DNA of 63,300 bases. Origin: a virus. Position numbers and translations under genes: made by a program. Below, one piece after another: positions 1 to 63,300 of this stretch; the first letter of the stretch is position 1, and the number at the start of each line of letters is the position of its first letter. Location of the stretch: the IMG/VR virus record IMGVR_UViG_3300010371_000039, positions 1-63,300 of that record. One strand, written 5' to 3'. Under the pieces are notes generated by a model. It ran no database searches. It worked only from the letters and a program-made list of their open reading frames with translations, and was not told where the DNA came from.

Positions 1-1452
1 CTCGAGGCGGTCGCCTGTCGTGACGTCGAGCTTCTCCCACGCGGCATGCAGCCGCTCGGCGGGCGTCTGCATGACCGTCGCGAACTGCCCGGCGAGCTGC
101 GACTGCGATCCCTTGGCGTTGAGCAGCGGATCCATCTCGGCGTGCACCGCTGCCAGGCCCTTGGCTCCTCCTCCGGCCGCGTTGAAGATGGGCGCCAGGC
201 GCTGGAAGGCTTTCACGCCGCGCGCGCCGAAGACCTCGGAGAGCTGCCCGAGGTTGCCACCGGTGCCCATGAGGGCCGCCTCGATGAGCTTCTCCGGACC
301 GCCCTTGATGAGACCCGTCTTGGAGTCCACAGCGCCCCGCAGCCATGCCGGCGCATCGCGCTTGCCCGCCTTGGACACGGCCTCAGTGCCGAGGTCCTTG
401 ACCGCAATGGCGGCTTCTTCCGCGCTTGAGCCCTCTGTCCGTGTCACCTGCGCCAGCGCCAGGAGCTTGCGCTGGTTGTCCGTCACGCTGCCCTGGTAGA
501 GGCCGCGGGTGGAACCGAGGCTTCCAGAGAGAGATGCCAGGTCGGAGATCTCCACGGCGCCCTGCTTGCCCTGCTCCATCAGGTCGAGCAGCATCTGCTG
601 CATGTCCTTCTGGCTCAGTCCCTTGTTTTGGGCCTGAAGGATGCCGGCGGCGCCGGTGATCGATTGCAGATCGGTGCCCGTCGCCTTCGAGAGCTGGGCG
701 AAGAAGCCCATGTTGCCCATCGCCGATCCGAACTTGTCGGCGCCGGCGCGCGCGACATACGTCCTCACCGCGTCGATGAGCTCCCCCTTGTCGACGCCCG
801 TTTCCTTGGAGACCTGCCCCGCTTCGGCCAGTACGCGCCGCGTGTCGTAGCCCGCCGGGCCCTGGCCACCTACGGTCGCGGAGTTGAGCAAGAGGGCTGC
901 GCTCTTCTCGGAAGAGAGCTGTTTGCCCGCGATGTCGGCGAGCGCGAAGCCGCCGCCGATCGAGAGTGCCGTCCCGGCCATGCCGGCCATGCTGCCGAGC
1001 GAACTGCCGACGCGGCCGGCGTGAGCGCCCATGGCGCGGGCGGCGCGCTCACGAGCCGTGATCTCGGCGCGGGCCTCCTGCTCGGCATAGCGCCCGGCCA
1101 TCTCGGCGGAGCGCTGTCGAACGCGCATCTTGTACTGTTCGATCTTCTCGAACTCTCGGGCGGAACGCTCGCGCTCCTTGCGCTCCTCGTTGGCGATCCG
1201 TTTGGCCGTCTGCGACTCCTCGCGCTCGTGCTGGCGCTCCCAGCGCTCCGTCTCCTTGACGAGCTTCTGGTAGGCCCGCTCGCGCTGCGTCGCCTCGTCC
1301 TCGGCGGCCTTGACGCGAGTTCGGCTCGCGTCGCGTACCGCGCGCGTCCCCGCTGCCTCGTTCTTCTCGATCCTCTTGATGATCGAGTCGAACGCGCGGT
1401 CGACCTCCTGGACGCCACCGACCGCGAAGCGGACTACGACCGGATCGATCAA
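1..1452 (-). CDS. Tail tape measure protein (N-terminal part, runs off the left edge)
   Basis: The frame stays open from a TTG start at 1452 to base 1, giving the first 484 codons without a stop. Residues about 20-150 form a highly charged Glu/Arg/Lys helical region; from about 155 onward Gly/Ala-rich hydrophobic stretches alternate with polar helices, the usual build of tape measures that fix tail length and occupy the tube lumen. GGAG sits a few bases before the TTG, and the start lies two bases after the stop of the tail chaperone gene, the standard place for a tape measure. Annotating ATG only would lose the N-terminus. The C-terminal part, including any lytic domain, is outside the window. 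Confidence 0.88.
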   Translation of the reverse strand, partial: MIDPVVVRFAVGGVQEVDRAFDSIIKRIEKNEAAGTRAVRDASRTRVKAAEDEATQRERAYQKLVKETERWERQHEREESQTAKRIANEERKERERSAREFEKIEQYKMRVRQRSAEMAGRYAEQEARAEITARERAARAMGAHAGRVGSSLGSMAGMAGTALSIGGGFALADIAGKQLSSEKSAALLLNSATVGGQGPAGYDTRRVLAEAGQVSKETGVDKGELIDAVRTYVARAGADKFGSAMGNMGFFAQLSKATGTDLQSITGAAGILQAQNKGLSQKDMQQMLLDLMEQGKQGAVEISDLASLSGSLGSTRGLYQGSVTDNQRKLLALAQVTRTEGSSAEEAAIAVKDLGTEAVSKAGKRDAPAWLRGAVDSKTGLIKGGPEKLIEAALMGTGGNLGQLSEVFGARGVKAFQRLAPIFNAAGGGAKGLAAVHAEMDPLLNAKGSQSQLAGQFATVMQTPAERLHAAWEKLDVTTGDRLE

Positions 1453-1454
1453 GA

Positions 1455-2171
1455 CTACTCCGGCACTCGTACGGCCTCGTCACCGAGTCGGCCGCTGGGC
1501 GACGTCACGCTTTCTCCGTCGCTGCTCATCTCGGGCGACGACGCGGCGCGATGCGAGCCAGAGGAGCCACTGCCCTCCGGTGACCTGCGCCGGCGTGACA
1601 CCGAATGCATCAGCAGCCGATTCCGAGCTTCCGACGAGAGCAGCGCTAAAGGGACGGAGCTGCCGCCCTCCTCAAGACGGCGGAGCCACGCATCCATCGT
1701 CGACTCGTCCATCTCCGAGAGGAGCGGCCCGCTCTCCGATTGCCACAGGCAATAGGCCTCGAAGAGCGCAGACCACTCGTCGCTCGTGACGACCTTCTTG
1801 GCGTATGCCGGGTTGGGGAAAAACGGCAGCCGCACGTCCCGCGGGTCTCGCGCCGCGCGGCAGACGCACTCGACCACGAGCTCGTTGCGGTAGATCTCCT
1901 CGTAACCTGCGCTTCCGCGCTTGGCCGGTTCGACGACCTGCACGTCAGGCTTGCGGCCCTTGGCCAGCAACTCCTGGGCGTAGAGCTCCGCCGAGGCTCG
2001 CGCCGCCTGCAGCTCACCCTCGGTGAGCACCCAGATCTTCATCTGGATGTCGACCATCTCGCCCGTCTTTGGGTCCTTGCGCGGATAGCCGAAGTCCGTC
2101 GTGGGCCTTGGCATCTCGGCGAGACGCCGAAAAAGCTCTCCGGCTTCGACGTTGGTAGGGGGCTGATTCAC
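1455..2171 (-). CDS. Tail assembly chaperone, short (zero-frame) product
   Basis: A 238-residue protein between the tail tube and tape measure genes, the position of lambda G/GT-type tail assembly chaperones. These bind the tape measure and guide tube polymerisation. The N-terminal ~170 residues look like a folded helical domain, while the last ~50 residues are Ser/Arg-rich and low in complexity. That is expected if most of the tail end of this frame is read only as an overlap. Its TAG stop lies two bases from the tape measure start. A slippery heptamer at 1647-1653 lets part of the ribosomes shift to the -1 frame (separate entry). No similarity beyond position and architecture is claimed. 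Confidence 0.75.
   Translation of the reverse strand: MNQPPTNVEAGELFRRLAEMPRPTTDFGYPRKDPKTGEMVDIQMKIWVLTEGELQAARASAELYAQELLAKGRKPDVQVVEPAKRGSAGYEEIYRNELVVECVCRAARDPRDVRLPFFPNPAYAKKVVTSDEWSALFEAYCLWQSESGPLLSEMDESTMDAWLRRLEEGGSSVPLALLSSEARNRLLMHSVSRRRRSPEGSGSSGSHRAASSPEMSSDGESVTSPSGRLGDEAVRVPE
1480..2171 (-). CDS. Tail assembly chaperone, -1 frameshift fusion product (GT-like)
   Basis: Same start as the short form. At 1653-1647 the leftward strand reads C CCT TTA in the zero frame, an exact X XXY YYZ slippery heptamer. After a -1 slip the frame stays open for about 55 codons to a TGA at 1482-1480. The new C-terminus is protein-like, with the pattern FGVTPAQVTGGQWLLWLASR followed by a basic helix, unlike the Ser-rich zero-frame tail. 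The predicted fusion is 230 residues. Programmed -1 frameshifting between tail chaperone genes just upstream of the tape measure is well known in long-tailed phages. Shift efficiency cannot be read from the sequence. Confidence 0.72.
1647..1653 (-). promoter_or_regulatory. Slippery heptamer CCCTTTA for -1 ribosomal frameshift
   Basis: On the coding (minus) strand the heptamer is CCCTTTA with codon phase C CCT TTA. The tRNAs can re-pair on CCC and TTT. The downstream -1 frame is open and coding-like, and the gene context is right. No clear downstream stimulatory structure was worked out. Confidence 0.7.
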
Positions 2172-2190
2172 GAGGTGTCCTCAGGAAGGC

Positions 2191-2230
2191 CAAAAGCCCG
2201 CACGCGATCGGAGTCGCGGCGGGCTTCTGG
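2191..2230 (-). terminator. Rho-independent terminator downstream of the tail tube gene
   Basis: AAGCCCGC (2194-2201) pairs perfectly with GCGGGCTT (2219-2226); inner bases can extend the stem. Read leftward the stem is followed by TTTTGG. It lies in the 77-base gap between the tube stop (2249) and the chaperone start (2171), so it may lower expression of chaperone and tape measure relative to the abundant tube and sheath. The T run is short, so termination may be partial. Confidence 0.6.
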
Positions 2231-2248
2231 TAGGCGCGTGGGAGTCTC

Positions 2249-2629
2249 TCAGGTCCAGAGCGTGTACTTGCCCCGCGCACGGAAGGTGTATTCGGCGGCC
2301 TGGTTGGCGCCGTGTCGGATCGAATCCGAGATGATGAAGCAGTCGCCCTTGAGGGTCTTGCCCCCCGGTCCCAGCGTGTAGAGCTGGGCGGGCAACAGGG
2401 CCGCCATCGTCGGACCGGCGTCGAACTCGATGCCCGTCGCAGGTACCGCAGAGACGACCGTCACCTCCGTCATGCCGGCGCCGGGACTCTCGCCCGAGTA
2501 GCCACCGGGCACCGTGTTGATCGCCTGGCTGTTGGTCGTTCGGTCGATGGTGACGTTCTGCTCTTCGGCGAGCAACGCCCCATTGGCCGTAACGAAGAGC
2601 AGCGTGTAGACGCTGAGGTTTCCGGACAC
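2249..2629 (-). CDS. Tail tube protein
   Basis: A 126-residue, beta-rich protein directly downstream of the sheath gene and upstream of the tail chaperones. This is the order sheath, tube, chaperone, tape measure seen in contractile-tailed phages. The sequence starts MSGNLSVYTLL and has alternating hydrophobic/polar strands throughout with few charges, as expected for a tube protomer. Length is in the usual 110-180 range. Assignment rests on synteny and composition, since I see no unique tube motif. Confidence 0.7.
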   Translation of the reverse strand: MSGNLSVYTLLFVTANGALLAEEQNVTIDRTTNSQAINTVPGGYSGESPGAGMTEVTVVSAVPATGIEFDAGPTMAALLPAQLYTLGPGGKTLKGDCFIISDSIRHGANQAAEYTFRARGKYTLWT

Positions 2630-2672
2630 CGCGACCTCCTATTGAGTCGTGAATGGGCCTGGCGCGCAGCGG

Positions 2673-4262
2673 TCAGGCGACCTGCTGAATGAGCGCCTGG
2701 AACTGGTCTGCGATGTTGACCGGCTGCGCGCCGATGAGCGCCGACATCCGCGTTGGCGGATTGGTCTCCGCCTGCACGATTATGTTCGCGTTGATCTGGT
2801 CTCCTCCCCGCGTGCCGGGAGGCGATCCCGCCTGCGCCGTCCACTGACCGGCGCGGTCGTAGCGGGTGACCAGGCCCTTGAGGGCGCTCGCCCAGATCGA
2901 CGGCGTGGTGGCCGTCGGAGGAAGCGCGTTCTGGGACTGCTGGTTGGTCGGCAGGTCCGGCAGCAGGTCCTTGCCACCAAACTGCAGCTGCGTGATCGCC
3001 TGCACGTCGTCGGCGAAGTAGTCGCAGATCGTGACCTTGTGCGCGTCGCGGATCCTGTAGTCGTTGACCGATCCGTTGAGCGAGTAGGTCGTGCAGCGCT
3101 TGACGAGTTGCGTGGCGCCGGTGCCCAGGATGGTCCAGGGCGTGATGCCGCTGTTGAGTAGCGACGTGATGGTCGCCGGCGTGGGCGCTCCGCCGACGCC
3201 ATTGCGGCTCGCAGGCACGAGGCCCGAGTTCCAGTAGTTGGTGTCGTTCTGGTTGGCGGGGAAGAGCGAGAAGTTCTTCCGATTGACGCCGACCGAGGCG
3301 CCGGCTTCGAGGAGCAGGTAGAGCGCCGCCGAGAACGCGGCACCTTCGCTCGGCTGCCAGTCGACGGCGCCGGCCATGTAGATCTGCTCGCAGCGAGCGG
3401 CGTTTAGGCCCGTGGCGCTCGTGATGGCGTTCGCCGTCGTGTCCATGAAGCCGTAGAGGACACGCTGCCGGATGCCCGTCGTGGGCTGCGCTTGGCTGTT
3501 GACCTGCGTGACGACGCGACCGACGTTGGTCGAATCGCTGTCGCCGCAGGCGATGTAGTAGTAGCGACTGGCCGCAATCGTCGCGAGCGCGTTGGTGTAG
3601 TTGTCGGCCGTCGCGCCGCTCGACAGAAACGTGTTCGCGGTAAGCGACGTGGTCGTGCCGATGGTGCCGGTGCCCGGCGTGATGAGGCTCTGGACTCGGA
3701 TCCAGTTGCCCTCGGGGCCCTTGATCTTCGCCGTGACGGTGACAACTCCAGCGACGTTCGCAGCAGTGACCGGCCAGCGCGTCTGCGTGTTGATGCTCGC
3801 TACGACGGCGGCACCGATCTGCGTCACCGTCTGGCCCGTCGTGATGGCCGTGTCGACGAACTGGTCGTTGCACCAGAATCGAAGGTTGCCGTTGCTCGTC
3901 GCCGTCGTGGCGATCGTCATCGTCGCCGAGGCGGCGGTGCCGGCGCTTGCCGCCGCCGCGATGAAATAGAGCGGCGTCGTGCGGTTGATCGACGTGAAAC
4001 GCAGGAACATACGGTGAAGCTGGCTGCCGGCGCCAAAGAGGCTGATGACGTCCGATTCGGTCTGGCAGGTGATCGCGGTGTCGGGACCGTAGACGACGGT
4101 GTCGGCCGTCGCGGTGCCGGCCGTGGTCATGTTGCCGATGAGAAGGCAGCTCCGGATGCCGCCGTAGCCGGACGCGGGGCCAGCCGCAAAGTCCACTTCG
4201 ATGTAGACGCCGGGGTTGGGGTAGTTCGCGGCGACGCCGACGAGGTTGATGGCGGCACTCAT
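2673..4262 (-). CDS. Contractile tail sheath protein (Mu gpL-like)
   Basis: A 529-residue protein with the sheath hallmark near its N-terminus (NPGVYIEVDF, about residues 16-25) followed by a hydrophobic strand and turn (SCLLIGN). Mu-type sheath proteins begin the same way before the loop-rich variable domains. The middle is Ala/Thr-rich beta structure. The C-terminal domain contains the segment expected to contact the tube (ALIGAQPVNIADQFQALIQQ). Length matches the ~500-residue family norm. The start is ATG at 4262, five bases from the preceding gene's stop. This protein shows that the phage is a myovirus. Confidence 0.88.
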   Translation of the reverse strand: MSAAINLVGVAANYPNPGVYIEVDFAAGPASGYGGIRSCLLIGNMTTAGTATADTVVYGPDTAITCQTESDVISLFGAGSQLHRMFLRFTSINRTTPLYFIAAAASAGTAASATMTIATTATSNGNLRFWCNDQFVDTAITTGQTVTQIGAAVVASINTQTRWPVTAANVAGVVTVTAKIKGPEGNWIRVQSLITPGTGTIGTTTSLTANTFLSSGATADNYTNALATIAASRYYYIACGDSDSTNVGRVVTQVNSQAQPTTGIRQRVLYGFMDTTANAITSATGLNAARCEQIYMAGAVDWQPSEGAAFSAALYLLLEAGASVGVNRKNFSLFPANQNDTNYWNSGLVPASRNGVGGAPTPATITSLLNSGITPWTILGTGATQLVKRCTTYSLNGSVNDYRIRDAHKVTICDYFADDVQAITQLQFGGKDLLPDLPTNQQSQNALPPTATTPSIWASALKGLVTRYDRAGQWTAQAGSPPGTRGGDQINANIIVQAETNPPTRMSALIGAQPVNIADQFQALIQQVA

Positions 4263-4266
4263 CGTC

Positions 4267-4737
4267 TCAGCCCTTCATCGCGGCCTTGGGGGCCGACATG
4301 GGTGCGGGTTGCGAGGGCAGCGGCTGCGCGGACACCGCGCGCGCTTCATCGAGCGCCAGCTTCTGAGAAGCCTTCGCCTCGTCCGAGTGCTCGCCGCCGA
4401 ACGTCGGATCGAACTTCTGTCCGACCATCTGCGCCGTGTACTCGTCAGCCGGCCAGAGGTCGCGATCGCGCAGGTGGCGGATGTATTCGCTGCGGTTCGG
4501 GTCGGCCGACGAGATGACGATGACGTCATCGGTCGCGGCGCCGAGCTTTTTCACGAAGGCGCCGTGATTGCGCACCTCACCGGTCTTGCGGCCCAGTTCG
4601 TCGCGTACCTCGACCTTCGGTCCGAGGGAGGCATCGAACGAATAGCCGTGGAAGCGGCGGATGCCTCCCGCCTGCGCGGCGTAATCGGGCACCATGCCGG
4701 TGCCTCGAGCGAGGAACTTGAGCGGCGGATCGGCCAT
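4267..4737 (-). CDS. DUF2635-like protein upstream of the sheath
   Basis: A 156-residue protein (ATG at 4737; a GTG at 4761 is possible). A central part reads RSEYIRHLRDRDLWPADEY, resembling the conserved core of the small DUF2635 proteins that sit just before the sheath gene in Mu-like phages. Here it is enlarged: an N-terminal segment with a conserved-looking YSFDASLGPKVEVRDELG stretch and a C-terminal Ala/Pro/Gln-rich tail flank it. The role of the family is unknown. Position between the deformylase and sheath genes suggests tail assembly. Confidence 0.5.
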   Translation of the reverse strand: MADPPLKFLARGTGMVPDYAAQAGGIRRFHGYSFDASLGPKVEVRDELGRKTGEVRNHGAFVKKLGAATDDVIVISSADPNRSEYIRHLRDRDLWPADEYTAQMVGQKFDPTFGGEHSDEAKASQKLALDEARAVSAQPLPSQPAPMSAPKAAMKG

Positions 4738-4805
4738 GGGATGGAACTCTCCGTCGTCCACGCATCGAGGCGCGGACCGGTCGTGCGGTGTTTTTGGTGG
4801 GCGAG

Positions 4806-5348
4806 CTACGCGAGGCCGGTGGCCAACGCGTTCACTTCGCGAGAGCGAAGCTTGTCGAGCTTTTTGAGAAAGAGCTTCCGTTTGACGGGGCTCATTCGAT
4901 CGATGAGCAAGCGGCCTTGCAGGTGGTCAACCTCGTGGGCCGCGGCGCGCGCGCCGTCTCCCTCGAGGGCCATCTCGAACTCTTTGCCAGCCGGGTTCTT
5001 GCCACGAAGGATCACGAAGTCGGGCGCCGTGATGGCCTCCGGAATTGAGTCGAAGGACAGGCATGCCTCCATGCCGATCGCGGACTTCCCGCTATGGGAG
5101 ATCTCCGGATTGCACACGACGCCGTAGCGCCCGGGGCCTGCGGCCAACACGAAGATCGACCACGGCTCTCCGCCAGGTCGCTCATCGACCTGCGTCGATG
5201 CCAGGCCAGAGCCTCCGGCCCGGATCATCGTCGCTCCGAGTTCACGACAGAAGGCCTCGATGGCTTCGCTCCCAAACTCGTCGTCGCGCACCGGGCGCGC
5301 CTTGAGGCGCAGGAGCTGCGCGTCGTACGGGTATCGCAGGATTCTCAA
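4806..5348 (-). CDS. def: Peptide deformylase
   Basis: The 180-residue product removes the N-formyl group from nascent proteins. All three metal-site motifs are visible: GLASTQ (residues 48-53, motif 1, usually GxGxAAxQ), EACLS (94-98, motif 2 with metal ligand Cys96) and HEVDH (138-142, motif 3, two His ligands and the catalytic Glu). The TTG start at 5348 gives the typical MRILRYP beginning and has GAGG five bases upstream; longer in-frame starts run into the preceding gene. It lies inside the tail operon between the TIG-domain protein and the DUF2635-like gene, an unusual place for a translation-linked enzyme. Confidence 0.92.
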   Translation of the reverse strand: MRILRYPYDAQLLRLKARPVRDDEFGSEAIEAFCRELGATMIRAGGSGLASTQVDERPGGEPWSIFVLAAGPGRYGVVCNPEISHSGKSAIGMEACLSFDSIPEAITAPDFVILRGKNPAGKEFEMALEGDGARAAAHEVDHLQGRLLIDRMSPVKRKLFLKKLDKLRSREVNALATGLA

Positions 5349-5358
5349 GCGCGCCTCG

Positions 5359-6402
5359 TCAGGTGTACGTGAACGCGTTCGCGAGAGATCCGCTCTGTCC
5401 ATCCGGGTTGACCACCGTGACCCCGAGCGCTGCGCTGCTGGCGCCCGATACTGCGGGCGTCGCGCACGTGATCGACGTCGACGATACCCACACGACGTTT
5501 GTCGCGAGCGTCCCGCCAAAGAGCACCGCTGGGCCCTGCGGCTGCGTGCCTGGTCCATGAATGAAGCCGGTGCCCGTGACCGTGACGCTGGTGCCTCCCG
5601 CGTGGGGGCCGCTCGTGGTCGACAGGGAGGAGACGGTCGGAGCGGGCTGCGTGCCGACCTGCACGAAGGGATGAATGCGCGTCCCGTCGGGAGCGACGAG
5701 ATCCACCGTGACGTCGACGCCCGTGAGCGTGTTGCCGTCGGAGACGTAGAAGTCTCGCTCCACCAAGTAGCCGCTCATTCGAAGCGTCGGAAAGAGCTGG
5801 TTGCCGACTCCCTCCAGGTTGCCGTACTCGACGTGTTCGGCCGGGTCCCGGTAGGGGTCTCCGAAGCCGGCCGCCTCACACCCCGACAGGCCACCCGTCG
5901 GCGTCGCGATGGCCTGCCCGAGCGAGCCGCCGGGCGGCGTGTAGCCCGGATCGAAGCTCTGGGTGGTCTTGTACCGGATCGCCTGCGCCACCGCGTTGAG
6001 CAGCGGCAGCAGTTGCCTGGCCTGGCCCGCGGTCAGCGGCGGCAGCGAGTAGACCAGCTCGAAGAGCCCTCGGTCGTGGCTCCATCCGGACGTCTCGCGG
6101 CCAGTCATCCCGCGTCGCCGGAAGGCGCAGAGCAGCGGGAACTCGAACTGGTTCTCTTTGAGAAACGGCGTCGGATCGTATGGGTACTTCTGCGCGACCG
6201 CGCTGGCGATCGATACGCCTGCCGCTGCGGCCGCCTGAAGGAGCCGTGGGCCGGGGTACGTTCGGATGACGTACGTCCAGAAGTCCAGGTAGTAGTAGAG
6301 CGCCGGATCGGCATCCAGAAGGATGTCGTTGCCGCTCGTCGTGGATATGGGCTGCGTGACCGCGCCGACGCGGAACTGCGTATACGGGCTCGGCGACGGC
6401 AC
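5359..6402 (-). CDS. Tail terminator/neck-region protein with C-terminal IPT/TIG domain
   Basis: A 347-residue protein from GTG at 6402, six bases after the upstream stop. The first ~250 residues are unrecognised, with an aromatic-rich helix near the N-terminus (ALYYYLDFWTYVI) and a Tyr/Pro-rich middle. Residues about 255-347 match the IPT/TIG immunoglobulin-like fold: PTVSSLSTTSGPHAGGTSVT, then GTGF, then a run of strands ending VVNPDGQSGSLANAFTYT. Such Ig-like domains decorate phage tails and heads and often bind surface sugars. Its place after the gp10-like gene suggests tail terminator or a neck/whisker role; I could not decide between them. Confidence 0.55.
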   Translation of the reverse strand: MPSPSPYTQFRVGAVTQPISTTSGNDILLDADPALYYYLDFWTYVIRTYPGPRLLQAAAAAGVSIASAVAQKYPYDPTPFLKENQFEFPLLCAFRRRGMTGRETSGWSHDRGLFELVYSLPPLTAGQARQLLPLLNAVAQAIRYKTTQSFDPGYTPPGGSLGQAIATPTGGLSGCEAAGFGDPYRDPAEHVEYGNLEGVGNQLFPTLRMSGYLVERDFYVSDGNTLTGVDVTVDLVAPDGTRIHPFVQVGTQPAPTVSSLSTTSGPHAGGTSVTVTGTGFIHGPGTQPQGPAVLFGGTLATNVVWVSSTSITCATPAVSGASSAALGVTVVNPDGQSGSLANAFTYT

Positions 6403-6407
6403 AGGCC

Positions 6408-6842
6408 TTAGACTCCTCGGATCGCGGCGTCGATAAAGAGGTCGAGCGCATAGGCGAGCGCCTGCTCTCCACGTTCGCGCGCATGGCGCATGAAGGGCCG
6501 CTCGGAGGTTCCCGGATGCATGACGCTCCGCCGAAACACCATCTGTCCGTTGACGCGGAACGCGAGGGTGCCGGCATTGCGCGCGGCGATGATGTGCGGG
6601 CGCGTACCGTATTCGAGGAAGCGTGCCGCGCGACCGGCCTCGACCCACCCTCGCCCGGCAAACGTCTCCGATCGGATGCTCGCCCGTGTCCGCCCGGTTC
6701 GGTCCGTGAATAGGGTCGTGGACCGCGCGTCCGCTTCTGCCACTTTCACGGCCTGTCGCAGCGCCAGCGCAGCGGCTTGATGGATGCCGGCCTGCAAGAG
6801 TCGCAGGCTTTCCTTGGTCGCTCGTCCGTCGATCTTGATCAC
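6408..6842 (-). CDS. HK97 gp10-like tail completion/neck protein
   Basis: A 144-residue protein from GTG at 6842 that overlaps the previous stop as GTGA. The features FLEYGTRPHIIAAR and a later VMHPGTSERPFMRHA match the family pattern (aromatic-G-T-x-P-H-x-I followed by HPG...PF) of HK97 gp10-like proteins, which join tail to head. The N-terminal half is helical and charged. The location between the capsid/connector genes and the tail tube region agrees. Confidence 0.8.
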   Translation of the reverse strand: MIKIDGRATKESLRLLQAGIHQAAALALRQAVKVAEADARSTTLFTDRTGRTRASIRSETFAGRGWVEAGRAARFLEYGTRPHIIAARNAGTLAFRVNGQMVFRRSVMHPGTSERPFMRHARERGEQALAYALDLFIDAAIRGV

Positions 6843-7198
6843 GGGCAAACGCTGAGCAACTCGCGGGCAAGCATGCCGCCCAGCGGCCGATCGATCGTGA
6901 CAGCGACGACTTCCACTCGCTGTCCGTCGACGACGTGGAGCACGCGCACACGAATGAACCGCGCGTCCTCCGGATGCGGTTCGATGATGAGCCTCGGCAT
7001 CAGCACGCCGAAGGCGATGCGCGCCTTGCACTCGTCGCACGTGTAGATGCTGGCCCTCGGATCGTCCGAGACGCCGTCCTCGTGGCCGCAGTCTGGGCAC
7101 TTGAGCGAGTGCTTTGCTGTTGCTCGTTCCGCCTCGACGCTTCCATCTAGGCGCGCAAGCGCGGCGTTAGTCATCGCCTCGAGCTGCGCGGCGTCCAT
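6839..7198 (-). CDS. Zinc-ribbon protein of the neck region
   Basis: A 119-residue protein (ATG at 7198, overlapping the upstream stop as TGATG). Residues about 33-57 contain CPDC-x17-CDEC, a four-Cys zinc-binding ribbon. The C-terminal half is a beta-rich domain (RFIRVRVLHVVDGQRVEVVA). I do not recognise the family. It sits among head-tail joining genes, so a structural or assembly role is likely. Confidence 0.7.
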   Translation of the reverse strand: MDAAQLEAMTNAALARLDGSVEAERATAKHSLKCPDCGHEDGVSDDPRASIYTCDECKARIAFGVLMPRLIIEPHPEDARFIRVRVLHVVDGQRVEVVAVTIDRPLGGMLARELLSVCP

Positions 7199-7698
7199 CA
7201 CGCCAGACGCCCCGTCGCTCGAAGAAACACGTACGTGTGAAGCGCCGTCGCCTCTTCCCCAACCTTCTCGCAGAGCGCTCCGGAAGGAGGGAAGCCGAAC
7301 GTGCCGTTGGTCGACGCCACGATCCAGAGCATCTCTATGGCGCTGTTCGTGGGCTGCGGGTCGACCGTCCCATCATCAAAGCCGCCGGACGCCAGCTGGA
7401 AGGCCGCTGGATACGGTGGCGTGATGGGGCCGACCTTGAGGTCGCGATCGGTAAAGCGGCCGCCCGACGCGATGGCCTCGCGCCGGGACACTTGCCGCAC
7501 GAGCACATTGACCTTGGTGCCGTCGGCCGCCTGGTTGGTGAGCACCGTGTCGGTGTCCGTCTTGGTGGACCCCGGCTCTCCGGGAAGTCCCGTCCAAACG
7601 CGCTGTCGTACGGTGACTGTGAAGACGCGCAGACCCAACGTGCCGCCGATCGCCCGGATGGTGTCGAGCGGCCGCAGGATCCCGGACTGAAAGCTCAT
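7198..7698 (-). CDS. Putative neck/head-tail joining protein
   Basis: A 166-residue protein of unrecognised family, mostly beta-strand by composition, lacking signal or membrane segments. It is co-transcribed with the connector and gp10-like genes, which supports a role as stopper or minor neck protein. Confidence 0.6.
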   Translation of the reverse strand: MSFQSGILRPLDTIRAIGGTLGLRVFTVTVRQRVWTGLPGEPGSTKTDTDTVLTNQAADGTKVNVLVRQVSRREAIASGGRFTDRDLKVGPITPPYPAAFQLASGGFDDGTVDPQPTNSAIEMLWIVASTNGTFGFPPSGALCEKVGEEATALHTYVFLRATGRLA

Positions 7699-7704
7699 CG
7701 CCGA

Positions 7705-8172
7705 CTACGGCCCGTACGCGACGATCGGCGCGCGGAAGTCGTAGCCGATGGTGGCCTGGTCGAATCCAGATCCGAGCGAGGGACCGGAGCCCGACCCGTA
7801 GACCACGCACCGGGACGGACGGCTGCCGCCTCGCACCGCCTCGGGAGCCGTGAAATACTTGGTCGACGTGGTGCCGCCGCTCGTGCCCAATCCGGTGACG
7901 AGAGCGACGTTGGCCGGGTTGTACGAGTCGACGACGTCCACCCAGGTGGCGTTGTCGTTGTCGAGCACCTGCCACTTGACGTTGAGCGCCAGGCCGTTGG
8001 TGAAGGCCGTCGCGCTCACGCGCGCAGTGAGCGCCTCACCCACGTTTTGGCTGTTGAGCGTCGAGCCGGCGAACATCGCAGGGCTCGAGCCGGTGACGAT
8101 CCCGGAGATGCCGCCGCTGCTCGAGTAGACGTTCTTCGAGACGTAGCTCGAAGGGAACTTGATGAGACCCAT
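7705..8172 (-). CDS. Small beta-rich structural protein, unknown role
   Basis: A 155-residue Ser/Gly/Thr/Val-rich protein with very few charged residues (start MGLIKFPSSYV), typical of phage structural subunits. It lies between the putative connector and neck genes. A head-tail joining or decoration role is possible; no motif decides. Confidence 0.6.
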   Translation of the reverse strand: MGLIKFPSSYVSKNVYSSSGGISGIVTGSSPAMFAGSTLNSQNVGEALTARVSATAFTNGLALNVKWQVLDNDNATWVDVVDSYNPANVALVTGLGTSGGTTSTKYFTAPEAVRGGSRPSRCVVYGSGSGPSLGSGFDQATIGYDFRAPIVAYGP

Positions 8173-8232
8173 GGTGTCCTTTGCGGGGCTCGCCCCCGCT
8201 CGCAGTGCCGAGCGTCTGCTCGGTCGAGAAAC
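8173..8232 (-). promoter_or_regulatory. Short gap with a GC-rich hairpin
   Basis: This 60-base gap holds a GGGGCGAGCCCC self-complementary hairpin on the coding strand and no gene. It could modulate transcript stability or the start of the downstream gene. There is no T run, so a terminator is not claimed. Confidence 0.3.
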
Positions 8233-8928
8233 TCAGAACGGCGCGAAACGCACGCCGCCACCCCCGGAGCCGCCGAGCTTCCCTCGCCTCTCCCAGAGGT
8301 TCGGTATCCCCAGCGCACTACAGAGGTCCTTGCGGGCCCAATCGCGCTGCTCCATCAGATCGTCGATGGTGCCGCGCTGCCCACGCTTGCCCCTCTGGGC
8401 CGCGAACAGACGCACCTCGTCGGCCTGCTGCACGCCCGCCACCGCCGGAGCGAAGTTCCGGAGCTGCGCGTTGATCGTGTTCAGGCGACCGAGGATGTCT
8501 CGGATGATCCACTCGCCACCCATGAGCACCACCGGGTAGCTGCCGCTCGACCCGTGCGCGTTTTGAAGCGCGACGGTGATCGACAGACCCGAGATGCTCT
8601 GAATGACGACGCCAAGTTCTTGGCTTGGCCCCACGTCGACGACGAGCGTGGACCCTTGCTGGAAGCTCAGGCCATAGACGTTGGTCGTAGGCCCGTTGCC
8701 GCCGTAGACGGCCGGGTTGCTCGCGAGAGTGAGGGCGGTCGCCGTGGGCGCCGATTGCGCGCTCACCGTCGTAGACGACGACGATCCGAAGTCGACGAGA
8801 TACGGCTCGATCGCCTGGTCGAAGACCGCGGCGTAGCCGTCGATGGTGTACAGTTCAGCGCCTACGCCGACGATGTTGTAGCCAGTCTCGTAGCGTAGGC
8901 GCTGGATCTCCTCCCACTTGAGCGCCAT
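8233..8928 (-). CDS. Putative head-tail connector/adaptor protein
   Basis: A 231-residue protein from ATG at 8928 (MALKWEEIQRL). It has a helical N-terminus, a beta-rich Ser/Thr/Val middle, and a C-terminal helical segment rich in Arg/Gln (about 155-215), then a Gly-rich end. It directly follows the major capsid gene. That position is normally held by the adaptor joining portal to neck. Family not recognised. Confidence 0.5.
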   Translation of the reverse strand: MALKWEEIQRLRYETGYNIVGVGAELYTIDGYAAVFDQAIEPYLVDFGSSSSTTVSAQSAPTATALTLASNPAVYGGNGPTTNVYGLSFQQGSTLVVDVGPSQELGVVIQSISGLSITVALQNAHGSSGSYPVVLMGGEWIIRDILGRLNTINAQLRNFAPAVAGVQQADEVRLFAAQRGKRGQRGTIDDLMEQRDWARKDLCSALGIPNLWERRGKLGGSGGGGVRFAPF

Positions 8929-8945
8929 GGCGCGGCGCCTCGGAC

Positions 8946-10064
8946 TCAGTCCGTGTGGACGTTGAGGATGAAGCGGTTGTCGAGCAGGCCCCAGGCCGCG
9001 TAGAGCAGCCAGATCACAACAGCGGACTCGCCGTAGTTGTCCTGGACGTTCGGCGCGACTCGCGGCAGATCTCCGATTCCCGCGCCCCAGGCGCTCGGCC
9101 CGAAGAACTGCGCGCTCATGACGGGCACGCTGTTGCTGTTGTTCGTCGCGATGAGCGACGTGGACTCGAAGAGGTCGAGGCCTCCGACCGTCTTGACGTA
9201 GCTCGCGAACAGGGGGTTCTTCGAGCTGTCGTCGGCCCGCGTGTCGTACTTCGCATACTGCGAGAAGAGCGGGTCTTCCTTGAGCTGCCGCGACTGCGTG
9301 GGCGAGATGACGCCCATGTACTTGCCGTTGGGGAAGCGCGGGATGTTCGCGTTCTTGAGGCTCTCCTCGACGCGCCAGATCGTGTCGATGTCGAGCGGGG
9401 TGTCGCCCGCCGAAAGCATCTGGTTGTCGGCGGTGACGGTGCCCGGGTAGAGCGTGGTCGCCGCGTTGTTGCCCAGGGCGATAAGAACCTGGTCGACGAA
9501 GCGGTCCAGGTCGCGCTGGAACTGCTTGCCCACGATCTGAGCGATCGAGTGCAGGCTCACGCTCGCGTCGAACTTGTCGATCGCGATGGGCGCCACGTTG
9601 CCGTTGACGGGGTCGTACGGGCCGCCGTAGCGCTTGAGGGTCAGCGAAACCTGCTCGCTCGCGACGTCGACCGCCGTGGTCGAGATCGTGGTGCCGCTCG
9701 GGATCTCGCGCGCGGCGAGGGTGAAGCCGCCAGACCCGTACACGGGCCGATTGAGCTTCACGGTCTCGCCGGGGCGCTTTCCGATCTCGCCGACGAAGCC
9801 GACCGCCGACTTGTAGACGGGGTCGGGCGGCAGCAGCATCAGCCGGTCGTATTCGGCGGACGTGTAGGCCGCGCCGCTGTCGGCGATCTGGCGTCCCGGG
9901 ATGGGCAGACCGAGCGGCCCTCCCTCGGGCAGCTTGAAGTCGGCCATCATGGCCATCTTGAAGAGCTGCGCGTGGAAGTACTGCGGCTCGGGCTGCACGA
10001 GCAGCATGGGGCTCGTGACATCGAAGAACTCTTCGGGGAGCGAGTTGCGGTTGACGATGGGCAT
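8946..10064 (-). CDS. Major capsid protein (HK97 fold, N4 gp56-like)
   Basis: A 372-residue protein that follows the scaffold gene. It has the layout of N4-gp56-type major capsid proteins: long N-terminal arm, a beta-rich E-loop region (about 95-140), a helical spine (IAQIVGKQFQRDLDRFVDQVL) and a conserved-looking P-domain stretch (KYMGVISPTQSRQLKEDPLF). The start ATG at 10064 follows GAGG. Length suits the family. No protease gene is obvious, so prohead maturation may rely on the separate scaffold rather than on cleavage. Confidence 0.85.
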   Translation of the reverse strand: MPIVNRNSLPEEFFDVTSPMLLVQPEPQYFHAQLFKMAMMADFKLPEGGPLGLPIPGRQIADSGAAYTSAEYDRLMLLPPDPVYKSAVGFVGEIGKRPGETVKLNRPVYGSGGFTLAAREIPSGTTISTTAVDVASEQVSLTLKRYGGPYDPVNGNVAPIAIDKFDASVSLHSIAQIVGKQFQRDLDRFVDQVLIALGNNAATTLYPGTVTADNQMLSAGDTPLDIDTIWRVEESLKNANIPRFPNGKYMGVISPTQSRQLKEDPLFSQYAKYDTRADDSSKNPLFASYVKTVGGLDLFESTSLIATNNSNSVPVMSAQFFGPSAWGAGIGDLPRVAPNVQDNYGESAVVIWLLYAAWGLLDNRFILNVHTD

Positions 10065-10177
10065 AGTCGGCCTCGGGTCGAACTCCGCGCGCAGGTCGGC
10101 CGCCCCAGGTCAGCGAGTGACCGAGGTCGGGGCAGCGCATCGTGCCGGCGCGCGCGGAAACGGCCGGGATGCGTGCG

Positions 10178-10999
10178 TTACTTGGTGAGATTCGGAAACA
10201 GGACGGTCGCGTACTGCGCGCCCATCATTCGGGCCGCGAGCTGGTCGCCCTTGTGCGGAGACGAACGCAGTCGCTCGTAGGTTTTCTTGATGTCGTCTTC
10301 GGCGGTATTCGGAGCCGCCGGTGCGGGAGCGGGCGCCGTCGGCGCAGTGGACGCGGGCGCCGCGAGCGGCGCAGGGGCCGCGGGAGCGGCAGGCGCCGGA
10401 GCGATAGGCGCCGCGGGTGCCGCGGGCGCAGACACCGTCGTGATGCCGAGAAGGCCGCCCTTGCGCAGACGATCGATCGTGCGGAGTTGCGCGGCCGGAT
10501 CGTCTCCGGCAAGGTCCTTCACGGTCTGCTGCTGCGCGTCGCTGAGCGACGACATTTCCGACGACGCGCGCTCGTTGACGATCTGCGAGAGCACCTTCGC
10601 GCGCCCCGCCTCGGCCTCGAGCGCGGCGGCGCGCTCGGTGGCCTTCTGGATCTCCGTCTTGGTGGCTTCCTCGGCCGCCTTGGCGGCAGCGATGCGCGCC
10701 TTGGCCGCGTCGATATTGTCGACTCCGAGTTCCGCGAGCAGCGCCTTGCGGGCGCCATCCTCGGCGTTCTTCTTGGCCTGGCCGAGGCGCTTGCCGAGCC
10801 ATTCGGGATCGGCTTGCGGCTGCGCGAGCGGCGGGATGACCGTCTCGCCGCCGGCCGCGGGTGCGGCAGGCGTCGCCGCTGCGGGGGCCGAGGGCGCGGC
10901 TTGCGGGGCGGGTGCTGCGGCAGGAGCCGCGGTGGTCGTGGGCTGGGCAGACGTCGGCTGTGCGACCGGCGCGGGCGCGCCGTCGTTCTCGGTGGGCAT
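10178..10999 (-). CDS. Capsid scaffold protein
   Basis: A 273-residue protein directly upstream of the major capsid gene. It has Ala/Pro-rich disordered flanks (about 1-60 and 185-235) around a long charged coiled coil (about 65-175, with EEATKTEIQKATERAAALEA). This low-complexity/coiled-coil/low-complexity design and the position are typical of scaffolding proteins. The C-terminal ~35 residues (basic, ending FPNLTK) may bind capsid subunits. Confidence 0.78.
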   Translation of the reverse strand: MPTENDGAPAPVAQPTSAQPTTTAAPAAAPAPQAAPSAPAAATPAAPAAGGETVIPPLAQPQADPEWLGKRLGQAKKNAEDGARKALLAELGVDNIDAAKARIAAAKAAEEATKTEIQKATERAAALEAEAGRAKVLSQIVNERASSEMSSLSDAQQQTVKDLAGDDPAAQLRTIDRLRKGGLLGITTVSAPAAPAAPIAPAPAAPAAPAPLAAPASTAPTAPAPAPAAPNTAEDDIKKTYERLRSSPHKGDQLAARMMGAQYATVLFPNLTK

Positions 11000-11064
11000 G
11001 TCGTTCTCCTGTTCGCGGGATACGCGTCCCGGGGCGGATATCGGAGATGGAGACCGGTGACTCG

Positions 11065-11355
11065 TTACTGCTTGAGCGTGCCTCGAACGCTGTACGCGTC
11101 GATGATGCAGGCGTCGCCGACCTTCAGGCCTCGGCGCGCGTATGGATCGGTGACCACGAAATCGCCCTTCTTGGCACCAGTCACCTTGGGCCCGACGGCG
11201 ACGACCTGCGCGAGACAGCCCTCGTACGGCACGGATGCGTCGGGGGATTGCTCGTAGGACGACGACGCGTACTCGTTTGCCCGTTCGTCGTCGTCGACAA
11301 AGCGCACGAGGATGGCCCCCGGCGCCGGCGTGACCGAGTCCGCGTCGATGTTCAT
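11065..11355 (-). CDS. GroES-like co-chaperonin candidate
   Basis: A 96-residue protein whose layout fits the GroES fold: an early strand PGAILVRFVDDDER, a mobile-loop-like insertion (about 30-45), then AQVVAVGP, KKGDFVV and KVGDACIIDAYSVRGTL, matching the GroES pattern of EVVAVGP, VKVGDRVL and a final strand. Size equals the usual ~97 residues. T4 gp31 is the precedent for a phage co-chaperonin used in capsid folding, and this gene sits next to scaffold and capsid genes. The match is by pattern only. Confidence 0.5.
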   Translation of the reverse strand: MNIDADSVTPAPGAILVRFVDDDERANEYASSSYEQSPDASVPYEGCLAQVVAVGPKVTGAKKGDFVVTDPYARRGLKVGDACIIDAYSVRGTLKQ

Positions 11356-11789
11356 CACTGCGCCGTCGAGAAGTGGCAGCCGACGATCACCGAGCCTGCG
11401 GCGTCCCAGCCGGCGCTCGTGGTGCTGACACCGGATCCGCCGCTCGCCGCATTCTGGAGCGCAATGCCGGTGATGTTGCCCGTCGAGAGCGTGGCGCCGG
11501 TCGTGTAGAGCGCGTTGCCGGCCTGGTAACCGGGGAAGTTGCCCTGGCCCACCCAGTCGATGGTGCAGGTGCCGCCGTCGCGCACGCGCGCCGCGATCAT
11601 CTGTGCGAGGGTCTGCGTGGTCGCGACGCCCTGGTCATAGCCGCCGCCGCCGAGGCTGATGGTGTCGGTGCCGCCGGTCGACGCGGTGTTGAGCAGGTCG
11701 AACGTCACGAGAAACAGCGCTCCCTCGTTCAGCCCACGCGGCGCGGAGAGCAGATCGATACCCTTGACGTTCCCGTTCTTGGCGGTCAT
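11355..11789 (-). CDS. Putative capsid decoration or minor head protein
   Basis: A 144-residue Gly/Ser/Thr/Ala-rich, weakly charged beta-type protein, TGATG-coupled to the GroES-like gene. It looks like a structural subunit of the head; no family recognised. Confidence 0.55.
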   Translation of the reverse strand: MTAKNGNVKGIDLLSAPRGLNEGALFLVTFDLLNTASTGGTDTISLGGGGYDQGVATTQTLAQMIAARVRDGGTCTIDWVGQGNFPGYQAGNALYTTGATLSTGNITGIALQNAASGGSGVSTTSAGWDAAGSVIVGCHFSTAQ

Positions 11790-11846
11790 GTGCGGATCCT
11801 TTTCGGTCGCTCGCGCGCACGAGGGCCGCGAGGGTTGATGTTGGAA

Positions 11847-12212
11847 TCAGGTGCTGGCGTAGACGCCGCGCACCACGACGGAGATGGCTTTGCCGCTCGT
11901 GCAGGCGCCGGCACTCGCATAGAGGGGCGCGCCCTGTCGGAACCGCACGGGCACCGGGCAGTTGCTGTCGATGGGGCTCGGGCTGGCCACGTAGTACGTG
12001 ACGCTCGTATGTCCGTCGCTCAGGACGATCGTCTGCGCGGCCGTGTCGCTCGAAGAGACGTCGATGCCGTAGACATCGAGCCAGAACGACGTCGATTGCC
12101 CGCTCACGCCATTGGGCACGAGCATCGCCGTCAGTCCGCCGGCCTGGAGAATCGCGTTGCCATACGCGAGCTGCTGGCCCAGGCTGGGGATGTGTTTGCC
12201 GACCTTGGCCAC
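11847..12212 (-). CDS. Putative structural protein of the head region
   Basis: A 121-residue beta-rich protein with a short helical start (MAKVGKHIPSLGQQLAYGNAI). Low charge and strand-like periodicity suggest a virion component. It shares composition with the neighbouring 144-residue protein. Confidence 0.55.
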   Translation of the reverse strand: MAKVGKHIPSLGQQLAYGNAILQAGGLTAMLVPNGVSGQSTSFWLDVYGIDVSSSDTAAQTIVLSDGHTSVTYYVASPSPIDSNCPVPVRFRQGAPLYASAGACTSGKAISVVVRGVYAST

Positions 12213-12215
12213 GGG

Positions 12216-12596
12216 CTACTCCTTGGAGGACCGCTCGTAGGCCGCGACCATGCGGGCCAGGCCCTTGCGGTGGGCACGGGCTCGCGCCAAGTCGGCCTCG
12301 AGCGACGGGATCGTGATCTCGAGCTCCGCGAGTTGCGCCCGCGCTTCCGCGACGATCTCCTCGGCGGTTCGTGCGCGCGCGGGCTGCTGGAGCGGCGTTC
12401 GCGGACGGGCTGGCAGCGCCACGACATTGTCGACGGGCGGCGGAGGCGGAGGCGCCTGCACGACCGGCAGCCGATGCCCCTTGGCCGCGCACATGCGGAC
12501 CATCTTGGCCGCGTTCATTCCTTGGGCCGCCGTCGCCGGATCCCCCATCTCGAGGGTCTCGCCAACGTCGGCATTGCACTCCGGACACCAAGCCAT
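12216..12596 (-). CDS. Zinc-ribbon and coiled-coil protein in the head operon
   Basis: A 126-residue protein (ATG at 12596). CPEC (residues 4-7) and a later Cys suggest a small metal site. A Pro-rich stretch near residue 55 is followed by a charged coiled coil (about 75-126, with AEEIVAEARAQLAELEITI). Overlaps the preceding gene as TGATG. Function unknown. Confidence 0.6.
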   Translation of the reverse strand: MAWCPECNADVGETLEMGDPATAAQGMNAAKMVRMCAAKGHRLPVVQAPPPPPPVDNVVALPARPRTPLQQPARARTAEEIVAEARAQLAELEITIPSLEADLARARAHRKGLARMVAAYERSSKE

Positions 12597-13003
12597 CAGG
12601 CCGCCAGGCGTCGGGGAAGAGTCGCGCGCAGGGCCTCGCTCACGTCCTCGAGACGTGCACTCGTGTGCTTGGCCATGCCCAGCATCGTGGACTGCTCCCA
12701 GGTGTAGGAGCCGTTGCGCATGGCCAGCGAGAACCGCTCGCAGTCCCGCTCCCAAGTGAGCCATACGAATCCGCCTGCGTCGGCGCCGGGAGTCGGCCGA
12801 CCGAGATGCGGATGCGCGCGGCAGAGGTCCACCGCGACTTGCATCGCGCGAAGCCACTCGTTCTTGGCAATGGGCTTGGCGCCGAGGTCCGCTGGATTGG
12901 TCACGAGCGCGGACGGGTCTCGATCCCAGCCGAATCCGCCCGTAACGCTGGCGAGGTTCGAGATGTCGGCGGCGAGACCGCACATGCTGTCAGAGAAGTT
13001 CAT
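12596..13003 (-). CDS. Conserved-type head operon protein, unknown
   Basis: A 135-residue helical protein from ATG at 13003 (MNFSDSMCGLAADISNL). Translationally coupled to both neighbours. It carries several Trp and Cys residues but no recognisable motif. Likely head assembly by context. Confidence 0.6.
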   Translation of the reverse strand: MNFSDSMCGLAADISNLASVTGGFGWDRDPSALVTNPADLGAKPIAKNEWLRAMQVAVDLCRAHPHLGRPTPGADAGGFVWLTWERDCERFSLAMRNGSYTWEQSTMLGMAKHTSARLEDVSEALRATLPRRLAA

Positions 13004-13647
13004 GCGGACTCGATCTCGGTGTCGATGACGCACCTGCACCGGGGGTGGACGGGCGGCGGATCGAAGTGGTGAGGGCTGCGTCGCTGCTCGCCGTGAAGGT
13101 CGCCGCAGGCGTCGCACGTGCGCGTGTCGAGCGTCGCGTTCCAGGTCTCGATGACGACGTAGCCGCGGGCCCGCGCCTGCGCGTTGGCTCGCGCGATCTC
13201 CGCGTTGAGCGCGTCCGCGACTTCCGTCACGGCGGTGCGCTCGACTGACGACTCGATGGACTCGTGAGCGATGGCGAGCGCCTGCTCCTCGGTCGCGCCC
13301 TCCCGCAGGGCGTTTGTGCGGTATGCGGTCCACTGCTCCGCGAGACTGTCGGCCGATCGCGCCGCGCGCGCAGCATCGTGGGCTTCGTAAATCCGCTCGG
13401 CATCGATTCGGACGCCAGTCGTCTTCACCCACCGCACGATGGCCTTCGCGCGCGCATCCTGGCGAATCGCCTTGATGGCCTTACGGCCGGCGACTCGCAT
13501 CGCATTCTGGACATGCAGGTGCGTCCCGCCGAGGGACGTGAGGCTGCGCGGTAGACGCATCGCCGCGGTCAGCGACCGACGCGCCTTGTGGTCGAGTAGG
13601 AGCAGGACCGCCGCCCACTCGGCCATCCGTCGCTCCTGCTCGTCCAC
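13000..13647 (-). CDS. Head morphogenesis protein, Mu gpF (MuF) family
   Basis: A 215-residue protein. The C-terminal region carries the MuF signature: a Trp then LDTRTCDACGDLHGE, and finally PPVHPRCRC (about residues 165-210), where Cys/His residues form the conserved core. The N-terminal ~110 residues are helical and basic. It follows the portal gene, as MuF proteins do, and is a minor capsid component that may be injected or aid portal incorporation. The absence of a fused C-terminal effector makes it a plain, short MuF. Confidence 0.85.
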   Translation of the reverse strand: MDEQERRMAEWAAVLLLLDHKARRSLTAAMRLPRSLTSLGGTHLHVQNAMRVAGRKAIKAIRQDARAKAIVRWVKTTGVRIDAERIYEAHDAARAARSADSLAEQWTAYRTNALREGATEEQALAIAHESIESSVERTAVTEVADALNAEIARANAQARARGYVVIETWNATLDTRTCDACGDLHGEQRRSPHHFDPPPVHPRCRCVIDTEIESA

Positions 13648-13653
13648 GGAGCT

Positions 13654-16074
13654 TTACTTCTGGTCGGAGCCGCCGCGCTGGCTGTCGTGCATCACGCGCC
13701 AGTCGCTCTGGCCTCCGTCCTGGACGACGGCGCCGACGTTCGCGACGTACGCCATCGGGTTCTGCCCGAGCTTCTTGTAGGCGAGCGCCCGGTGATGCCC
13801 GTCGGCGATGATCAGCTTGTCGTTGTTCGGCTCGTTGACCAGGATGATCGGCTTGACGAAGCCGTCGGACTCGATGCGCTCGACGAAGTCGTCGATGTGG
13901 TCCGAGTCCTCGTTGGCCGGCCAGTCCTGCTGTTTGGTCCAGTCGATCTCGCTGAGCGGCACGACGATCGGGCCGCGCCAGTCGGCGTGGTCCACCCATG
14001 CGACTTGCTTGTCGCTGTAGTCCTCGAGCAGGTCTCGCTTGACCTTCGCAGCGATGCCCGGACTCTCGTCGGAGGCCCGCATACGATCGGCCGGATCGAA
14101 TAGCTCGTGCTGCGAGCCGTCGGGGCCCGCGACCATCTTCTTGCCAGTCGCAGCATCGGCGACGGGCTGCGCCGACTTGCCATTGGCTGGCGCTTTTGCC
14201 ACTTGAGCGGGCGGCGCGGCCTTCGCGGGCGCCTTTGCGACTCCGGGCTTGGCGGCGGCGCCGGCCTTCGCCGCGGGCGCTGCTTTCGCGGCCGGTGCCG
14301 CTGGAGCCCCTGCCCCGCCCTTGGGAGTGTTTGCGTCGTTGCCACCCGTCTTGGGGTCAGTGGCGCCGCTCGCGCCATCCTGTCCCGGCGGCGCGTCGCC
14401 GTCGGCCGACTTACCGTCGGCGCCCCCGAGTGCCTGCATCGCGGCGTGCAGGGTGGCGTCCTGCTCGTCCTTCTCGGCCTTGAGCTTCTCGACGTACTGC
14501 GCGACGTTCTGGATATCCGGGAAGATCGGTTTGATGTGCGCGACCGCCGTTTCCAGCGTGATGAGGTGCTTGTCGAGCGCCGTCGCCGCGTTGGTGATGC
14601 GGGTCGACTCGTCCTGGTCGCTCGGCTCGAAGTAGTCGCCCCACGTGGCCTTGATCGGCGGGTCGAACCACGCCGTACCCGAGCCTTCGACCTCTTGCTC
14701 GAAGCGCTGCGCGACGCGAGCGATCTCTTTCGCGCCCGCCAGGTAGAGACCCTTCGTCTGCTTGATGACGATGCGAAGGAGCATCGACACGAGCGGCAGA
14801 AGGGCGAAGCGCCAGAACTCCTCTCGGATCCTGTTACAGACCTGGACCTGCGGACGGTAGGTGACGTCGAGCGTTTTGCCGCTCACATCGCCCGATCCGG
14901 TGACGTCCTCGGGGGCCACGTATACGACGCCCAGCGACTCCCGCAGGGTCGCGATGTTATCGTCGACGTCATCGGCGAGCGCTTTGAGCGCGTCGGCTCC
15001 GAGCGTCAGCAGCTTGGCGTCGGCGTCCGGCGATTCGTACTGCCAGACGATGCCGACGCCCTTCTTGCGAACCGCTCGCGAGGCGCCGGTCTGCTTGGCC
15101 GGCATGAGCGGCGAGCGCCACCCCGAGGTGTCCTGGGTGAGATCGGCGCCGCCGACGCTGCCCATGGGAGCGCGGACCTCGCCGTCGCTCACACCGGTCT
15201 CGATCATCTGCGGATCGCCGCAGTATCGAGCCGCGCGGTGCCGCTGGCTCTTGCCGATGTTGACGGCATCGATGAGCGAGAGGAGCCCATCGTGCAGAGC
15301 GTGGCCGTCCATCTCGCCCGGCTTCGATTCGCGCCGTCGGAATCGATACCAAATGACCGGGCAGAATCCGAGGCCGTGCTTGACCTGAGTCTTGACCTTG
15401 CGAGGCTCCGGGAACTCGGTGTCCCGGAAGATCTCCTCGGGCTCGTAGATCGTCTCGGACTTGTCGTCGATGACGCGCCGGTATTGCCAGACGTGCGTCT
15501 CGTACTTGCCAGTGACCTTGTTCAGCTCGTCGGTGGTGTAGCGGTAGCTCTCGACGAGTCGCACGACCCGCGTGGGATCCTTCTCGTCAAACTGCGGCTC
15601 ACAGTTCTGCGCGTTCGCCAGCCGCACGACGAGGCGGCCCGATTGCAAGCATGGAAGGAACGCGACGGAGCATCCCCCCATCGCCTCTTCAAGGCCTTGC
15701 TGCGAGATGGTGTCGAGCCGCGTTTGCTCGACGATCTTGAGCAGGCCCCCGTCGAGCGCCTTGCTGTCTTGCTCGGTCAGGCCAAGCCGCTCGTCGAAAG
15801 CAGCGTCGTTCTCGCTCTGGCCCGTCGTGAGGATCGGGAATCGGCCGTCGCCAAGGCAGAACGTTGAGAGCGTCTGGATGGCGTTGCGCGCCGCCGGATA
15901 CTGCACGCACGGCTTGCGCTGCGAGATGGGTGCGTCGCTCGCATCATCGAAAAAATCGGGCCGACCATCGTAGATCGATCCGTCGACGTAGGCCTGTAGG
16001 ACACCGATGCCCTTGGCGCGCGGAGACTGGCCGGCCCGCAGGATCCGGGAGACTTCCTCGGGCGTGAGCGCCAC
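13654..16074 (-). CDS. Portal protein fused to a C-terminal ParB-like domain
   Basis: An 806-residue protein. Residues ~1-545 are a portal of the large SPP1/Mu-gp29 size class: it lies between terminase and MuF genes and has a wing/stem-like layout with a long helical region near 430-500. Residues ~548-700 are an Ala/Pro/Lys/Gly-rich linker and a charged helix. Residues ~702-780 are a ParB/sulfiredoxin-like domain: VPLSEIDW, then a helix and VKPIILV, and the core motif IIADGHHRALAYKKLG. The linker repeats AAPAAKAGAA-type units. ParB-like domains are often DNA-binding or nuclease/NTPase modules; the role on a portal is unknown. No frameshift or gap separates the parts. Confidence 0.85.
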   Translation of the reverse strand: MALTPEEVSRILRAGQSPRAKGIGVLQAYVDGSIYDGRPDFFDDASDAPISQRKPCVQYPAARNAIQTLSTFCLGDGRFPILTTGQSENDAAFDERLGLTEQDSKALDGGLLKIVEQTRLDTISQQGLEEAMGGCSVAFLPCLQSGRLVVRLANAQNCEPQFDEKDPTRVVRLVESYRYTTDELNKVTGKYETHVWQYRRVIDDKSETIYEPEEIFRDTEFPEPRKVKTQVKHGLGFCPVIWYRFRRRESKPGEMDGHALHDGLLSLIDAVNIGKSQRHRAARYCGDPQMIETGVSDGEVRAPMGSVGGADLTQDTSGWRSPLMPAKQTGASRAVRKKGVGIVWQYESPDADAKLLTLGADALKALADDVDDNIATLRESLGVVYVAPEDVTGSGDVSGKTLDVTYRPQVQVCNRIREEFWRFALLPLVSMLLRIVIKQTKGLYLAGAKEIARVAQRFEQEVEGSGTAWFDPPIKATWGDYFEPSDQDESTRITNAATALDKHLITLETAVAHIKPIFPDIQNVAQYVEKLKAEKDEQDATLHAAMQALGGADGKSADGDAPPGQDGASGATDPKTGGNDANTPKGGAGAPAAPAAKAAPAAKAGAAAKPGVAKAPAKAAPPAQVAKAPANGKSAQPVADAATGKKMVAGPDGSQHELFDPADRMRASDESPGIAAKVKRDLLEDYSDKQVAWVDHADWRGPIVVPLSEIDWTKQQDWPANEDSDHIDDFVERIESDGFVKPIILVNEPNNDKLIIADGHHRALAYKKLGQNPMAYVANVGAVVQDGGQSDWRVMHDSQRGGSDQK

Positions 16075-16077
16075 GGG

Positions 16078-16290
16078 TTAGCCCTTTCGCAGCCCGGCGG
16101 CGGCGCAGCCCTCGCGCAGATGGAGAACGAGGTCGGCCAGCGCCGCGCGGGCGCGCGCGAGTCGCTCGATTGCTTCAGGCCGCACCGGCTCGCGCTTGTC
16201 GCCCATCTGGATGCCGCGAGTGAGCATCTCGTCGAGTTCCTCGCGCAGACTGGTGAGCGAGGTCAGGTGTTCGGACAGCGGCTTAGCCAC
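16078..16290 (-). CDS. Small helical protein after the terminase-region zinc protein
   Basis: A 70-residue protein from GTG at 16290, overlapping the upstream gene by 8 bases and ending three bases before the portal start. Almost entirely helical and charged (REELDEMLTRGIQMGDKREP). Unknown function; packaging or portal accessory by context. Confidence 0.6.
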   Translation of the reverse strand: MAKPLSEHLTSLTSLREELDEMLTRGIQMGDKREPVRPEAIERLARARAALADLVLHLREGCAAAGLRKG

Positions 16291-17050
16291 GGCGTGGGCC
16301 CCGACGGCGCACCGACTGCTCAGCGGGGGCCACGTGCTCCGATTCGGCCAGGTCGAGCAGCTTCGGCTGCTCGGGAGCCGATTTGTCCGTCTGCACGATG
16401 GTGGCTTCGTTGGCGGCCGGCGCCGGCGGCGGCGCGACCGCCACGGGTCCCGGCGCGGGCGCTCCAGGCATCGCCACGCTCGGGAAGACCTTCGGGCGCG
16501 ATCGGCCGGAGAGGATGTCGGCGCGTTCCTTCTTCGAGCAGTCGCCCGAGCAGAAGGTCCCATGGACCGCCTGCTGGAAGCCGTTCGACTTGGCGATCGA
16601 CATCAGGCGATCGGGCGCGTCGTCCACCGACACGCGAACGCGGACCGGGCACTGCCCGTGGTCGCACACGATCTCGCGCGCCGGCTTCCCCTCGTGATTG
16701 CGGAAGTCGCGCACGCTGACGCGGGTGACGTTCGGCCCCGGCGTCGCGCGCGCCACGTCGAGGCGATTGGCCTGCGTCTGGCCCTTGGTGCGTAGAGCGA
16801 TCTCCCAGCACGTGCGCCCGCAGTACACACCTCCATCGGCCTCAATCCAGCCAGAGGCCGACGCAAACGCCGCGAGCTTCTCGGCCGCGATGTGATCGAC
16901 CGTGGTGCCGCTCGGGCGACCGCGATGATCGGTCACGTTCTGCGGGCAGTTTGGGTTGCCGCAGCGCATGTACCGCCCGTGCGTCGTGACGGTGAGCTGC
17001 GGCGGCAGCGTCGTGGGACGCCAGGGCGGCGTCGCGAAGGCATTGGCCAT
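16283..17050 (-). CDS. Protein with two Cys-rich zinc-finger-like modules
   Basis: A 255-residue protein (ATG at 17050). It has two internally similar Cys modules: CGNPNCPQNV with CGRTCWE (about 30-85), and CDHGQCPV with CSGDCSKKE (about 130-180). The pattern looks like a duplicated domain, each giving four Cys ligands. The C-terminal ~70 residues are Pro/Ala-rich. It lies between TerL and portal genes. I do not know the family. Confidence 0.6.
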   Translation of the reverse strand: MANAFATPPWRPTTLPPQLTVTTHGRYMRCGNPNCPQNVTDHRGRPSGTTVDHIAAEKLAAFASASGWIEADGGVYCGRTCWEIALRTKGQTQANRLDVARATPGPNVTRVSVRDFRNHEGKPAREIVCDHGQCPVRVRVSVDDAPDRLMSIAKSNGFQQAVHGTFCSGDCSKKERADILSGRSRPKVFPSVAMPGAPAPGPVAVAPPPAPAANEATIVQTDKSAPEQPKLLDLAESEHVAPAEQSVRRRGPRRG

Positions 17051-17067
17051 GGGTGGGTGGCTTTCTG

Positions 17068-18480
17068 TCAGTGACTCGCGAAGTCGCCCGGTCCGAGCGA
17101 CTTGCGTGCGCCGCTCGCGCGCAGCGGACTGCATGCGCGCAGCGCCAGCGCCAGGGCCCACGCCCTGTCGGCGTGGCCTTCCTCGGTGCGGTGCGCGTCG
17201 TACCGGATCGATCCGTTGTCCGAGACGATGCGGCGGATCGCGCAGACGTCGTTCTTGAGCTTCGGATCGTCGGGAATCGTGATCGCGCGGTTGGCGAACC
17301 GCTCGAACATCCCAGTCGCGAGTTCCGCCTTGCTCGGCTGCGTGAAGTGCACGAGGTCCACGCGGTTGCGTCCCAGGTGCTTCTTCAGCATCTCGGCCGG
17401 CACGAGCCCCAGGCCCGTGGCGTCAACCGAGATGAGCTTGAAGTCCCACGCCTGCGCGGAGGCCAGGATCATCACCTGCTGCTCGTCCCACGCCGTGCGC
17501 TTGCACGTCTTGAGGTCGACCACCCAGGCGTGTCCCTTCGAGTCGACGCGGACGACGACGAGCGCCGTCAGGTCGTTCTCGAGGCCTATGTCGAGGCCCG
17601 CGACCGTGAAGCCTTCGACGACCGGCACCGGGCCGCTGAGCCAGAGCGCCTGGTCGACCAGCTCCGTCGGGATGTACTGCTGCGCGTCGTCGAGGAAGCT
17701 TCCCTCGAAGAGCTGCGCGAAGATCCGCGCGTCTCCGCGCGCCATCTTCCAGCACTTGTCGAGCAGCGCCTTGCGCGCCTCGGGCGTGCGCGCGAGCCCG
17801 TCATCCAGCGCGTCGTGGATGGTGGTCTCGTGGAGCATGTACCCGCGGTGCTTCTGCGGGTCCGTCCAGAGCTCGTAGAACAGGTTGCCGATGCCGTTCG
17901 GAGTCGAGACGACACAGAGCCGCCCACCGTGCATCGTGACCGCCGCGGCGGCGTCCCATACCTTCTCGGCCCGGTTGCCGTGGTAGGCAAACTCGTCGAG
18001 GAAGACGTTGCCGGTGAAGCCGCGTCCCGCGCTCGTCGACGGCAGCGCGACGATGCGCCCGCCGCTCGCGAACCGAAGCTCGTTGCCCTTCCGATGGCCT
18101 TCCTTGCTCGCGGCGCGGGCCCAGCGGCTCCCAAGGGCCACCAGGATCTGCGCGTGCCGCTCACCCTTGTCGACGACTTCGTCGGACTCGCGCTCACCGA
18201 TGCTGATGACCGTCGTGGTCTCGCCCAGGAGCGCGAGCAACACGATCTTGGCGGCCACCGTGTGGCTCGCGCCGATCTGCCGGGACTTCAGGATGAGGGT
18301 GAAGTCGCCTAGGTCGAGCAGCCACTCGAGCTGGTAGGCGTAGAACGTCGTGAGCCATGCCATGATGGCGGCCCATTCGCGTCCAGGAAGCGACGCCTGG
18401 AGTGCGTCTAGCGCCCGCTTGGCGTACGCACTGAGGACCGCGAACGACTTGGTCGCCCGCCAGTCAGCGGCCTTGGCCAA
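17068..18480 (-). CDS. terL: Terminase large subunit (Mu gp28-like ATPase-nuclease)
   Basis: A 470-residue packaging motor. The ATPase part has a Walker A variant LKSRQIGASHT (about residues 64-74), a Walker B NVFLDEFAY and a following VSTPNG motif-III-like coupling element. The C-terminal RNase H-type nuclease shows the first Asp in GLDIG, a second acidic site in SVDATGLG and a further Asp in PDDPKLKNDV. The protein cuts concatemers and pumps DNA through the portal. Length is normal. Confidence 0.92.
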   Translation of the reverse strand: MAKAADWRATKSFAVLSAYAKRALDALQASLPGREWAAIMAWLTTFYAYQLEWLLDLGDFTLILKSRQIGASHTVAAKIVLLALLGETTTVISIGERESDEVVDKGERHAQILVALGSRWARAASKEGHRKGNELRFASGGRIVALPSTSAGRGFTGNVFLDEFAYHGNRAEKVWDAAAAVTMHGGRLCVVSTPNGIGNLFYELWTDPQKHRGYMLHETTIHDALDDGLARTPEARKALLDKCWKMARGDARIFAQLFEGSFLDDAQQYIPTELVDQALWLSGPVPVVEGFTVAGLDIGLENDLTALVVVRVDSKGHAWVVDLKTCKRTAWDEQQVMILASAQAWDFKLISVDATGLGLVPAEMLKKHLGRNRVDLVHFTQPSKAELATGMFERFANRAITIPDDPKLKNDVCAIRRIVSDNGSIRYDAHRTEEGHADRAWALALALRACSPLRASGARKSLGPGDFASH

Positions 18481-18486
18481 GGACTA

Positions 18487-19062
18487 CTACTCGGCGCCGC
18501 TCGCCGGCTCAACGTCGCGGAATTTCGTACGCACAAGGCTGCGAGCCGCTGCGGGCGTTGCCTCAGTTGGATCACTCGGAGACTCGTCGGCGCCAGAGAA
18601 GTGCAGACGCGTGTCGATGACCTTGACGACGCGGTCGCTCGCCTTGAGCATCGCCTCGGTGGCCTTGAGCGCAGACTCCGCGGCCTTCATCACAGCGATG
18701 GTCGCGGCCGATTTCTGATCGGCGTCGACGCTCTCAAGGCTATCGAACAGCGCGATGGCCTCCTTGTGGAGGCGCGCGGCTACTTTGCCGAGACGCTCGC
18801 GCTCCCGCATGGCGCATTCGCGCTCGGCGTCCAGGCCATCCAGATCGCTGACGACGGTCTTCGTCAGGCGCTCGCGGACGACCGCTTTCGCGACCTCGCC
18901 GCGCTCCTGCCGCGTGCCGCGCAGTACCTTGGCGATGGCCTGATGGGTGATCTTCAGTCCGCGACTGGCGAGCAGCCACGCAGCAATGGCGCGACTGGAC
19001 TCCCCATCGGCAGCCTTCCGAAGGATCTCCTTTTCGATGACAGGCGTGATCTTGCGGGCCAT
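18487..19062 (-). CDS. terS: Terminase small subunit candidate
   Basis: A 191-residue helical protein just upstream of TerL, from ATG at 19062 with AGAAGG before it. Residues ~1-55 form a DNA-binding-like HTH region (SSRAIAAWLLASRGLKITHQ), followed by long charged helices suited to oligomerisation. This matches terminase small subunits that recognise the packaging site. A Mu gp27-like assignment is possible. Confidence 0.72.
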   Translation of the reverse strand: MARKITPVIEKEILRKAADGESSRAIAAWLLASRGLKITHQAIAKVLRGTRQERGEVAKAVVRERLTKTVVSDLDGLDAERECAMRERERLGKVAARLHKEAIALFDSLESVDADQKSAATIAVMKAAESALKATEAMLKASDRVVKVIDTRLHFSGADESPSDPTEATPAAARSLVRTKFRDVEPASGAE

Positions 19063-19167
19063 TTGGCCTTCTCTCCGTTCACGGGTTACGCGACCCGGGG
19101 CGGGGTGGAGAGGGCGCCTCGTTGGGCGCCATCGTGTCAACTGCGGCTACGTGCCGTCGTCGGTTGT

Positions 19168-19338
19168 CTACTTGCCGCGTCGCCTTGCGCGCTCGCGGCG
19201 GGTGGCTTCCAGTTCTCGGAGGTCCATCGCGGCATCGGCGACGCCGTGCCAGTCGCGCTCTGCGACCTTGAGCCTGAGGTACTCGACCATCAGGCGAATG
19301 CGGTGGTCCAGGTCATCGACCGGACCCTGACGAGCCAT
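19168..19338 (-). CDS. Very small charged protein before the terminases
   Basis: A 56-residue frame, ATG at 19338 overlapping the upstream stop as TGATG, stop TAG at 19168. Content is helical and basic (VDDLDHRIRLMVEYLRLKVA). The coupling and coding-like composition support it despite its length. Unknown function. Confidence 0.6.
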   Translation of the reverse strand: MARQGPVDDLDHRIRLMVEYLRLKVAERDWHGVADAAMDLRELEATRRERARRRGK

Positions 19339-19559
19339 CAGTTCTCGTCGTCGGTCGCCTCGGGCGCCGGAGCGGCCACCGGCTCGACGACAAGCTCCTT
19401 CTCGGGCTCCGTGTCATCGGCCTTGAGGATCGCCTCCACGTGTTCCGCGGTCTTCTTCACGCCGGACATGCCGACGTGGGCGGCGACCGCCTCGAGAGCG
19501 CGCGCCAGGTGGAGCAGCGCCTCGTTCTGGCGCTTCTCGTGGGTGAGGTCGTGCTTCAT
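19338..19559 (-). CDS. Small acidic-tailed helical protein
   Basis: A 73-residue protein with a helical N-terminal part (MKHDLTHEKRQNEALLHLAR) and an acidic, Pro/Ala-rich tail ending EATDDEN. Unknown. Confidence 0.55.
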   Translation of the reverse strand: MKHDLTHEKRQNEALLHLARALEAVAAHVGMSGVKKTAEHVEAILKADDTEPEKELVVEPVAAPAPEATDDEN

Positions 19560-19625
19560 CGGTGACGGGCCCTCTCACCCAGCTATGCGACGTTTCGTGT
19601 CCGCTGCGCGTCCGATGGTGTCCGG

Positions 19626-19961
19626 TCAGCCGCGCGTGACCACGCATCCTCGGCGGCGCGCCCGCCGCTCGACCGCCAGCAAGAGGGTGTCGACTGGCGC
19701 CTCGCGGCGCGCCGGCTCAAGCGTGTCCACGAGGGCGGCGAGGTGACGCGCGGTCGTGTACCGTCGGCGCCCGATCTGGACCGTCCGAAGCTTGCCCTCA
19801 TCGGCGAGGCGCACGGCGGCGCGGAGCTCCACCTTGTACGGCTTCAGCCCATCGGCAGTCAGCGGCACGAGCGCATCGGTAGACAACGACGCCTGGCGGT
19901 ATGCGTCCAGGGTGTCGAGCAGCACGTCGAGCGCGGCGTGGATGGCGGCGCGATCGGGCAT
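19626..19961 (-). CDS. Small putative HTH DNA-binding protein (excisionase/AlpA-like)
   Basis: A 111-residue protein. Residues ~50-75 read LADEGKLRTVQIGRRRYTTARHL, close to the wing-and-helix segment of MerR/AlpA-type small HTH proteins (entry helix, then GRRRY). The strongly basic C-terminus fits DNA binding. TGATG-coupled to the upstream gene. Confidence 0.5.
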   Translation of the reverse strand: MPDRAAIHAALDVLLDTLDAYRQASLSTDALVPLTADGLKPYKVELRAAVRLADEGKLRTVQIGRRRYTTARHLAALVDTLEPARREAPVDTLLLAVERRARRRGCVVTRG

Positions 19962-20140
19962 CAGCGCACCTCGTGCTTCGTGAGTTCCAGGCGCCCCGCG
20001 TCCGTGAGCACGATGCGTCCGCGCTCATCTCGGGCGAGACCGAGGCGCCGCAGTTCTCCCAGTTCGCGGGCGTCGGGCGAAGAGTGGAACGGCTGCGGGC
20101 CGGCAACCCATCGCAGAGCGGCAAGTAGGGCTGGCGTCAC
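19961..20140 (-). CDS. Small winged-helix-like protein
   Basis: A 59-residue frame from GTG at 20140. The sequence LGELRRLGLARDERGRIVLT followed by DAGRLEL resembles the end of a winged-helix domain. It overlaps the next gene as TGATG and the previous as GTGA, which supports real translation. Confidence 0.5.
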   Translation of the reverse strand: MTPALLAALRWVAGPQPFHSSPDARELGELRRLGLARDERGRIVLTDAGRLELTKHEVR

Positions 20141-20310
20141 GCGCCAAGCCTACCACCGACACGGGCCGACGACGGCGCGGCGGATACATCGCCACACCGC
20201 TGGCAATAGGCCCACGTCTCGGGCCAGCGGAGCCAGACGTCGTGGGCGCAGTCGAGGCACCGAACGATGACCCAGAGGTGCGGCGGTATCCAGACCAGGA
20301 GGGCGCGCAC
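20137..20310 (-). CDS. Small zinc-ribbon protein
   Basis: A 57-residue frame with GTG at 20310 (a TAG lies just upstream in frame, so this is the only start). CLDC and CQRC pairs about 18 residues apart, with many Trp residues between, make a compact zinc ribbon. GTGA-coupled to the following gene. Confidence 0.6.
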   Translation of the reverse strand: MRALLVWIPPHLWVIVRCLDCAHDVWLRWPETWAYCQRCGDVSAAPSSARVGGRLGA

Positions 20311-20350
20311 GCCGGCCTATCGGCGGCCCGCCAGACGAGTTGCCGTCCGC

Positions 20351-20590
20351 TCAGTCGTCCGGATCGTGCGCTCGCGTTCGGCTCTTGCCGGCGATCTGCC
20401 GGGCCTCGTCGAAGATCCAGCGCTCGTGCTGCTCGTGGCGGCTACGTTGCCGGTCCGTCGGCGCTAGGATCGCCTCCATGGCCGCCGTCACCTCGACTCG
20501 GTTCGTGTCGTCGGCTTGCTGCTCCCGGGCGAGACGGCGGATCTCAGCTTCGGCGGCGGTGGTCGGGGTGACGCGTCGTCGGCGCTTCAT
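20351..20590 (-). CDS. Small highly charged protein
   Basis: A 79-residue protein, basic at the N-terminus (MKRRRRVTPTT) with a long charged helix. ATGA-coupled to the upstream gene. Possible nucleic-acid binding; nothing more can be said. Confidence 0.55.
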   Translation of the reverse strand: MKRRRRVTPTTAAEAEIRRLAREQQADDTNRVEVTAAMEAILAPTDRQRSRHEQHERWIFDEARQIAGKSRTRAHDPDD

Positions 20591-20796
20591 GTGAGCAGCC
20601 TCCGGGCCGTCTCGGCCGCCTCTCGGGTGGTGGTGATGGCCAGCACTTCGTCATCGGTGAAGTAGCCCTCGTGGATATCGTTCACCTGAAGACAGCCAAT
20701 ATCGGTTCCGACGATACGCACACGGCCACTCAACGACACTGGATCCAAGCCGCGCCTGTCTCGTGACGCACGCACAAGTACATATCGCCAGGTCAC
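20587..20796 (-). CDS. Small hypothetical protein
   Basis: A 69-residue protein. The start chosen is GTG at 20796, because GGAGG lies five bases before it and it overlaps the preceding stop as GTGA; a GTG six bases upstream lacks such spacing. Strand-rich N-terminus and helical C-terminus. Unknown. Confidence 0.55.
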   Translation of the reverse strand: MTWRYVLVRASRDRRGLDPVSLSGRVRIVGTDIGCLQVNDIHEGYFTDDEVLAITTTREAAETARRLLT

Positions 20797-21110
20797 GCGC
20801 ACCTCCGCTCAAGGTTCGACACCCGCTGGGCCAAGTCCTGGTGTCGCTCGGCAAGCCGATCTACGACGTCGGCCAAGGCGAGGGTCGTGGCGCGCAGCTC
20901 GTCCACGCGGGCGGAGACACCATCGAGCCGGTCATCGGTGGAGCCTTGGGCAAGAGAGGCCGGGGTCACGTAGAGGCGCTTCCCGTCCTTGCGCACGAGG
21001 CTTGGCTGCTCGCGGGCGAGGCGCGCCAGGATGCGACGCGCTTGGCGCTCGCTGACGTTCCGTTCACGGGCGAGATCGCTCGCGTACAATCGCGTCTCGG
21101 TTGCGGTCAT
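20793..21110 (-). CDS. HTH DNA-binding protein with C-terminal coiled coil
   Basis: A 105-residue protein from ATG at 21110, with GGAG five bases upstream. Residues ~8-50 form a winged-HTH-like unit (ASDLARERNVSERQARRILA). The last ~50 residues are a heptad-rich coiled coil (VSARVDELRATTLALADVVD) likely for dimerisation. A small regulator of unknown target. Confidence 0.65.
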   Translation of the reverse strand: MTATETRLYASDLARERNVSERQARRILARLAREQPSLVRKDGKRLYVTPASLAQGSTDDRLDGVSARVDELRATTLALADVVDRLAERHQDLAQRVSNLERRCA

Positions 21111-21175
21111 GACTTCTCCACGGGCCTCCAACCCATTGCCGCCGCGGCGTCGCGCGGGTGCCACGGCCTCTTTGC

Positions 21176-21448
21176 CTACGGCGGCTCGGCCGGCTCACGC
21201 GTCCCACGCTCGTGCGCTTCCAGCCGCGCAGCATCCACGTACCAGTAGCGTCCGCGGCGCGCTCCGATGGTATGCGCCAGGGCGCGCCACGCCTCGCGGC
21301 TATAGCCGGGCGGCGCCTCGCCCTTGCGCGTACTGTAGGTGCGCGGCTCGTCGGCGACAGCTAGCAGGCGCCTGAGTAGACTGTCCAGCTCCTCGCGCAC
21401 GATGCGCCGGACGGCAGCCTCGTCGAGCGCCTGCCGCGGACCTTTCAT
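21176..21448 (-). CDS. Small putative DNA-binding protein
   Basis: A 90-residue protein (ATG at 21448 with GAGG upstream; a GTG 24 bases earlier is possible). The C-terminal half, GYSREAWRALAHTIGARRGRYWYVD, has the look of an AlpA/MerR-type helix and wing. The N-terminal half is a charged helix. Confidence 0.5.
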   Translation of the reverse strand: MKGPRQALDEAAVRRIVREELDSLLRRLLAVADEPRTYSTRKGEAPPGYSREAWRALAHTIGARRGRYWYVDAARLEAHERGTREPAEPP

Positions 21449-21518
21449 GGGTCGCCTCTTTTCGGTCACGATGCTGCCGCCGTCGCGTCGTTCGCCGCAA
21501 GGGCAAGTTGCAGTGGCA

Positions 21519-21866
21519 TCATTCGATCTCCTTGGCGGCAGCCACGATGGCGGCCCATTCGCAGGTGATGGCGTGACCGTCAGCGCACGAATTGCCGCAC
21601 TCGGTACAGATGTCCGTGGCGGCGTCCCACAACTCGTGCTTGAGCACCAGCGCCAGCGCGCGCTTGCCGAGAACGGCGACATTGGCACGAACAACCGCGT
21701 GGTCCTCATCGCGACCGAGCATCGTGCCCACGCACTCGTGGTCACCTTCTGCGAGATCGCCAATGCAGAACGACGCGCCGGCCATATTGCGCGACGGACC
21801 GTTGTGGGGGCCCTCGTAGCTCCAGTAGCCCCACTCCTCCGCCAGCACCTCTTCGAGCTTGGTCAT
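21519..21866 (-). CDS. Cys-containing hypothetical protein
   Basis: A 115-residue protein from ATG at 21866 (AAGGGG upstream). C-terminal CTECGNSC and a further Cys near residue 101 may bind metal. The start overlaps the stop of the upstream mini-gene. Unknown. Confidence 0.6.
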   Translation of the reverse strand: MTKLEEVLAEEWGYWSYEGPHNGPSRNMAGASFCIGDLAEGDHECVGTMLGRDEDHAVVRANVAVLGKRALALVLKHELWDAATDICTECGNSCADGHAITCEWAAIVAAAKEIE

Positions 21867-21976
21867 CGCCGCCCCTTCTTTTCGACGAAGGTCCACCAGT
21901 TCACGCCGAAGCCGGTGCCTTCGTCGAAGCGAGCCGCAATCTCGATCGCCTCCACGGCTTTCTTGCCGCACGCCAT
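21863..21976 (-). CDS. Mini-protein, 37 residues
   Basis: ATG at 21976, stop overlapping the next gene as ATGA. The product (MACGKKAVEAIEIAARFDEG start) looks protein-like. Protein-like sequence continues upstream of the ATG (HHRGSPYALAA) without a standard start, so the true N-terminus is uncertain. Confidence 0.4.
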   Translation of the reverse strand: MACGKKAVEAIEIAARFDEGTGFGVNWWTFVEKKGRR

Positions 21977-22010
21977 CGCGGCGAGCGCGTAGGGGCTGCC
22001 GCGATGGTGG

Positions 22011-22238
22011 TCACGGGATCTCGTCCAGCGCTACTTGGATTCGATCGCAGGCCTCACGCAGTTTCGCCGCCTGATGGTTCATGATGTCTCGGACGGACTG
22101 CGGCGTGTCCAGGTTGTATCGACGGCGCTCGTCGGTCATGCTCGCGAGCGCGCCTGCCGTGAGTCGCATCTGGTCCGCGACCTCTTGGAGCAACACCTCC
22201 GCCCTTACGGCCCTGCCCTGCCAGTCGATATCCTTCAC
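22011..22238 (-). CDS. Small helical hypothetical protein
   Basis: A 75-residue, largely helical and charged protein (MKDIDWQGRAVRAEVLLQEV), ATGA-coupled to the upstream gene. No motif. Confidence 0.55.
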   Translation of the reverse strand: MKDIDWQGRAVRAEVLLQEVADQMRLTAGALASMTDERRRYNLDTPQSVRDIMNHQAAKLREACDRIQVALDEIP

Positions 22239-23467
22239 GCCGCCTCCGACATCTCGCGCGTCGCGCGCGCGTACAGCTGCTGGGCACGATTGACGAGCGA
22301 CTCGGCCTCGGCCCGGATGGCCGCAATGGTCTCGCGCGCCGCAGCATCAGGCGCCAACGTCCTGCCCTTTCCCGCCGCTGCGACGGCGCAGTCATAAAGC
22401 ACTTCTTTAGAAGTACGCACCCACTCAACGCCGTCGACCGCCTTCCACTTCGCCAGCGTCTCGACGGTGGCGACCATGGCCGGATCGGGCTTCTCCTGCG
22501 CATCCACGTAGCCGCGGAGCGACCGCCAGAAGCCCACGAGCTTCGTGCGTGTGCGCCACTGCCGCATGGTCTTGAGGCTCTCGGCGGCGCTCTCGGGAAT
22601 GACAGCCCACCGCTCGGAGCTTGCGATCGTATGCGCGATGGCCTCCTCGAACCGAGTGTCGCGCTCGCGCTGGCCGTCCTGAATGATCTTGCGGCGCCAC
22701 TTGGCCAGCGCCTTCGTTTGCAGCGCCACAGGGGTCAGCACGCCGAGACTCCCGTGCGCCGAGGCGCGCTCCTCTGCCAGCGCGTACCGCGCCTCGAGCA
22801 CGCGCTGTGCCCATGCCGGTAGCTGCGCGAGAACACCACGGACACGCCGCATCTGCGCGCTGGCGTCGAGCAGGTCGGCCATCGCGTCGTCCCAGGAGCC
22901 GTACCGCGCGCCGCCGGCGCCGTGGCCCACGTCGAGGATCTCCGTCCACGCGGCTCCGTGTCGGTGGTGGCCCGCGTCTTCGCACTCTCCGTGGGGGCCG
23001 TAGTGCTCACGCAGTGGCGTCGGACGCGCCTCGGTATCTGGGTTCGTCGACTCGCCGACACGCCGGCACATCTCTCCGAAGGAAGAGCGCAGGTCCACCG
23101 AACGGCCCCCGTGGGAGAAATACCGCTCGAGCGCGCGCGCCTCAAATGGACCGAAGAGGCCTTGGTGCATGTCGCGCGACCGCGGCGTGTACGTCGGCCC
23201 ATCGGGGCCCTTGCGGGCCCGCTCGATCGCCGCGCACTGCGTGCACCGCCACTGGTCGATCGATGCCTTGGCGGCGACGCAGGGCCGCACAACGGCGCGC
23301 ATTCCGGCCTCTCGGCACGACTTGACGCCTTCGCGCTCGAGGAAGGCGCGGTCCTCCTCGGGCAGTCCGAGCCCCACATCCGCATGGCACTCCGCGCAGA
23401 GACCGAGCCACAGCAGGTCGGCGCGGGTGGGGACACGGCAGTTGTCGCAGGGCTCGAGAGGAGTCAT
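22235..23467 (-). CDS. Large hypothetical protein with N-terminal zinc-binding Cys pairs
   Basis: A 410-residue protein. The N-terminus has CDNC (about 7-10), CAEC (24-27), then CTQC (about 76-79), suggesting one or two zinc sites. A His-rich stretch near residue 165 (EDAGHHRHGA) and a long Arg-rich helical C-terminal half follow. I do not recognise it. It starts just upstream of a block of regulators and could be a DNA-binding or nuclease protein. Confidence 0.55.
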   Translation of the reverse strand: MTPLEPCDNCRVPTRADLLWLGLCAECHADVGLGLPEEDRAFLEREGVKSCREAGMRAVVRPCVAAKASIDQWRCTQCAAIERARKGPDGPTYTPRSRDMHQGLFGPFEARALERYFSHGGRSVDLRSSFGEMCRRVGESTNPDTEARPTPLREHYGPHGECEDAGHHRHGAAWTEILDVGHGAGGARYGSWDDAMADLLDASAQMRRVRGVLAQLPAWAQRVLEARYALAEERASAHGSLGVLTPVALQTKALAKWRRKIIQDGQRERDTRFEEAIAHTIASSERWAVIPESAAESLKTMRQWRTRTKLVGFWRSLRGYVDAQEKPDPAMVATVETLAKWKAVDGVEWVRTSKEVLYDCAVAAAGKGRTLAPDAAARETIAAIRAEAESLVNRAQQLYARATREMSEAA

Positions 23468-24159
23468 CGCGGCACCGCCCAGAGGAACGGGTTGCCCGTC
23501 TCGCCGCGGGTGCGCGGTACCGACTCGACGACGTATCCGATCTCGTCGAGCAGAGGCACAAGCTCCTCTCGGATTCCCACGCAGTGCGGGATCTCGTGGG
23601 CGTTCGGAGCGTCCTCCGAAATCGTATGGTCCTCGATGAGGAGCTTCGGGTGGAAGCGATCGAGCGTCCGAAGACCGGAGCGCATGATGGGAAGTTCCGC
23701 GCCCTCGGCGTCGCAGTGGATGCGGTCGAGGCGCGTCACCTGGGGCAGCATCTCGACCAGCTCGTCGAGCGTCCGCACCAAGACGTCGTCTTTACCGCCG
23801 AAGTTGCGGACGGCGGAGGCGCGGAACGATTCGGGTACCGGCGACTCGTTCCAGAGGAGCCCTTGCACCAGCCAGCAGCGCTCACCCCACCCGTTCGCGC
23901 CCACGCTGCGCGCGAGGTTGTCCGTCGCGATTGACGCCGGCTCCACGGCCACCACGAACGCCCCCTGCGCGAGCGCCGGCAGCACGTAGCCGCCCCACGA
24001 GGCGCCGATGCAAAGCACGACCTCGCCCGGCCGGATGTTCGTCCAGAAACGCTCCTTGATGTCCATCTCGTCGCGAAACTCGGTCTGCCCATATGGATAG
24101 GTCGCGGGGCTCACGACTCGGAACGCGAGCCCGCCAAGCCACTCGGTGGAGAACATCAC
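23464..24159 (-). CDS. FkbM-family SAM-dependent methyltransferase
   Basis: A 231-residue protein. The SAM site is VVLCIGASWGGYVLPALAQG (about 47-66), followed by an acidic strand end AVEPASIATDNL. The family-typical second block LDRIHCDAEGAELPIMRSG is near 145-163. FkbM enzymes O-methylate sugars or polyketides. It lies beside two glycosyltransferase genes and ATGA-overlaps the HNH gene, so methylation of a sugar on DNA, virion or host surface is a reasonable inference. Confidence 0.8.
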   Translation of the reverse strand: MMFSTEWLGGLAFRVVSPATYPYGQTEFRDEMDIKERFWTNIRPGEVVLCIGASWGGYVLPALAQGAFVVAVEPASIATDNLARSVGANGWGERCWLVQGLLWNESPVPESFRASAVRNFGGKDDVLVRTLDELVEMLPQVTRLDRIHCDAEGAELPIMRSGLRTLDRFHPKLLIEDHTISEDAPNAHEIPHCVGIREELVPLLDEIGYVVESVPRTRGETGNPFLWAVPR

Positions 24160-24872
24160 GCAGCCTCCTTGCCAGCAGAGGCGTAGCTACCGTTCCAGCG
24201 TTTGTATGTCTTGATCTCTGACAGAGTGGACGGGCTGATACCAAATGCCACGGCCAAGTCGCCCTGCTGTACTCCCGCTTCGACCCAAAAGCGGAGGCAT
24301 TCAATGTCGGCCACCGACAGCTTCCCCCTCCTTCGACGCGTATGCGGGACCTCGTCCGGACGTTGCGACACCGGGGCGTCGACGCGCGCACGAAGGGCGT
24401 GTACGAGCGCCTCCAACTCCTCGATCGACGCGTCGTTCTTGATTGTGTTGGCCCTGTAGCTAATAACCCATACGTTCCCGTGAACGTACCCAAGCTCCGG
24501 GCGAATACGATCTAGCGTAGGCGACGAGGCCCGGTCGACCTTACCTACAGCGGGAGACAACTCCGTCCCGAGAAGCGGACAACGATCGGGAATCACAATG
24601 TCGGACAGGCGCAGGTCGAACGGTAACCCCAGCAATCTGGCCCTGCGGCGCGCATTCGCCAATAGTTCCTTCTCAGGACACAATTGCCACCTAACAAATG
24701 AAGAGGCTCGCTCTAGCGAGCGTGCACGGTCTCTAGTCATCGACAAGTATACTGCGCGCCGGTCGGCGTTCCTGTTGTGCCAAACAGACATATAATGAAC
24801 GTTGCAGAGACCTACTGCTCGAGCAGGTGCACCACACGCGCATGTACCTCTGGACCCCGCTACGCCTTTCAC
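24156..24872 (-). CDS. HNH/endonuclease VII-like protein with C-terminal HTH
   Basis: A 238-residue protein. It has a small Cys cluster at the N-terminus (CACGAPARAVGLC) and a central motif CPLLGTEL ... SPTLDRIRPELGYVHGNVWV ... RANTIKNDAS (about 97-150), the pattern of a phage HNH-type family in which LDRI/GY/GNV/N residues are conserved. Residues ~190-225 form an HTH (GDLAVAFGISPSTLSEIK). The DNA here is visibly poorer in G+C than its neighbours, suggesting a later insertion, as is common for mobile HNH genes. Confidence 0.7.
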   Translation of the reverse strand: MKGVAGSRGTCACGAPARAVGLCNVHYMSVWHNRNADRRAVYLSMTRDRARSLERASSFVRWQLCPEKELLANARRRARLLGLPFDLRLSDIVIPDRCPLLGTELSPAVGKVDRASSPTLDRIRPELGYVHGNVWVISYRANTIKNDASIEELEALVHALRARVDAPVSQRPDEVPHTRRRRGKLSVADIECLRFWVEAGVQQGDLAVAFGISPSTLSEIKTYKRWNGSYASAGKEAA

Positions 24873-25993
24873 GCTGCCTCCGGCTTCGGAGCCAGACGTC
24901 GGCTTCTCGCAAGCCCATCTTCGATGATCCCGTCCAGCACGTGCGCCGCCGCATCGAAGGTGTATGCCTTCGCGAATTCGCGCCCACGTTCACTCGCTCG
25001 CTGTGCGGCGCTGCTATCCGTGATCATCTTCGCGACCGCCTGAACGAAGGAGCCCATGTAATCACGCGCCGGCGATTGCACCAGGCATACGCCGCTGCCG
25101 TTGTAGATCGACTCCAGCGCATCCGCTGGCGACAACACCACCGGAATGCCTATAGCCAACGACTCAAGCACTGTAATGCTAAAGGTCTCACATGGACTCG
25201 AGAGCTCGAAGGGCAGCGCCACGCACGCAGCCTGCGACAATTCAGATAGCAACGTCTTACGCGGCATCCGCCCAAGTAGCTTGAAGCCGCCTGCTTTCGC
25301 GGCGACCTCGAGTCCATACTTCAGTTCCTGCGCGCGCTGCCAGAAGTAGCCACCCGCGAGGGCTGCGTGGTCCCCCATCGTGATCGTCTCGTGTGGCTCG
25401 CCCACCACGTGCAGCACGGCGTTCGGGACGCGTCGACGGATCTCCGGCCACGCCGAAAGGAGCAGGTGCAGCCCGCGATCGGGGCTCGTGTGGTACAGGA
25501 CCCGTCCCGGCTCCGGCTTCCACTCCACGCCATCGAGCCCCTCGATCGCGTTCGGGAGCGTGCGCCACTCTCCGTGCGGGTAGTGCGTGCGCTGCAAGTA
25601 CTCGGTCGCCCAGTCGCACGGCGCCGTGTGGACGTCTCCCCAGGGCCAAGCGTGGAACGGGAGCAGCGTGTGATGGCTCGCGATGCGAAGCCGCGCGCCG
25701 TTGCCCATGAGCGGCCGCACGTCGTAGTACGCGAAGGCCACGTCGGGCGCGGCGTACTGGCCCGTCTCCGTGATTCGGATGTAGTCGACGCAGTCGACGG
25801 TCGTCTTGCGATCACGGAAGGTCGAGAAGGCCTTCACGTCGTACTTGCCAAGGCGACCCATGGCGCGCACGAGACCCATGAAACCCGCCTTCGAGCCGCC
25901 CCCCCGCGCGCCACCCGTCGGATCGCGCGGATCGAGGACGCAATTGCCGGCAGCTTCCGGCGTGAGGATCATGAACAAAGTCGGCTTCGCCAT
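24869..25993 (-). CDS. Glycosyltransferase, GT4-type (GT-B fold)
   Basis: A 374-residue protein from ATG at 25993 (TGATG overlap). The C-terminal Rossmann half has VLYHTSPDRGLHLLLSAWPE (about 158-177), a nucleotide-sugar binding strand, and the GT4 acidic motif PFELSSPCETFSITVLESLA (E-x7-E type, about 277-296). The N-terminal half has a GGSKAGFMGL-type acceptor loop. Transfers a sugar from a nucleotide donor; substrate unknown. Confidence 0.82.
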   Translation of the reverse strand: MAKPTLFMILTPEAAGNCVLDPRDPTGGARGGGSKAGFMGLVRAMGRLGKYDVKAFSTFRDRKTTVDCVDYIRITETGQYAAPDVAFAYYDVRPLMGNGARLRIASHHTLLPFHAWPWGDVHTAPCDWATEYLQRTHYPHGEWRTLPNAIEGLDGVEWKPEPGRVLYHTSPDRGLHLLLSAWPEIRRRVPNAVLHVVGEPHETITMGDHAALAGGYFWQRAQELKYGLEVAAKAGGFKLLGRMPRKTLLSELSQAACVALPFELSSPCETFSITVLESLAIGIPVVLSPADALESIYNGSGVCLVQSPARDYMGSFVQAVAKMITDSSAAQRASERGREFAKAYTFDAAAHVLDGIIEDGLARSRRLAPKPEAA

Positions 25994-28386
25994 CACGCGG
26001 CCTCTCTTCCGCTCTCCACGAGCAGTTCCCGCATCAGGGTCTCCCACTGCGCGGCGACCCCAGACCAGGCGAACCGATCGCGCGTTCTCTTTGCCAGCGC
26101 ATTGCGGTCTTCCCAGTCCGGGACACCCCCTCGAATCATCAAGTCGCGCGAGCGTGGGCCCATAGCCATCGCCGCGACGATCTCAGTCACCCAGCGTTGC
26201 GCGCCTCCCTCGTCGTTCGGCTCCACATCGATGAGCACCCCGCCGTCGCCAACCGTCTCCGGGAGTGCCCCAAGATGTGTCGCGATGACGCGGCAGCCGG
26301 AAGCCATGGCCTCGATCGCGCCGATGCAGGATACCTCATAGAATTCACGATCGTTGGCGGTGTCCCAGCTTGGATGAAGCCAGACCCCGGCTTGCGCCAT
26401 CTCTTCGTAGAGGCGCGCGGGCGGCACGCGGCCCAGCATCCGCACGCCGCGATCGGCCATCAGGTCTAGGCGCGTCTCCAGCGCGTTGATCCGCGCGAGC
26501 GCCTCGCTATCGCCGTTGGCGCTCGCCATCTTCTCCCAGGTCTCGAAGCCGTAGGCGACCAGCAGTTCCGCGTTGGGAACAACAGCGCGCACGCGGGGCC
26601 ACCAGTCGAGGAGAAGCTCCAGGCCACGCGTGGGGCTCGATGAGTAGATCGCGCGCTCCGAGTAGCGCGGCAGGCCGTCGCACGCTTCAAACATCGACGG
26701 CAGGACGCCGTTACGCGTGACGACGATCTGCTCGGATCGAATTTCCGGGTGTTGCTGCAAGAGGCACTCGCGGTGCCACTCCGATAGCGCCAGCACGCGA
26801 TCCGCAAGCGCGGCGCCCCACTCGCTCATGCCTCCGAGCACCACGTCATGGGCCCACGCCAGACGCACCTTCGCCGGCACCACCTCGAGCAACCGCATGT
26901 CGCGCCAGGCCACCAGGACATCGCACGGCGCCGCCCTGGCCATGTCCTGCGTCGGGCGCCAGTCGACGCCCTCGTAGTGGCCCGCGCCTGCGCCGACGCT
27001 CGTGTAGACGCGCACGCGGTGACCTAGGGCCGCCAGCTCACGGGCCATGTGGGCGACAGCCTGCTCGCTGCCCCCGATGCCGTGCCGCTCGATGGTCGCC
27101 GGATTCCACGCCTCCCATGCGTCGCCGCACGCAAAGACGATGTCGAGGCAGCCCGCAGGCCGCGTCATTTTCACGCCGAGACGCTCGGCCACCGTGTCGC
27201 GCACGTCCAGGCGGATATCGCCCTTCGTGTGGAGCGCCATGGCCTTGCGCGCAACGCGGTCGGTATCACGCAACGCCGCCTGCGTACTCTGGCCCGCGAG
27301 CTCCGCCTCGTAGAGAAGCTCATTCTGCCGCAGGCTCGCATCGTCGGGCATGTGCGCGAGGGCCACTCGCACGCTCTCGAGGGCCCCGCGCGTGTCCCCC
27401 AGTTCTGCCAGCGCCACGTTGAGCGTCGCGTGAATGTAGGCGACGCGGTCGAGGGGATTCACCCATAGACGCGTCTGCGTGGGCGGCGCCGCCAGGCCTG
27501 CGCGCGCGTGATAGGCGATCTGCTCGAAGTCGGACCGCGCGCCGGTCTCGCTCGCGCGCACGTGCCACGCTCTCGCCAGTGCGAAGCTGCACTCGGCCCA
27601 TGGCCTCGCGTCGAGCGCCACCTGCGCCCAATGGATTGCGCCCTCCGCGTCGTGCTCGCGCGCTGCAATCCACGATAGGCGCATGGCCGCGATGGCCCGC
27701 TCGTCAGGATGCATGTCGCGCGGCAGTAGATCCTCGAAGACGCGCGCCGAATCCGCGAATCTGCCCGCGTCGAAGTATCCAAGTCCCAGGTAGAACCGTG
27801 CGCGGCTGGATTCCGGGTCCCGCTTCGTCCACCGCTCGAGGATCCGTAGGTTGCGAGCGAAGTCCGGCTTGCCCTTGCGACGGTGGATGATCGTCACCGC
27901 GTCGGTCTCGCCGCGCGATACCGGTGTCATCTCGGTCACAAGAACCTCGTGCACCGGGTCCTGCCATCGCCACGCGCCAATCGGCTTCACGATCCGCTCG
28001 CGCGTTTGGACACACGTAGCCCGGCCCTTCTCGTCGACCTCGTAGAGATACGGCAACTCGATGAACGCCGTCCCTTTGGGCATCGTGCTGACGAGTTCCC
28101 GGAGCCGCTCGCCGCCTTGCAATTCGTCGTCCGAGTCGATCCAGATCGCAGCGTCGCCGGTGGCCAGGTCGAAGCTATGCTGCCGCGCCATCGCGAAGTC
28201 CGCGATGCCTTCGGAATCGTTGCAGTCCGTGAAGGTCTCGTAGATGTCGGCCAGTGGCCGCGCGATCTCTCCGGCCTCCTGCGCCGTGCCCACGATCACG
28301 ATCTCGTCGACGTGCGGGCGAATCGAGGCGACGGCTGCCGGGAGCGACGGCTCGCCTTTCGTGATGAGGCACGCCGATAGCCTCAC
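25993..28386 (-). CDS. Bimodular glycosyltransferase: GT2 domain, TPR-like middle, GT4 domain
   Basis: A 797-residue protein from GTG at 28386 (GGAGG upstream, GTGA overlap). Residues ~1-190 are a GT-A/GT2 domain: LSACLITKGEPSLPAAVAS start and a WIDSDDE DxD motif (about 98-104). Residues ~195-400 are helical repeats of TPR character (SRARFYLGLGYFDAGRFADS). Residues ~415-797 are a GT4-type GT-B domain with YSSSPTRGLELLLDWWP and an EVSCIGAIEAMASG E-x7-E-like site. Two sugars could thus be added in sequence. Partner gene follows directly. Substrate unknown: virion proteins, DNA or host envelope are all possible. Confidence 0.82.
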   Translation of the reverse strand: MRLSACLITKGEPSLPAAVASIRPHVDEIVIVGTAQEAGEIARPLADIYETFTDCNDSEGIADFAMARQHSFDLATGDAAIWIDSDDELQGGERLRELVSTMPKGTAFIELPYLYEVDEKGRATCVQTRERIVKPIGAWRWQDPVHEVLVTEMTPVSRGETDAVTIIHRRKGKPDFARNLRILERWTKRDPESSRARFYLGLGYFDAGRFADSARVFEDLLPRDMHPDERAIAAMRLSWIAAREHDAEGAIHWAQVALDARPWAECSFALARAWHVRASETGARSDFEQIAYHARAGLAAPPTQTRLWVNPLDRVAYIHATLNVALAELGDTRGALESVRVALAHMPDDASLRQNELLYEAELAGQSTQAALRDTDRVARKAMALHTKGDIRLDVRDTVAERLGVKMTRPAGCLDIVFACGDAWEAWNPATIERHGIGGSEQAVAHMARELAALGHRVRVYTSVGAGAGHYEGVDWRPTQDMARAAPCDVLVAWRDMRLLEVVPAKVRLAWAHDVVLGGMSEWGAALADRVLALSEWHRECLLQQHPEIRSEQIVVTRNGVLPSMFEACDGLPRYSERAIYSSSPTRGLELLLDWWPRVRAVVPNAELLVAYGFETWEKMASANGDSEALARINALETRLDLMADRGVRMLGRVPPARLYEEMAQAGVWLHPSWDTANDREFYEVSCIGAIEAMASGCRVIATHLGALPETVGDGGVLIDVEPNDEGGAQRWVTEIVAAMAMGPRSRDLMIRGGVPDWEDRNALAKRTRDRFAWSGVAAQWETLMRELLVESGREAA

Positions 28387-28550
28387 GATGGCACCTCCGC
28401 CCCTCGCAGTTCCACGGTCGCCTCCAGGCGATCGCGCCACTCTTTTTCCGCCCCGTTACCCTCTTTCGCCGGCACACCGCAGTTCCAGGCGAGGCTCACG
28501 AGCCATGACCGGTACACGCGCTTGGCGTCCTGCATGATGCGGTAGTTCAC
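28383..28550 (-). CDS. Mini-protein before the glycosyltransferase operon
   Basis: A 55-residue frame from GTG at 28550 with GGAGG four bases upstream. It is GTGA-coupled on both ends. Contents are helical and charged (MQDAKRVYRSWLVSLAWN). Good translation signals make it likely real. Confidence 0.6.
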   Translation of the reverse strand: MNYRIMQDAKRVYRSWLVSLAWNCGVPAKEGNGAEKEWRDRLEATVELRGAEVPS

Positions 28551-28747
28551 GCGGCCTCCGGATCGTGCGGTGCCGCGTCGTCTTCATGGCGTTTGCGCCG
28601 GTCCGGCCAACTCGGCTGACAGATCCCACCGTGGCCACGCGGCAGCCCACGCGGCAGCCCACACGGCACCGTCCCACCGGCAAACGGCGACACCACCGGC
28701 TTCCCGCATATCGCCGTCGCCTCGGCAGCCATCAGCCCGTTACCCAT
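28547..28747 (-). CDS. Small Cys/Gly-rich protein
   Basis: A 66-residue frame from ATG at 28747 with GAGG five bases upstream. It has three Cys residues and an internal repeat CGLPRGLPRGHGG. GTGA-coupled to the next gene. Unknown. Confidence 0.5.
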   Translation of the reverse strand: MGNGLMAAEATAICGKPVVSPFAGGTVPCGLPRGLPRGHGGICQPSWPDRRKRHEDDAAPHDPEAA

Positions 28748-28863
28748 GGTCACCTCGTGGCGCGAGAACCAGCTCGCACCGACCTGCAACCGATCCTCGT
28801 TCCCTTTGGCCTCGCGACGGCGCGCTCGACGCCCGCCACACCGCATTTTCTAACTGCCAGTTC
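28748..28863. promoter_or_regulatory. Intergenic gap with 11-bp palindrome AACTGCCAGTT
   Basis: A 116-base gap without a gene. AACTGCCAGTT at 28852-28862 is a perfect dyad around one base. The same dyad (as AACTGGCAGTT, extended to 15 bp) occurs at 47993-48007 in the other transcription unit. It may be an operator or a short hairpin at the end of the upstream mini-gene. Confidence 0.35.
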
Positions 28864-29040
28864 TCAACGTCCGCAAGGCAAAAGCGACGACGCGTCTAGC
28901 CATTCGAACTCGTATTGGCGTCGCGTGGCATCTGGTGGCGTCGTGTGGCGTCTTATGAAGACCGTAATCCGATCGCATGGACTTTGGCGCCGTGTCCGTC
29001 TGGCGTCCGCGCGCCGCGACTTCGGTGCGGTGGTCGTCAT
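28864..29040 (-). CDS. Small basic protein
   Basis: A 58-residue frame, ATG at 29040, with GAGGAG about ten bases upstream. Arg/Thr-rich (MTTTAPKSRRADARRTRRQS) with an acidic aromatic C-terminus. The DNA contains short GGCGTC-type repeats, so coding is only probable. Confidence 0.4.
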   Translation of the reverse strand: MTTTAPKSRRADARRTRRQSPCDRITVFIRRHTTPPDATRRQYEFEWLDASSLLPCGR

Positions 29041-29051
29041 GGGGTGTCTCC

Positions 29052-30233
29052 TCAAAACAGCGCGCGCTGCGCATCTTCGATGGGCAGGCAGTGTGGACTG
29101 AACCAGATCCTCTCGCGGCGGCAGTTGTCGTTGTCGTCGCCGCTGTACCCGCGAGTCGCCTTCCACGCGTGGCACGTCCAGCCAGGCATGTCGTGCTCGC
29201 CCTCGTATCCGCACAGGGCGATCCGGAGGTCCTTGTCGTCCCCGTTCTCGCGCGCCCACGCGGCCACGCGAGCCGCCAACGTCGTGTCGTCCTCCGCGTA
29301 GAGCCCCGCCGCGCGTTCATCGCCGCCGTAGGGCGGGTCCAGGAACACGGCGCACGGGTTCATGCCGCTGTTGCGACTGCGGGTCGTTCCGAGCACCGAT
29401 GGCGTGCGCACGCGAGTCCAGTCACCGCAGCACACGCGCACGCGGCGAAGCCGCGCCTGGAGCGCGCGAAACCACTCGAGCGCGGGTGGGCCGTCGCGCG
29501 TCACGGGCGCGCCTTCGGCCCACCGCCCTTCTCGCAGGCCGTTTACGACGCCCTGGTTTCCCATCAGATCGGGCATCCGAGACGGCGCGTTGATGCCCCG
29601 GCCTCCACCAGACAGCGAAGGGGGTTGCCCCGCAGACGACACGCCATGGCCGCCGTTGCGCGCGTTCGTCCGCCGTCCGAAGCGACGTTTCGTGTGCGGC
29701 TTTACCGACCAGTCGGCGTTGACCGCGTGCACGCCGTGTCCAGCGTTTGAGGCGCTCACATCTGGGCGCTTCTCGTGGACATCATCGCCCCCATGTCGCG
29801 TGGACGCCGTGCACCACCCGCTACCGATCCACATAGACAGGCCCCAGACCCACCACCCTGCGCGCTTCGCGTCGAAGTACTCGGGGTCCTGGACCATCCG
29901 GGCGCGGTGCTCTTGGAGCGTTGCGACCAGCCACCGGTGGCGGGCATGCAGATCAGGTTCCGATACCGGCCAGTCGCACCACTGCGCGACGTCGTCGGGC
30001 GCCGCGCTCACCGCGCGCCAGAAGTTGGCGAGGTGCGAGTCGACGTCGTTGACGGTTTCGATCTTGGGCTCGTGCGGTCGGCTGAGCAGGACGGCGAGGC
30101 TACCGGCGAACGGCTCGACGTAGTTCGGCACGTTGCCGAAGGCGCGCCACACGATGTCGGCGGCGCGCGACTTTCCGCCGAACCACGGAAAGGGAGCGCG
30201 CAACGTCCCGATCTGCGACTCCGCTGTGCTCAC
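29052..30233 (-). CDS. DNA adenine methyltransferase, Dam/D12 class
   Basis: A 393-residue protein from GTG at 30233 (GTGA overlap). N-terminal PFPWFGGKSRAADIV and NYVEPFAGSLAVLLSRP (about 14-50) are the D12-class target/SAM motifs. Motif IV DPPYGG is near residue 295. Between them lies a long Gly/Asn/His-rich insertion (about 155-250), common in phage members. It methylates adenine N6, protecting phage DNA from restriction or marking it for replication control. Confidence 0.9.
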   Translation of the reverse strand: MSTAESQIGTLRAPFPWFGGKSRAADIVWRAFGNVPNYVEPFAGSLAVLLSRPHEPKIETVNDVDSHLANFWRAVSAAPDDVAQWCDWPVSEPDLHARHRWLVATLQEHRARMVQDPEYFDAKRAGWWVWGLSMWIGSGWCTASTRHGGDDVHEKRPDVSASNAGHGVHAVNADWSVKPHTKRRFGRRTNARNGGHGVSSAGQPPSLSGGGRGINAPSRMPDLMGNQGVVNGLREGRWAEGAPVTRDGPPALEWFRALQARLRRVRVCCGDWTRVRTPSVLGTTRSRNSGMNPCAVFLDPPYGGDERAAGLYAEDDTTLAARVAAWARENGDDKDLRIALCGYEGEHDMPGWTCHAWKATRGYSGDDNDNCRRERIWFSPHCLPIEDAQRALF

Positions 30234-30529
30234 TTGCCAGCCCCTTTCCTCGAGTCCTCGAGCCACTTCCGCCCGAAGTCCGTCAGCTCGTACCTGCCGC
30301 CCGTGCGTGCGACGAAGCCGTCGCCCTCGAGCAGCGCGAGTTCTCGCGGCGACAGCATCTCCGGGTAGAGCGCAAACAGTTCCAGCTCCGAGATCGACGG
30401 TGACTGGAGGCTCGGGTGCTGCTCGCCCGAGCGGCGCATCCAACTGCCGGCGGTGGAGCGGGGCCGCATGGGGAGCACGCGGGCCTGGGCCTCCGAGACG
30501 CGCTTCTGGGCTGCGCGGCGGTCAGCCAT
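30230..30529 (-). CDS. Small winged-helix-like protein
   Basis: A 99-residue protein from ATG at 30529, overlapping the helicase stop by 8 bases. C-terminal LSPRELALLEGDGFVARTGG and YELTDFGRKWLE match a winged-helix end. It lies between DnaB and the methylase; possibly a helicase accessory or regulator. Confidence 0.55.
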   Translation of the reverse strand: MADRRAAQKRVSEAQARVLPMRPRSTAGSWMRRSGEQHPSLQSPSISELELFALYPEMLSPRELALLEGDGFVARTGGRYELTDFGRKWLEDSRKGAGK

Positions 30530-32024
30530 TCGGACCTCCGTAGACGCGAGCGAACGTCTCCTCGCCGTCGTAGTCGCGGAAGGCCACGTGCACCGGGTCG
30601 AATTCGACGAGTAGTGGGCCCTGCGAGTCGTTGCGAGCCTTCGCCACGATGAGAGCCGCCGGCTTGGTCGTGTCGAGGACCCCGGACTGCTTGTCCTTGT
30701 CGCGATGCAGGATGAGCACCATGTCCGCGTCGCGCCCGATCGCATCGCTCTCCGCCAGGTGGTGCAGTTGTGGAATACGCGACTCGCTCTTTTGGCTCTC
30801 GGACTGGCGGTTGATCTGGGCCAGTGCCATCACGTGGCACCCGAAGCGCTCTGCGAGGCGCCGGAGGTGGCGACTTACCTCCGCCACCTGCCTCTCGCGA
30901 CTGTCGCGCTTGAGGGCCTCCGACGATGGGATGACGAGGCCCACGTGGTCGACGACGATGAGGGCGAGCACCTTGCCCTCACGCGCGAGCTTGCGCACCA
31001 GCTCGTCACACATGCTCGCGATGCTCGCGATGGTCTGCTGCGTGGAGTCGGCGAAGAACAGGCCCAGTTGCGTGATCTCTCCGACAGCCGCCGTAAGCGC
31101 GCCCCATTGCTCCTTGCTCAACGTGCCGTCGGGACGTCCCACCCGGCGAAGGGCGCGCGCTGGGATGCCTGCCCGCGCAGCCGCAAGGCGTCCGCAGAAG
31201 AGGGAGGCCTTCATCTCGAGCGAGACGTAGAGGACCACCGCGTTCTCCGATCGCTCGGCGATCCCCATCGCGATACCCGCGGCCAACGCGCTCTTGCCCA
31301 CCGATGTGCGCGCGGCGAGAACCGAGACCTCATTGGGAAAAAGCCCTACGACCTCCTGGTCGAGGTCCCGCAGCCCTGTCGACCAGCACGCGCTCTGCGC
31401 CGCGCGAACGCGCTCAAAGTACTCCGTGAACGCGTCCTTCGCCGAGACGAAGTGACCTGACGCCGAGAGGTCGCCGCCCACCTCCGCAAGCTTCGATAGC
31501 GCCGAAGCAAGCGCCTCCCCCGGCGGCATCTTCGGATTGCGCGCCATGGTCGCGATCTCCGCGGAGCACGCGACGATCTTCCTTCGGCTCCACGCGTCAC
31601 GGATACCGTGAGCGTAGGCGCGCGCCTGCGCCTCGCTGACCGTAGTCGCGTCGTCGAGCAGGCCGCGGAGCTTCCCGAGGTCCCAGCCGCGCCCCGAGGC
31701 GACCATCTGCGCATGCACCGCGACAGGTTCGTGGTGCGCCCCCTGCGCGTGACAGTCCACCATTGCGCGCACGATGTCCGCGTGCCGCGCGTCGCCCATC
31801 GTCTCGCCGCCGCGCAGCAGGTCGAGGACCATCTCGACGCGGAGCGCCTCGGGGGCGTTCGTGCCGGCCCAGAGAAGCGCTCCGAGTAGAGCGCGCTCTT
31901 GGGCGACGTCCGGCGGGTAGCTCGCGCCGCGCGGCTGCCCTCGCATCCGCTCCGTGCCCGCCGCAGGATCGGGCGACAGCTTTCCGGCCTTCAGTCGGTC
32001 GGCTTCATCGGGCGCAGAGGTCAC
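30522..32024 (-). CDS. dnaB: Replicative DNA helicase, DnaB family
   Basis: A 500-residue protein from GTG at 32024 (GAGGGA upstream, GTGA overlap). The N-terminal DnaB domain begins near residue 40 (PPDVAQERALLGALL). The RecA-like part has Walker A ARTSVGKSALA near residue 240, LYVSLEM, the Walker B LIVVDHVGLV and QINRQSE followed by HLAESDAIGRDADMVLILHR, all standard DnaB motifs. Unwinds DNA at the phage fork. It sits next to the primase, as is usual. Confidence 0.93.
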   Translation of the reverse strand: MTSAPDEADRLKAGKLSPDPAAGTERMRGQPRGASYPPDVAQERALLGALLWAGTNAPEALRVEMVLDLLRGGETMGDARHADIVRAMVDCHAQGAHHEPVAVHAQMVASGRGWDLGKLRGLLDDATTVSEAQARAYAHGIRDAWSRRKIVACSAEIATMARNPKMPPGEALASALSKLAEVGGDLSASGHFVSAKDAFTEYFERVRAAQSACWSTGLRDLDQEVVGLFPNEVSVLAARTSVGKSALAAGIAMGIAERSENAVVLYVSLEMKASLFCGRLAAARAGIPARALRRVGRPDGTLSKEQWGALTAAVGEITQLGLFFADSTQQTIASIASMCDELVRKLAREGKVLALIVVDHVGLVIPSSEALKRDSRERQVAEVSRHLRRLAERFGCHVMALAQINRQSESQKSESRIPQLHHLAESDAIGRDADMVLILHRDKDKQSGVLDTTKPAALIVAKARNDSQGPLLVEFDPVHVAFRDYDGEETFARVYGGPNG

Positions 32025-33082
32025 GCGTCCCTCCTGGTGCGAAACACGAATGCCCTGCGGCGGAGCGAGGCCTCGACTTCCGCCGCGTATCGGTCCCCCG
32101 CCTTGTCGTTGTCCGTTCGGACGTAGACCCGGATGCCGATCGGAATCCGCTCCGCGAACTTCGACGTCCACGAGCCGCTCACGATCCCCAGTACCGCGAC
32201 AGACGGGGCTCGCGTCACCTGGCAGCGAGCGAGGAAATCAGGCTCTCCCTCGACGACGACGACAGTCTCCGGGGCGCGCTCGCCGCGCAGCATCGCGAGT
32301 CCGAAGGTCTCCGCCATCACGAGCTCCGACGCCTTGTGCCCACTCGGCGGGAGGCGCTTCGGGCCCTCTCCGTCGCGCACGCGCCACGCTCGCACGCTCC
32401 GCAGCGCGCCGCCGGCATCGAACATCGGGACGATCAGTCGGTAACCCAGGTCGCGCCACGGGCGCGCCGCATCGTCGCTCCCGCGGTAGGCCGCCCATCG
32501 CGGAAGGGCGCCGCGCGATGGGAGCACCCGGCCGATCCCGCGACCGTCCACCCCCGCCGGGTCGATGCCGCGGCCGCGAAGGTACGCCGCGACCTCCGCG
32601 TCGTCGGACACCGGACGGCACGCGCCCCAAAGCGCCTCGACCTCCTGCAGATCGGGCCAGGGGCGATCGGCGGGCGGCGAAGGCTCAGGGCGAGCCGGCG
32701 GCGGCGCCGGGCGTTCGGCGGCCGGCGCGCGACCCGAGATCTCGTCGACGATTTGCCAGAGCCCACCGATGCGCGCAGCCTCGAGCAGCACCTCGCGGAA
32801 GTCCCGGCGCACGCTCAGGCCGCGCACGGCAGCCACGAGCCCCAGCACGTCGCCGCCGGCGCCGCACCCGTGGCAGTTCCAAAGTAGCGCTCCAGAGCGA
32901 TTCTGGACCGAACAGCTCGGGCTTCGGTCGCCGTGCACCGGGCAGCGGATGATCCAACCGCCAGCCTGTCGCTGGCGCGCGCGACCTTCGCCGAGGATGC
33001 CCAGCGCCTCGAGCACGCGCGTCGGGTCCGTGAGGGCGCGCTTGATCTCGGGGGCATGGTTCACGCGATCGGCAGCCATCAT
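32021..33082 (-). CDS. DNA primase (CHC2 zinc finger and Toprim)
   Basis: A 353-residue protein. The CHC2 finger is CPVHGDRSPSCSV ... WNCHGCGAGGD (about 47-79), followed by a Pro/Ala-rich linker. The Toprim site is VVVVEGEPDFLA with the second acidic pair in RTDNDKAGDRYA near the end. Makes RNA primers for lagging strands with the adjacent DnaB. It is shorter than cellular DnaG, lacking a C-terminal helicase-binding domain. ATGA-coupled to the replication initiator. Confidence 0.9.
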   Translation of the reverse strand: MMAADRVNHAPEIKRALTDPTRVLEALGILGEGRARQRQAGGWIIRCPVHGDRSPSCSVQNRSGALLWNCHGCGAGGDVLGLVAAVRGLSVRRDFREVLLEAARIGGLWQIVDEISGRAPAAERPAPPPARPEPSPPADRPWPDLQEVEALWGACRPVSDDAEVAAYLRGRGIDPAGVDGRGIGRVLPSRGALPRWAAYRGSDDAARPWRDLGYRLIVPMFDAGGALRSVRAWRVRDGEGPKRLPPSGHKASELVMAETFGLAMLRGERAPETVVVVEGEPDFLARCQVTRAPSVAVLGIVSGSWTSKFAERIPIGIRVYVRTDNDKAGDRYAAEVEASLRRRAFVFRTRRDA

Positions 33083-34068
33083 CCGGCCCTCCGGATCCGG
33101 TCGAAGTCGGACCCGATCGAACCCTCCCGCAGCACGTGGTCCCGCAACAGCGCGTCGATGTCGGGCACCTCAACGAGTTCCGCAGATGGCGGCGCCGGCT
33201 CGGTTTCGGCGCGCCCGTCGGCACGCTGGGCGGGAGCGGGAGCCACGTAACCGCCGGAACTCACCCAGCGCTCAAAGTCCGGCGGGCTAAGCCTTTTGCC
33301 TCGGTTCGCCGTCGCGTAGGCCGCGCCTGCGCGACCGGCCCACTCGATTCGAGCCTGGGCGTCCGTCGCGCGCGAGTGCTCACGGATCGCCGTAGCGAGC
33401 GTCTCGAGATCCCATCGATTCAGCCTCGGCGGGGCGGCGGCCTGCGTCACCGAACGCACGCCGTAACCCCATTCAGCCACGGCCATGCCGCCCGCGCCGT
33501 CGTCCGTGGTCGGCCGTGTCGGCTTCGACTCCGACACAGCGACAACGCTAGTAGGTGGATCTGGATCTACGAGATCAGAGAGAGAAGATCCTCTCCTCTC
33601 CTCTCCTCTCCAGGAGTCACCGTCTCGTAACTCATCACGTAACGCGTTACGTGACGTGTTAGGTGACGCGTCGTCTTCGGCGTTACCAGCCTCCGTCTTC
33701 TTTTTGCCTCGATGCTTCGCCTGTCGGTCGGCGTTCGACTTCAGTCGAGCGTCGATCTCTGCCTTCGTTTCGTTGAATTCGTCGTACTTTACGACACGGA
33801 TCCCGTCGACGCCCTTCTTGGTGACCACCGCAAAGAGGCCCACTTCGACGAGGCGTTGAATGTGGTCCGGCAGGTTGTACTTACCGAGCCATTCGAGGGC
33901 GCAGAACCCATCCTTCTCGCGAAAACGCGAGGCGCACAGGGCGGCCAGCCAGACGCCCATACAGGCCGCCCGTTCCACCGGATCCTTGATGGGCAGGAGG
34001 CGCTCATGATCGGGAAGCTCGACCCCGACGTGTGCGACGATACGGATGCGTCCGGACGGACTGGCCAT
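33079..34068 (-). CDS. Replication initiator-like protein
   Basis: A 329-residue protein. The N-terminal ~95 residues form a winged-helix-like domain (MASPSGRIRIVAHVGVELPD, then LPDHIQRLVEVGLFAVV) of the type seen in phage replication organisers. The middle (about 115-180) is charged and of low complexity, and its DNA holds a striking repeat/palindrome block (separate entry). The C-terminal part is helical and acidic. Being the first gene before primase and helicase supports origin binding and helicase loading. Not a certain family call. Confidence 0.65.
   Translation of the reverse strand: MASPSGRIRIVAHVGVELPDHERLLPIKDPVERAACMGVWLAALCASRFREKDGFCALEWLGKYNLPDHIQRLVEVGLFAVVTKKGVDGIRVVKYDEFNETKAEIDARLKSNADRQAKHRGKKKTEAGNAEDDASPNTSRNALRDELRDGDSWRGEERRGSSLSDLVDPDPPTSVVAVSESKPTRPTTDDGAGGMAVAEWGYGVRSVTQAAAPPRLNRWDLETLATAIREHSRATDAQARIEWAGRAGAAYATANRGKRLSPPDFERWVSSGGYVAPAPAQRADGRAETEPAPPSAELVEVPDIDALLRDHVLREGSIGSDFDRIRRAG
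33590..33672. other. Candidate replication origin inside the initiator gene
   Basis: A tandem CTCTC-type pyrimidine tract (about 33,590-33,612) is followed by a perfect 20-bp palindrome TCACGTAACGCGTTACGTGA (33635-33654). Half-site variants CGTAACTCATCACG on the left and GTGACGTGTTAGGTGACG on the right flank it. Repeats plus a dyad inside the gene for the initiator recall the lambda O arrangement. It lies in a low-complexity part of the protein, so the DNA pattern is not forced by the fold. No AT-rich unwinding element is obvious. Confidence 0.45.
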
Positions 34069-34671
34069 CTACCAGCCCTCCTCCGCGTCGCCCTTCCACT
34101 GCACTGCGTTGGCGGCCTTGCCCCAGCGTCGCCGGAGCGCCTCCTCGTCCGGAGGCGCAGCTACGGCCATGCGCTCGTCGGAGCCGCAGGCGTGGCATCG
34201 GTAGCCGGCGCTCGCATGCCGGAACGACGTGCGCTCGCAGGCGCCGCAGTCGATGACCTCGGCGTGGTCTGCCGCCTGCCACCCGTCTTCCACCTCGCGA
34301 TCCCACAGCCCGAGGAGACCGAACGATGGCCAGCCGGCGGACGCGAAGATCCGCGCCCCCACGACCAGGAAGTCGCCGCGCCACCCGCTGCGGCAGATCT
34401 TCTGTGCGAGCGGCTCCAGCTCCGCGAAGTCGAGGGCTGGCTTGACCTCGACCACGAGGTGCGGACGCCCGGGCAACGAGACGATGAAGTCCGGGATGTA
34501 CCCCGAGAGGTCGAGCGGCTCGTACTCCCACGGCCACCGCAACTCGGTGAACATCGCGGCCCATTTGGCCTCGAGACGGCTCCGGAATCGGACGCCCGAG
34601 TACTCCGTAGCGATGCTGGTCTGCGACAGATCGATCGTTGCCGCGCGCGCGGTGGCGACTCGGAATCCCAT
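34069..34671 (-). CDS. PD-(D/E)XK nuclease-like protein with zinc ribbon
   Basis: A 200-residue protein. The nuclease motifs read RFRSRLEAKWAAMF (Glu), then GYIPDFIV (Asp) and LVVEVKPALDF (E-x-K), about residues 28-82, a standard PD-(D/E)XK core. C-terminal CGACERT...CHACG (about 145-165) is a zinc ribbon. Likely structure-specific or recombination nuclease; it lies in the replication block. Confidence 0.75.
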   Translation of the reverse strand: MGFRVATARAATIDLSQTSIATEYSGVRFRSRLEAKWAAMFTELRWPWEYEPLDLSGYIPDFIVSLPGRPHLVVEVKPALDFAELEPLAQKICRSGWRGDFLVVGARIFASAGWPSFGLLGLWDREVEDGWQAADHAEVIDCGACERTSFRHASAGYRCHACGSDERMAVAAPPDEEALRRRWGKAANAVQWKGDAEEGW

Positions 34672-34964
34672 CAGCCTTCGACCTCCTCCCGTACCAGCCG
34701 CTCGATCTGCTCCTGCCTATCCTGCGCGACGCGCTGCCAGTGCTGGACGGCGGCGCGGGACTCGCCGAGCGACGGGCTGACGCCGCCCGTCGCCGCGTCG
34801 AGGCAGACGAGCATCCGGTCCAGACACGCGACGCAGAGGTCCTCGGCGGTCATCTGGCGCGCGGGACCGCGGACGCCGCGGACCACCATCACGTCGCGCG
34901 CGCGGCACATCCCGCAGCGCCCACGTGTGACCTCGAGTTCGAACGAAGCTTGTTCCTCGGACAC
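34671..34964 (-). CDS. Small zinc-ribbon protein
   Basis: A 97-residue protein from GTG at 34964 (GGAGGG upstream). CGMC and CVAC pairs make a four-Cys site; the C-terminal half is a charged helix. TGATG-coupled to the nuclease gene, so it may be its partner. Confidence 0.6.
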   Translation of the reverse strand: MSEEQASFELEVTRGRCGMCRARDVMVVRGVRGPARQMTAEDLCVACLDRMLVCLDAATGGVSPSLGESRAAVQHWQRVAQDRQEQIERLVREEVEG

Positions 34965-35024
34965 GATGCCCTCCTTTCCTGCGAAGAAAGTCCCCACGAC
35001 CCCACTGCCCGGCGCGGCTCGGCC

Positions 35025-35543
35025 CTACGCCAGGCCCCAGCGCTTGCCCTCGTGCCAGAGAGCCACCGTCGCCACCGCGAGCGCGTCGCGCACGTGATTC
35101 GCCACCCGTGGCAGGTCCACCGTCCAGCGGGTCACCGCCGCCTTGACCATCGCGTCGGTGGCGTTTGGGCGACCGCAGATCGCCCGGCGCACCTCGGCGG
35201 CGCCAAGCTCGAAGGGCGTCGCGCCGGTTCGCGATCGAGCCAGCGCGTAGACCTGACCCGATACGTGGCTCGCACGGATCAGGGCCTTCGCGGTGGCCGT
35301 CGCCGCCTTGGGTCCGTCCGTCGACTTGATGAATTCGCCAGGCCGCTCGATGGCTATGATGTCGTGCGCGTAGCTGATGAGCGCATCGAAGTGGTCGGAC
35401 TCAGTTCCATCCGATTCGATGACGCCGCCTTCGACGTACCGCACGAGGCCCCGCGCATCGCGCCCGAGTTCCACTACGCAGTAGCCCGTATGGGCGGAGC
35501 CAGGATCGAAGCCGATGGCGCGAAGGATGGTGGGGCGGGTCAT
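35025..35543 (-). CDS. RuvC-like Holliday junction resolvase
   Basis: A 172-residue protein from ATG at 35543. RuvC-type motifs: first Asp in AIGFDPGSAHTGYCVVE (residues ~9-25), Glu in IIAIERPGEF (about 62-71), and a C-terminal NHVRDALAVATVA with the last acidic residue. Resolves four-way junctions formed during recombination or replication, which would let packaging proceed. Length equals RuvC. Confidence 0.88.
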   Translation of the reverse strand: MTRPTILRAIGFDPGSAHTGYCVVELGRDARGLVRYVEGGVIESDGTESDHFDALISYAHDIIAIERPGEFIKSTDGPKAATATAKALIRASHVSGQVYALARSRTGATPFELGAAEVRRAICGRPNATDAMVKAAVTRWTVDLPRVANHVRDALAVATVALWHEGKRWGLA

Positions 35544-35692
35544 GGAAGCCTCCGGAGACACCGCGCCGGCGTGTCGGCGATGGGCAGCCAGTCGATCGCG
35601 TCGCACGGCGCAGCGCACGCGACGTAGGCCGACGCGATAATGAGAACGACGGAGAGCAGCAGCATTGGCCACCACGGGGTGTCGTCGTTCAC
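35540..35692 (-). CDS. Single-span membrane mini-protein
   Basis: A 50-residue frame from GTG at 35692 with GGAGG five bases before. A hydrophobic segment PMLLLSVVLIIASAYVACAA spans about residues 9-28, a probable membrane helix. GTGA-coupled both sides. Unknown role. Confidence 0.6.
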   Translation of the reverse strand: MNDDTPWWPMLLLSVVLIIASAYVACAAPCDAIDWLPIADTPARCLRRLP

Positions 35693-36087
35693 GGGCGCCT
35701 CCCTCCGAAAAGATTCGTGAGCCACTCGCCCTTTCGCCGCTCGTACTCCGACTTGCGATTGCGAGCGGCGGCCGGGCCCTCGGCCAAGATGCTCTCTCGG
35801 ATGCGCCGCGCGAGGCGCAGAGCGGTCGCGTACGACTCGACCCAGAAGCCGTCACCAAAGATGGGGTTGCCGTGCTCGTCGTGCGTGCTGCAGCCGACAA
35901 AGTAGCCGACCGTCTCCGGCGACGTTGGCTCCGGTCCCCACGTGGGCACGTGGCAGTTGCGACGCTCCATGTCCTCGTCGAGGACGACCGACCGATTCGA
36001 CGGCCAGTGGATCCACCACATCGAGTTGCCGATGACCGTCCAGCCTTCGGCGGTCAGTTCAGGTCCCAGTGTGCGTGTGGTGGTCAC
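35689..36087 (-). CDS. Hypothetical protein
   Basis: A 132-residue protein from GTG at 36087 with GGAGG upstream, rich in Trp and Gly in the first half (WTVIGNSMWWIHWP) and helical in the second. No recognised family. Coupled to the dihydrofolate reductase gene. Confidence 0.55.
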   Translation of the reverse strand: MTTTRTLGPELTAEGWTVIGNSMWWIHWPSNRSVVLDEDMERRNCHVPTWGPEPTSPETVGYFVGCSTHDEHGNPIFGDGFWVESYATALRLARRIRESILAEGPAAARNRKSEYERRKGEWLTNLFGGRRP

Positions 36088-36674
36088 GGGCGCCTCCGCG
36101 AGATCGCTCCCGCGTCCTGCGCGGCACGGTTGTCCTTCAGGTCGTAGGGCTTCTGGCGGCGCTGGTAACGATGGACGGTCAGCGACGGCTCGTCGGAGTG
36201 GGGCGTCTCGTAGAGCAGCGCGAACGCTGACTCGTCGATCGTCGGCGCCAGCACGGATCCCTCCACCGGAACTACGTCCGGAACGAGCGTCACGTCGATG
36301 ACGTCGAGCTCCGGCAGCGCGAGCGCCGCCTCGTAGATGCGCGCGCCGCCGATGAACCATACGTCGTTGTATCCTTCCTGCCGCGCAATCCTTAGGGCGA
36401 GTTCGACCCCAATTGGGCAGCAGATGCTGGTCACCTTGTTGAGGCGCTGGATTGGGTGTTTGAGCGGCGGCTGGATCCCCTGCGATGTCACCACCAGGTT
36501 GAGTCGCCCCGGCAGCGGCCTGCCGATGCTCTCGTAGGTGCGCCGCCCCATGACGACGGCGGCGCCCATCGTCACGCGCTTGAAGCGCGCCAAGTCGCCT
36601 GGGTAGCGCCAGGGGACCTTGCCGTCGCGGCCAATCACGCGGTCCGCGGTCTGAGCCCAAATCGCGCCAATCAT
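36084..36674 (-). CDS. folA: Dihydrofolate reductase
   Basis: A 196-residue enzyme reducing dihydrofolate to tetrahydrofolate with NADPH. Family motifs: IGAIWAQTADRVIGRDGKVPW (substrate/NADPH start), PGDLARFKRVTMGAAVVMGRRTYESIGRPLPGR (helix plus MGRxTxESIGRPLPGR), and WFIGGARIYEAAL. The C-terminal ~20 residues are an extra basic tail. Phage DHFRs support nucleotide synthesis; no thymidylate synthase is seen in the window. Confidence 0.93.
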   Translation of the reverse strand: MIGAIWAQTADRVIGRDGKVPWRYPGDLARFKRVTMGAAVVMGRRTYESIGRPLPGRLNLVVTSQGIQPPLKHPIQRLNKVTSICCPIGVELALRIARQEGYNDVWFIGGARIYEAALALPELDVIDVTLVPDVVPVEGSVLAPTIDESAFALLYETPHSDEPSLTVHRYQRRQKPYDLKDNRAAQDAGAISRRRP

Positions 36675-37282
36675 CTTTCACCTCGATTCGTGAGTTCCAG
36701 CATCCGCGCGTAGAGCCGCGGGCATCGCCCCTTCGGGCTCTCCTCCTGGTAGAGCGCCTCGAGCTCGTCCCAGTGCTCGACGAGCGGAGCCCACTCGGGG
36801 AAGCGGGCCGCGACCTCGGGGAGGCGCGCGCGCCACTCCGGAGCAATGACCAGGAGTCGACTGCACCGCCCGAAGTCGTCCCCGTCGCGCGGCGGACTCC
36901 CGTCGGGCTTTCCCGCGTCCCAGTACAGGAACGCTCCATCGTCGGGCTTCAGCACCCCGTAGATCGTCCGGGAGCTGATGCCGGTGTCGGTGCCGCGGAG
37001 CCAGGCCTCGACGGACTTCGTTGCCGCGACCTCGGGGCACGATCCGCCCGCGCCGGTGCCGTGGCCACGATTCCCGCAGTGGACGCAGTGCAGGCCCTCT
37101 GGAGACAGCTTGCAGCGGCGGTGGTCCTTGGTGAAGGCGCCCATCGCGGCGGTCACGATCGAGATCGGCGCCGGCAGCTTCACTGCGTAGTACGAACCGC
37201 AGCGCAGGCACTCGAATCGGCCGCCACGCGCGGCGTTGATGATGACCCAGTCGGTGGCCGAGTCCCCGGCACTCTGCTTCAC
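36671..37282 (-). CDS. Zinc-finger hypothetical protein
   Basis: A 203-residue protein from GTG at 37282. CLRCGSYYAV (about 25-34) and CVHCGNRGHG (about 66-75) form a possible zinc site. Helical C-terminus with WAPLVEHWDELEALYQEESP. Unknown. Confidence 0.55.
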   Translation of the reverse strand: MKQSAGDSATDWVIINAARGGRFECLRCGSYYAVKLPAPISIVTAAMGAFTKDHRRCKLSPEGLHCVHCGNRGHGTGAGGSCPEVAATKSVEAWLRGTDTGISSRTIYGVLKPDDGAFLYWDAGKPDGSPPRDGDDFGRCSRLLVIAPEWRARLPEVAARFPEWAPLVEHWDELEALYQEESPKGRCPRLYARMLELTNRGER

Positions 37283-38328
37283 GGCTGCACCTCCGGAAAC
37301 TCGCGAACGCGGAGGTCTTCGGGCCACTCGCTCCAGTCGCCGCCCTTGCGGGCCACGAGTTGGGGTAGTCGAGACACGTCGCCGAGTTGGTAGGCGTACG
37401 GGTTCGCCCCGAGCTGCTTTACGAAGCACGCGACGCCCGCGGCGCGGCACTGTGTGACCACGGACCGAGCCCACGCGACGTCGAACGGACGCGCACCGGG
37501 GCCGCTCTCACCGCCGACAATGACCCAATTCAGGAACGGTCCGAAGCCTGGCGGGCATTGGTACTCCTCGTACAGTTCGTGCCCGACGCGGCACCGCACG
37601 CAGTGACCGTCGCCTTCGTCCTCGACGGCGCCGATCCATGGCGCGAAGTTGATGGGGCCCAGCGCGGGTTCGAAGCTCACGAACCGCACCGCCGCGGGCA
37701 CGCGCAGGAGCTCCGGCACGCGCTCCTCGGCGCGCTGCTGGTCCTCGGCCGAGACTCCGATCCACACGTTCGGGAGGGGCCACGCACGCGCGACACGCCT
37801 AGTTACCATGCGCCCGGCCGCGCCCCGGAATAGGCCGTCCTCGTCACGCAGTCGTTCACATGCCGCGCCGAAGCACCGCATAATTTTCCCCTCAGCGGTC
37901 GGGTTCTCCGCGTCCAGCCAGTCGAACCACTCGCGCATCCGCGACGCGCGCTTCGTGAGCACCTGGAACGTGTGGTGAGGGCACGCCGCCATCACACCGA
38001 AGATCGACGCGATTTCCTTGTTCGACAGCGTCTCGTGGAACAGGTCCGACATGCTGTTCACAAAGACGCGCCGCGGATTTGTCCACCGGAGCGGCTCCAC
38101 GAGCTTCTCGGGCACGAGGCGCACGTCACCCGTCCAGCGCGGTCCCTGTTTGCCGAGCCTCACGAGACCCTCGTAGGGCATACCGGGCCCCGAGAATCGG
38201 TACGCCTGCCTCTCGGCGTAGCACCCCCCCACATCCGCCGCGCCCCCACATCCCGGGGACACGCGGGAGCACCCACGCGTCGGGTTCCAGGTAGCGTCGG
38301 TCCACTCGATGCTCGAGTTGGCGCCCAT
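37279..38328 (-). CDS. Phage Gp37/Gp68-family protein (DUF5131)
   Basis: A 349-residue protein. The start SSIEWTDATWNPTRGCSRVSPGC with later CYAER is the family signature, and VIVGGESGPGARPFDVAW is the conserved C-terminal motif. The Cys pattern (GCSRVSPGC ... GCY) recalls the cluster-binding region of radical-SAM-like proteins, but function is unproven. Common in phages and plasmids. Confidence 0.88.
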   Translation of the reverse strand: MGANSSIEWTDATWNPTRGCSRVSPGCGGAADVGGCYAERQAYRFSGPGMPYEGLVRLGKQGPRWTGDVRLVPEKLVEPLRWTNPRRVFVNSMSDLFHETLSNKEIASIFGVMAACPHHTFQVLTKRASRMREWFDWLDAENPTAEGKIMRCFGAACERLRDEDGLFRGAAGRMVTRRVARAWPLPNVWIGVSAEDQQRAEERVPELLRVPAAVRFVSFEPALGPINFAPWIGAVEDEGDGHCVRCRVGHELYEEYQCPPGFGPFLNWVIVGGESGPGARPFDVAWARSVVTQCRAAGVACFVKQLGANPYAYQLGDVSRLPQLVARKGGDWSEWPEDLRVREFPEVQP

Positions 38329-38474
38329 CACCGCACCTCGACGCCGTGGTCACACGAGCACCCGATTTCGTGGTGGACGCCATTCCACGTCACCCCGAAG
38401 ACGAGGGCCCAGACGAGGATGACGAACAGGGTGATGCTGAGGCACCCGCAGCCGCCGCCACTCGATTCGCTCAT
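38328..38474 (-). CDS. Membrane mini-protein with Cys ends
   Basis: A 48-residue frame from ATG at 38474. GGGCGCLSITLFVILVWALV starts a hydrophobic span of about 20 residues; Cys also occur at the C-terminus (GCSCDHG). TGATG-coupled to DUF5131. Unknown. Confidence 0.6.
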   Translation of the reverse strand: MSESSGGGCGCLSITLFVILVWALVFGVTWNGVHHEIGCSCDHGVEVR

Positions 38475-39259
38475 GACTCGCTACCTCCTGGCTCCGTGGC
38501 CTGTTCGTGCCTGAGCGACCGCCATTCCCGCTCTAGGGCCTCGCGATCCTCACGGGTCTTCTCTCGGGCCCAGTGCAGTTCCTCGGCGGCTCCGGGTCGG
38601 TGGCCCGCGACGGCGACGAAGAGCGACAGGCGCTCCTCGACCTTCGCGCGGCGACCCTCGATGTCCTCGCAGAGCGTCGAGCAGAATCGGGCCTTCGTTG
38701 GCTTGGCGCACCAAGAGAGGGTGCATGGGCGGGACAACTGCACCTGGCCGCAGAACCCAGGGGCCCTGTCCTCGGCACTGAAAACCACGACGACGGGGAT
38801 CGTCGTGTTGAGCCCAGGCGCCTTGCAGGCTTCGCCCGTCGGGAGAGGCTTCTTGCCTTTGATGTATGGCTGCGCAACGAACCGGCCGCCGCAGTCGGTA
38901 CGGCTCACGAACGCGGCGTATTGCTCTGCCTCTTCGCGAGTCCCGGTCCACTCGCACAAGTCGTTGCGACCACACGGAACTCCGGCGATATGCGCTGCGG
39001 AATCCCCACACCAATCAGTGCCGCCGCTCCGTCCGTACCAGGCGAGCCCCCACAACTCCGGCTCCGCCTTCGGCGGGCTGCCATCGGTGTAGGGCACAAC
39101 GCGAACCTTGAAATCGGACCTTTCATTGGTCGCCGACGCCAAAGACTCGGCTTGCTCGCGCGAGTCGAAGGCGAACTCTCCGTAGTTGGACGCCCACCAC
39201 CCGCAGTTGGATTGCTGGTCCTTCCACTGCGTCCACACCCCCCAACGCTGCTCGCCCAT
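38471..39259 (-). CDS. Hypothetical protein with duplicated WGVW-VVPYxDGxSP module
   Basis: A 262-residue protein from ATG at 39259 (GGAGG upstream). The N-terminal ~60 residues (RWGVWTQWKDQQSNCGWW ... VRVVPYTDGSPP) are similar to the N-terminus of the 155-residue protein at 49282-49749 on the opposite strand. The rest holds several Cys and a C-terminal charged coiled coil. A phage-internal duplicated domain of unknown function, perhaps shared by related proteins. Confidence 0.6.
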   Translation of the reverse strand: MGEQRWGVWTQWKDQQSNCGWWASNYGEFAFDSREQAESLASATNERSDFKVRVVPYTDGSPPKAEPELWGLAWYGRSGGTDWCGDSAAHIAGVPCGRNDLCEWTGTREEAEQYAAFVSRTDCGGRFVAQPYIKGKKPLPTGEACKAPGLNTTIPVVVVFSAEDRAPGFCGQVQLSRPCTLSWCAKPTKARFCSTLCEDIEGRRAKVEERLSLFVAVAGHRPGAAEELHWAREKTREDREALEREWRSLRHEQATEPGGSES

Positions 39260-39453
39260 TAGATCCTCCCCGCGGCATCGTCGCGCCGCGCTCTCACAAG
39301 TCCCTTCGCCGACGTATCCGCCCAAGAGCATCCAAGGCATGTCAGGTCGGAGCCGCGCCACCAGACGTCCGTGCCGCCGCACGCTGGGCAGCAGAGGAGC
39401 CACCCGCGTGCGCGGCTCCGCGCCGCCTTCGCGATCGAGGCAACGGTGGTCAC
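39259..39453 (-). CDS. Small zinc-ribbon protein
   Basis: A 64-residue protein with CPAC and CLGC pairs about 20 residues apart. Overlaps the downstream gene as TAATG and the upstream as GTGA. Unknown. Confidence 0.6.
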   Translation of the reverse strand: MTTVASIAKAARSRARGWLLCCPACGGTDVWWRGSDLTCLGCSWADTSAKGLVRARRDDAAGRI

Positions 39454-39812
39454 GAGGCGCCACCGTCACGCGGCGCGGCTACCGACGGGGCTCTTCGCCG
39501 GGCCTTCGGCCTCTTGACGGCGACCGCCTCGATCCGGCGTCGCACGTCCTCGGAAAGATCCAAGACTCCGCGAACGCCGCCGATCGCTTCCCAGTCGACT
39601 GGCAGTTCCTGGAGAGCGCAAAGCGCCGAGCGCGCACCGCGAAGGCTGCGCCTCCACGCCACGAGCATCCCGGTCGGGCGGTGCGTGACCACGTAGCCGA
39701 ACGGGCCATCCGTTCGCACGCCCCGCGTCACCACGAGCGGTGCCGCCGTGTCGGAGAACGCTTCGACTGGGACGATGCCCCAGCGCGTCGCGATCGAGAT
39801 ATGGGCGGTCAC
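39450..39812 (-). CDS. Hypothetical protein
   Basis: A 120-residue protein of mixed strands and helices, very basic at the C-terminus (KRPKARRRAPSVA). GTGA-coupled on both sides. No recognised domain. Confidence 0.5.
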   Translation of the reverse strand: MTAHISIATRWGIVPVEAFSDTAAPLVVTRGVRTDGPFGYVVTHRPTGMLVAWRRSLRGARSALCALQELPVDWEAIGGVRGVLDLSEDVRRRIEAVAVKRPKARRRAPSVAAPRDGGAS

Positions 39813-40231
39813 GAGGCACCGCCGCGCGTCAGCCGCGGCGACTCACGCACGAGCCGAAGCTGTATCGGCGCGCGACGGAAATGGCCTCGCATCTCCGACT
39901 CGTATTCGCGCCAGCGAGTACACCGACGCGCGAGGACCAGCGCGATGACGAGATCCTCGCGCTTGGCGAGTTGGTATCGCTGCTCCTGGAGCCAGGCCGC
40001 ATGCAGGCTCCCGTCGCGAGGGTGCGGGTTGCGCTGCTTCAGCGCCGCGTAGACCGCGTCGCCCAGGATGATGCGCCACGTGCGACCGTAGGCGAACGAG
40101 AGGCCCTTGGGTTCGATCCCGCGGCCATCCCACTGGATCTTCCGCAGGCGCGCGAGCTCCAGCTTCAGCTCCATGTCCCAGACGCTGTCGACGCCCTGTT
40201 CGAGGCGCTCCAAGCGGAGCGACAGGCGCAC
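39809..40231 (-). CDS. Hypothetical protein, start uncertain
   Basis: A 140-residue protein from the only standard start, GTG at 40231, which has no good ribosome site. Upstream in frame, from about 40,310, the translation looks protein-like and helical (DEAAERSRLEDLKSGQLVPV) but has no start. An ATG overlapping the previous stop (40317) is in the neighbouring frame. A one-base indel or a shifted start is therefore likely, and the true protein may be about 165 residues. Confidence 0.5.
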   Translation of the reverse strand: MRLSLRLERLEQGVDSVWDMELKLELARLRKIQWDGRGIEPKGLSFAYGRTWRIILGDAVYAALKQRNPHPRDGSLHAAWLQEQRYQLAKREDLVIALVLARRCTRWREYESEMRGHFRRAPIQLRLVRESPRLTRGGAS

Positions 40232-40313
40232 CAGTTCGGCGGCCTCGGCTCCGGGAACGACCGGGACGAGCTGCCCGGACTTGAGATCCTCCAGGCGGCT
40301 TCGTTCCGCCGCT

Positions 40314-40613
40314 TCATCGCCACCCCTCGTCGACTGCCTTCACGAGATCCGTCCCGAGGACCTCTGCGGCGGCCGTGCGCTCCTCGGGGCTCATGTCGTG
40401 GATCGATCGTCGGACGCCTCCGAGGAGCTGCGCGCGGGCCCGCGCCTTGGTGCGCGCGCGGAGGCAGTTCGGGCAGATCAGGCCCGGCCCGTCCTGGTTG
40501 ACCCGCCACCCCGCGTCCCACGCTTTGCCCGACTCGACGTACCGCCCGCAGCTATGAGCCGGATCGGAGCCGCCGGTCGGACCGACGCAGTGGACGAGGT
40601 CCGGGGCGATCAC
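40314..40613 (-). CDS. Zinc-binding hypothetical protein
   Basis: A 99-residue protein from GTG at 40613. Cys-His pattern HC...CGRY...CPNC suggests a metal site in the first half; the second half is helical. GTGA-coupled. Confidence 0.55.
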   Translation of the reverse strand: MIAPDLVHCVGPTGGSDPAHSCGRYVESGKAWDAGWRVNQDGPGLICPNCLRARTKARARAQLLGGVRRSIHDMSPEERTAAAEVLGTDLVKAVDEGWR

Positions 40614-40750
40614 GGGGCCACCGCCTTCCCGGAGCCGCGCGCCCAAACCTCGATGCAGCGATGGACGGCGGCGCGCAGCTGGTCCCTCGCGTGGGCCATC
40701 TGCCGGTCTGCGCGACGACGACGCGCGAGGCGACGACGGCGGCGGTTCAC
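40610..40750 (-). CDS. Arginine-rich mini-protein next to attP
   Basis: A 46-residue frame from GTG at 40750 with GGGAGG upstream. The first half is almost all Arg (VNRRRRRLARRRRADRQ), consistent with nucleic-acid binding. GTGA-coupled to the next gene. Confidence 0.5.
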   Translation of the reverse strand: MNRRRRRLARRRRADRQMAHARDQLRAAVHRCIEVWARGSGKAVAP

Positions 40751-40773
40751 GCTGCCTCCCGGGCGGCGCGCCT

Positions 40774-40795
40774 CTCGTACCCTTTCTCGTACCCA
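40774..40795. repeat. Left arm-type repeat of attP (two TCGTACCC units)
   Basis: Two TCGTACCC units separated by a short T-rich spacer. The same layout recurs at 40982-41003 in the same orientation, about 20 of 22 bases identical. The pair brackets the tRNA-like core, as arm-type integrase sites do. Confidence 0.6.
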
Positions 40796-40888
40796 CCACG
40801 CCTAAAAGGCGGAGCAAGGCCCGTCAAAAACCGACAACTGAACGAGAACTGAACACCCTGGGATTTGCGGCCTTTGCGCTTACGCTTG

Positions 40889-40935
40889 CCCCTTGCCAAG
40901 GTGGACGTCGAGGGTTCAAATCCCTTCTCCCGCTC
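40889..40935 (+). other. attP core: 3' half of a tRNA-Gly(GCC) gene
   Basis: The sequence runs from the anticodon loop CCTTGCCAAGG through a variable region, a T arm GAGGGTTCAAATCCCTT and the acceptor end TCTCCCGCT, all as in tRNA-Gly with a GCC anticodon. No 5' half (D arm, GCGGGAG) lies upstream, so it is not a working tRNA gene. It sits 70 bases from the integrase stop. Integration would restore the host tRNA-Gly gene. This is the phage attachment site. Confidence 0.88.
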
Positions 40936-40981
40936 TGAAATTCGGCTCGGACGTGCGACGTGCCGGATGCTGCGAACGCGC

Positions 40982-41003
40982 CTCGTACCCATTTTCGTAC
41001 CCA
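40982..41003. repeat. Right arm-type repeat of attP (two TCGTACCC units)
   Basis: Two TCGTACCC units separated by a T-rich spacer, immediately after the integrase stop and matching the left arm at 40774-40795. Direct orientation. Confidence 0.6.
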
Positions 41004-42311
41004 TCATCCGACCCTCCTGGCCGTAACCATGTCGATGACCGTGGCGATGGCTTCCCGCTGCTCCTGCGCCTGTGCCGTCGAGTAGTGACGTCGCATCTTC
41101 TCGGTGACGTGACCCGTGATCGACATCGTCACGGTGTCTGCGATCTTCGCGTCGCGCTGAAGGTCGTTGCACGTGCGGCGCATCGCCCGCGGCGTGACCG
41201 GGTGCTTCAGCCCGATGGCGCGCGAGACGGCCGCGAACGGCTTGTCGAGGCACGACGGCGACCGGGGGCCCCCATCGCGACCCGGGAAGAGCAAGTCGCT
41301 CTTCATCATCTCCTCGCGCCACCAGAGCGGCGGCTTGCCCCAGCGACCGATGGGCGGCGCGTCCAGCAACGCGATGTGCTCGCGGAGAACCTGGAGCACC
41401 GACTCCGGGACGTGCACCCGCTCGTGACGGCCGGTCTTCGTGCCCACCATGAACTCGTCGCCGCGCGTGTTGCTCCGACGGAAGCTCAGGTACCCGTCTG
41501 CCCAGTCGATGTCGCACTCCTCGCCGCGCCGTCGCAAGGGACGCAGCGTCGATGGACGCTTGCCGGTCACGAAGCCGATGAGCGTCATCGCGTAGTGCTG
41601 CGGGAACTGGCGCCGCATCTCGGCGAGGAACGCGCTCGCCTGGAGCGTCGTCAGGCTGTTGGGCGCCTCGTCGGTGTACGTGGGGTGCTGCGACACGTCG
41701 ATCGGCTCAAGCGCCGCGGTGGGGTCCTCGATGCGCAGAAGCTTCGCCATCTCGGCGCCAAGCGTCCGCACGATGCGGATCCACGTGTTCGCGGTCTCCG
41801 GCCGTAGCATCACGTGGCGGACGTCCACCTTGCCGTTGCGCAGGGTGCGGCGCGATTCGTAACCCTCCTGAATCATGGTCGCGAGCTTCGTGCGCCACTG
41901 CTCGAAGTCCCACGGCGTGAGGTCCTCACAGGCGATCGCCCCGAACTCCGGGATGATGTGGACGCGCAGACTGCTCTCCCACTTCTCGCGCCCCTTGGCG
42001 CTGCGGATGTCACGCGCCGCGACCTTTGCCTGGAAACGCGACGCTGCGAATGAGCTGAAGAGCTGTCTCTGTGGCCGCCTTCCCGTCACCTCCGCGAGCT
42101 TTTCGGCCTTGAGCTGGTCGAGCGATCGCTGGGCCTCTTCGATCGTCACGTCGCGCAGGGCCTTGATCACGGCGGCCCGCTTGCCCGTCTTCGGGTTGGT
42201 CACCCGACCCCTCACCAGGAACCCGCCGCCCTGCAGGCGGTAGATCCCCGGCCGGCTCGGCTTCCGCGCCACCATGTACCCGAACCTCGTCACCCATTCT
42301 GCCGGTGCCAT
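41004..42311 (-). CDS. int: Tyrosine-family site-specific integrase
   Basis: A 435-residue recombinase (ATG at 42311, AAGGAG upstream). N-terminal arm-binding region, then a core-binding helical domain (about 95-200). The catalytic domain has the first Arg in TGKRPSTLRPLR, the TPRAMRRT motif (about 373-380, Arg in place of the usual His of HxLRR), His401 in ITGHVTEKM and the nucleophile Tyr410 in RRHYST. The gene ends next to attP. It catalyses integration at a tRNA-Gly gene and, with the adjacent small HTH protein, excision. Confidence 0.92.
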   Translation of the reverse strand: MAPAEWVTRFGYMVARKPSRPGIYRLQGGGFLVRGRVTNPKTGKRAAVIKALRDVTIEEAQRSLDQLKAEKLAEVTGRRPQRQLFSSFAASRFQAKVAARDIRSAKGREKWESSLRVHIIPEFGAIACEDLTPWDFEQWRTKLATMIQEGYESRRTLRNGKVDVRHVMLRPETANTWIRIVRTLGAEMAKLLRIEDPTAALEPIDVSQHPTYTDEAPNSLTTLQASAFLAEMRRQFPQHYAMTLIGFVTGKRPSTLRPLRRRGEECDIDWADGYLSFRRSNTRGDEFMVGTKTGRHERVHVPESVLQVLREHIALLDAPPIGRWGKPPLWWREEMMKSDLLFPGRDGGPRSPSCLDKPFAAVSRAIGLKHPVTPRAMRRTCNDLQRDAKIADTVTMSITGHVTEKMRRHYSTAQAQEQREAIATVIDMVTARRVG

Positions 42312-42513
42312 CGACCACTTCTCCTTGAAGGAACCTGTCGAGGTCCTCTCTCAGCCATATCTTTGTCCCGCCGCGCCCACCGCGTCGACCCACGGGGAAG
42401 ACCTTGCCTGCCCGATGCGCGGCGTGCAGGCCGAAGACCGTCTTGAAGCGGCAGTACTCCGCCGCCTCCACGGTGGTCAGGTAGACCGAGGGCGTCACGT
42501 CGGAGGCCCACAT
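42010..42513 (-). CDS. Excisionase/AlpA-like HTH protein, overlapping integrase
   Basis: From ATG at 42513 (TGATG overlap) the first ~75 residues match small excisionase-type HTH proteins: YLTTVEAAEYCRFKTVFGL, then KVFPVGRRGG and TKIWLREDLDRFL. The frame continues another ~90 residues in a Gly/Arg-rich sequence that overlaps the integrase start by 302 bases and looks like out-of-frame GC-rich reading. The functional part is probably only the HTH. Directs excision rather than integration. Confidence 0.6.
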   Translation of the reverse strand: MWASDVTPSVYLTTVEAAEYCRFKTVFGLHAAHRAGKVFPVGRRGGRGGTKIWLREDLDRFLQGEVVDGTGRMGDEVRVHGGAEAEPAGDLPPAGRRVPGEGSGDQPEDGQAGRRDQGPARRDDRRGPAIARPAQGRKARGGDGKAATETALQLIRSVAFPGKGRGA

Positions 42514-42851
42514 CACGCCCGCACCTCCGTGACCACGAGCCGACGCCCCGACCTCACCCCCGCGTCGGTCCCCTCCCACCGCAGCACGACGTCGGCGGAG
42601 CCGGCGACCTCGCGCCACGCAAGGTCCGTCGTGTGGAACACGGTCTGCGCGTAGGCGCGTGCGTCGAAGAACGTGTCGGCTTCCACGCGCAGTGGCTCGA
42701 CGCGATCGCGCATGTCCACCCAGCAGTAGGCGCAGTACGTGCCGTCCGTCGTTGCCGGGATCGTGCGCGGGATGGCGAGCATGCGCCCGTGCACCCCGCG
42801 CTGGCCGGTCGGCGAGACGCAGGCCTTCGCGCGCGTGAACTCCCAGATCAT
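42513..42851 (-). CDS. Small Cys-containing hypothetical protein
   Basis: A 112-residue protein from ATG at 42851 (ATGA overlap, GGAGG ten bases upstream). CAYC near residue 40; otherwise alpha/beta. Unknown. Confidence 0.55.
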   Translation of the reverse strand: MIWEFTRAKACVSPTGQRGVHGRMLAIPRTIPATTDGTYCAYCWVDMRDRVEPLRVEADTFFDARAYAQTVFHTTDLAWREVAGSADVVLRWEGTDAGVRSGRRLVVTEVRA

Positions 42852-42985
42852 GCGTACCGACCCTCCACGGAAATCGCGACCTGGTACGCGAGGACACGGA
42901 CGTAGAAGTTGGTCCGCGCATCGGCGAGCAGCGCGACCGCCGCCGCGCCGATGAACGTGAGTACGATGTCCTCCACGAGATTCAT
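42848..42985 (-). CDS. Hydrophobic mini-protein
   Basis: A 45-residue frame from ATG at 42985 (GGAG four bases upstream). A hydrophobic segment, VLTFIGAAAVALLADA, could be a membrane helix or amphipathic helix. ATGA-coupled to the next gene. Confidence 0.55.
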   Translation of the reverse strand: MNLVEDIVLTFIGAAAVALLADARTNFYVRVLAYQVAISVEGRYA

Positions 42986-43006
42986 CTCCTATCGATTCGC
43001 GCGCAC

Positions 43007-43147
43007 TCACGCCGCTTCCGTATCGTCAAGCAACTGCGGAGTCTGTCGTGGCTCCCAGCAGAAGTCGCACGCCTGGGGCATGTTGTCGTGCGCCCCGAGA
43101 CACCACCCGCGTAGACGACCGCAGACCCCGCACTTGTACCGATGCAC
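43007..43147 (-). CDS. Small zinc-ribbon protein, N-terminus uncertain
   Basis: A 46-residue frame from GTG at 43147 with CGVC...C...CDFC zinc ligands. Upstream in frame the translation continues as PDCECRLVH with further Cys but no start, while a well-placed ATG with GGAG (about 43,185) lies in another frame. The real protein may start there through a frameshift or a sequencing indel. Confidence 0.5.
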   Translation of the reverse strand: MHRYKCGVCGRLRGWCLGAHDNMPQACDFCWEPRQTPQLLDDTEAA

Positions 43148-43213
43148 CAGTCTGCACTCGCAGTCCGGCGCGGAACCTCTTGGCCATCGTCCTCTCCTTG
43201 GTCGCGCGCACGT

Positions 43214-43507
43214 CTATTTGCGGGTGAACTCATACGGAACCAGACCGGCCTCCCGCAGTCGCTTGGCGTACTCCTCAGCCACGTTCCGCCACCCGGTCGG
43301 GCTGAGGCTCGTGTCGTCTTCGAGCACGACGCCGCGCATCTGCTCGTCCACGTAGGCAGACACAAGGCGGAGAGCTTCTTGTACCTTCAGCCCGGCGTTG
43401 GTGAGCCGCGTGTCGTCGGGCATGGCCTCGATGGCGGCGTGGGCCGCACGAAGGGCCACCTCCGGCGGTGTTGCAAGGTCGAGTCGGCAGCTGCGAGGCA
43501 TCGTCAT
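43214..43507 (-). CDS. Small hypothetical protein
   Basis: A 97-residue protein from ATG at 43507, helical and charged; the C-terminal half has an aromatic-rich end (TGWRNVAEEYAKRLREAGLV). No recognised family. Confidence 0.5.
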   Translation of the reverse strand: MTMPRSCRLDLATPPEVALRAAHAAIEAMPDDTRLTNAGLKVQEALRLVSAYVDEQMRGVVLEDDTSLSPTGWRNVAEEYAKRLREAGLVPYEFTRK

Positions 43508-43562
43508 GGTCGCCCTGTCCTTTCGTTCGTCTCGATCCTGAAAGCGCGCACTTGGCGCAGCG

Positions 43563-43838
43563 TCAGGCGTCCCGAAAGGCCGCGCGAATCGCCGAGCGTT
43601 TCGCAGAATTGCGCCTCGCGGCCATGCCGCCACGCCGGCCGATCTCCGCCATATGCGCGCGGTCGCTGCTGACCACCGAGCCGCCCTTGCTCCCCGCGAT
43701 GCGCGCCTCCTCCGGGGTGAACTTGTGCGCGCGCCCCTTCGCGTGCGCCGCCTTGCCGCCCTTGCTCGCGATCGCCTTGCGCTTCTCCGCGTCCATCGAC
43801 GCGAACCCGCGCCTGGACTTCTTCTTCTCGGTGGTCAT
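43563..43838 (-). CDS. KGG-repeat protein (stress-induced protein family)
   Basis: A 91-residue protein from ATG at 43838 (GGAG upstream). It contains the KGG motif several times: ASKGGKAAHAKG, GSKGGSVV and RRGGMAAR, as in general-stress/conjugation-associated small proteins. Basic and likely disordered, so nucleic-acid binding is possible. Role in phages unknown. Confidence 0.75.
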   Translation of the reverse strand: MTTEKKKSRRGFASMDAEKRKAIASKGGKAAHAKGRAHKFTPEEARIAGSKGGSVVSSDRAHMAEIGRRGGMAARRNSAKRSAIRAAFRDA

Positions 43839-44068
43839 GCTGTTTCTCCTGTGCTGTCTTCGAAGTCGTCGCCGTCGACCCAGTGCCACTCGAGCAGCAC
43901 CGTCTCGCCCTTGGACGCCTGCTGCTCGTCGAGGAGTTTCAAGGCTTGCGCGACCGTCGGCGGCTTCTCGAAGCCCACGAGGACCGGGATGCTGCCAGTG
44001 CGACGGATCGCCACGACCGTGCACCCGGCCTTTCGCGCGATGGCTGCGAGATGGGGATGTAGGTTCAT
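43835..44068 (-). CDS. Small hypothetical protein
   Basis: A 77-residue alpha/beta protein with an acidic C-terminus (WHWVDGDDFEDSTGE). ATGA-coupled to the KGG gene. Unknown. Confidence 0.5.
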   Translation of the reverse strand: MNLHPHLAAIARKAGCTVVAIRRTGSIPVLVGFEKPPTVAQALKLLDEQQASKGETVLLEWHWVDGDDFEDSTGETA

Positions 44069-44640
44069 GCGGCCTCCGGCTCCGGCGCCGCCGGGCGTCC
44101 CGGCAACTCTTTGCCCCATTGGGTCCAGCCGGCGCGCGCCGTGCGCGCGAAGATCTCCGCGTAGGGCCCCTCGAAGAGGGCCTCCACGAGATCGTAGAAC
44201 GCCTCGGGCTTCTCCGAGTGACGACCAGCCGGCGCCTCGAAGGTGCTTCGCATGGAGCGCGTCTTGACCAGACCGCCGGCAGCGCCACGCGTCGCGATGA
44301 TGCACGTCTCGTGTTCGGCGCGAACGTAGTGGCCCATGCCGAAGTGGCGCCGTCCGCGCTTGGTCTTCTTGATCCAGACGATCTCCGACTTCGCTGTGAA
44401 GCCCCAGCAGCGGCAGACCGCGAGCGCCTCCTCCTGCATCGAGGACACGCGCCAGAGCAGGAGCACCGAGTCGCTCGCCATGGGCGGCAACGGAAAGCGG
44501 CAGATCCGCTCGACCGCCATCGTCGCGTAGTGGCCCTTGGCGCCGCGCGGGCCTTTGCCGAGGCCCTTCGGGTAACCAGGCAGGCCGTCCTTGTGGGACC
44601 ACGGCGGATCCGCCACGAGCACGCGGAAGGCCTCATCCAT
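44065..44640 (-). CDS. MT-A70-family adenine methyltransferase
   Basis: A 191-residue enzyme. The DPPW catalytic motif (VADPPWSHK, about residues 9-17) and the typical C-terminal block (ETCIIATRG, then RHSEKPEAFYDLVEALFEGPY) identify the MT-A70-like family of N6-adenine methylases. It would methylate adenines in phage DNA, complementing the Dam-type enzyme. It lies in the lysogeny/accessory block. Confidence 0.88.
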   Translation of the reverse strand: MDEAFRVLVADPPWSHKDGLPGYPKGLGKGPRGAKGHYATMAVERICRFPLPPMASDSVLLLWRVSSMQEEALAVCRCWGFTAKSEIVWIKKTKRGRRHFGMGHYVRAEHETCIIATRGAAGGLVKTRSMRSTFEAPAGRHSEKPEAFYDLVEALFEGPYAEIFARTARAGWTQWGKELPGRPAAPEPEAA

Positions 44641-44791
44641 CGTCGTCCTCCGCCGTCGGCCAGTCGGTGCCGCCGAGCCACTGGAAAAGCGCCTCGGGCC
44701 CGTCGTCGCCGCGCGGCGGCTCCGCGAAGAGCCACGGCGCGATCTCCTCGAGCCACGCCCCCAGAATGCGACCAGATTCCCAATCGTTCAC
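44633..44791 (-). CDS. Small acidic protein
   Basis: A 52-residue frame from GTG at 44791 with GGAGG four bases upstream. Acidic and Trp-rich (VNDWESGRILGAWLEEIAPW). Overlaps the methylase start. Its charge resembles DNA-mimic proteins, but nothing firm is visible. Confidence 0.45.
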   Translation of the reverse strand: MNDWESGRILGAWLEEIAPWLFAEPPRGDDGPEALFQWLGGTDWPTAEDDDG

Positions 44792-44925
44792 GGCGCACCT
44801 CCGAACCGCAGTTCCACGAAGGCGCCGGCAAGCAGCACGACCAGCATCGCCGCGAGAATCACGAGTTCCCACGCAGGCGACGGCGGAGACGACTCGTGTT
44901 CACTGACAAGTGACTCGTCATCCAC
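44788..44925 (-). CDS. Single-span membrane mini-protein
   Basis: A 45-residue frame from GTG at 44925 (GGAGG upstream). The segment ELVILAAMLVVLLAGAFVEL is a clear membrane span. GTGA-coupled to the next gene. Unknown. Confidence 0.6.
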   Translation of the reverse strand: MDDESLVSEHESSPPSPAWELVILAAMLVVLLAGAFVELRFGGAP

Positions 44926-45208
44926 GATTGGCCTCCGACTTCTGCTCCCCGAGCCACGCGAGAACCTCGCTCCGACGGAAGCGCCACCGGCCACCCTTCG
45001 GCCCCACGGGGTGCGCCGGGAGCCCGCGCTCCACCAGCGCCTGGATCGTGTGCCGGTCGACCTGCAGCAGCTCCGCGACCCCGTCGTAGTCGAGGACCTC
45101 CGGCTCCGCGCTCGGCACCACGCGCTCATCGCGAAGCGCGTCGCGAACCTCCGAGCGCACGAGCGCCGAGAGCTGCTCGAGGGTAAGGGTGATGGTGGCC
45201 GTGTTCAC
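44918..45208 (-). CDS. MerR/HTH_17-type DNA-binding protein
   Basis: A 96-residue protein from GTG at 45208. The C-terminal half reads DYDGVAELLQVDRHTIQALV then GRWRFRRSEVLAWL: an excisionase-type winged helix. The first half is a helix (LEQLSALVRSEVRDALRDER). Likely a regulator or accessory excision protein in the lysogeny region. Confidence 0.72.
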   Translation of the reverse strand: MNTATITLTLEQLSALVRSEVRDALRDERVVPSAEPEVLDYDGVAELLQVDRHTIQALVERGLPAHPVGPKGGRWRFRRSEVLAWLGEQKSEANRG

Positions 45209-46125
45209 TGCGAGCCTCCGGCAGCGGCAGCCCGGCGCGTCGCGTGGCGCTTGAGCGCCGTGCGGGCCGCGCGTTCGTGCGCCTGGCGCAGCTGTTCCTC
45301 GGTCGGCTCCGCAGTGGAGCCCACGCACCGATAGAGACCACGCACGCCTGCCAGCTCGATGAGCCCCGCGTTTTTCAGCCGCCGCACGACCTCGTCCGCC
45401 TCGTGTCGCGTGCGGAATCCGGGGCACGACGCCTGGATCTCCGTGGCGCACGTGACGCCCACCTCGCGGATGAACGCGTACGCGGCCAGCCGCAGTGGAC
45501 TCGTGATGGGTCGGTGGCCACGCCACGCGCTCGTACCCGGGTCGACGGGCGGCGCGACCTGATTGAGTCGCGCGTCCAGGACCTTGCTGTCGCCGTATTC
45601 GAGGTCCTCGCCGCGCTCGACGGGCTTCGTGTATCGCTCCGGGCCATCGATGTAGTCGCGGCGCATGGCCTGCACTTCGGGCTTGCCCGCCAGGCGCCGG
45701 AACTCGCGCAGTTCGATCTGGCGGACCCTCTCGCGCGAGACTCCCACCTCGGTTCCGACGCTATCCAACGTCCGCCCGCGCTCGCGAATTGCCACGTCCA
45801 CGGCGCACGTATCCGGCATGGCGTCGAGCTGCTCGACGAGGATCGACCGCTCCCCCTCCTCCAAGAGCAGGAGCGCGCGAAGCGCAGGGTCGATTTGCGC
45901 CTCGTAGTGCTCGGCCCATCTCTCTTCGCGCTCGAGCCCCGCAACATCCCCGTCGTGCGCATCCATCCAGAGGTGCTTGCGACACGTGATGAATGGGCAC
46001 GGCCCTGGATCGCCGACGGCTCGGGGACAAACGCGGTCCGGATCGACCACGCGCAGCGCCGCGCGTCCACGACGGGCCACATCGATCGACACCACGTTGT
46101 CGTGCTTTTCGGCGTTGTGTCCCAT
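45205..46125 (-). CDS. Sigma-70 region-4-like DNA-binding regulator
   Basis: A 306-residue protein. Residues ~33-53 have CPRAVGDPGPCPFITCRKHL, a Cys motif; residues ~100-145 give DTCAVDVAIRERGRTLDSVG and TEVGVSRERVRQIELREF, a sigma region-4 HTH. The CPF-x2-C with DTC-x-DVA combination is, to my knowledge, typical of a myxobacterial/deltaproteobacterial sigma-like family. Residues ~205-265 form a second wHTH. It is the first gene of the leftward operon after the repressor, so it may direct expression of lysogeny or late genes. Confidence 0.75.
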   Translation of the reverse strand: MGHNAEKHDNVVSIDVARRGRAALRVVDPDRVCPRAVGDPGPCPFITCRKHLWMDAHDGDVAGLEREERWAEHYEAQIDPALRALLLLEEGERSILVEQLDAMPDTCAVDVAIRERGRTLDSVGTEVGVSRERVRQIELREFRRLAGKPEVQAMRRDYIDGPERYTKPVERGEDLEYGDSKVLDARLNQVAPPVDPGTSAWRGHRPITSPLRLAAYAFIREVGVTCATEIQASCPGFRTRHEADEVVRRLKNAGLIELAGVRGLYRCVGSTAEPTEEQLRQAHERAARTALKRHATRRAAAAGGSQ

Positions 46126-46210
46126 GTCGTCACGCGTTCAGGATTCTGATTTTTCCCCAACCTTCGTAGCGCGCAGCGAGAAACGGACTCACGGTTGCGG
46201 TGTGGACGAG
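46126..46210 (-). promoter_or_regulatory. Gap before the sigma-like gene, possible promoter
   Basis: This 85-base gap holds no gene. Read leftward it has an AT-rich patch GGGGAAAAATCAGAATCC; CAGAAT could be a -10 element. The -35 is not clear. The rest shows nothing notable. Confidence 0.3.
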
Positions 46211-46495
46211 CTACTCGGCTACCGTGGTTGGTCCGTCGCCGCTTGGGCGTACGGTGGCCGCCGCATCGAGCATGCGGCGCTCTCGGCGCTTGAGACGCCA
46301 CCCGCTAGCGGGCACCGCCCCGCGACTCCACCGCTCAATGGCCTCCCTCAGAGGAGGCGACGGAACGGATCGGCCCTTCTCCCACGCCAACAGGGCCGCA
46401 TGCGTGACCATGAGCTCCGCCGCATCCGCCCTCGCACTGCATCCACGACGCCGTCGGTACTCCCTGAGCGCCACCCTCGAGTCGATGACTGGCAT
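46211..46495 (-). CDS. Xre/CI-type HTH repressor candidate
   Basis: A 94-residue protein from ATG at 46495. The HTH reads SRVALREYRRRRGCSARADA, then AELMVTHAALLAWEKGRSVP, matching the Xre/lambda-repressor pattern (AA-x-L...W/xxG...xP). It is oriented away from the rightward HTH gene across a 97-bp control region with GGTAAC/GTTACC half-sites. It is short for a full CI repressor, lacking a C-terminal protease domain, so it may be a Cro/CI-like single-domain regulator. Confidence 0.75.
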   Translation of the reverse strand: MPVIDSRVALREYRRRRGCSARADAAELMVTHAALLAWEKGRSVPSPPLREAIERWSRGAVPASGWRLKRRERRMLDAAATVRPSGDGPTTVAE

Positions 46496-46592
46496 GAGCG
46501 ACGGTAGTGGTAACACCCGCACCCGACGCCCGCAACAGGAAAGTCGCGAGACGTCAGGTAACCGCTGTTACCGCGCTGCTAGGCTGCCATGC
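46496..46592. promoter_or_regulatory. Divergent control region with GGTAAC/GTTACC operators
   Basis: The 97-bp region separates the repressor (leftward) and the Cro-like gene (rightward). GGTAAC-CGCT-GTTACC (46557-46572) is a perfect inverted repeat of 6-bp arms. GTGGTAACACC (46507-46517) is a second imperfect dyad. TAGGCT around 46581 could be the rightward -10. Together they look like a genetic switch. Confidence 0.55.
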
Positions 46593-47045
46593 ATGGACGG
46601 CGACAGACGGGGGTCGAGACCGAGGGACGACATCCTCCTCTGCCTCTACCTAGGGAACAGGTTTGAGACGGCGAACAAGGCTGACCACGTTTCCTATGAG
46701 GATCTGGCCAAGGAAGCGAAGACGACCAAGCAGAACGTCATGAAGTTGGCCAAGGGTCGCACCGTGGGAGCCGCCGTGCTGTTTGCGTTGGCGGCCTCGC
46801 TCTACGGCGGCTCGATGGACGCAATGATCGCTGCGTCTCGATGGTGGTGGGAGAACCTGGACCAGGAGACGTTGGACAGTTTCCTGCGTCGAGCGCGCGT
46901 CATCGCAGACAACAACCCGCTCACGGGCGAGCGCCCAAAGGGTCCCCCAAAAGCAGATGCCCCGGCGCAGCGTGAGCCGCCCGAGGCGGAGACGCCTGTC
47001 CCCGGATCCGTGATCCGCGAGAGCCGGCGACCGCCTGCCGCGTAG
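46593..47045 (+). CDS. Cro-like HTH regulator
   Basis: A 150-residue protein, the first rightward gene. HTH-like segment YEDLAKEAKTTKQNVMKLAK (about 34-53) with a helical extension (VLFALAASLYGGSM). The C-terminal ~45 residues are Pro/Arg-rich. Placed opposite the Xre repressor with a shared operator region, and followed by a strong terminator, as an early regulator. Confidence 0.6.
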   Translation: MDGDRRGSRPRDDILLCLYLGNRFETANKADHVSYEDLAKEAKTTKQNVMKLAKGRTVGAAVLFALAASLYGGSMDAMIAASRWWWENLDQETLDSFLRRARVIADNNPLTGERPKGPPKADAPAQREPPEAETPVPGSVIRESRRPPAA

Positions 47046-47058
47046 GGGCACTTCCGGA

Positions 47059-47090
47059 CGACGCCACGGGGTGGGTGGCGTCGTTTTTTT
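47059..47090 (+). terminator. Strong rho-independent terminator after the Cro-like gene
   Basis: CGACGCCAC pairs with GTGGCGTCG (9-bp perfect stem) and is followed by seven T residues. It would stop transcription of the first rightward gene; the rest of the rightward genes need read-through or their own promoter. Confidence 0.85.
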
Positions 47091-47106
47091 GTTGCGCTGT
47101 TGGTGG

Positions 47107-47125
47107 CGGGTGTTACCGTTACCAC
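47107..47125 (+). promoter_or_regulatory. Tandem GTTACC sites before the next gene
   Basis: GTTACCGTTACC, two abutting GTTACC units (47112-47123), lies directly before the ATG at 47126. The unit matches the operator half-sites in the divergent control region, so the same regulator may control this second rightward unit. Confidence 0.45.
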
Positions 47126-47449
47126 ATGCTCGACGGCGCCCCCCATCTCGACTGCCTCACCTGCGGCGGCTCCGGCCGCGTTCTCGCCCAGGGCCCCGCG
47201 GCGGGCTGGTACTCGGACGACGCCCACGAGGTGAACTGCGACGACTGCCGCGGCTCCGGTCACCGGCGCTGCGATGGCCACATCTCCGATCCGGTCGGCC
47301 GGCGAGAGCAGTGCGGCGACGAAGCGGTGCGCGTGCTGCACGACGAGTTCGACCCGCCGGAAGGCGCGGCGTTCTGTGCGCGCTGCCTGAAGATCGCGCT
47401 TCGCTGGCGCGACGACGAAGATCCGCCGGCATTCGAGGTGGCGTCGTGA
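47126..47449 (+). CDS. DnaJ-like zinc-motif protein
   Basis: A 107-residue protein. CLTCGGSGRV and CDDCRGSGHRRC repeat the CxxCxGxG motif of the DnaJ zinc domain; more Cys follow near residue 90. Other DnaJ parts are absent. May be a zinc protein with protein-interaction function. Confidence 0.65.
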   Translation: MLDGAPHLDCLTCGGSGRVLAQGPAAGWYSDDAHEVNCDDCRGSGHRRCDGHISDPVGRREQCGDEAVRVLHDEFDPPEGAAFCARCLKIALRWRDDEDPPAFEVAS

Positions 47450-47718
47450 CCTCCGAGCCCGCCCGCTCCGCCGCGATCGTGCGCCTCTACGACGAGGTAT
47501 CGGAGACGCTCGCCGAGTTTGCGATGGGCGGCCGCGTGGTGTCCGCGAGCATCCGCTACGCGACGATCGGTACGATGCACGTCTTCTCGATTACCCTCGA
47601 CGGCATCGACGTGTCGAGCGGCTCCGGCGCGTGCGCCGACGTCGCCGCGCATCGGGCTTGGGCCGATCTGACTGGCCGGCGCACCGATCTCGCCCCCACT
47701 ACGGCGGTGCAGCCGTGA
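47446..47718 (+). CDS. Small hypothetical protein
   Basis: A 90-residue alpha/beta protein from GTG at 47446 (GTGA). No motif. Coupled to its neighbours. Confidence 0.5.
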   Translation: MTSEPARSAAIVRLYDEVSETLAEFAMGGRVVSASIRYATIGTMHVFSITLDGIDVSSGSGACADVAAHRAWADLTGRRTDLAPTTAVQP

Positions 47719-48011
47719 AGACCTGTTCGTGCTGCGGGCGGACGTTCGACGCGGCGGCGTGGGCCAAATTGCCGCTCGTGGGCCACCAGGACTTCGACGA
47801 GGAGCGCCTGGAACTGCGAAGTTGCACGTGTCGGAGCACGCTCGCGGTGCAGGTGCCCGCGGCGCCGCTGCTGCGCGAGCTCGCGCGCCTGCATCACGTC
47901 GAGGCCCACGCCGCGATCGGCGACGCGGAGGCCACGCGCCTCACGGCCATCGCCGACGCGATCGATGGGCTCGCCGACGACATCGAGGTTTCGCAACTGG
48001 CAGTTGCGTGA
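47715..48011 (+). CDS. Small Cys-rich protein ending in a palindrome
   Basis: A 98-residue protein from GTG at 47715. N-terminal CSCCGRTF and later CTC suggest a zinc site. The last codons lie in the palindrome GCAACTGGCAGTTGC (47993-48007), which is also a match to the dyad at 28852-28862. Confidence 0.55.
   Translation: MKTCSCCGRTFDAAAWAKLPLVGHQDFDEERLELRSCTCRSTLAVQVPAAPLLRELARLHHVEAHAAIGDAEATRLTAIADAIDGLADDIEVSQLAVA
47993..48007. repeat. 15-bp palindrome GCAACTGGCAGTTGC
   Basis: A perfect dyad around its central base, at the end of the previous gene and about 40 bases before the annealing-protein gene. The core AACTGSCAGTT recurs at 28852-28862. Could be an operator for the recombination genes, or the stem of a small hairpin. 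Confidence 0.45.
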
Positions 48012-48046
48012 GTCACGAACCATCAGAACCCAAGGAGACACGTCCC

Positions 48047-49267
48047 ATGTCGGCCGCAACGTCCAGCGATTCGATGTCCCACCTGTCTGGCATTCTGGAC
48101 AACGAGCAGGCCATCAATGAGCGCCTGACTCTCATCGAGCAGAGTTGCCACCTGATCTCCCCGTCCACGAGCTGCGCCCTTCCTCCCGGGTGCGCCGTGG
48201 CGTTCACGGTCGTGCGCATCGACCCGAAGGTCGAGGCCCATTCCGTGGGGTACGGCAAATACTCGCTGCTCAAGCCCGCGCTCTTGAAGCTCGCCAACGC
48301 GGCGGGGATCTGCTGGAACGCGTCCGCCTCGTATCGTGTCGACCCTGGCACCGCGCCGCACTACGTGCACTGGCACGCCGAGGGCGCGTGGCGAGGCCTC
48401 GACGGCACGGTGCTGCCCGTCGTCGGCGACCTGCAGATGGACCTTCGCGACGGCAGCGATCAGGCGATCAAGGTCATGGAGAGCGCCAGGGCCGACACGG
48501 AGAAGGAACGCATTGCCAAGGGCCTCGTGACCCTTCGCGACATGCGCGCGAAGATCCTGGAGCACGCGCAGAGCAAGGCCATGATGCGCGGCATCCGCGC
48601 GGCGCTCGGGCTTCGCTCCTACACCGACAACGAGCTGAAGAAGCCCTTTGTGGCCGTGCGCCTCGTGTTCCTCGGGCACGACGAGGACCCGGTCATCGAG
48701 CGCGAAAACAAGCGCGCCATCCGGGCCAACATGCTGGGCGGCGCCGCGGCGCTCTTCGGCGCTGCGCCTGCCGTCCAGCACCGAGCTCTCGTCGGCGCCG
48801 ACGACGCCCCCGAGCTGCTCGAGGCGCCCCTGCGCGCCAAAGCGCTGCCGATGCCGGCGCCCTCCCCGACTCCCGCCGCCGTGGACATGCCTGCCCAGCA
48901 AGGGACGGCGAAGCAGGAGGCCCCCACGGCGGCGGGGGATCCTCCGGCGACGCCGGCGCCCGCGCCTACGCCGCGCCCCGAGACCCCGGCGCGGCGCAGC
49001 GCCACGCGCGAGCCCACCGAGGACGACGACGTGATGCGTTTCGGCCTCAGCAAGGGCCAGAGCATTTCGCAGGCCGGTGACGCGGATCTCGCGTGGTACG
49101 CGGCGGCGGTCGAGCGCCAGGTGAGCGATCCGGCCAAGGCCCGCTACCGCGAGCAGAACGAGAGGCACCTGGCCAACGTGCGCGCGGAGATCGCGCGTCG
49201 CGGCGAGTCGGGCGAGTCCGACGGCTTCGCGCCGGCGGTCGATCCGGACGACAACATCCCATTTTGA
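48047..49267 (+). CDS. Candidate single-strand annealing/recombination protein with SSB-like tail
   Basis: A 406-residue protein (GGAG upstream). Residues ~60-235 form a folded domain (YSLLKPALLKLANAAGICWN, KPFVAVRLVF) of unrecognised but phage-like type. It is followed by a Pro/Ala-rich linker and a DUF3820-like small module (MRFGLSKGQSISQAGDADLA). The protein ends PDDNIPF, the acidic tip typical of SSB proteins that recruits replication/recombination partners. Position just before SbcD/SbcC-like genes supports a RecT/Rad52-type annealing role. This is an inference. Confidence 0.5.
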   Translation: MSAATSSDSMSHLSGILDNEQAINERLTLIEQSCHLISPSTSCALPPGCAVAFTVVRIDPKVEAHSVGYGKYSLLKPALLKLANAAGICWNASASYRVDPGTAPHYVHWHAEGAWRGLDGTVLPVVGDLQMDLRDGSDQAIKVMESARADTEKERIAKGLVTLRDMRAKILEHAQSKAMMRGIRAALGLRSYTDNELKKPFVAVRLVFLGHDEDPVIERENKRAIRANMLGGAAALFGAAPAVQHRALVGADDAPELLEAPLRAKALPMPAPSPTPAAVDMPAQQGTAKQEAPTAAGDPPATPAPAPTPRPETPARRSATREPTEDDDVMRFGLSKGQSISQAGDADLAWYAAAVERQVSDPAKARYREQNERHLANVRAEIARRGESGESDGFAPAVDPDDNIPF

Positions 49268-49281
49268 TCGGAGCCGATGCG

Positions 49282-49749
49282 ATGAATACGTCAACCGTTA
49301 CCACCACTACTGAGTCTTTGGTGCGCTGGGGGGTCTGGTGCCAGACGCCGCGCGGCGTTTCCGGATGGGTGCATCGCGACGGCGACCATCACGTCTGCAT
49401 GGACATCGCCGAAGCGCGCGCGCTCGCGCGGACCATGGCCAACGACGGCGCGTCTTACCACGTCGTGCCGTACATCGACGGGCGCTCGCCGTTCGATCTG
49501 GCCTGCGACGCCGCCGCCATCGAGCAGCGCATGTCGAACCTGCTCAGCACCGTAGAGAGGCCGGGGCCCACGCCTGAAGGCGCGCCCGGGTCTCTGCATC
49601 GCCGGGCTTGGGAACTTGGGCAGACGCTCGCTGCGCACGTGCGTGCCCATGAGGAGGACCTCGAGACGATCGCGGAGCTTCGGCGGACGATCGATGGAAC
49701 ACGCGATGCGCTCACCGCGGCTCTCGCCAAGTACAGGGGCGGCCAATGA
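49282..49749 (+). CDS. Hypothetical protein with WGVW-VVPYxDGxSP module
   Basis: A 155-residue protein from ATG at 49282 (GGAG upstream). Its first ~65 residues (VRWGVWCQTPRGVSGWV ... YHVVPYIDGRSP) are similar to the N-terminus of the protein at 38471-39259. The C-terminal half is a coiled coil. Function unknown; ATGA-coupled to SbcD. Confidence 0.6.
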   Translation: MNTSTVTTTTESLVRWGVWCQTPRGVSGWVHRDGDHHVCMDIAEARALARTMANDGASYHVVPYIDGRSPFDLACDAAAIEQRMSNLLSTVERPGPTPEGAPGSLHRRAWELGQTLAAHVRAHEEDLETIAELRRTIDGTRDALTAALAKYRGGQ

Positions 49750-50942
49750 GCCTCCGCATCTTCGCCACTGGCGACAACCACTTCGACTCGCGCAGCGACC
49801 GCTACGCGCACACGATCGATGTACACCGCACGATCGCGTCGCTCGTTGAGCGCGAGCGACCGGACGCGTTCCTTCTCGGCGGCGACATGTTCGAGCGCGA
49901 GTCCACGCCCGATGAGCGCCTGCACGCGCGCGAGTTCGTGCGAGCCGTCTGCCGGTGGTGCCCAGCGGTGGCTATCCGCGGAAACCATGATGCCCCGGGG
50001 GATATCTCGTCGCTACTCGGCAAGCTCCGCACGGACCACCCACTTCACGTCGTGGAAGACGCACGCGTGGTCTCTCCGCTCGCGGGTCTCCAGGTGGCCG
50101 CCGTCGCGTGGCCGACGCGCGCCAGCACGATCGACGACGGGGCGGCGCGCGAGGCGCTGCGCGACGTGCTCCGTGGGCTCGGCGCCGCGATGGCGTCCGA
50201 CCTCGGGGCGCGCCGCATCTTGCTCGGGCACTTCGACGTCAGCGGCGCCACGTCGGGCGCCGGACAGCCACTCATCGGCGGCTCGCTGACCGTGAGCGTC
50301 GCGGACTTGCTGCTCGCGCAGCCGCAGGCCGTCGTGATGAGCCATATCCACAAGGCCCAGGAGTTCGCGGCGGGCGACGTGCCGGTCGTCTACTGCGGCT
50401 CGCCGGTCGCGCACGACTTCGGCGAAGTGGAGATGAAGTCGATTCTCGACTTGGCATGGAACGGCCACGATGACGGCTTTTGCGTGGGGCGCATCCCGAC
50501 TGGCGCGCGCCGCATGCTCCACATCACGGCACGGCACGACGTGGACTCGGGGCGCCTCGTTGACTTCGTGTTCCACGGGGTCGACGGCGATCTGTCGTTT
50601 GGCAGCGTGGGCGAATTGGATCTCGGTCTGATTGGGAGGCCCATGCCCGCGCTCCAGGGCAACGACGTTCGCCTGCGGTACGTGGTGCGCTCCGAGCACC
50701 GAGCCGCGGCCCGCGCGCTGGCCGCCCAGATCGAGGCGCAGTGGCTCGTGGAGGGGGCCCACGCCGTGAAGGTCGAGGACGAGGTACTTGCGAGCGTTCG
50801 GTCGCGGTCTGGCGCCGAGGAAGTCGGACGCGCGCCCACGCTTGCGGACCAGATGCGCGCCCTCTGGAAGGCACGCGGCGACGAGCCGCCTCCAGAGCGT
50901 GCCGCGTCGATGCTCTCGAAACTTTCGGAGATCGCGCCATGA
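49746..50942 (+). CDS. sbcD: SbcD/Mre11-like nuclease subunit
   Basis: A 398-residue protein with all metallophosphoesterase motifs: FATGDNHFD (5-13), LLGGDMFER, AIRGNHDAPGD, ILLGHFDVSG, and SHIHKAQE. The order matches SbcD/Mre11/T4 gp47. Forms a complex with the SbcC-like ATPase. Processes DNA ends for recombination-dependent replication. Confidence 0.9.
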   Translation: MSLRIFATGDNHFDSRSDRYAHTIDVHRTIASLVERERPDAFLLGGDMFERESTPDERLHAREFVRAVCRWCPAVAIRGNHDAPGDISSLLGKLRTDHPLHVVEDARVVSPLAGLQVAAVAWPTRASTIDDGAAREALRDVLRGLGAAMASDLGARRILLGHFDVSGATSGAGQPLIGGSLTVSVADLLLAQPQAVVMSHIHKAQEFAAGDVPVVYCGSPVAHDFGEVEMKSILDLAWNGHDDGFCVGRIPTGARRMLHITARHDVDSGRLVDFVFHGVDGDLSFGSVGELDLGLIGRPMPALQGNDVRLRYVVRSEHRAAARALAAQIEAQWLVEGAHAVKVEDEVLASVRSRSGAEEVGRAPTLADQMRALWKARGDEPPPERAASMLSKLSEIAP

Positions 50943-53410
50943 GGTTTTCATCGCTGCGCATGTCGGGCTTTCTCAACTTCCCCGACGAGGTCTCAATCGA
51001 CTTCGGGGCGCTCCCTCCGGTACTCGCCCTCACCGGGAAGAACGGCGCCGGCAAGAGCACACTCCTCAAGGCGCTGCACCGAGGGGCCACCGGCGACCGG
51101 CTTTCCGGGTGGCTCGCGACGATGGCCCGGCTCGGGGGTCGACCCGAGGCCGTGCTCGAGGTGGGCTTCTCGACGGATCGGGAGTGGATGGCGCGCCACC
51201 GCTACGACGTCGCCAGCGGCAAGACGAGCTGCGAGGTGTTCGACGGCGCCGGCAACATGGTCCTTCCGTCGACTGGCGTCCGCGCCTTCGAGGCGTGGTC
51301 GGCCAAGACGTTGCCCGACCCCGACGTGCTGCTCGCGGGGCCGATGGCGATGCAGGCCGACGCGGGGTTCCTCGTGAAGACCGCCGGTGAGCGCAAGGGG
51401 ATCATCCTCCGGTCTCTCGCGGCCTCGAAGCTCGAGGGCTTCGCGGCGGCGGCGCGCGCGCGCGCCAAGCAAAAGGCGGAGGCGCTTTCGGTCGTCGACG
51501 CGCGCCTCGGAGACGAGCGGCGCCGGTCCGGCATCGACGCGGCTCCGGACGCGAGCCTGGCCGGCGCGGCGCGTTCGATCGAGACCGAGATCGCGGAGGC
51601 CGAGGCCGACGAGAGGCGCGCGGACAGCGCCGTCGCGCTGGCGCAGGAGGCGGAGGACGCCGCGTCGGCCGCCGTCGAAGCGGGGCGCGCGCAAGCTGCG
51701 GAGGTCTCCGCCCACAACACCGCGGCAGCCACCAGGTGCGCGGAGATCGCGGCGGCCGACCGGGCGATCGCCGAGGCGGCGGAGCGCGCGCGCCGCACCG
51801 AGGCCGCCATCGCGGCGCACGACGCAATGATCGCGCAGGCCGACTCGATCCGGGCCTCGGTCGCTCGGGCGACGGCCCTCGACGTCCAGAGCGCGTCGTG
51901 GTCGCAGGCCGTCGCCGAGCAGCGCGTCGCGTGGCAGGCAGAAAACCGCCGTGTGACCGAGATCGAGGCGGAGCTCGCGCGTGCGCAGGCCGCCGAGAGG
52001 CACGCCGTCGCCAAATCTTCCGACGCGACGGAGCGCGCTTGCAAACGGGCGGAGGCGGCACGAGAGGCCGAGGGCCTGCCGGCGGCGCGTGAAGCCCTGG
52101 CCGCGGCGGAGGCAGAGATCGTAGAGGCGGAGGCGGAGGTCGAGCGCCTGCACCAGGTGGCGGCCCGCGGCGCGAATGGGCGAATCGAGCGGCTCCGCGG
52201 GGGCCTGCACCAGATCGAGATCGGAGAGCCCGAGCCAACGGAGATCGCCTCGCGCACGCTGCTCCGAGACGACGATGAGGTGCTGGTCATCGCGCGCCTG
52301 CCCGAAGACCAGAAGGCCGCAGCGAACCGCAAGGCCGCGGCGCTCGAGGCCAAGGCGCAGGCGGAGCAGCGCGTGCGCCACCTGCTGGCTTACCGCGCCC
52401 TCGCCGACGCGCCCCACGACGACGAGGCGCCGGCGCAGGCGCTGCGCGACGCGGTGGCGGCGCGGGAGGGCGCGGCGGCGGCCCTTGAGCATGCGAAGGC
52501 CGCACGAGACGCGCTGGCGGCGCACGGCGCCGAGAGCAAGGCGCGGCTCGAGGCGATCCAGGCGGATCGCTCGCGGGAGACTGGCCCCGGTCTCGCCGAA
52601 GGACTGGCCCGCGCAGAGGCGGCGGTCGAGCAGCTCCGGGGCGAGCTCGCGGCGGCGCGGGAGGCGTTGGCGGTGGCGCAGTCGCGGCGTGCGGAGCTTG
52701 GGGACGCGCCGTCACTCCGAGAGGCGCCCGACGTCGCCGGGGCCGAGCGCACGGCACGTGCAGCCATGCAGGCCGCGGTCGACGCGAAGGGCGCCCTCGA
52801 CGAGGCCCGGCGGCGCCTCGCGACCGTGCAGGCTTCGGCGGCGCGGCTCGCGGAGCTCGAGGCCGAGCGCCTCTCCGTCGCCACAGAGCTTGGGGACTGG
52901 ACGCGCCTCGGCAAGGACCTCGGGATCGACGGCATCCAAGCCATGCTTGTCGACGGGCTGGGGCCCGAGCTCACGGCCATGGCGAACGATCTTCTGCACT
53001 CGTGCGTGGGGCCCAGGTTCACCGTGTCGATCGAGACGCAGCGCCTCTCGGGCAAGGGCAAGACGATCGAGGGCTGCGAGGTCACGGTCTACGACTCACG
53101 CAAGGGCACGACCCACCAGGACGGAGACACGCTGTCCGGGGGCGAAGCGGTGCTCGTGGGAACGCCGATGCGGCTCGCGCTCGCGGCGGCGACGTGCCGG
53201 CATTGGGGCATCAAGCGGCCAAGCATTTTGCTCGACGAGGCCGGCGCGGCTCTCGACAGCGATACGGTCGGCGCGCCGTTCGTGGCGATGCTGCGGCGCG
53301 CGGCGAAGCAGATGGATTCCCAAATTCTATTTGTCAGTCACTCGGCCGAGGCCCAGGCGCTCGCCGACGCCAGGCTCCATATCGAGAACGGGAAGGTCAC
53401 GGTCCAATGA
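50939..53410 (+). CDS. sbcC: SbcC/Rad50-like ATPase without a visible zinc hook
   Basis: An 823-residue protein, ATGA-coupled to SbcD. Walker A GKNGAGKST (33-41), two long Ala/Glu-rich coiled-coil arms, signature LSGGEAVL, Walker B SILLDEAGAALD and a VSHS switch. No CxxC occurs at the apex, where Rad50 has its zinc hook; the turn around residues 415-435 shows RGANGRIERLRGG instead. T4 gp46 does have a hook, so this is a difference. Works with SbcD as a DNA-end nuclease. Confidence 0.9.
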   Translation: MRFSSLRMSGFLNFPDEVSIDFGALPPVLALTGKNGAGKSTLLKALHRGATGDRLSGWLATMARLGGRPEAVLEVGFSTDREWMARHRYDVASGKTSCEVFDGAGNMVLPSTGVRAFEAWSAKTLPDPDVLLAGPMAMQADAGFLVKTAGERKGIILRSLAASKLEGFAAAARARAKQKAEALSVVDARLGDERRRSGIDAAPDASLAGAARSIETEIAEAEADERRADSAVALAQEAEDAASAAVEAGRAQAAEVSAHNTAAATRCAEIAAADRAIAEAAERARRTEAAIAAHDAMIAQADSIRASVARATALDVQSASWSQAVAEQRVAWQAENRRVTEIEAELARAQAAERHAVAKSSDATERACKRAEAAREAEGLPAAREALAAAEAEIVEAEAEVERLHQVAARGANGRIERLRGGLHQIEIGEPEPTEIASRTLLRDDDEVLVIARLPEDQKAAANRKAAALEAKAQAEQRVRHLLAYRALADAPHDDEAPAQALRDAVAAREGAAAALEHAKAARDALAAHGAESKARLEAIQADRSRETGPGLAEGLARAEAAVEQLRGELAAAREALAVAQSRRAELGDAPSLREAPDVAGAERTARAAMQAAVDAKGALDEARRRLATVQASAARLAELEAERLSVATELGDWTRLGKDLGIDGIQAMLVDGLGPELTAMANDLLHSCVGPRFTVSIETQRLSGKGKTIEGCEVTVYDSRKGTTHQDGDTLSGGEAVLVGTPMRLALAAATCRHWGIKRPSILLDEAGAALDSDTVGAPFVAMLRRAAKQMDSQILFVSHSAEAQALADARLHIENGKVTVQ

Positions 53411-54132
53411 GCGGCGCGGTCACCGGCACACCGTGGACTGCCGCCGACAAGGCGCGCCTGGTCCAGATCTACGCCGACGGCGGCATCGAAGCTGCCGCGC
53501 GCGCGTTCCCCGACCGTTCGCGCACCGCCATCTACCATGTCGCCCGGCGCGCCGGCATCGTGCGCAAGCGTCGGTGGACCCGACGCGACGACGACCGTCT
53601 ACGGATCCTCTGGGGCTCGGTGTCGCTGCCCGAGATCTGCCGCACGCTCGGGCGCACGCGGTCCGCGATCATGTTCCACGCGGTGCACGTTCTGTGGTTG
53701 CCCTCCGGGTGCCCGGACAACCTCGAATATCTGAGCAAGTCCGCCGAGCGCACGGGATACGGCACCGTGAGCCTGCGGCGGATCCTGCGCTGGGCCGGAG
53801 TCGCGATCCTGCCTGCCTACACGTTTCGCGGTGATGGCCACCAGCGGTGGCTCGTCGAGCCGCACGACGTCGACGACGCGATCGAGCGATGGCACCTGAC
53901 CGAGACGCTCGAGGGGGCCGCGCGAAGACTCGGCACGAGCGCCGAAACGATGCAAACGTGGCTCGCGCGGGCTGGCATCGTCGTGAAGAAGACCGACCGG
54001 CGCCGCGCCAAGTCGCACGCGCGCGTCCTCTCGGCGGACGCCGATCGCGCGTGGGCCCTGCGCGCCGAGTTCTATGCGAAGCACCCTGGCCGGGCGCTAC
54101 CCCGATGGCCGAGAGAGGAGCGTGCCGCGTGA
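53407..54132 (+). CDS. SANT/Myb-like DNA-binding protein
   Basis: A 241-residue protein with two tandem Myb/SANT-like units (WTAADKARLVQIYADGGIEA and WTRRDDDRLRILWGSVSLPE, about 10-55 and 55-100) and a third HTH-like region near residue 170 (LEGAARRLGTSAETMQTWLA). Strongly basic C-terminus. Coupled to SbcC on one side. A DNA-binding role in recombination or regulation is likely; phages use such proteins rarely. Confidence 0.7.
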   Translation: MSGAVTGTPWTAADKARLVQIYADGGIEAAARAFPDRSRTAIYHVARRAGIVRKRRWTRRDDDRLRILWGSVSLPEICRTLGRTRSAIMFHAVHVLWLPSGCPDNLEYLSKSAERTGYGTVSLRRILRWAGVAILPAYTFRGDGHQRWLVEPHDVDDAIERWHLTETLEGAARRLGTSAETMQTWLARAGIVVKKTDRRRAKSHARVLSADADRAWALRAEFYAKHPGRALPRWPREERAA

Positions 54133-54407
54133 AGAGCGTTCGCGAGATGACTACGGAGGAACTCACTTCACTGGTGACGCGCGCTTGCGCAGCGTTCGAT
54201 GGCGTCGCCGCGGTTGGAGAGTTGGTGCTCCGACTACGGGAGGCGGAGGCCGACCGAGACATGCTGCGGAATCTTCGCGAGATCGCCCAGATGGTGGCCG
54301 ACCACGAAGGAGACCTTCCTCACCCGGACGGCTGCCTGGAGGCGCTGCGCGAGTTCTTGGACGCCCACTCTGCGGCACTCGATGCCGCTCTCCGGAGGAC
54401 GCCATGA
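54129..54407 (+). CDS. Small protein of the KxxREMTTEEL paralogue family
   Basis: A 92-residue helical protein from GTG at 54129. Its N-terminus KSVREMTTEELTSLVTRA and C-terminus ALRRTP match the protein at 61679-61951, and the start also matches the truncated copy at 61948. Each copy ends near CGGAGGACGCC before the next start. A phage-internal gene family. Confidence 0.65.
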   Translation: MKSVREMTTEELTSLVTRACAAFDGVAAVGELVLRLREAEADRDMLRNLREIAQMVADHEGDLPHPDGCLEALREFLDAHSAALDAALRRTP

Positions 54408-55198
54408 TCGCCACCCCGATCTACGGCTTGCCCATCGACGACTCGGCGCGCGCCCTGACGTGTGTGACCATCACCGGCGCCGACGACGCGGTGGACCCGC
54501 AAGCGCTGCTCGACCTGGCCGCGGAGTTTCCATTCGTCGAGTGGGGGATCCTCTCGTCGGCTTCGCGTGAGGGTCTGCCGCGCTACCCCACGTGCGCCTG
54601 GATCCGGCGGCTACTCGATCTCGATCTGCGCTCCGACCGGGCGACGCGCATGTCACTGCACCTCTGCGGGGGCCGGGCGCGCGCGATGCGCGATGGCGAC
54701 TTCGCGCAGGCGATTGACGGCCTACCCAGCTACCTGCCCTTCGGGCGCGTACAGATCAACGGATTCGACGCGCGCCAGGACAACCCGGAAGTTCTGGAGC
54801 GGGCCCTCGACTGGCTGCCTGCGGGCCGCGAAGCGATCCTCCAGGTGCGCTCCGCCGAGGACCTTGCGCCGGCCGCCGAGATGGCCCGGCGGATCGCCCG
54901 GTGCCGGTGCTCGATTCTCTTCGACGCCTCCGGTGGCGAGGGCCGCAAGGCGGACGCGTACCCGGAGCCGCCGCCGCGCGTGCGCATGGGCTACGCCGGT
55001 GGCCTCGGCCCGGGGAACGTGGATTCGGAATTGCCCGCGATGATCGCTGCGCGGCAGCGCACCATCGACGCGGGCCACGTCGTGGCGCCGTTCTGGATCG
55101 ACATGGAGTCGGGCGTACGCCGCGACGATCGATTCGACCTCGGCTTGGTGCGCGAGGTGCTTCTGAGAACAAGGGGCGCAATCGTGGATGTTCAATGA
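54404..55198 (+). CDS. TrpF-like TIM-barrel protein
   Basis: A 264-residue protein. The strand order and the motifs SLHLCGG, VQINGF, ILFDASGG, YAGGLGPGNV and FWIDMESGVRRDD follow phosphoribosylanthranilate isomerase (TrpF), where AGGL-x-P-x-NV and DVSSGVE bind phosphate. Catalytic residues Cys and Asp of TrpF appear in altered context (SLHLCGG, FDASGG). It may bind a phosphorylated sugar rather than make tryptophan, since no other trp gene is present. An unusual phage gene. Confidence 0.6.
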   Translation: MIATPIYGLPIDDSARALTCVTITGADDAVDPQALLDLAAEFPFVEWGILSSASREGLPRYPTCAWIRRLLDLDLRSDRATRMSLHLCGGRARAMRDGDFAQAIDGLPSYLPFGRVQINGFDARQDNPEVLERALDWLPAGREAILQVRSAEDLAPAAEMARRIARCRCSILFDASGGEGRKADAYPEPPPRVRMGYAGGLGPGNVDSELPAMIAARQRTIDAGHVVAPFWIDMESGVRRDDRFDLGLVREVLLRTRGAIVDVQ

Positions 55199-55653
55199 AA
55201 CGCCTAGTGACATCCGTGGCGACGTCGCGCACCGATTGCATGGCAAGTGACATCGCTGTCGTAGTTGCAATGCAGCGCAATGCTTGGACATACGCGTACA
55301 CGCGTGCCACCGCTGTCGTAATTGCGACACGCTGCCCGTTCTGCGACCCGCAGATCGCGAGCGCCCGTGCGGGCAACGGGCGCGCTCGTAACTACGACAC
55401 TACTGGCACCGATGGTGCACACGTGGTGGCCAAGCCGATGCCCCGTCGCCCTCTCGCTCAAGTGACCGCGAAGCTGCCGCGCAAGGCGATCGGATCATTC
55501 CGTCGCGCGGCGTGTGATTCTGGCGTGCGGTGCCACGTGACCGCCGAAGGCGCGAAGTGCGCCCAGCCCTCCCTCCGGGGCGCCGCCCGCACCTCGCCTC
55601 CCCCTGTGCTTCTCGTGGGCCAGGGGGAGGCGTCGCCGAGGGTCGGACCGTGA
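55195..55653 (+). CDS. Possible Cys-containing protein in a repeat-rich region
   Basis: A 152-codon frame, ATGA-coupled at the start and GTGA-coupled at the end, with a CPFC pair and an RNYDTTGTDG stretch. The same region carries three 16-bp dyads and two hairpins, so DNA-level function may dominate. Codon use and gene coupling favour coding; the unclear fold argues against. Low to moderate confidence. Confidence 0.4.
   Translation: MKRLVTSVATSRTDCMASDIAVVVAMQRNAWTYAYTRATAVVIATRCPFCDPQIASARAGNGRARNYDTTGTDGAHVVAKPMPRRPLAQVTAKLPRKAIGSFRRAACDSGVRCHVTAEGAKCAQPSLRGAARTSPPPVLLVGQGEASPRVGP
55257..55399. repeat. Three copies of a TGTCGYARTTRCGACA-type dyad
   Basis: Copies: 55257-55272 (left half intact), 55314-55329 (TGTCGTAATTGCGACA, 14 of 16 bases palindromic) and 55384-55399 (right half intact, opposite sense). 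A fourth copy lies at 62124-62139. The shared AT-centred dyad suggests binding sites for a regulator. Confidence 0.45.
55361..55383. other. Hairpin GCGCCCGT-loop-ACGGGCGC
   Basis: An 8-bp perfect stem with a 7-base loop and no T run. Found in the same repeat-rich stretch. Could structure the transcript. Confidence 0.35.
55595..55632. other. 12-bp perfect hairpin before the next gene
   Basis: CGCCTCCCCCTG pairs with CAGGGGGAGGCG across a 14-base loop, 18 bases before the GTG start at 55650. Such a stable stem would strongly affect translation start or act as a terminator-like pause. No T run, so simple termination is doubtful. Confidence 0.5.
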
Positions 55654-56300
55654 GAGACGTACACATCTGCTCGTTCGCGGGAGAGCGACTCCCGGACCCG
55701 CCGGGCGTTGTCACCAGGGGCTGCGTCGCCTTTGCTTACGAGCTCTGCGCCATGTGCGGCGCACACATCGACGGCGGCGCACGACGCACGGTCGTGGAGC
55801 ACTGGGACCGCGTCACCGCTATCCTCTGCGATAGCTGCGAGCCCACGCCGGAGATGCTGGCTCCGAGGCCTCTCCCGAATCCGCCCCGCTGCGACGGCAC
55901 CGGGAAGAGCGGTCGCGGGCAATGCCGAGATTTGGGCACGATCGGCGTTCGCTTCGCCTGGGGCTGCGTCGCGTACTGCCCCCGGTGCGCTGACGCGGAG
56001 TGCGGACCCGCTTCGCCACCGATAGAGCCAGCGCGGGCCTCAGCGATCGACAACGCTGCGACGAAGCCCGCGCGCGCTCCGATGGCCGATTCTCGCACGA
56101 TCCTTGTGTGGGCCTTCTATGACGCGCCGAAGGAACTGCGCGATCTGAGTCGTCACGGCGGCGACAAGGACTGGCTGGCGTTCGTTCCGGAAGGCGTCGA
56201 GCGCCCCGAGTGGATATACGACGGTTCCCCATTCGGTAGTTGCAACGTGTCGACGCACGCGGTCGACGGCGGGACCGTCTACATCGGAGCGCACTCGTGA
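55650..56300 (+). CDS. Cys-rich hypothetical protein
   Basis: A 216-residue protein from GTG at 55650. Cys pairs CAMC, CDSC, and later CPRC, about 35-120, suggest zinc sites. The C-terminal ~80 residues (ILVWAFYDAPKELRDLSRHG ... YDGSPFG) form a separate domain. Unknown. Confidence 0.6.
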   Translation: MRDVHICSFAGERLPDPPGVVTRGCVAFAYELCAMCGAHIDGGARRTVVEHWDRVTAILCDSCEPTPEMLAPRPLPNPPRCDGTGKSGRGQCRDLGTIGVRFAWGCVAYCPRCADAECGPASPPIEPARASAIDNAATKPARAPMADSRTILVWAFYDAPKELRDLSRHGGDKDWLAFVPEGVERPEWIYDGSPFGSCNVSTHAVDGGTVYIGAHS

Positions 56301-56848
56301 ATCGACGCCCATCCGCAACACTATCCGTGGTGTTCCTTGACTTCGATGGCGTGATAAATTCGATGCCCTACTTGCTCGCGCAGGCCCGCTCGGGCGACGG
56401 CGAGCCCGGAGAGGCGTCGGCCATCGACCCCGCCGCCATTCGTCTCGTCAACCGCATCATCCGGCGGACTGTCGCCGTCGTCGTGGTCTCGTCGGCATGG
56501 CGACACGGTCGCACGGTGCCCGAACTGCGCGCCCTCCTGCGGTCGCGCGGGTTCCGCGGCCGCGTCGTCGACAAGACGCCGGAGTGGGTGAAGAAGCCAG
56601 GCACGGGACTCGTAGTCGACGCTTATGGTGAGCGCGGCGACGAGATCTGCGCCTGGATCGAGTCGGCGGAGGCGCGCGGATTCATGGTCGATGGCTTCGT
56701 GGTCCTCGACGACAACTCGGATATGAGCGCGGTCCGCGCCCACTTCGTCCAGACCTCGATGGACACCGGCATCACGGAGTCCGACGTCGAGAGGGCGATC
56801 GAGATCCTGGGCATGGGGCGGCCGGTGGACTGGCCGGAGGTGGCGTGA
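56297..56848 (+). CDS. HAD-family phosphatase (RNA-repair associated type)
   Basis: A 183-residue protein. Motif I VVFLDFDGVINS, motif II VVSSAWRHGRTVPELRALL, and the acidic VVLDDNSDMSAVR match the HAD domain found in Swiss-army-knife RNA repair proteins. It could remove phosphates from nucleic-acid ends before ligation. An Rnl2-type RNA ligase lies 3.4 kb downstream. Confidence 0.75.
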   Translation: MNRRPSATLSVVFLDFDGVINSMPYLLAQARSGDGEPGEASAIDPAAIRLVNRIIRRTVAVVVVSSAWRHGRTVPELRALLRSRGFRGRVVDKTPEWVKKPGTGLVVDAYGERGDEICAWIESAEARGFMVDGFVVLDDNSDMSAVRAHFVQTSMDTGITESDVERAIEILGMGRPVDWPEVA

Positions 56849-57276
56849 TGGCGACGCCCGCATATTGCCTGTCGTGTCACATGGTCGACGACTACCCGGC
56901 GATGCGCGGGAATCGCATCGCCGACATGAGGTGTCGCAAGTGCAATGCGGGCCCGGGTCGTCTCGCCCGCCGCGGCAGCAAGCTCGCGGTACAGGCAGCG
57001 CGCCAGGCGCTCGAAACGGTGCGAGGCATCGGAGGCCTGTGCGACGAGCACCTGCTCACGTTGCGCCGAACAGCCAGGATGGTCTGGCCTCGGTCGGAGC
57101 CGTTCACCGAGGGTGACAAGCTCCTGCTGCGCGAGCTCGACGCGCTCAAACTCGTCATCTACGACCCCGCGCGCCCAAACGTCATCGAGCCCACGACGAC
57201 GGGCTACCGGATCGCGTGGCTCTTGGACGACGCCATGTGGTCGCCGAAGGCTTCTCAGTTGGGCGGTGCCGCATGA
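56848..57276 (+). CDS. Zinc-binding hypothetical protein
   Basis: A 142-residue protein. CLSC (about 7-10) and CRKC (about 29-32) make a zinc ribbon; the rest is a helical domain ending in a winged-helix-like stretch (TTTGYRIAWLL). TGATG start. Possibly DNA-binding. Confidence 0.6.
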   Translation: MATPAYCLSCHMVDDYPAMRGNRIADMRCRKCNAGPGRLARRGSKLAVQAARQALETVRGIGGLCDEHLLTLRRTARMVWPRSEPFTEGDKLLLRELDALKLVIYDPARPNVIEPTTTGYRIAWLLDDAMWSPKASQLGGAA

Positions 57277-57503
57277 AGCGCAGCGAATGCGAGAGGATCC
57301 GAATCTGCCACGCGCTCGATCGTGCGCGCGCGACGCTCAACGCGATCGATATTGCCCTCAGGGTGGACGCCCCGGTGGGTATTGATTTGGCGCAGCAGGT
57401 GGTGGCCATGGGCACCGACATCGGTCTGCTCCTGGCGAAGCTAGACGCCTATCAGCGTGCCGAGGACGATGCTAAGACCGCCGCCCGCGCGGGTGGCGCA
57501 TGA
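57273..57503 (+). CDS. Small helical protein
   Basis: A 76-residue, fully helical protein (ATGA-coupled) with MKRSECERIRICHALDRARA start. No motif. Unknown. Confidence 0.5.
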   Translation: MKRSECERIRICHALDRARATLNAIDIALRVDAPVGIDLAQQVVAMGTDIGLLLAKLDAYQRAEDDAKTAARAGGA

Positions 57504-57970
57504 AGAAGCCCCACCCCTCCGCGATCCGTAGCGCCGCACCTCTCGGCGCGAAGGCGCCGGCCGACCGCCTCTCGGCCTGCAACGTGTGCGGCGAACCCAG
57601 CGAGCCGCTTGGGGCCTGGCGTGCGCACGACGATTGTGACATCCCGATTGCCGGCACGCGCGCCCTGGTCTTCGTCGGCGCCGACCACCCGGCGTGCCGC
57701 GAGGCGCTCGACGCGCACCCGCGGCTCTTCACCGAGGAGGGCGGAGCGCCAGGACACTTCCCGCTTCTCTGCGGGCCGTGCGTACATCGCGAGGGGCTCT
57801 CATGTCGGTGCCCGGCGGCGATCCTCAACGGCGGTCCCGGGATCCGAGTCGACATGAGCAACAACACGTCGACCGTGATCGTGTGCTCCCGTGGCGGGTG
57901 CCACCGTCCGATCCAGAGGGCTTACGGGTGCTCAGGGCAAAGGTACCCCGAGGAGAAGCGCGATGGCTGA
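57500..57970 (+). CDS. Cys-rich hypothetical protein
   Basis: A 156-residue protein with CNVC, CGPC and CRC pairs (about 27, 93, 102) and a second group near the end (CSRGGCHRP). Several zinc sites seem likely. Coupled to its neighbours; unknown. Confidence 0.55.
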   Translation: MKKPHPSAIRSAAPLGAKAPADRLSACNVCGEPSEPLGAWRAHDDCDIPIAGTRALVFVGADHPACREALDAHPRLFTEEGGAPGHFPLLCGPCVHREGLSCRCPAAILNGGPGIRVDMSNNTSTVIVCSRGGCHRPIQRAYGCSGQRYPEEKRDG

Positions 57971-58358
57971 ACGGTGCAAGGACTGCGGTGCGGAGTTGGC
58001 TGGGTACACGACTGTCGGTTTTACGGGTCCCAACGAAAAGAACGACCAACACGCGGACATCGAGCACACTCCCGCGCGCTGCGTCGCCTCCCTCAAGGCG
58101 CAACTCGCCGAAGCCCAGTACTGGCGCGAGCGACACGTGCGCAGCGAATCGGAGGGCGATCGGCCCGACGGCTGGGTCCACTGCTGGGGGCGTCACCGCC
58201 GCATCGCGTTCGACCACTACTTCGCCGACGACAGCGCGACCTCCGTGTGCGGAGTGCGCGTCGAGCGAACGCGCGCGGCGGCCCCGGAGGACATCAAGAA
58301 GTGCTCGCGCTGCGTGCTCATTCTCGAAATGCGCGCCAAGCGCACGGAGGCCACATGA
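57963..58358 (+). CDS. RCKDCG-family zinc protein (copy 1)
   Basis: A 131-residue protein whose start MAERCKDCGAELAGYTTVGF is similar to the protein at 59335-59802. Contains ASLKAQLAEAQ and later VCGVRV and CSRC. The shared N-terminal zinc module implies gene duplication within the phage. Confidence 0.6.
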   Translation: MAERCKDCGAELAGYTTVGFTGPNEKNDQHADIEHTPARCVASLKAQLAEAQYWRERHVRSESEGDRPDGWVHCWGRHRRIAFDHYFADDSATSVCGVRVERTRAAAPEDIKKCSRCVLILEMRAKRTEAT

Positions 58359-58744
58359 GCGCATCGAAGGAAGCCGCGCCGCTGCGCGTGGAGTGGGCCT
58401 GCCCGAAGTGCGGGGCCAAGGCGAACGAACATGGCAAGGGCGGCGCTGGCAGGTGTCGAGACACGCTGGACGACTCGGCGCAGGCCTGTCGTGGCTTTTT
58501 GTGCCAATGCGAAGACGCGGGCATCGATGATGCTGACACCGCGGCCGAGGACCATGGGTGCACGTTCGCCAACCCGTGCACCAACGCCGTTTGTTACCAC
58601 TGCGAATTCGGGATGGAGAACGGGGGGCGGTTCCCCGTCCGACCGAAGGGTCTCCAGGCGTGGGAGCAAAAGGCGCTCGACGCCGGGTGGGCGCCACCGG
58701 CGAAGCGCGCGGCGGAATTGGCGACGAAACGGAGGGCTACGTGA
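58355..58744 (+). CDS. Zinc-binding hypothetical protein
   Basis: A 129-residue protein with many Cys: CPKCGAKAN, CRGFLCQCED, CTFANPC and CYHC (about 16-90). Likely one or two zinc sites. Basic helical C-terminus. Unknown. Confidence 0.6.
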   Translation: MSASKEAAPLRVEWACPKCGAKANEHGKGGAGRCRDTLDDSAQACRGFLCQCEDAGIDDADTAAEDHGCTFANPCTNAVCYHCEFGMENGGRFPVRPKGLQAWEQKALDAGWAPPAKRAAELATKRRAT

Positions 58745-59001
58745 TCAAGTTCGAGAAGCTCGAGCCGGGGATGGTGCTCCTGGATATCCACCGGGAGCGC
58801 ATGGGCAACACAAGACAGAGCCAGTGGGGCTTGTGGGAGGCGCGTATCATCAGCGTTGACCCCGAGACGCGTACCGCGATGGTGCGCTGGAACGGCAACG
58901 CGCTGGAGAAGTGGCCCGCATACCGACTCCAGCGGCTCCGCACCAAGCCGTCCGCGGCGTATGTCCGGCAGCAAGAGCGGCGTGGGGTCACGTCGTGGTG
59001 A
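58741..59001 (+). CDS. Small SH3-like/beta protein
   Basis: An 86-residue protein from GTG at 58741 with strands typical of a small beta barrel (VLLDIHRERMGNTRQSQWGL ... RIISVDPETRTAMVRW). GTGA-coupled. Function unknown. Confidence 0.5.
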   Translation: MIKFEKLEPGMVLLDIHRERMGNTRQSQWGLWEARIISVDPETRTAMVRWNGNALEKWPAYRLQRLRTKPSAAYVRQQERRGVTSW

Positions 59002-59189
59002 GCGACCTCCTGTCCCTCGCGCGCGAGGTGCTGCGTCTCGACGCGGAAGCGACGAAGGGGCCGTGGCGCGCCGGCAGCGTGGAGAAGTTCCATGTCTTCG
59101 TGCCGGCGCCCAAGGACAGCCTCTCGGGTCGTTCGCGCGCGCCCAAAGGCGCAGGGCCAGGCTGCGGGTGGTGTCGAACCTGGCACTGA
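58998..59189 (+). CDS. Small Ead/Ea22-like protein
   Basis: A 63-residue protein from GTG at 58998. LLSLAREVLRLDAEATKGPW resembles the N-terminus of phage Ead/Ea22-type proteins (LAxAATxGPW). A CGWC pair is near the end. Short for the family, perhaps a truncated copy. Confidence 0.5.
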   Translation: MSDLLSLAREVLRLDAEATKGPWRAGSVEKFHVFVPAPKDSLSGRSRAPKGAGPGCGWCRTWH

Positions 59190-59334
59190 CTCCAGATCCA
59201 TGCCGCATCCCCCAGGCGATGCGTTCAAGAGAGCCGAGCACACCTCGCATGGATCACGTGGGGCGGAACCCGACCGCCAGAGAGACATGGGTGACAGCCG
59301 GAAAGACGGCATTCTGCGACCGAATGGAGCGGAC
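59190..59334 (+). other. Gap without clear gene
   Basis: A 145-base stretch. An in-frame extension of the next gene exists but has no convincing start; no hairpin with T run or repeat was found. Probably a leader. Confidence 0.3.
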
Positions 59335-59802
59335 ATGACTGACCGGTGCAAAGACTGCGGGACAGAGCTGGTACCTGGGAATCGATTGACGAACATCGGC
59401 ACCGGCGAGCGCTCGCATCAGCGTGACGCGTGCATTGCGGCGCTCAAGGCGCAACTCGCGGATTCGCGGCGCCTCCTGGAGGCCCTCGGTGGCCGCGGGC
59501 ACGTGTTCGTTCCGCTGGGCTCGGTGAAGCTCACTTCGGAGGCCCAGGCGGAATGGGACCTGGGAATGCGGCAGCTTGAGGAGCGCGCCCGTCCCGTATC
59601 GCCGGCTGCGGTGGCGCCAGTTTGCTCGACCTGCAACGACACGCACTGGATGACGCTGGGCGACCGGGTCGGCAATGTGATGTGCGCCCGCTGCCCGGTG
59701 CCGTGCGACGCGTGTCGCGGCAAGCTCCCGGGCGGTGGACTCGGCCCCTACTGCGCGACGACTCCTTGCCCGTGTGAGTGCCACGTGAAGAGGGCCAAGT
59801 GA
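59335..59802 (+). CDS. RCKDCG-family zinc protein (copy 2)
   Basis: A 155-residue protein from ATG at 59335 (GGAG upstream). MTDRCKDCGTELVPGNRLTN and CIAALKAQLADS repeat the N-terminus of the protein at 57963-58358. The C-terminal half has CSTC, CARC and CDAC plus CPCECH, a second Cys-rich module. Unknown. Confidence 0.6.
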   Translation: MTDRCKDCGTELVPGNRLTNIGTGERSHQRDACIAALKAQLADSRRLLEALGGRGHVFVPLGSVKLTSEAQAEWDLGMRQLEERARPVSPAAVAPVCSTCNDTHWMTLGDRVGNVMCARCPVPCDACRGKLPGGGLGPYCATTPCPCECHVKRAK

Positions 59803-60194
59803 GACTGGGGGGACCTCCGGTGAGCATCACTGGGGTCACGCGAGCCGAAAGCCGCCGTCGCGCCGCCGTGCGCGAGGGCGGCGCGATCCGACGTGCGCGC
59901 GAGCGCGGCGCCGGCGGCCCTCCCATCACCAAGGCGACTCGCGACATGGTGTGGGAGCGCGACGGCGGCTGTTGCTACCTCTGCAAGCTGCCGGTCCCGC
60001 GCGAGCAGCTTTCGATAGAGCACGTGATCGCCCTGGCCAACGGCGGCACGAATCACCCGGACAACCTGCGCGCCGCGTGTCGCGGATGCAACTCGCGCAA
60101 GGGTGCGCGCACCGTCGCACGCCGCAAGGGACTTCGCCGGTCGCCGCTCAAGGCGAAGCCTCGCGTTCGACCGCTGCCAGACGACGTTTTCTGA
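59799..60194 (+). CDS. HNH endonuclease
   Basis: A 131-residue protein. The HNH core is complete: VWERDGGCCYLCKLP with paired Cys, IEHVIALANGGTN (His and Asn), and NLRAACRGCNSRKGAR. Basic ends. Small free-standing HNH nucleases often aid packaging or act as homing nucleases; here it stands before the RNA ligase gene. Confidence 0.88.
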   Translation: MRLGGPPVSITGVTRAESRRRAAVREGGAIRRARERGAGGPPITKATRDMVWERDGGCCYLCKLPVPREQLSIEHVIALANGGTNHPDNLRAACRGCNSRKGARTVARRKGLRRSPLKAKPRVRPLPDDVF

Positions 60195-60205
60195 GGAGAC
60201 ACTCG

Positions 60206-61075
60206 ATGGGCTACATGCATATCGACAATCTGTACAAGGACCAGCGGATCCTGATGTTCCGCGAGTGCTACGCCCTGGAAAAGATCCACGGCACAAGCGC
60301 GCATATCACTTGGCGTGACGGTCTGCTCATCTTTGCCTCCGGCGGGGAGAAGCACTCGCGCTTCGTGTCGCTCTTCGACGAGACGTCGCTCACCGCCGCC
60401 TTCGAGGCCCTCGGGCACCCGGAGCTCACGATCTACGGGGAGGCCTACGGCGCCAGCCAGCAGCGCCAGAGCCATCGCTACGGGCCGAACCTGCGCTTCG
60501 TCGCCTTCGAGGTGCAGGTCGGAGGAACGTGGCTCGCGGTGCCGCAGGCACACGATGTGGCGACGAAGCTTGGTCTGGAGTTCGTGCACTACGTCAAGAT
60601 CCCGACGACGCTGGACGCGCTCGACGCGGAGCGCGACGCGCCGAGTGTCCAGGCCCGGCGCAACGGCGTGGAGGGCGACCGGCCGCGCGAAGGTGTCGTC
60701 CTGCGTCCCCTGTTGGAGTTCGCAACCAACGACGGTCGGCGCATCATCGCGAAGCACAAGCGCGACGACGAGCGAGAGACCGCGACTCCGCGCAAGCTCG
60801 TGGACCCCGCCCAACAGGTGGTCCTGACGCGAGCCACCGAGATCGCCGACGAGTGGGTGACGCCGACCCGTTTGGAGCACGTGCTTGACAAGCTCGGGCC
60901 CGACGTTGGTATCGATCGGATGCGCGACGTCATCGCCGCCATGACCGAAGACGTGCTCCGCGAGGGCGCGGGGGAGATCGTCGACAGCCGAGAGGCGCGA
61001 GCCGCCATCGGCCGGAAGACGGCGGAGGTCTTCAGGGCGCGGCTTCAGGCGCGACTCCGCGAGGTCGCGCAGTGA
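60206..61075 (+). CDS. RNA ligase, Rnl2 family
   Basis: A 289-residue ATP-dependent ligase (GAGGAG upstream). Motif I is KIHG (Lys26, forms the AMP adduct) in EKIHGTSAHITW; motif III/IIIa are IYGEAYG and FVAFEV; motif IV is EGVVLRP; motif V is AKHKRDDE. The order and short length fit T4 Rnl2-type ligases that seal 3'-OH/5'-PO4 nicks in RNA. Could repair tRNAs cut by host anticodon nucleases, a known antiphage defence. Confidence 0.9.
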   Translation: MGYMHIDNLYKDQRILMFRECYALEKIHGTSAHITWRDGLLIFASGGEKHSRFVSLFDETSLTAAFEALGHPELTIYGEAYGASQQRQSHRYGPNLRFVAFEVQVGGTWLAVPQAHDVATKLGLEFVHYVKIPTTLDALDAERDAPSVQARRNGVEGDRPREGVVLRPLLEFATNDGRRIIAKHKRDDERETATPRKLVDPAQQVVLTRATEIADEWVTPTRLEHVLDKLGPDVGIDRMRDVIAAMTEDVLREGAGEIVDSREARAAIGRKTAEVFRARLQARLREVAQ

Positions 61076-61458
61076 TGCGCATCGCCCTGGACTTCGACGG
61101 CGTCATTCATAGCCACACGTCGCCGTGGACAGACGCCCACGAGATCCTCGATGGCCCGGTGCCGGGCGCTCTCGCGTTCATTCGCAGCGCCATCGACGCG
61201 GGCTTCACGGTCGCAATCCACACGGCCCGCGCCAACACCGCCAGCGTGGTGCCACACATCCACGCGTGGCTCGCGAGGCACGGCCTGGAGGAGCGCTACG
61301 CGTGGCTGATCGAGGTCACGGCGCTCAAGCAGTCGGCTCACGTCTACATCGATGATCGCGGGTGGCGCTTCGAGGGGACGTTCCCGACGCTCGAGGAGAT
61401 AGGGGCGCTGAAGCCATGGAACGCGCCAGCGACCACAGGAGACGGAGGCGCACCGTGA
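61075..61458 (+). CDS. HAD-family small phosphatase
   Basis: A 127-residue protein. MRIALDFDGVIHSH (motif I), VAIHTARAN (motif II-like) and VYIDDRGWRF (motif IV-like) are HAD. TGATG-coupled to the RNA ligase, so it may prepare 5' or 3' ends for the ligase. A second HAD with similar motif style is at 56297. Confidence 0.8.
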   Translation: MRIALDFDGVIHSHTSPWTDAHEILDGPVPGALAFIRSAIDAGFTVAIHTARANTASVVPHIHAWLARHGLEERYAWLIEVTALKQSAHVYIDDRGWRFEGTFPTLEEIGALKPWNAPATTGDGGAP

Positions 61459-61661
61459 CGGAAGCGCTGGCACCGCTTGCCGCCGAACGAGTGGCGCCGC
61501 TTCGACGCGTGATTGCTCGCGTTGAGGCTCGTCTGCGCGAGGCGTGGACCAAGGGCCTATCGACGCATGAGGTCCGCGCGATCGAGAAGGAACTGGCTCG
61601 CCTGCACGAGCACGAGCGCGCGCTCATCGTTGGTGACGAAGACGTGGCGGCCGGCATTTGA
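61455..61661 (+). CDS. Small helical protein
   Basis: A 68-residue, highly helical charged protein from GTG at 61455 (GTGA). Unknown; in the RNA-repair operon. Confidence 0.5.
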   Translation: MTEALAPLAAERVAPLRRVIARVEARLREAWTKGLSTHEVRAIEKELARLHEHERALIVGDEDVAAGI

Positions 61662-61678
61662 ACCGACGGGATGAAACG

Positions 61679-61951
61679 ATGAAGCCCATTCGCGAGATGA
61701 CGACGGAGGAACTGGCGATCGATGCCTATCTCCCACGCGGGACATTCGAGGCTCACGAAGCCGTCGACGAACTCGCCCGCCGGCTGCGGGAGGCGGAGGC
61801 GGCGCGAGATGCCGAGACGGAAGCATGCGCGAAGGCGTGTGATGAGGTCGCAGGAGCATACGCGATCGCGAAAGAGCCGGCGTTGTGCCGAGTGGCCAGC
61901 GCTCTAGCGCGCAGTATCCGAGACCGCTCCGCACTTCGGAGGACGCCTTGA
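61679..61951 (+). CDS. KxxREMTTEEL paralogue (copy 2)
   Basis: A 90-residue protein from ATG at 61679. Its start KPIREMTTEELAIDAYLPRG, LRREAEA-type middle and ALRRTP end match the protein at 54129-54407. GTG/TTG in the preceding bases are less well placed. Unknown function. Confidence 0.6.
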   Translation: MKPIREMTTEELAIDAYLPRGTFEAHEAVDELARRLREAEAARDAETEACAKACDEVAGAYAIAKEPALCRVASALARSIRDRSALRRTP

Positions 61952-62040
61952 AGCCCATTCGCGAGATGACGACGGGGGAGCTGCTCAACCCATCACCCGC
62001 CGCACGCGAGGGCCAAAGCGCTCATGATCTGCCGCGGTGA
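61948..62040 (+). CDS. Truncated KxxREMTTEEL paralogue (copy 3)
   Basis: A 30-residue frame starting with TTG at 61948. KPIREMTTGELLNP repeats the start of copy 2 almost exactly at the DNA level, but the rest is different and short. Looks like a tandem partial duplication left behind. Confidence 0.5.
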   Translation: MKPIREMTTGELLNPSPAAREGQSAHDLPR

Positions 62041-62162
62041 GACAGGTCGGCCCGGGTCCGACCATGCCGAGTGGTGCCCAGACCACCGCGCCGCGCGCCC
62101 GTGACTTTCCACGAGGCCCCGCGTTTCGCAATTACGACATCGATGGCACGCATAGTGCTTAG
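62037..62162 (+). CDS. Mini-protein over an operator-like dyad
   Basis: A 41-residue frame from GTG at 62037 ending RNYDIDGTHSA. The DNA carries the fourth copy of the TGTCGYARTTRCGACA-type dyad (62124-62139). Coding is possible through GTGA coupling, but the dyad argues for a regulatory role too. Confidence 0.35.
   Translation: MRQVGPGPTMPSGAQTTAPRARDFPRGPAFRNYDIDGTHSA
62124..62139. repeat. Fourth copy of the TGTCGYARTTRCGACA-type dyad
   Basis: TTTCGCAATTACGACA, matching the copies at 55257-55399 in the opposite sense. Surrounding bases (about 30) match the copy at 55304-55334 when reversed. Confidence 0.45.
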
Positions 62163-62184
62163 CTTGGCGCCCAGGAGAAACACC

Positions 62185-62382
62185 ATGGATCCGCGCACGA
62201 GGGGATGCGCTATTTGCCTGGATGGAGACGAGCTGGTGGCCGGAGAGGTCGAGGGACTGCCGGCGTGCGACGAATGTGTCGGTCACCAGCGCGCCATCGC
62301 TGTCCTGTCGGGGGAACGCACGACGCCGTGCCTCTCGCCCGTCCAGGCGCCACGCCGTCTCGCAACGGGTGTCGCGTCGTGA
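62185..62382 (+). CDS. Small zinc-binding protein
   Basis: A 65-residue protein from ATG at 62185 (AGGAG upstream). CAIC and CDEC pairs about 18 residues apart form a zinc ribbon. Unknown. Confidence 0.6.
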   Translation: MDPRTRGCAICLDGDELVAGEVEGLPACDECVGHQRAIAVLSGERTTPCLSPVQAPRRLATGVAS

Positions 62383-62453
62383 GGCCTCAGACACTGCGCT
62401 CGTGGGAAGGCACAGACGCGATTTGCGGCGCAACCCCGAGAAATAGCGGCTGA
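62379..62453 (+). CDS. Possible 24-residue peptide
   Basis: A GTG-initiated frame coupled as GTGA to the previous gene. Too short to judge; listed because of the coupling. Confidence 0.2.
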   Translation: MRPQTLRSWEGTDAICGATPRNSG

Positions 62454-62580
62454 GAAGGCACGCGGAGCGCCGGCATCAGGCGCATGGAGGTGGTCTACGA
62501 GAAACCAACGAGGTACGAACCCATGTCGAACGAAAGACCGAAGGCAATCGCAACGGGTACGCTTGGACACATCGGCATCG

Positions 62581-62838
62581 ATGCCGACGTACGGCTTCCG
62601 GCGAACGACGAGCGGTCCGCCGGCTCCGCTCATGGGCGTCATCGGGTGGATCTACGACGTCGTGCACGGGAAGGAACTGCACGCGGAGTACAAGCGACTG
62701 AATCCTCGCGGACCGAAACGGAAGAAGCACCACCAGTACTTCTCCGATGAGCTGAGGGGTCTCACGCACGAGGATCTCGTGATCGTGAAGGCTCTCTCGG
62801 ACCGCAAGGAACCGTTCCAACTGGGACTGACGGGTTAG
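62581..62838 (+). CDS. P63C-domain-like protein, N-terminus uncertain
   Basis: An 85-residue protein from ATG at 62581. GVIGWIYDVVHGKELHAEYK then KRLNPRGPKRKKHHQYF and LTHEDLVIVKALS match the C-terminal part of P63C proteins. The family's usual N-terminus is missing here; an overlapping frame from 62523 (MSNERPKAIATGTLGHIG) is also protein-like, so a frameshift or a lost N-terminus is possible. Confidence 0.55.
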   Translation: MPTYGFRRTTSGPPAPLMGVIGWIYDVVHGKELHAEYKRLNPRGPKRKKHHQYFSDELRGLTHEDLVIVKALSDRKEPFQLGLTG

Positions 62839-62847
62839 GTGACGCCC

Positions 62848-63300
62848 ATGGCCCTCGCGATTCGCAAGCTGACGCCCCTCGATTGGATCATCGACACCGA
62901 CACGCCGATCACGCCCGAGACGGCGAAGCAACTCGCCGCGGAGGGGTGGACCGCGGCCATGCGCTACGCCGTCGATGTGTCGGCCGCGGAGTTCGAGGGC
63001 CTGATGGCCGCGAAGCTCGCGGTGGGGTTCTTCACGCACGGGCGGCAGGAGAACTTCAGCGCGGAGACCGGAGCCGCCGACGCGCAGGTGCTGCTCGACA
63101 AGGCGGCGGCCCTGGGCATCCCGCCGGGGCTCACGTACGGTCTGGACTTCGAGACACCCCATGGGGCGCCGACGCTCGCCGAGCTCCAGGCCTACGAGGC
63201 GGGCTATGGTCGCCGGATCCTCGCGGTGCCCGGCAACATCCCTGGCGTCTACGTCGGGGAGGGCCTCGGCATGACCTCCGCGCAGCTCACGCACATGGTC
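62848..63300 (+). CDS. Endolysin candidate, glycoside-hydrolase-like (DUF1906-type), partial
   Basis: The frame from ATG at 62848 (AGGTG upstream) is open to the window end, 151 codons. Features WTAAMRYAVDVSAAEFEGLM, VGFFTHGRQENFSAETGAAD and YGLDFETPHG fit a TIM-barrel glycoside hydrolase of the DUF1906 type found in phage lysins. It would cut peptidoglycan at the end of infection. Cell-wall binding parts, if any, lie outside. A GTG at 62839 is a less likely start. Confidence 0.6.
   Translation, partial: MALAIRKLTPLDWIIDTDTPITPETAKQLAAEGWTAAMRYAVDVSAAEFEGLMAAKLAVGFFTHGRQENFSAETGAADAQVLLDKAAALGIPPGLTYGLDFETPHGAPTLAELQAYEAGYGRRILAVPGNIPGVYVGEGLGMTSAQLTHMV

Follow-up and report, generated by a model that had tools for sequence, protein, structure and literature searches.

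A ParB/sulfiredoxin-fold domain predicted at the C terminus of a phage portal protein and its recurrence among portal types

Published fusions join portal or MuF proteins to PBECR, 2H, inorganic pyrophosphatase, lysozyme, NUDIX and ART domains, and most of them have been read as effectors that are packaged in the phage head (PMC5512222, PMC9503650). Portals are dodecamers in situ; at the upper end of the ring lies their C-terminal crown, in a position to contact the DNA within the capsid (PMC10541612). ParB-fold proteins were surveyed in 2025 by searching phage proteomes with the PF02195 and TIGR00180 models; the survey reported that phages fuse the fold to methyltransferases and DUFs, and the words "portal" and "capsid" do not occur in its main text (PMC12704722). 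Here we describe a portal protein that ends in a predicted ParB/sulfiredoxin (Srx)-fold domain, encoded in a stretch of viral DNA of 63,300 nucleotides (IMG/VR record IMGVR_UViG_3300010371_000039), the whole of which we call the window. Portal-effector fusions as such are already known; a ParB/Srx-type family that recurs on portals, probably as cargo, appears to be new.

Reading frame, portal core and gene neighbourhood

The fusion gene (window 13654..16074) is read on the minus strand from 16074 down to 13654 as a frame of 806 codons that starts with GTG, has no internal stop and ends with the stop codon at 13654-13656. The plus-strand reading of 13654-16074 was rejected, as its translation contains stops. 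The encoded protein of 806 aa is laid out as a portal core (residues 1-555), a linker (556 to ~675) and a C-terminal ParB/Srx-fold domain (~680-806). Across codon positions 1/2/3, GC content is 0.67/0.43/0.86 for the portal part, 0.76/0.66/0.76 for the linker and 0.68/0.33/0.96 for the C-terminal domain; this coding signature keeps the fusion frame through to its end.

High-GC sequence yields long spurious ORFs on both strands, and this was the one point found in favor of an artefact in which a portal gene and a ParB gene only seem to be one, owing to a misassembly, an overlooked stop codon or a frameshift. Against such an artefact, the codon bias is unbroken through the frame, many independent portal fusions exist, and an independent contig (L057) has the identical architecture on a related portal, with a domain 51% identical to that of the window and a portal 32% identical. 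Because the fusion recurs in independent contigs, we regard the artefact as refuted and leave it almost no chance. An earlier note on this DNA, made from the letters and open reading frames alone, had read a portal, a linker and a ParB/Srx-like domain from one uninterrupted frame, and that reading held, with no missed stop or frameshift separating the parts.

The portal part (14410..16074, minus strand) matched the PHROG portal families 104 (1.6e-10) and 64 (6.6e-8); its match to Pfam SPP1_portal was weak (1.5e-4) and under the gathering score of that model. In an AlphaFold model of the full-length protein, residues 1-555 were mostly of high confidence and were followed by residues of very low confidence. 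When the core model was compared with solved portals using Foldseek, the nearest were those of Douge, SPP1 gp6, 80alpha and Bxb1 (E 1e-15 to 1e-13). The protein is therefore predicted to have a portal fold of the wing/stem/clip/crown type, similar to SPP1 gp6, and the portal named in the earlier note is a real one by both family matches and modelled core.

Residues 556-675 (14050..14409, minus strand) make up a flexible linker that is rich in Ala, Gly, Pro and Lys, with a pLDDT of ~30-40 in the AlphaFold model and a charge of +4 over about residues 556-680. An Ala/Pro/Lys linker of about 150 residues had been proposed at this place; the linker is present and disordered, but it is Gly-rich as well and, because the low pLDDT and the biased composition span ~556-675, it measures ~120 residues rather than 150.

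The minus-strand genes follow the usual order of a head module: terminase large subunit (17068..18480, Pfam Terminase_6N/6C), portal fusion, a MuF (SPP1 gp7-like) minor head protein encoded by the next gene (13000..13647, Pfam Phage_Mu_F 7.4e-10), a probable scaffolding protein (10178..10999, phrog_2303 0.0016) and the major capsid protein (8946..10064, phrog_1357 1.5e-12). MuF is a separate gene in the window, and it forms one polypeptide with the portal and the ParB/Srx domain in two other contigs (L129, L114). In a relative of this head module, a gene for a Dps/ferritin-like protein was seen by eye between the portal and MuF genes (L001:5743-6228, plus strand). Elsewhere in the window, 25993-28440 and 24869-26047 (both minus strand) encode adjoining glycosyltransferase-like proteins, the larger of which matches two glycosyltransferase PHROGs, and 50741-53410 encodes an SbcC-like protein on the plus strand, opposite to the head genes.

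Fold, motif and relatives of the C-terminal domain

Residues 676-806 (13657..14049, minus strand; core from ~680), modelled alone with 52 relatives, gave a ParB/sulfiredoxin fold at a pLDDT of 86.9. The best Foldseek matches of this model were PadC, SerK (1vk1, 5x0b) and sulfiredoxin, and VIA-align gave Z scores of about 8-9 against PadC, sulfiredoxin, Noc and ParB. By its predicted structure, the domain is a member of the ParB/sulfiredoxin superfamily, which bears out the ParB-like fold that had been proposed for it.

Among sequence models, the domain matched PHROG ParB-like families (best 1.3e-6), and it also matched a SerK model (4.7e-7) and TIGR00180 (1e-5), in both cases under the curated cut-off where such exists. 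No Pfam model fitted the domain well (DUF1015 at 0.0034 for the window, ParBc_2 at 0.0068 for L137), and PF02195 did not match the window protein at E<=1. When a profile of the family described below was compared with solved proteins, SerK (1.1e-5) and SbnI (8.6e-4) scored far better than ParB CTPases (0.26), and a canonical chromosomal ParB (L241) that was included in the searched set was unmatched by the profile. On sequence comparison, the domain represents a family of its own, without any well-matching Pfam model.

The domain contains the motif IIADGHHRALAYKKLG, which includes DGHHR at residues 758-762 (13789..13803, minus strand). This pentapeptide aligns to IVDGHHR of SerK and lies at the phosphate-box position of the ParB/Srx superfamily. 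DGHHR is invariant in all 55 distinct domains of the family, partly by construction because it belonged to the search pattern. W693, W718, A720 and P742 are also invariant, and H796 and Q799 are nearly so; these positions outside DGHHR were unselected by the search, except that W693 is the end of a second search pattern. The position equivalent to SerK E30 (residue 723, in an alignment that is ambiguous by one residue) is E, D or Q in 49 of the 55 domains, and cysteine is absent from 51. The net charge of the domain is -11 in the window, with a family median of -1. Pfam and NCBIfam scans revealed no HTH after the fold, and the protein stops at residue 806 directly past it.

The ParB-type functional label that the earlier note had attached to the domain (DNA binding, nuclease or CTPase) fared less well than the fold. 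DGHHR is found in SerK and in the ParB domains of polymorphic toxins, as opposed to the GERR of ParB CTPases; the profile scores likewise point to SerK and SbnI, and the negative net charge argues against plain DNA binding. A nuclease or toxin effector that cuts host or rival DNA, comparable to Tox-ParB or DdrB-like proteins, would nevertheless fit the motif, since Tox-ParB toxins are reported to conserve DGHHR strongly (PMC3482391), and ParB-fold nucleases have been proposed as phage-head cargo (PMC5512222). However, a non-specific nuclease packed beside the phage genome would have to be kept in check, the family profile did not match P1 DdrB (a missing profile match being compatible with a distant relation), and the nuclease claim for the superfamily is itself disputed (PMC3482391). 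We therefore consider a nuclease unlikely.

Recurrence among portals and accessory distribution

When used alone as a query against IMG/VR viral contigs, the window domain gave no match; members were retrieved from IMG/VR using a portal alignment, an ADGHHRALAY DNA pattern and a domain alignment. The DNA pattern gave four matches only, all of them C termini of phrog_145 portals, and the domain alignment gave 68 loci with 55 distinct domains. A second family scan of IMG/VR with a nearly identical DGHHR pattern again gave 68 loci and added little.

Carriers were assigned by Pfam and PHROG scans of representatives and by local phmmer for the remainder. About 49 of the 55 distinct domains sit on portal proteins, a type of fusion seen also in the portal/MuF-fused effectors. 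Four Pfam portal families are involved, the carriers being PF05133-like/phrog_104 (SPP1-type) and phrog_145, PF04860 (phrog_2662/12), PF06074 (Mu-type) and PF06381. Since portals of several families unrelated to one another carry the domain, as does the related portal of L057, the domain first noticed in the window is a mobile module and not a one-off.

The non-portal cases are two multidomain proteins (L107, L130) and two apparently standalone copies (L150, L153); two further domains are cut by contig ends (L089, L148). The standalone copies, ~125 aa each, lie among structural, apparently head-tail, genes (L150:~3980-4354 and L153:~3983-4363, plus strand). In the multidomain proteins (L107:3644-8353 and L130:3866-5770, plus strand), the ParB/Srx domain is near the N terminus, and a VGPEGYIHG-like segment is shared with neighbouring ORFs; L130 has a zincin-like HELIH stretch as well.

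Extra domains were found in several of the Pfam-scanned representatives. NUDIX (PF00293) occurs in the same polypeptide as the portal and the ParB/Srx domain in eight of them (L102, L113, L118, L129, L132, L134, L136 and L143), MuF in the two named above and a 2H-type domain in one. The last is a 2'-5' RNA ligase/2H-type domain that L143 carries besides NUDIX. In another portal-ParB protein (L139:1328-4399, plus strand), residues 584-630 form a LAGLIDADG-like domain, which may represent an inserted intein or homing endonuclease.

The portal family of the window has 68 distinct members in IMG/VR, the window included, and their C-terminal tails are shorter than 100 aa in all but three (median 34). 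The ParB/Srx domain is present in two of the 68 (window and L057), a third (L069) has a different add-on, and the other 65 have neither this domain nor any other sizeable extra domain. The L069 add-on (L069:3986-6214, plus strand) includes a TALHEAIE stretch and is metallopeptidase-like in look. Since L069 carries a different add-on, the portal C terminus accepts other cargo.

This distribution bears on a role in packaging or genome retention, implied by the earlier note, in which a domain kept on the crown would clamp or sense DNA near the portal by means of bound nucleotide, in the manner of ParB. The ParB/Srx fold and the near-complete confinement of the domain to portals speak for such a role, as does the proposal that the P22 barrel and similar crown extensions act as fill sensors (PMC10541612). 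However, the GERR box, the HTH and the dimerisation regions found in clamp ParBs are all missing from the domain, whose charge is negative in the window and slightly so at the family median, and which also occurs outside portals (L107, L130, L150, L153). Moreover, all but two of the 68 distinct members of the portal family do without the domain, so that packaging does not depend on it. We accordingly favor enzymatic cargo over a DNA clamp, which we judge quite unlikely.

A tree of the domains, with truncated rows left out, required a minimum of 12 changes of carrier type. One well-supported clade joins the window and L057 (SPP1-type) with L090 (phrog_145), and another joins L098 (PF06381) with L121 (PF06074). 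Every domain pair that permitted an estimate gave a dN/dS of 0.06-0.45. Judged from these estimates, the domain is under purifying selection, and judged from the tree, it has moved between portal types. Taken together, the low dN/dS and the mixing of portal families indicate a module that is maintained and mobile among portals, and its recurrence on unrelated portals suggests swappable cargo inside the virus particle over chance fusion.

Outside IMG/VR, the family consensus had no match at E<=0.01 among 50,697 phage records, an absence that may explain why the family has no name. The phage collection thus supplies no cultured phage with this domain. A tblastn search of phages with the window domain gave only weak ParB-like matches, at E values of 2e-3 and above, in phages such as Microbacterium phages and Flavobacterium FCL-2; none carried a portal annotation. 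The FCL-2 gene (L003:5340-5894) is a standalone ParB-like gene that is weakly related to the portal-domain family; it adjoins a PAPS reductase gene and lies between the terminase and the portal. Against plasmids, the family consensus gave eight partial, weak ParB-like matches. Matches from a scan of genome contigs were mostly archaeal SerK-like proteins and were set aside as outside the family, and the domain was not found in 398 genomes of one phylum, in a search that had no positive control. A viral fold library returned ParB/Srx-fold matches, none of them named portal among the 50 matches listed and many of them nameless. A literature search at the level of main texts found no paper describing a ParB-portal fusion, and the family of ParB/Srx portal domains thus appears undescribed so far.

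Proposed role and comparison with known systems

Our best explanation, to which we give about an even chance, is that the domain is enzymatic cargo packaged in the virion, a ParB/Srx domain near SerK and SbnI that is leashed on the portal crown. The flexible linker would serve as the leash that tethers the domain to the portal C terminus. Since portal C termini end in the lumen-facing crown, about twelve copies would be built into each virion, inside the head and beside the DNA end; this location and copy number follow by analogy with portals that are dodecameric in situ (PMC10541612), in agreement with the earlier placement of about twelve copies at the portal vertex. The domain would be a nucleotide-using phosphotransferase or hydrolase carried in the particle, with nucleotide binding and catalysis suggested by its modelled fold and its motif. 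It may act at the start of infection, as has been proposed for PBECR, 2H, NUDIX and ART on portal/MuF proteins, and the company that it keeps hints at action on the incoming cell and at release from the portal. No cleavage site or released form of the domain was found, and the portal-tethered domain may never leave the virion.

Enzymatic cargo is favored because fold and motif suggest nucleotide-dependent phosphotransfer and because NUDIX and 2H domains co-occur with a domain that is accessory in its portal family, as in the published portal/MuF fusions. Tentatively, and with clearly less confidence than in enzymatic cargo as such, we propose that a SerK/Srx-like, kinase-type phosphotransferase sits in the portal rings of many uncultured phages, facing the capsid lumen, and that as the genome enters it phosphorylates or dephosphorylates a nucleotide signal, a protein or a small molecule. 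Enzymes of this kind would form a new class, carried in virions and serving early infection or counter-defence.

The crown position, together with the standalone copies apparently among head-tail genes (L150, L153), could instead reflect a non-catalytic platform that binds the scaffold or an internal protein during procapsid assembly. An invariant DGHHR and near-invariant H796 and Q799 across distant copies, as well as co-fusion with NUDIX and 2H enzymes, argue against such a structural part, which seems to us very unlikely.

Should the domain be active as cargo, the DNA gate of every virion would hold roughly twelve nucleotide-using enzyme molecules, and the portal C terminus would offer a general attachment point for enzymes carried in the particle (ParB/Srx, NUDIX, 2H, MuF). 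The domain is compact (125 aa) and has clear residues to mutate, so that nucleotide use and an effect on infection are directly testable.

Among solved proteins, the free-serine kinases SerK and SbnI are the closest relatives by sequence profile. SerK shares a KPxxLxxxPG...IVDGHHR stretch with the portal domain, and SbnI reads DGVHR. In contrast with these kinases, the portal domain has ~125 aa rather than ~240 aa and lacks the second lobe, the catalytic acid of SerK is only loosely conserved in it, and a C-terminal W-x3-H-x2-Q motif is peculiar to it. The ParB CTPase clamps (ParB, Noc, KorB, VirB) and PadC have the same fold (VIA Z about 8-9), but the portal domain differs from the clamps in having DGHHR in place of GERR and in having neither an HTH nor a dimerisation region. 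Sulfiredoxin resembles the domain in fold and size; the lack of Cys in 51 of 55 domains excludes Srx chemistry.

Two other ParB-type systems bear comparison. Tox-ParB of polymorphic toxins has the DGHHR motif and is likewise carried at the C terminus of a larger protein, although its carrier is an RHS or filamentous secreted protein and not a phage portal. The DdrB-like ParB domain of the P1 head polyvalent protein belongs to the ParB/Srx superfamily and is presumed to travel inside the head, but it lacks DGHHR. A ParB/Srx family on portals is absent from the main texts on portal/MuF-fused effectors, where the ParB is DdrB-like (PMC5512222, PMC9503650). The portal domain nonetheless resembles those effectors in being an enzyme-like domain on a head-module protein, accessory and swapped between phages, and it shares its polypeptides with NUDIX, 2H and MuF.
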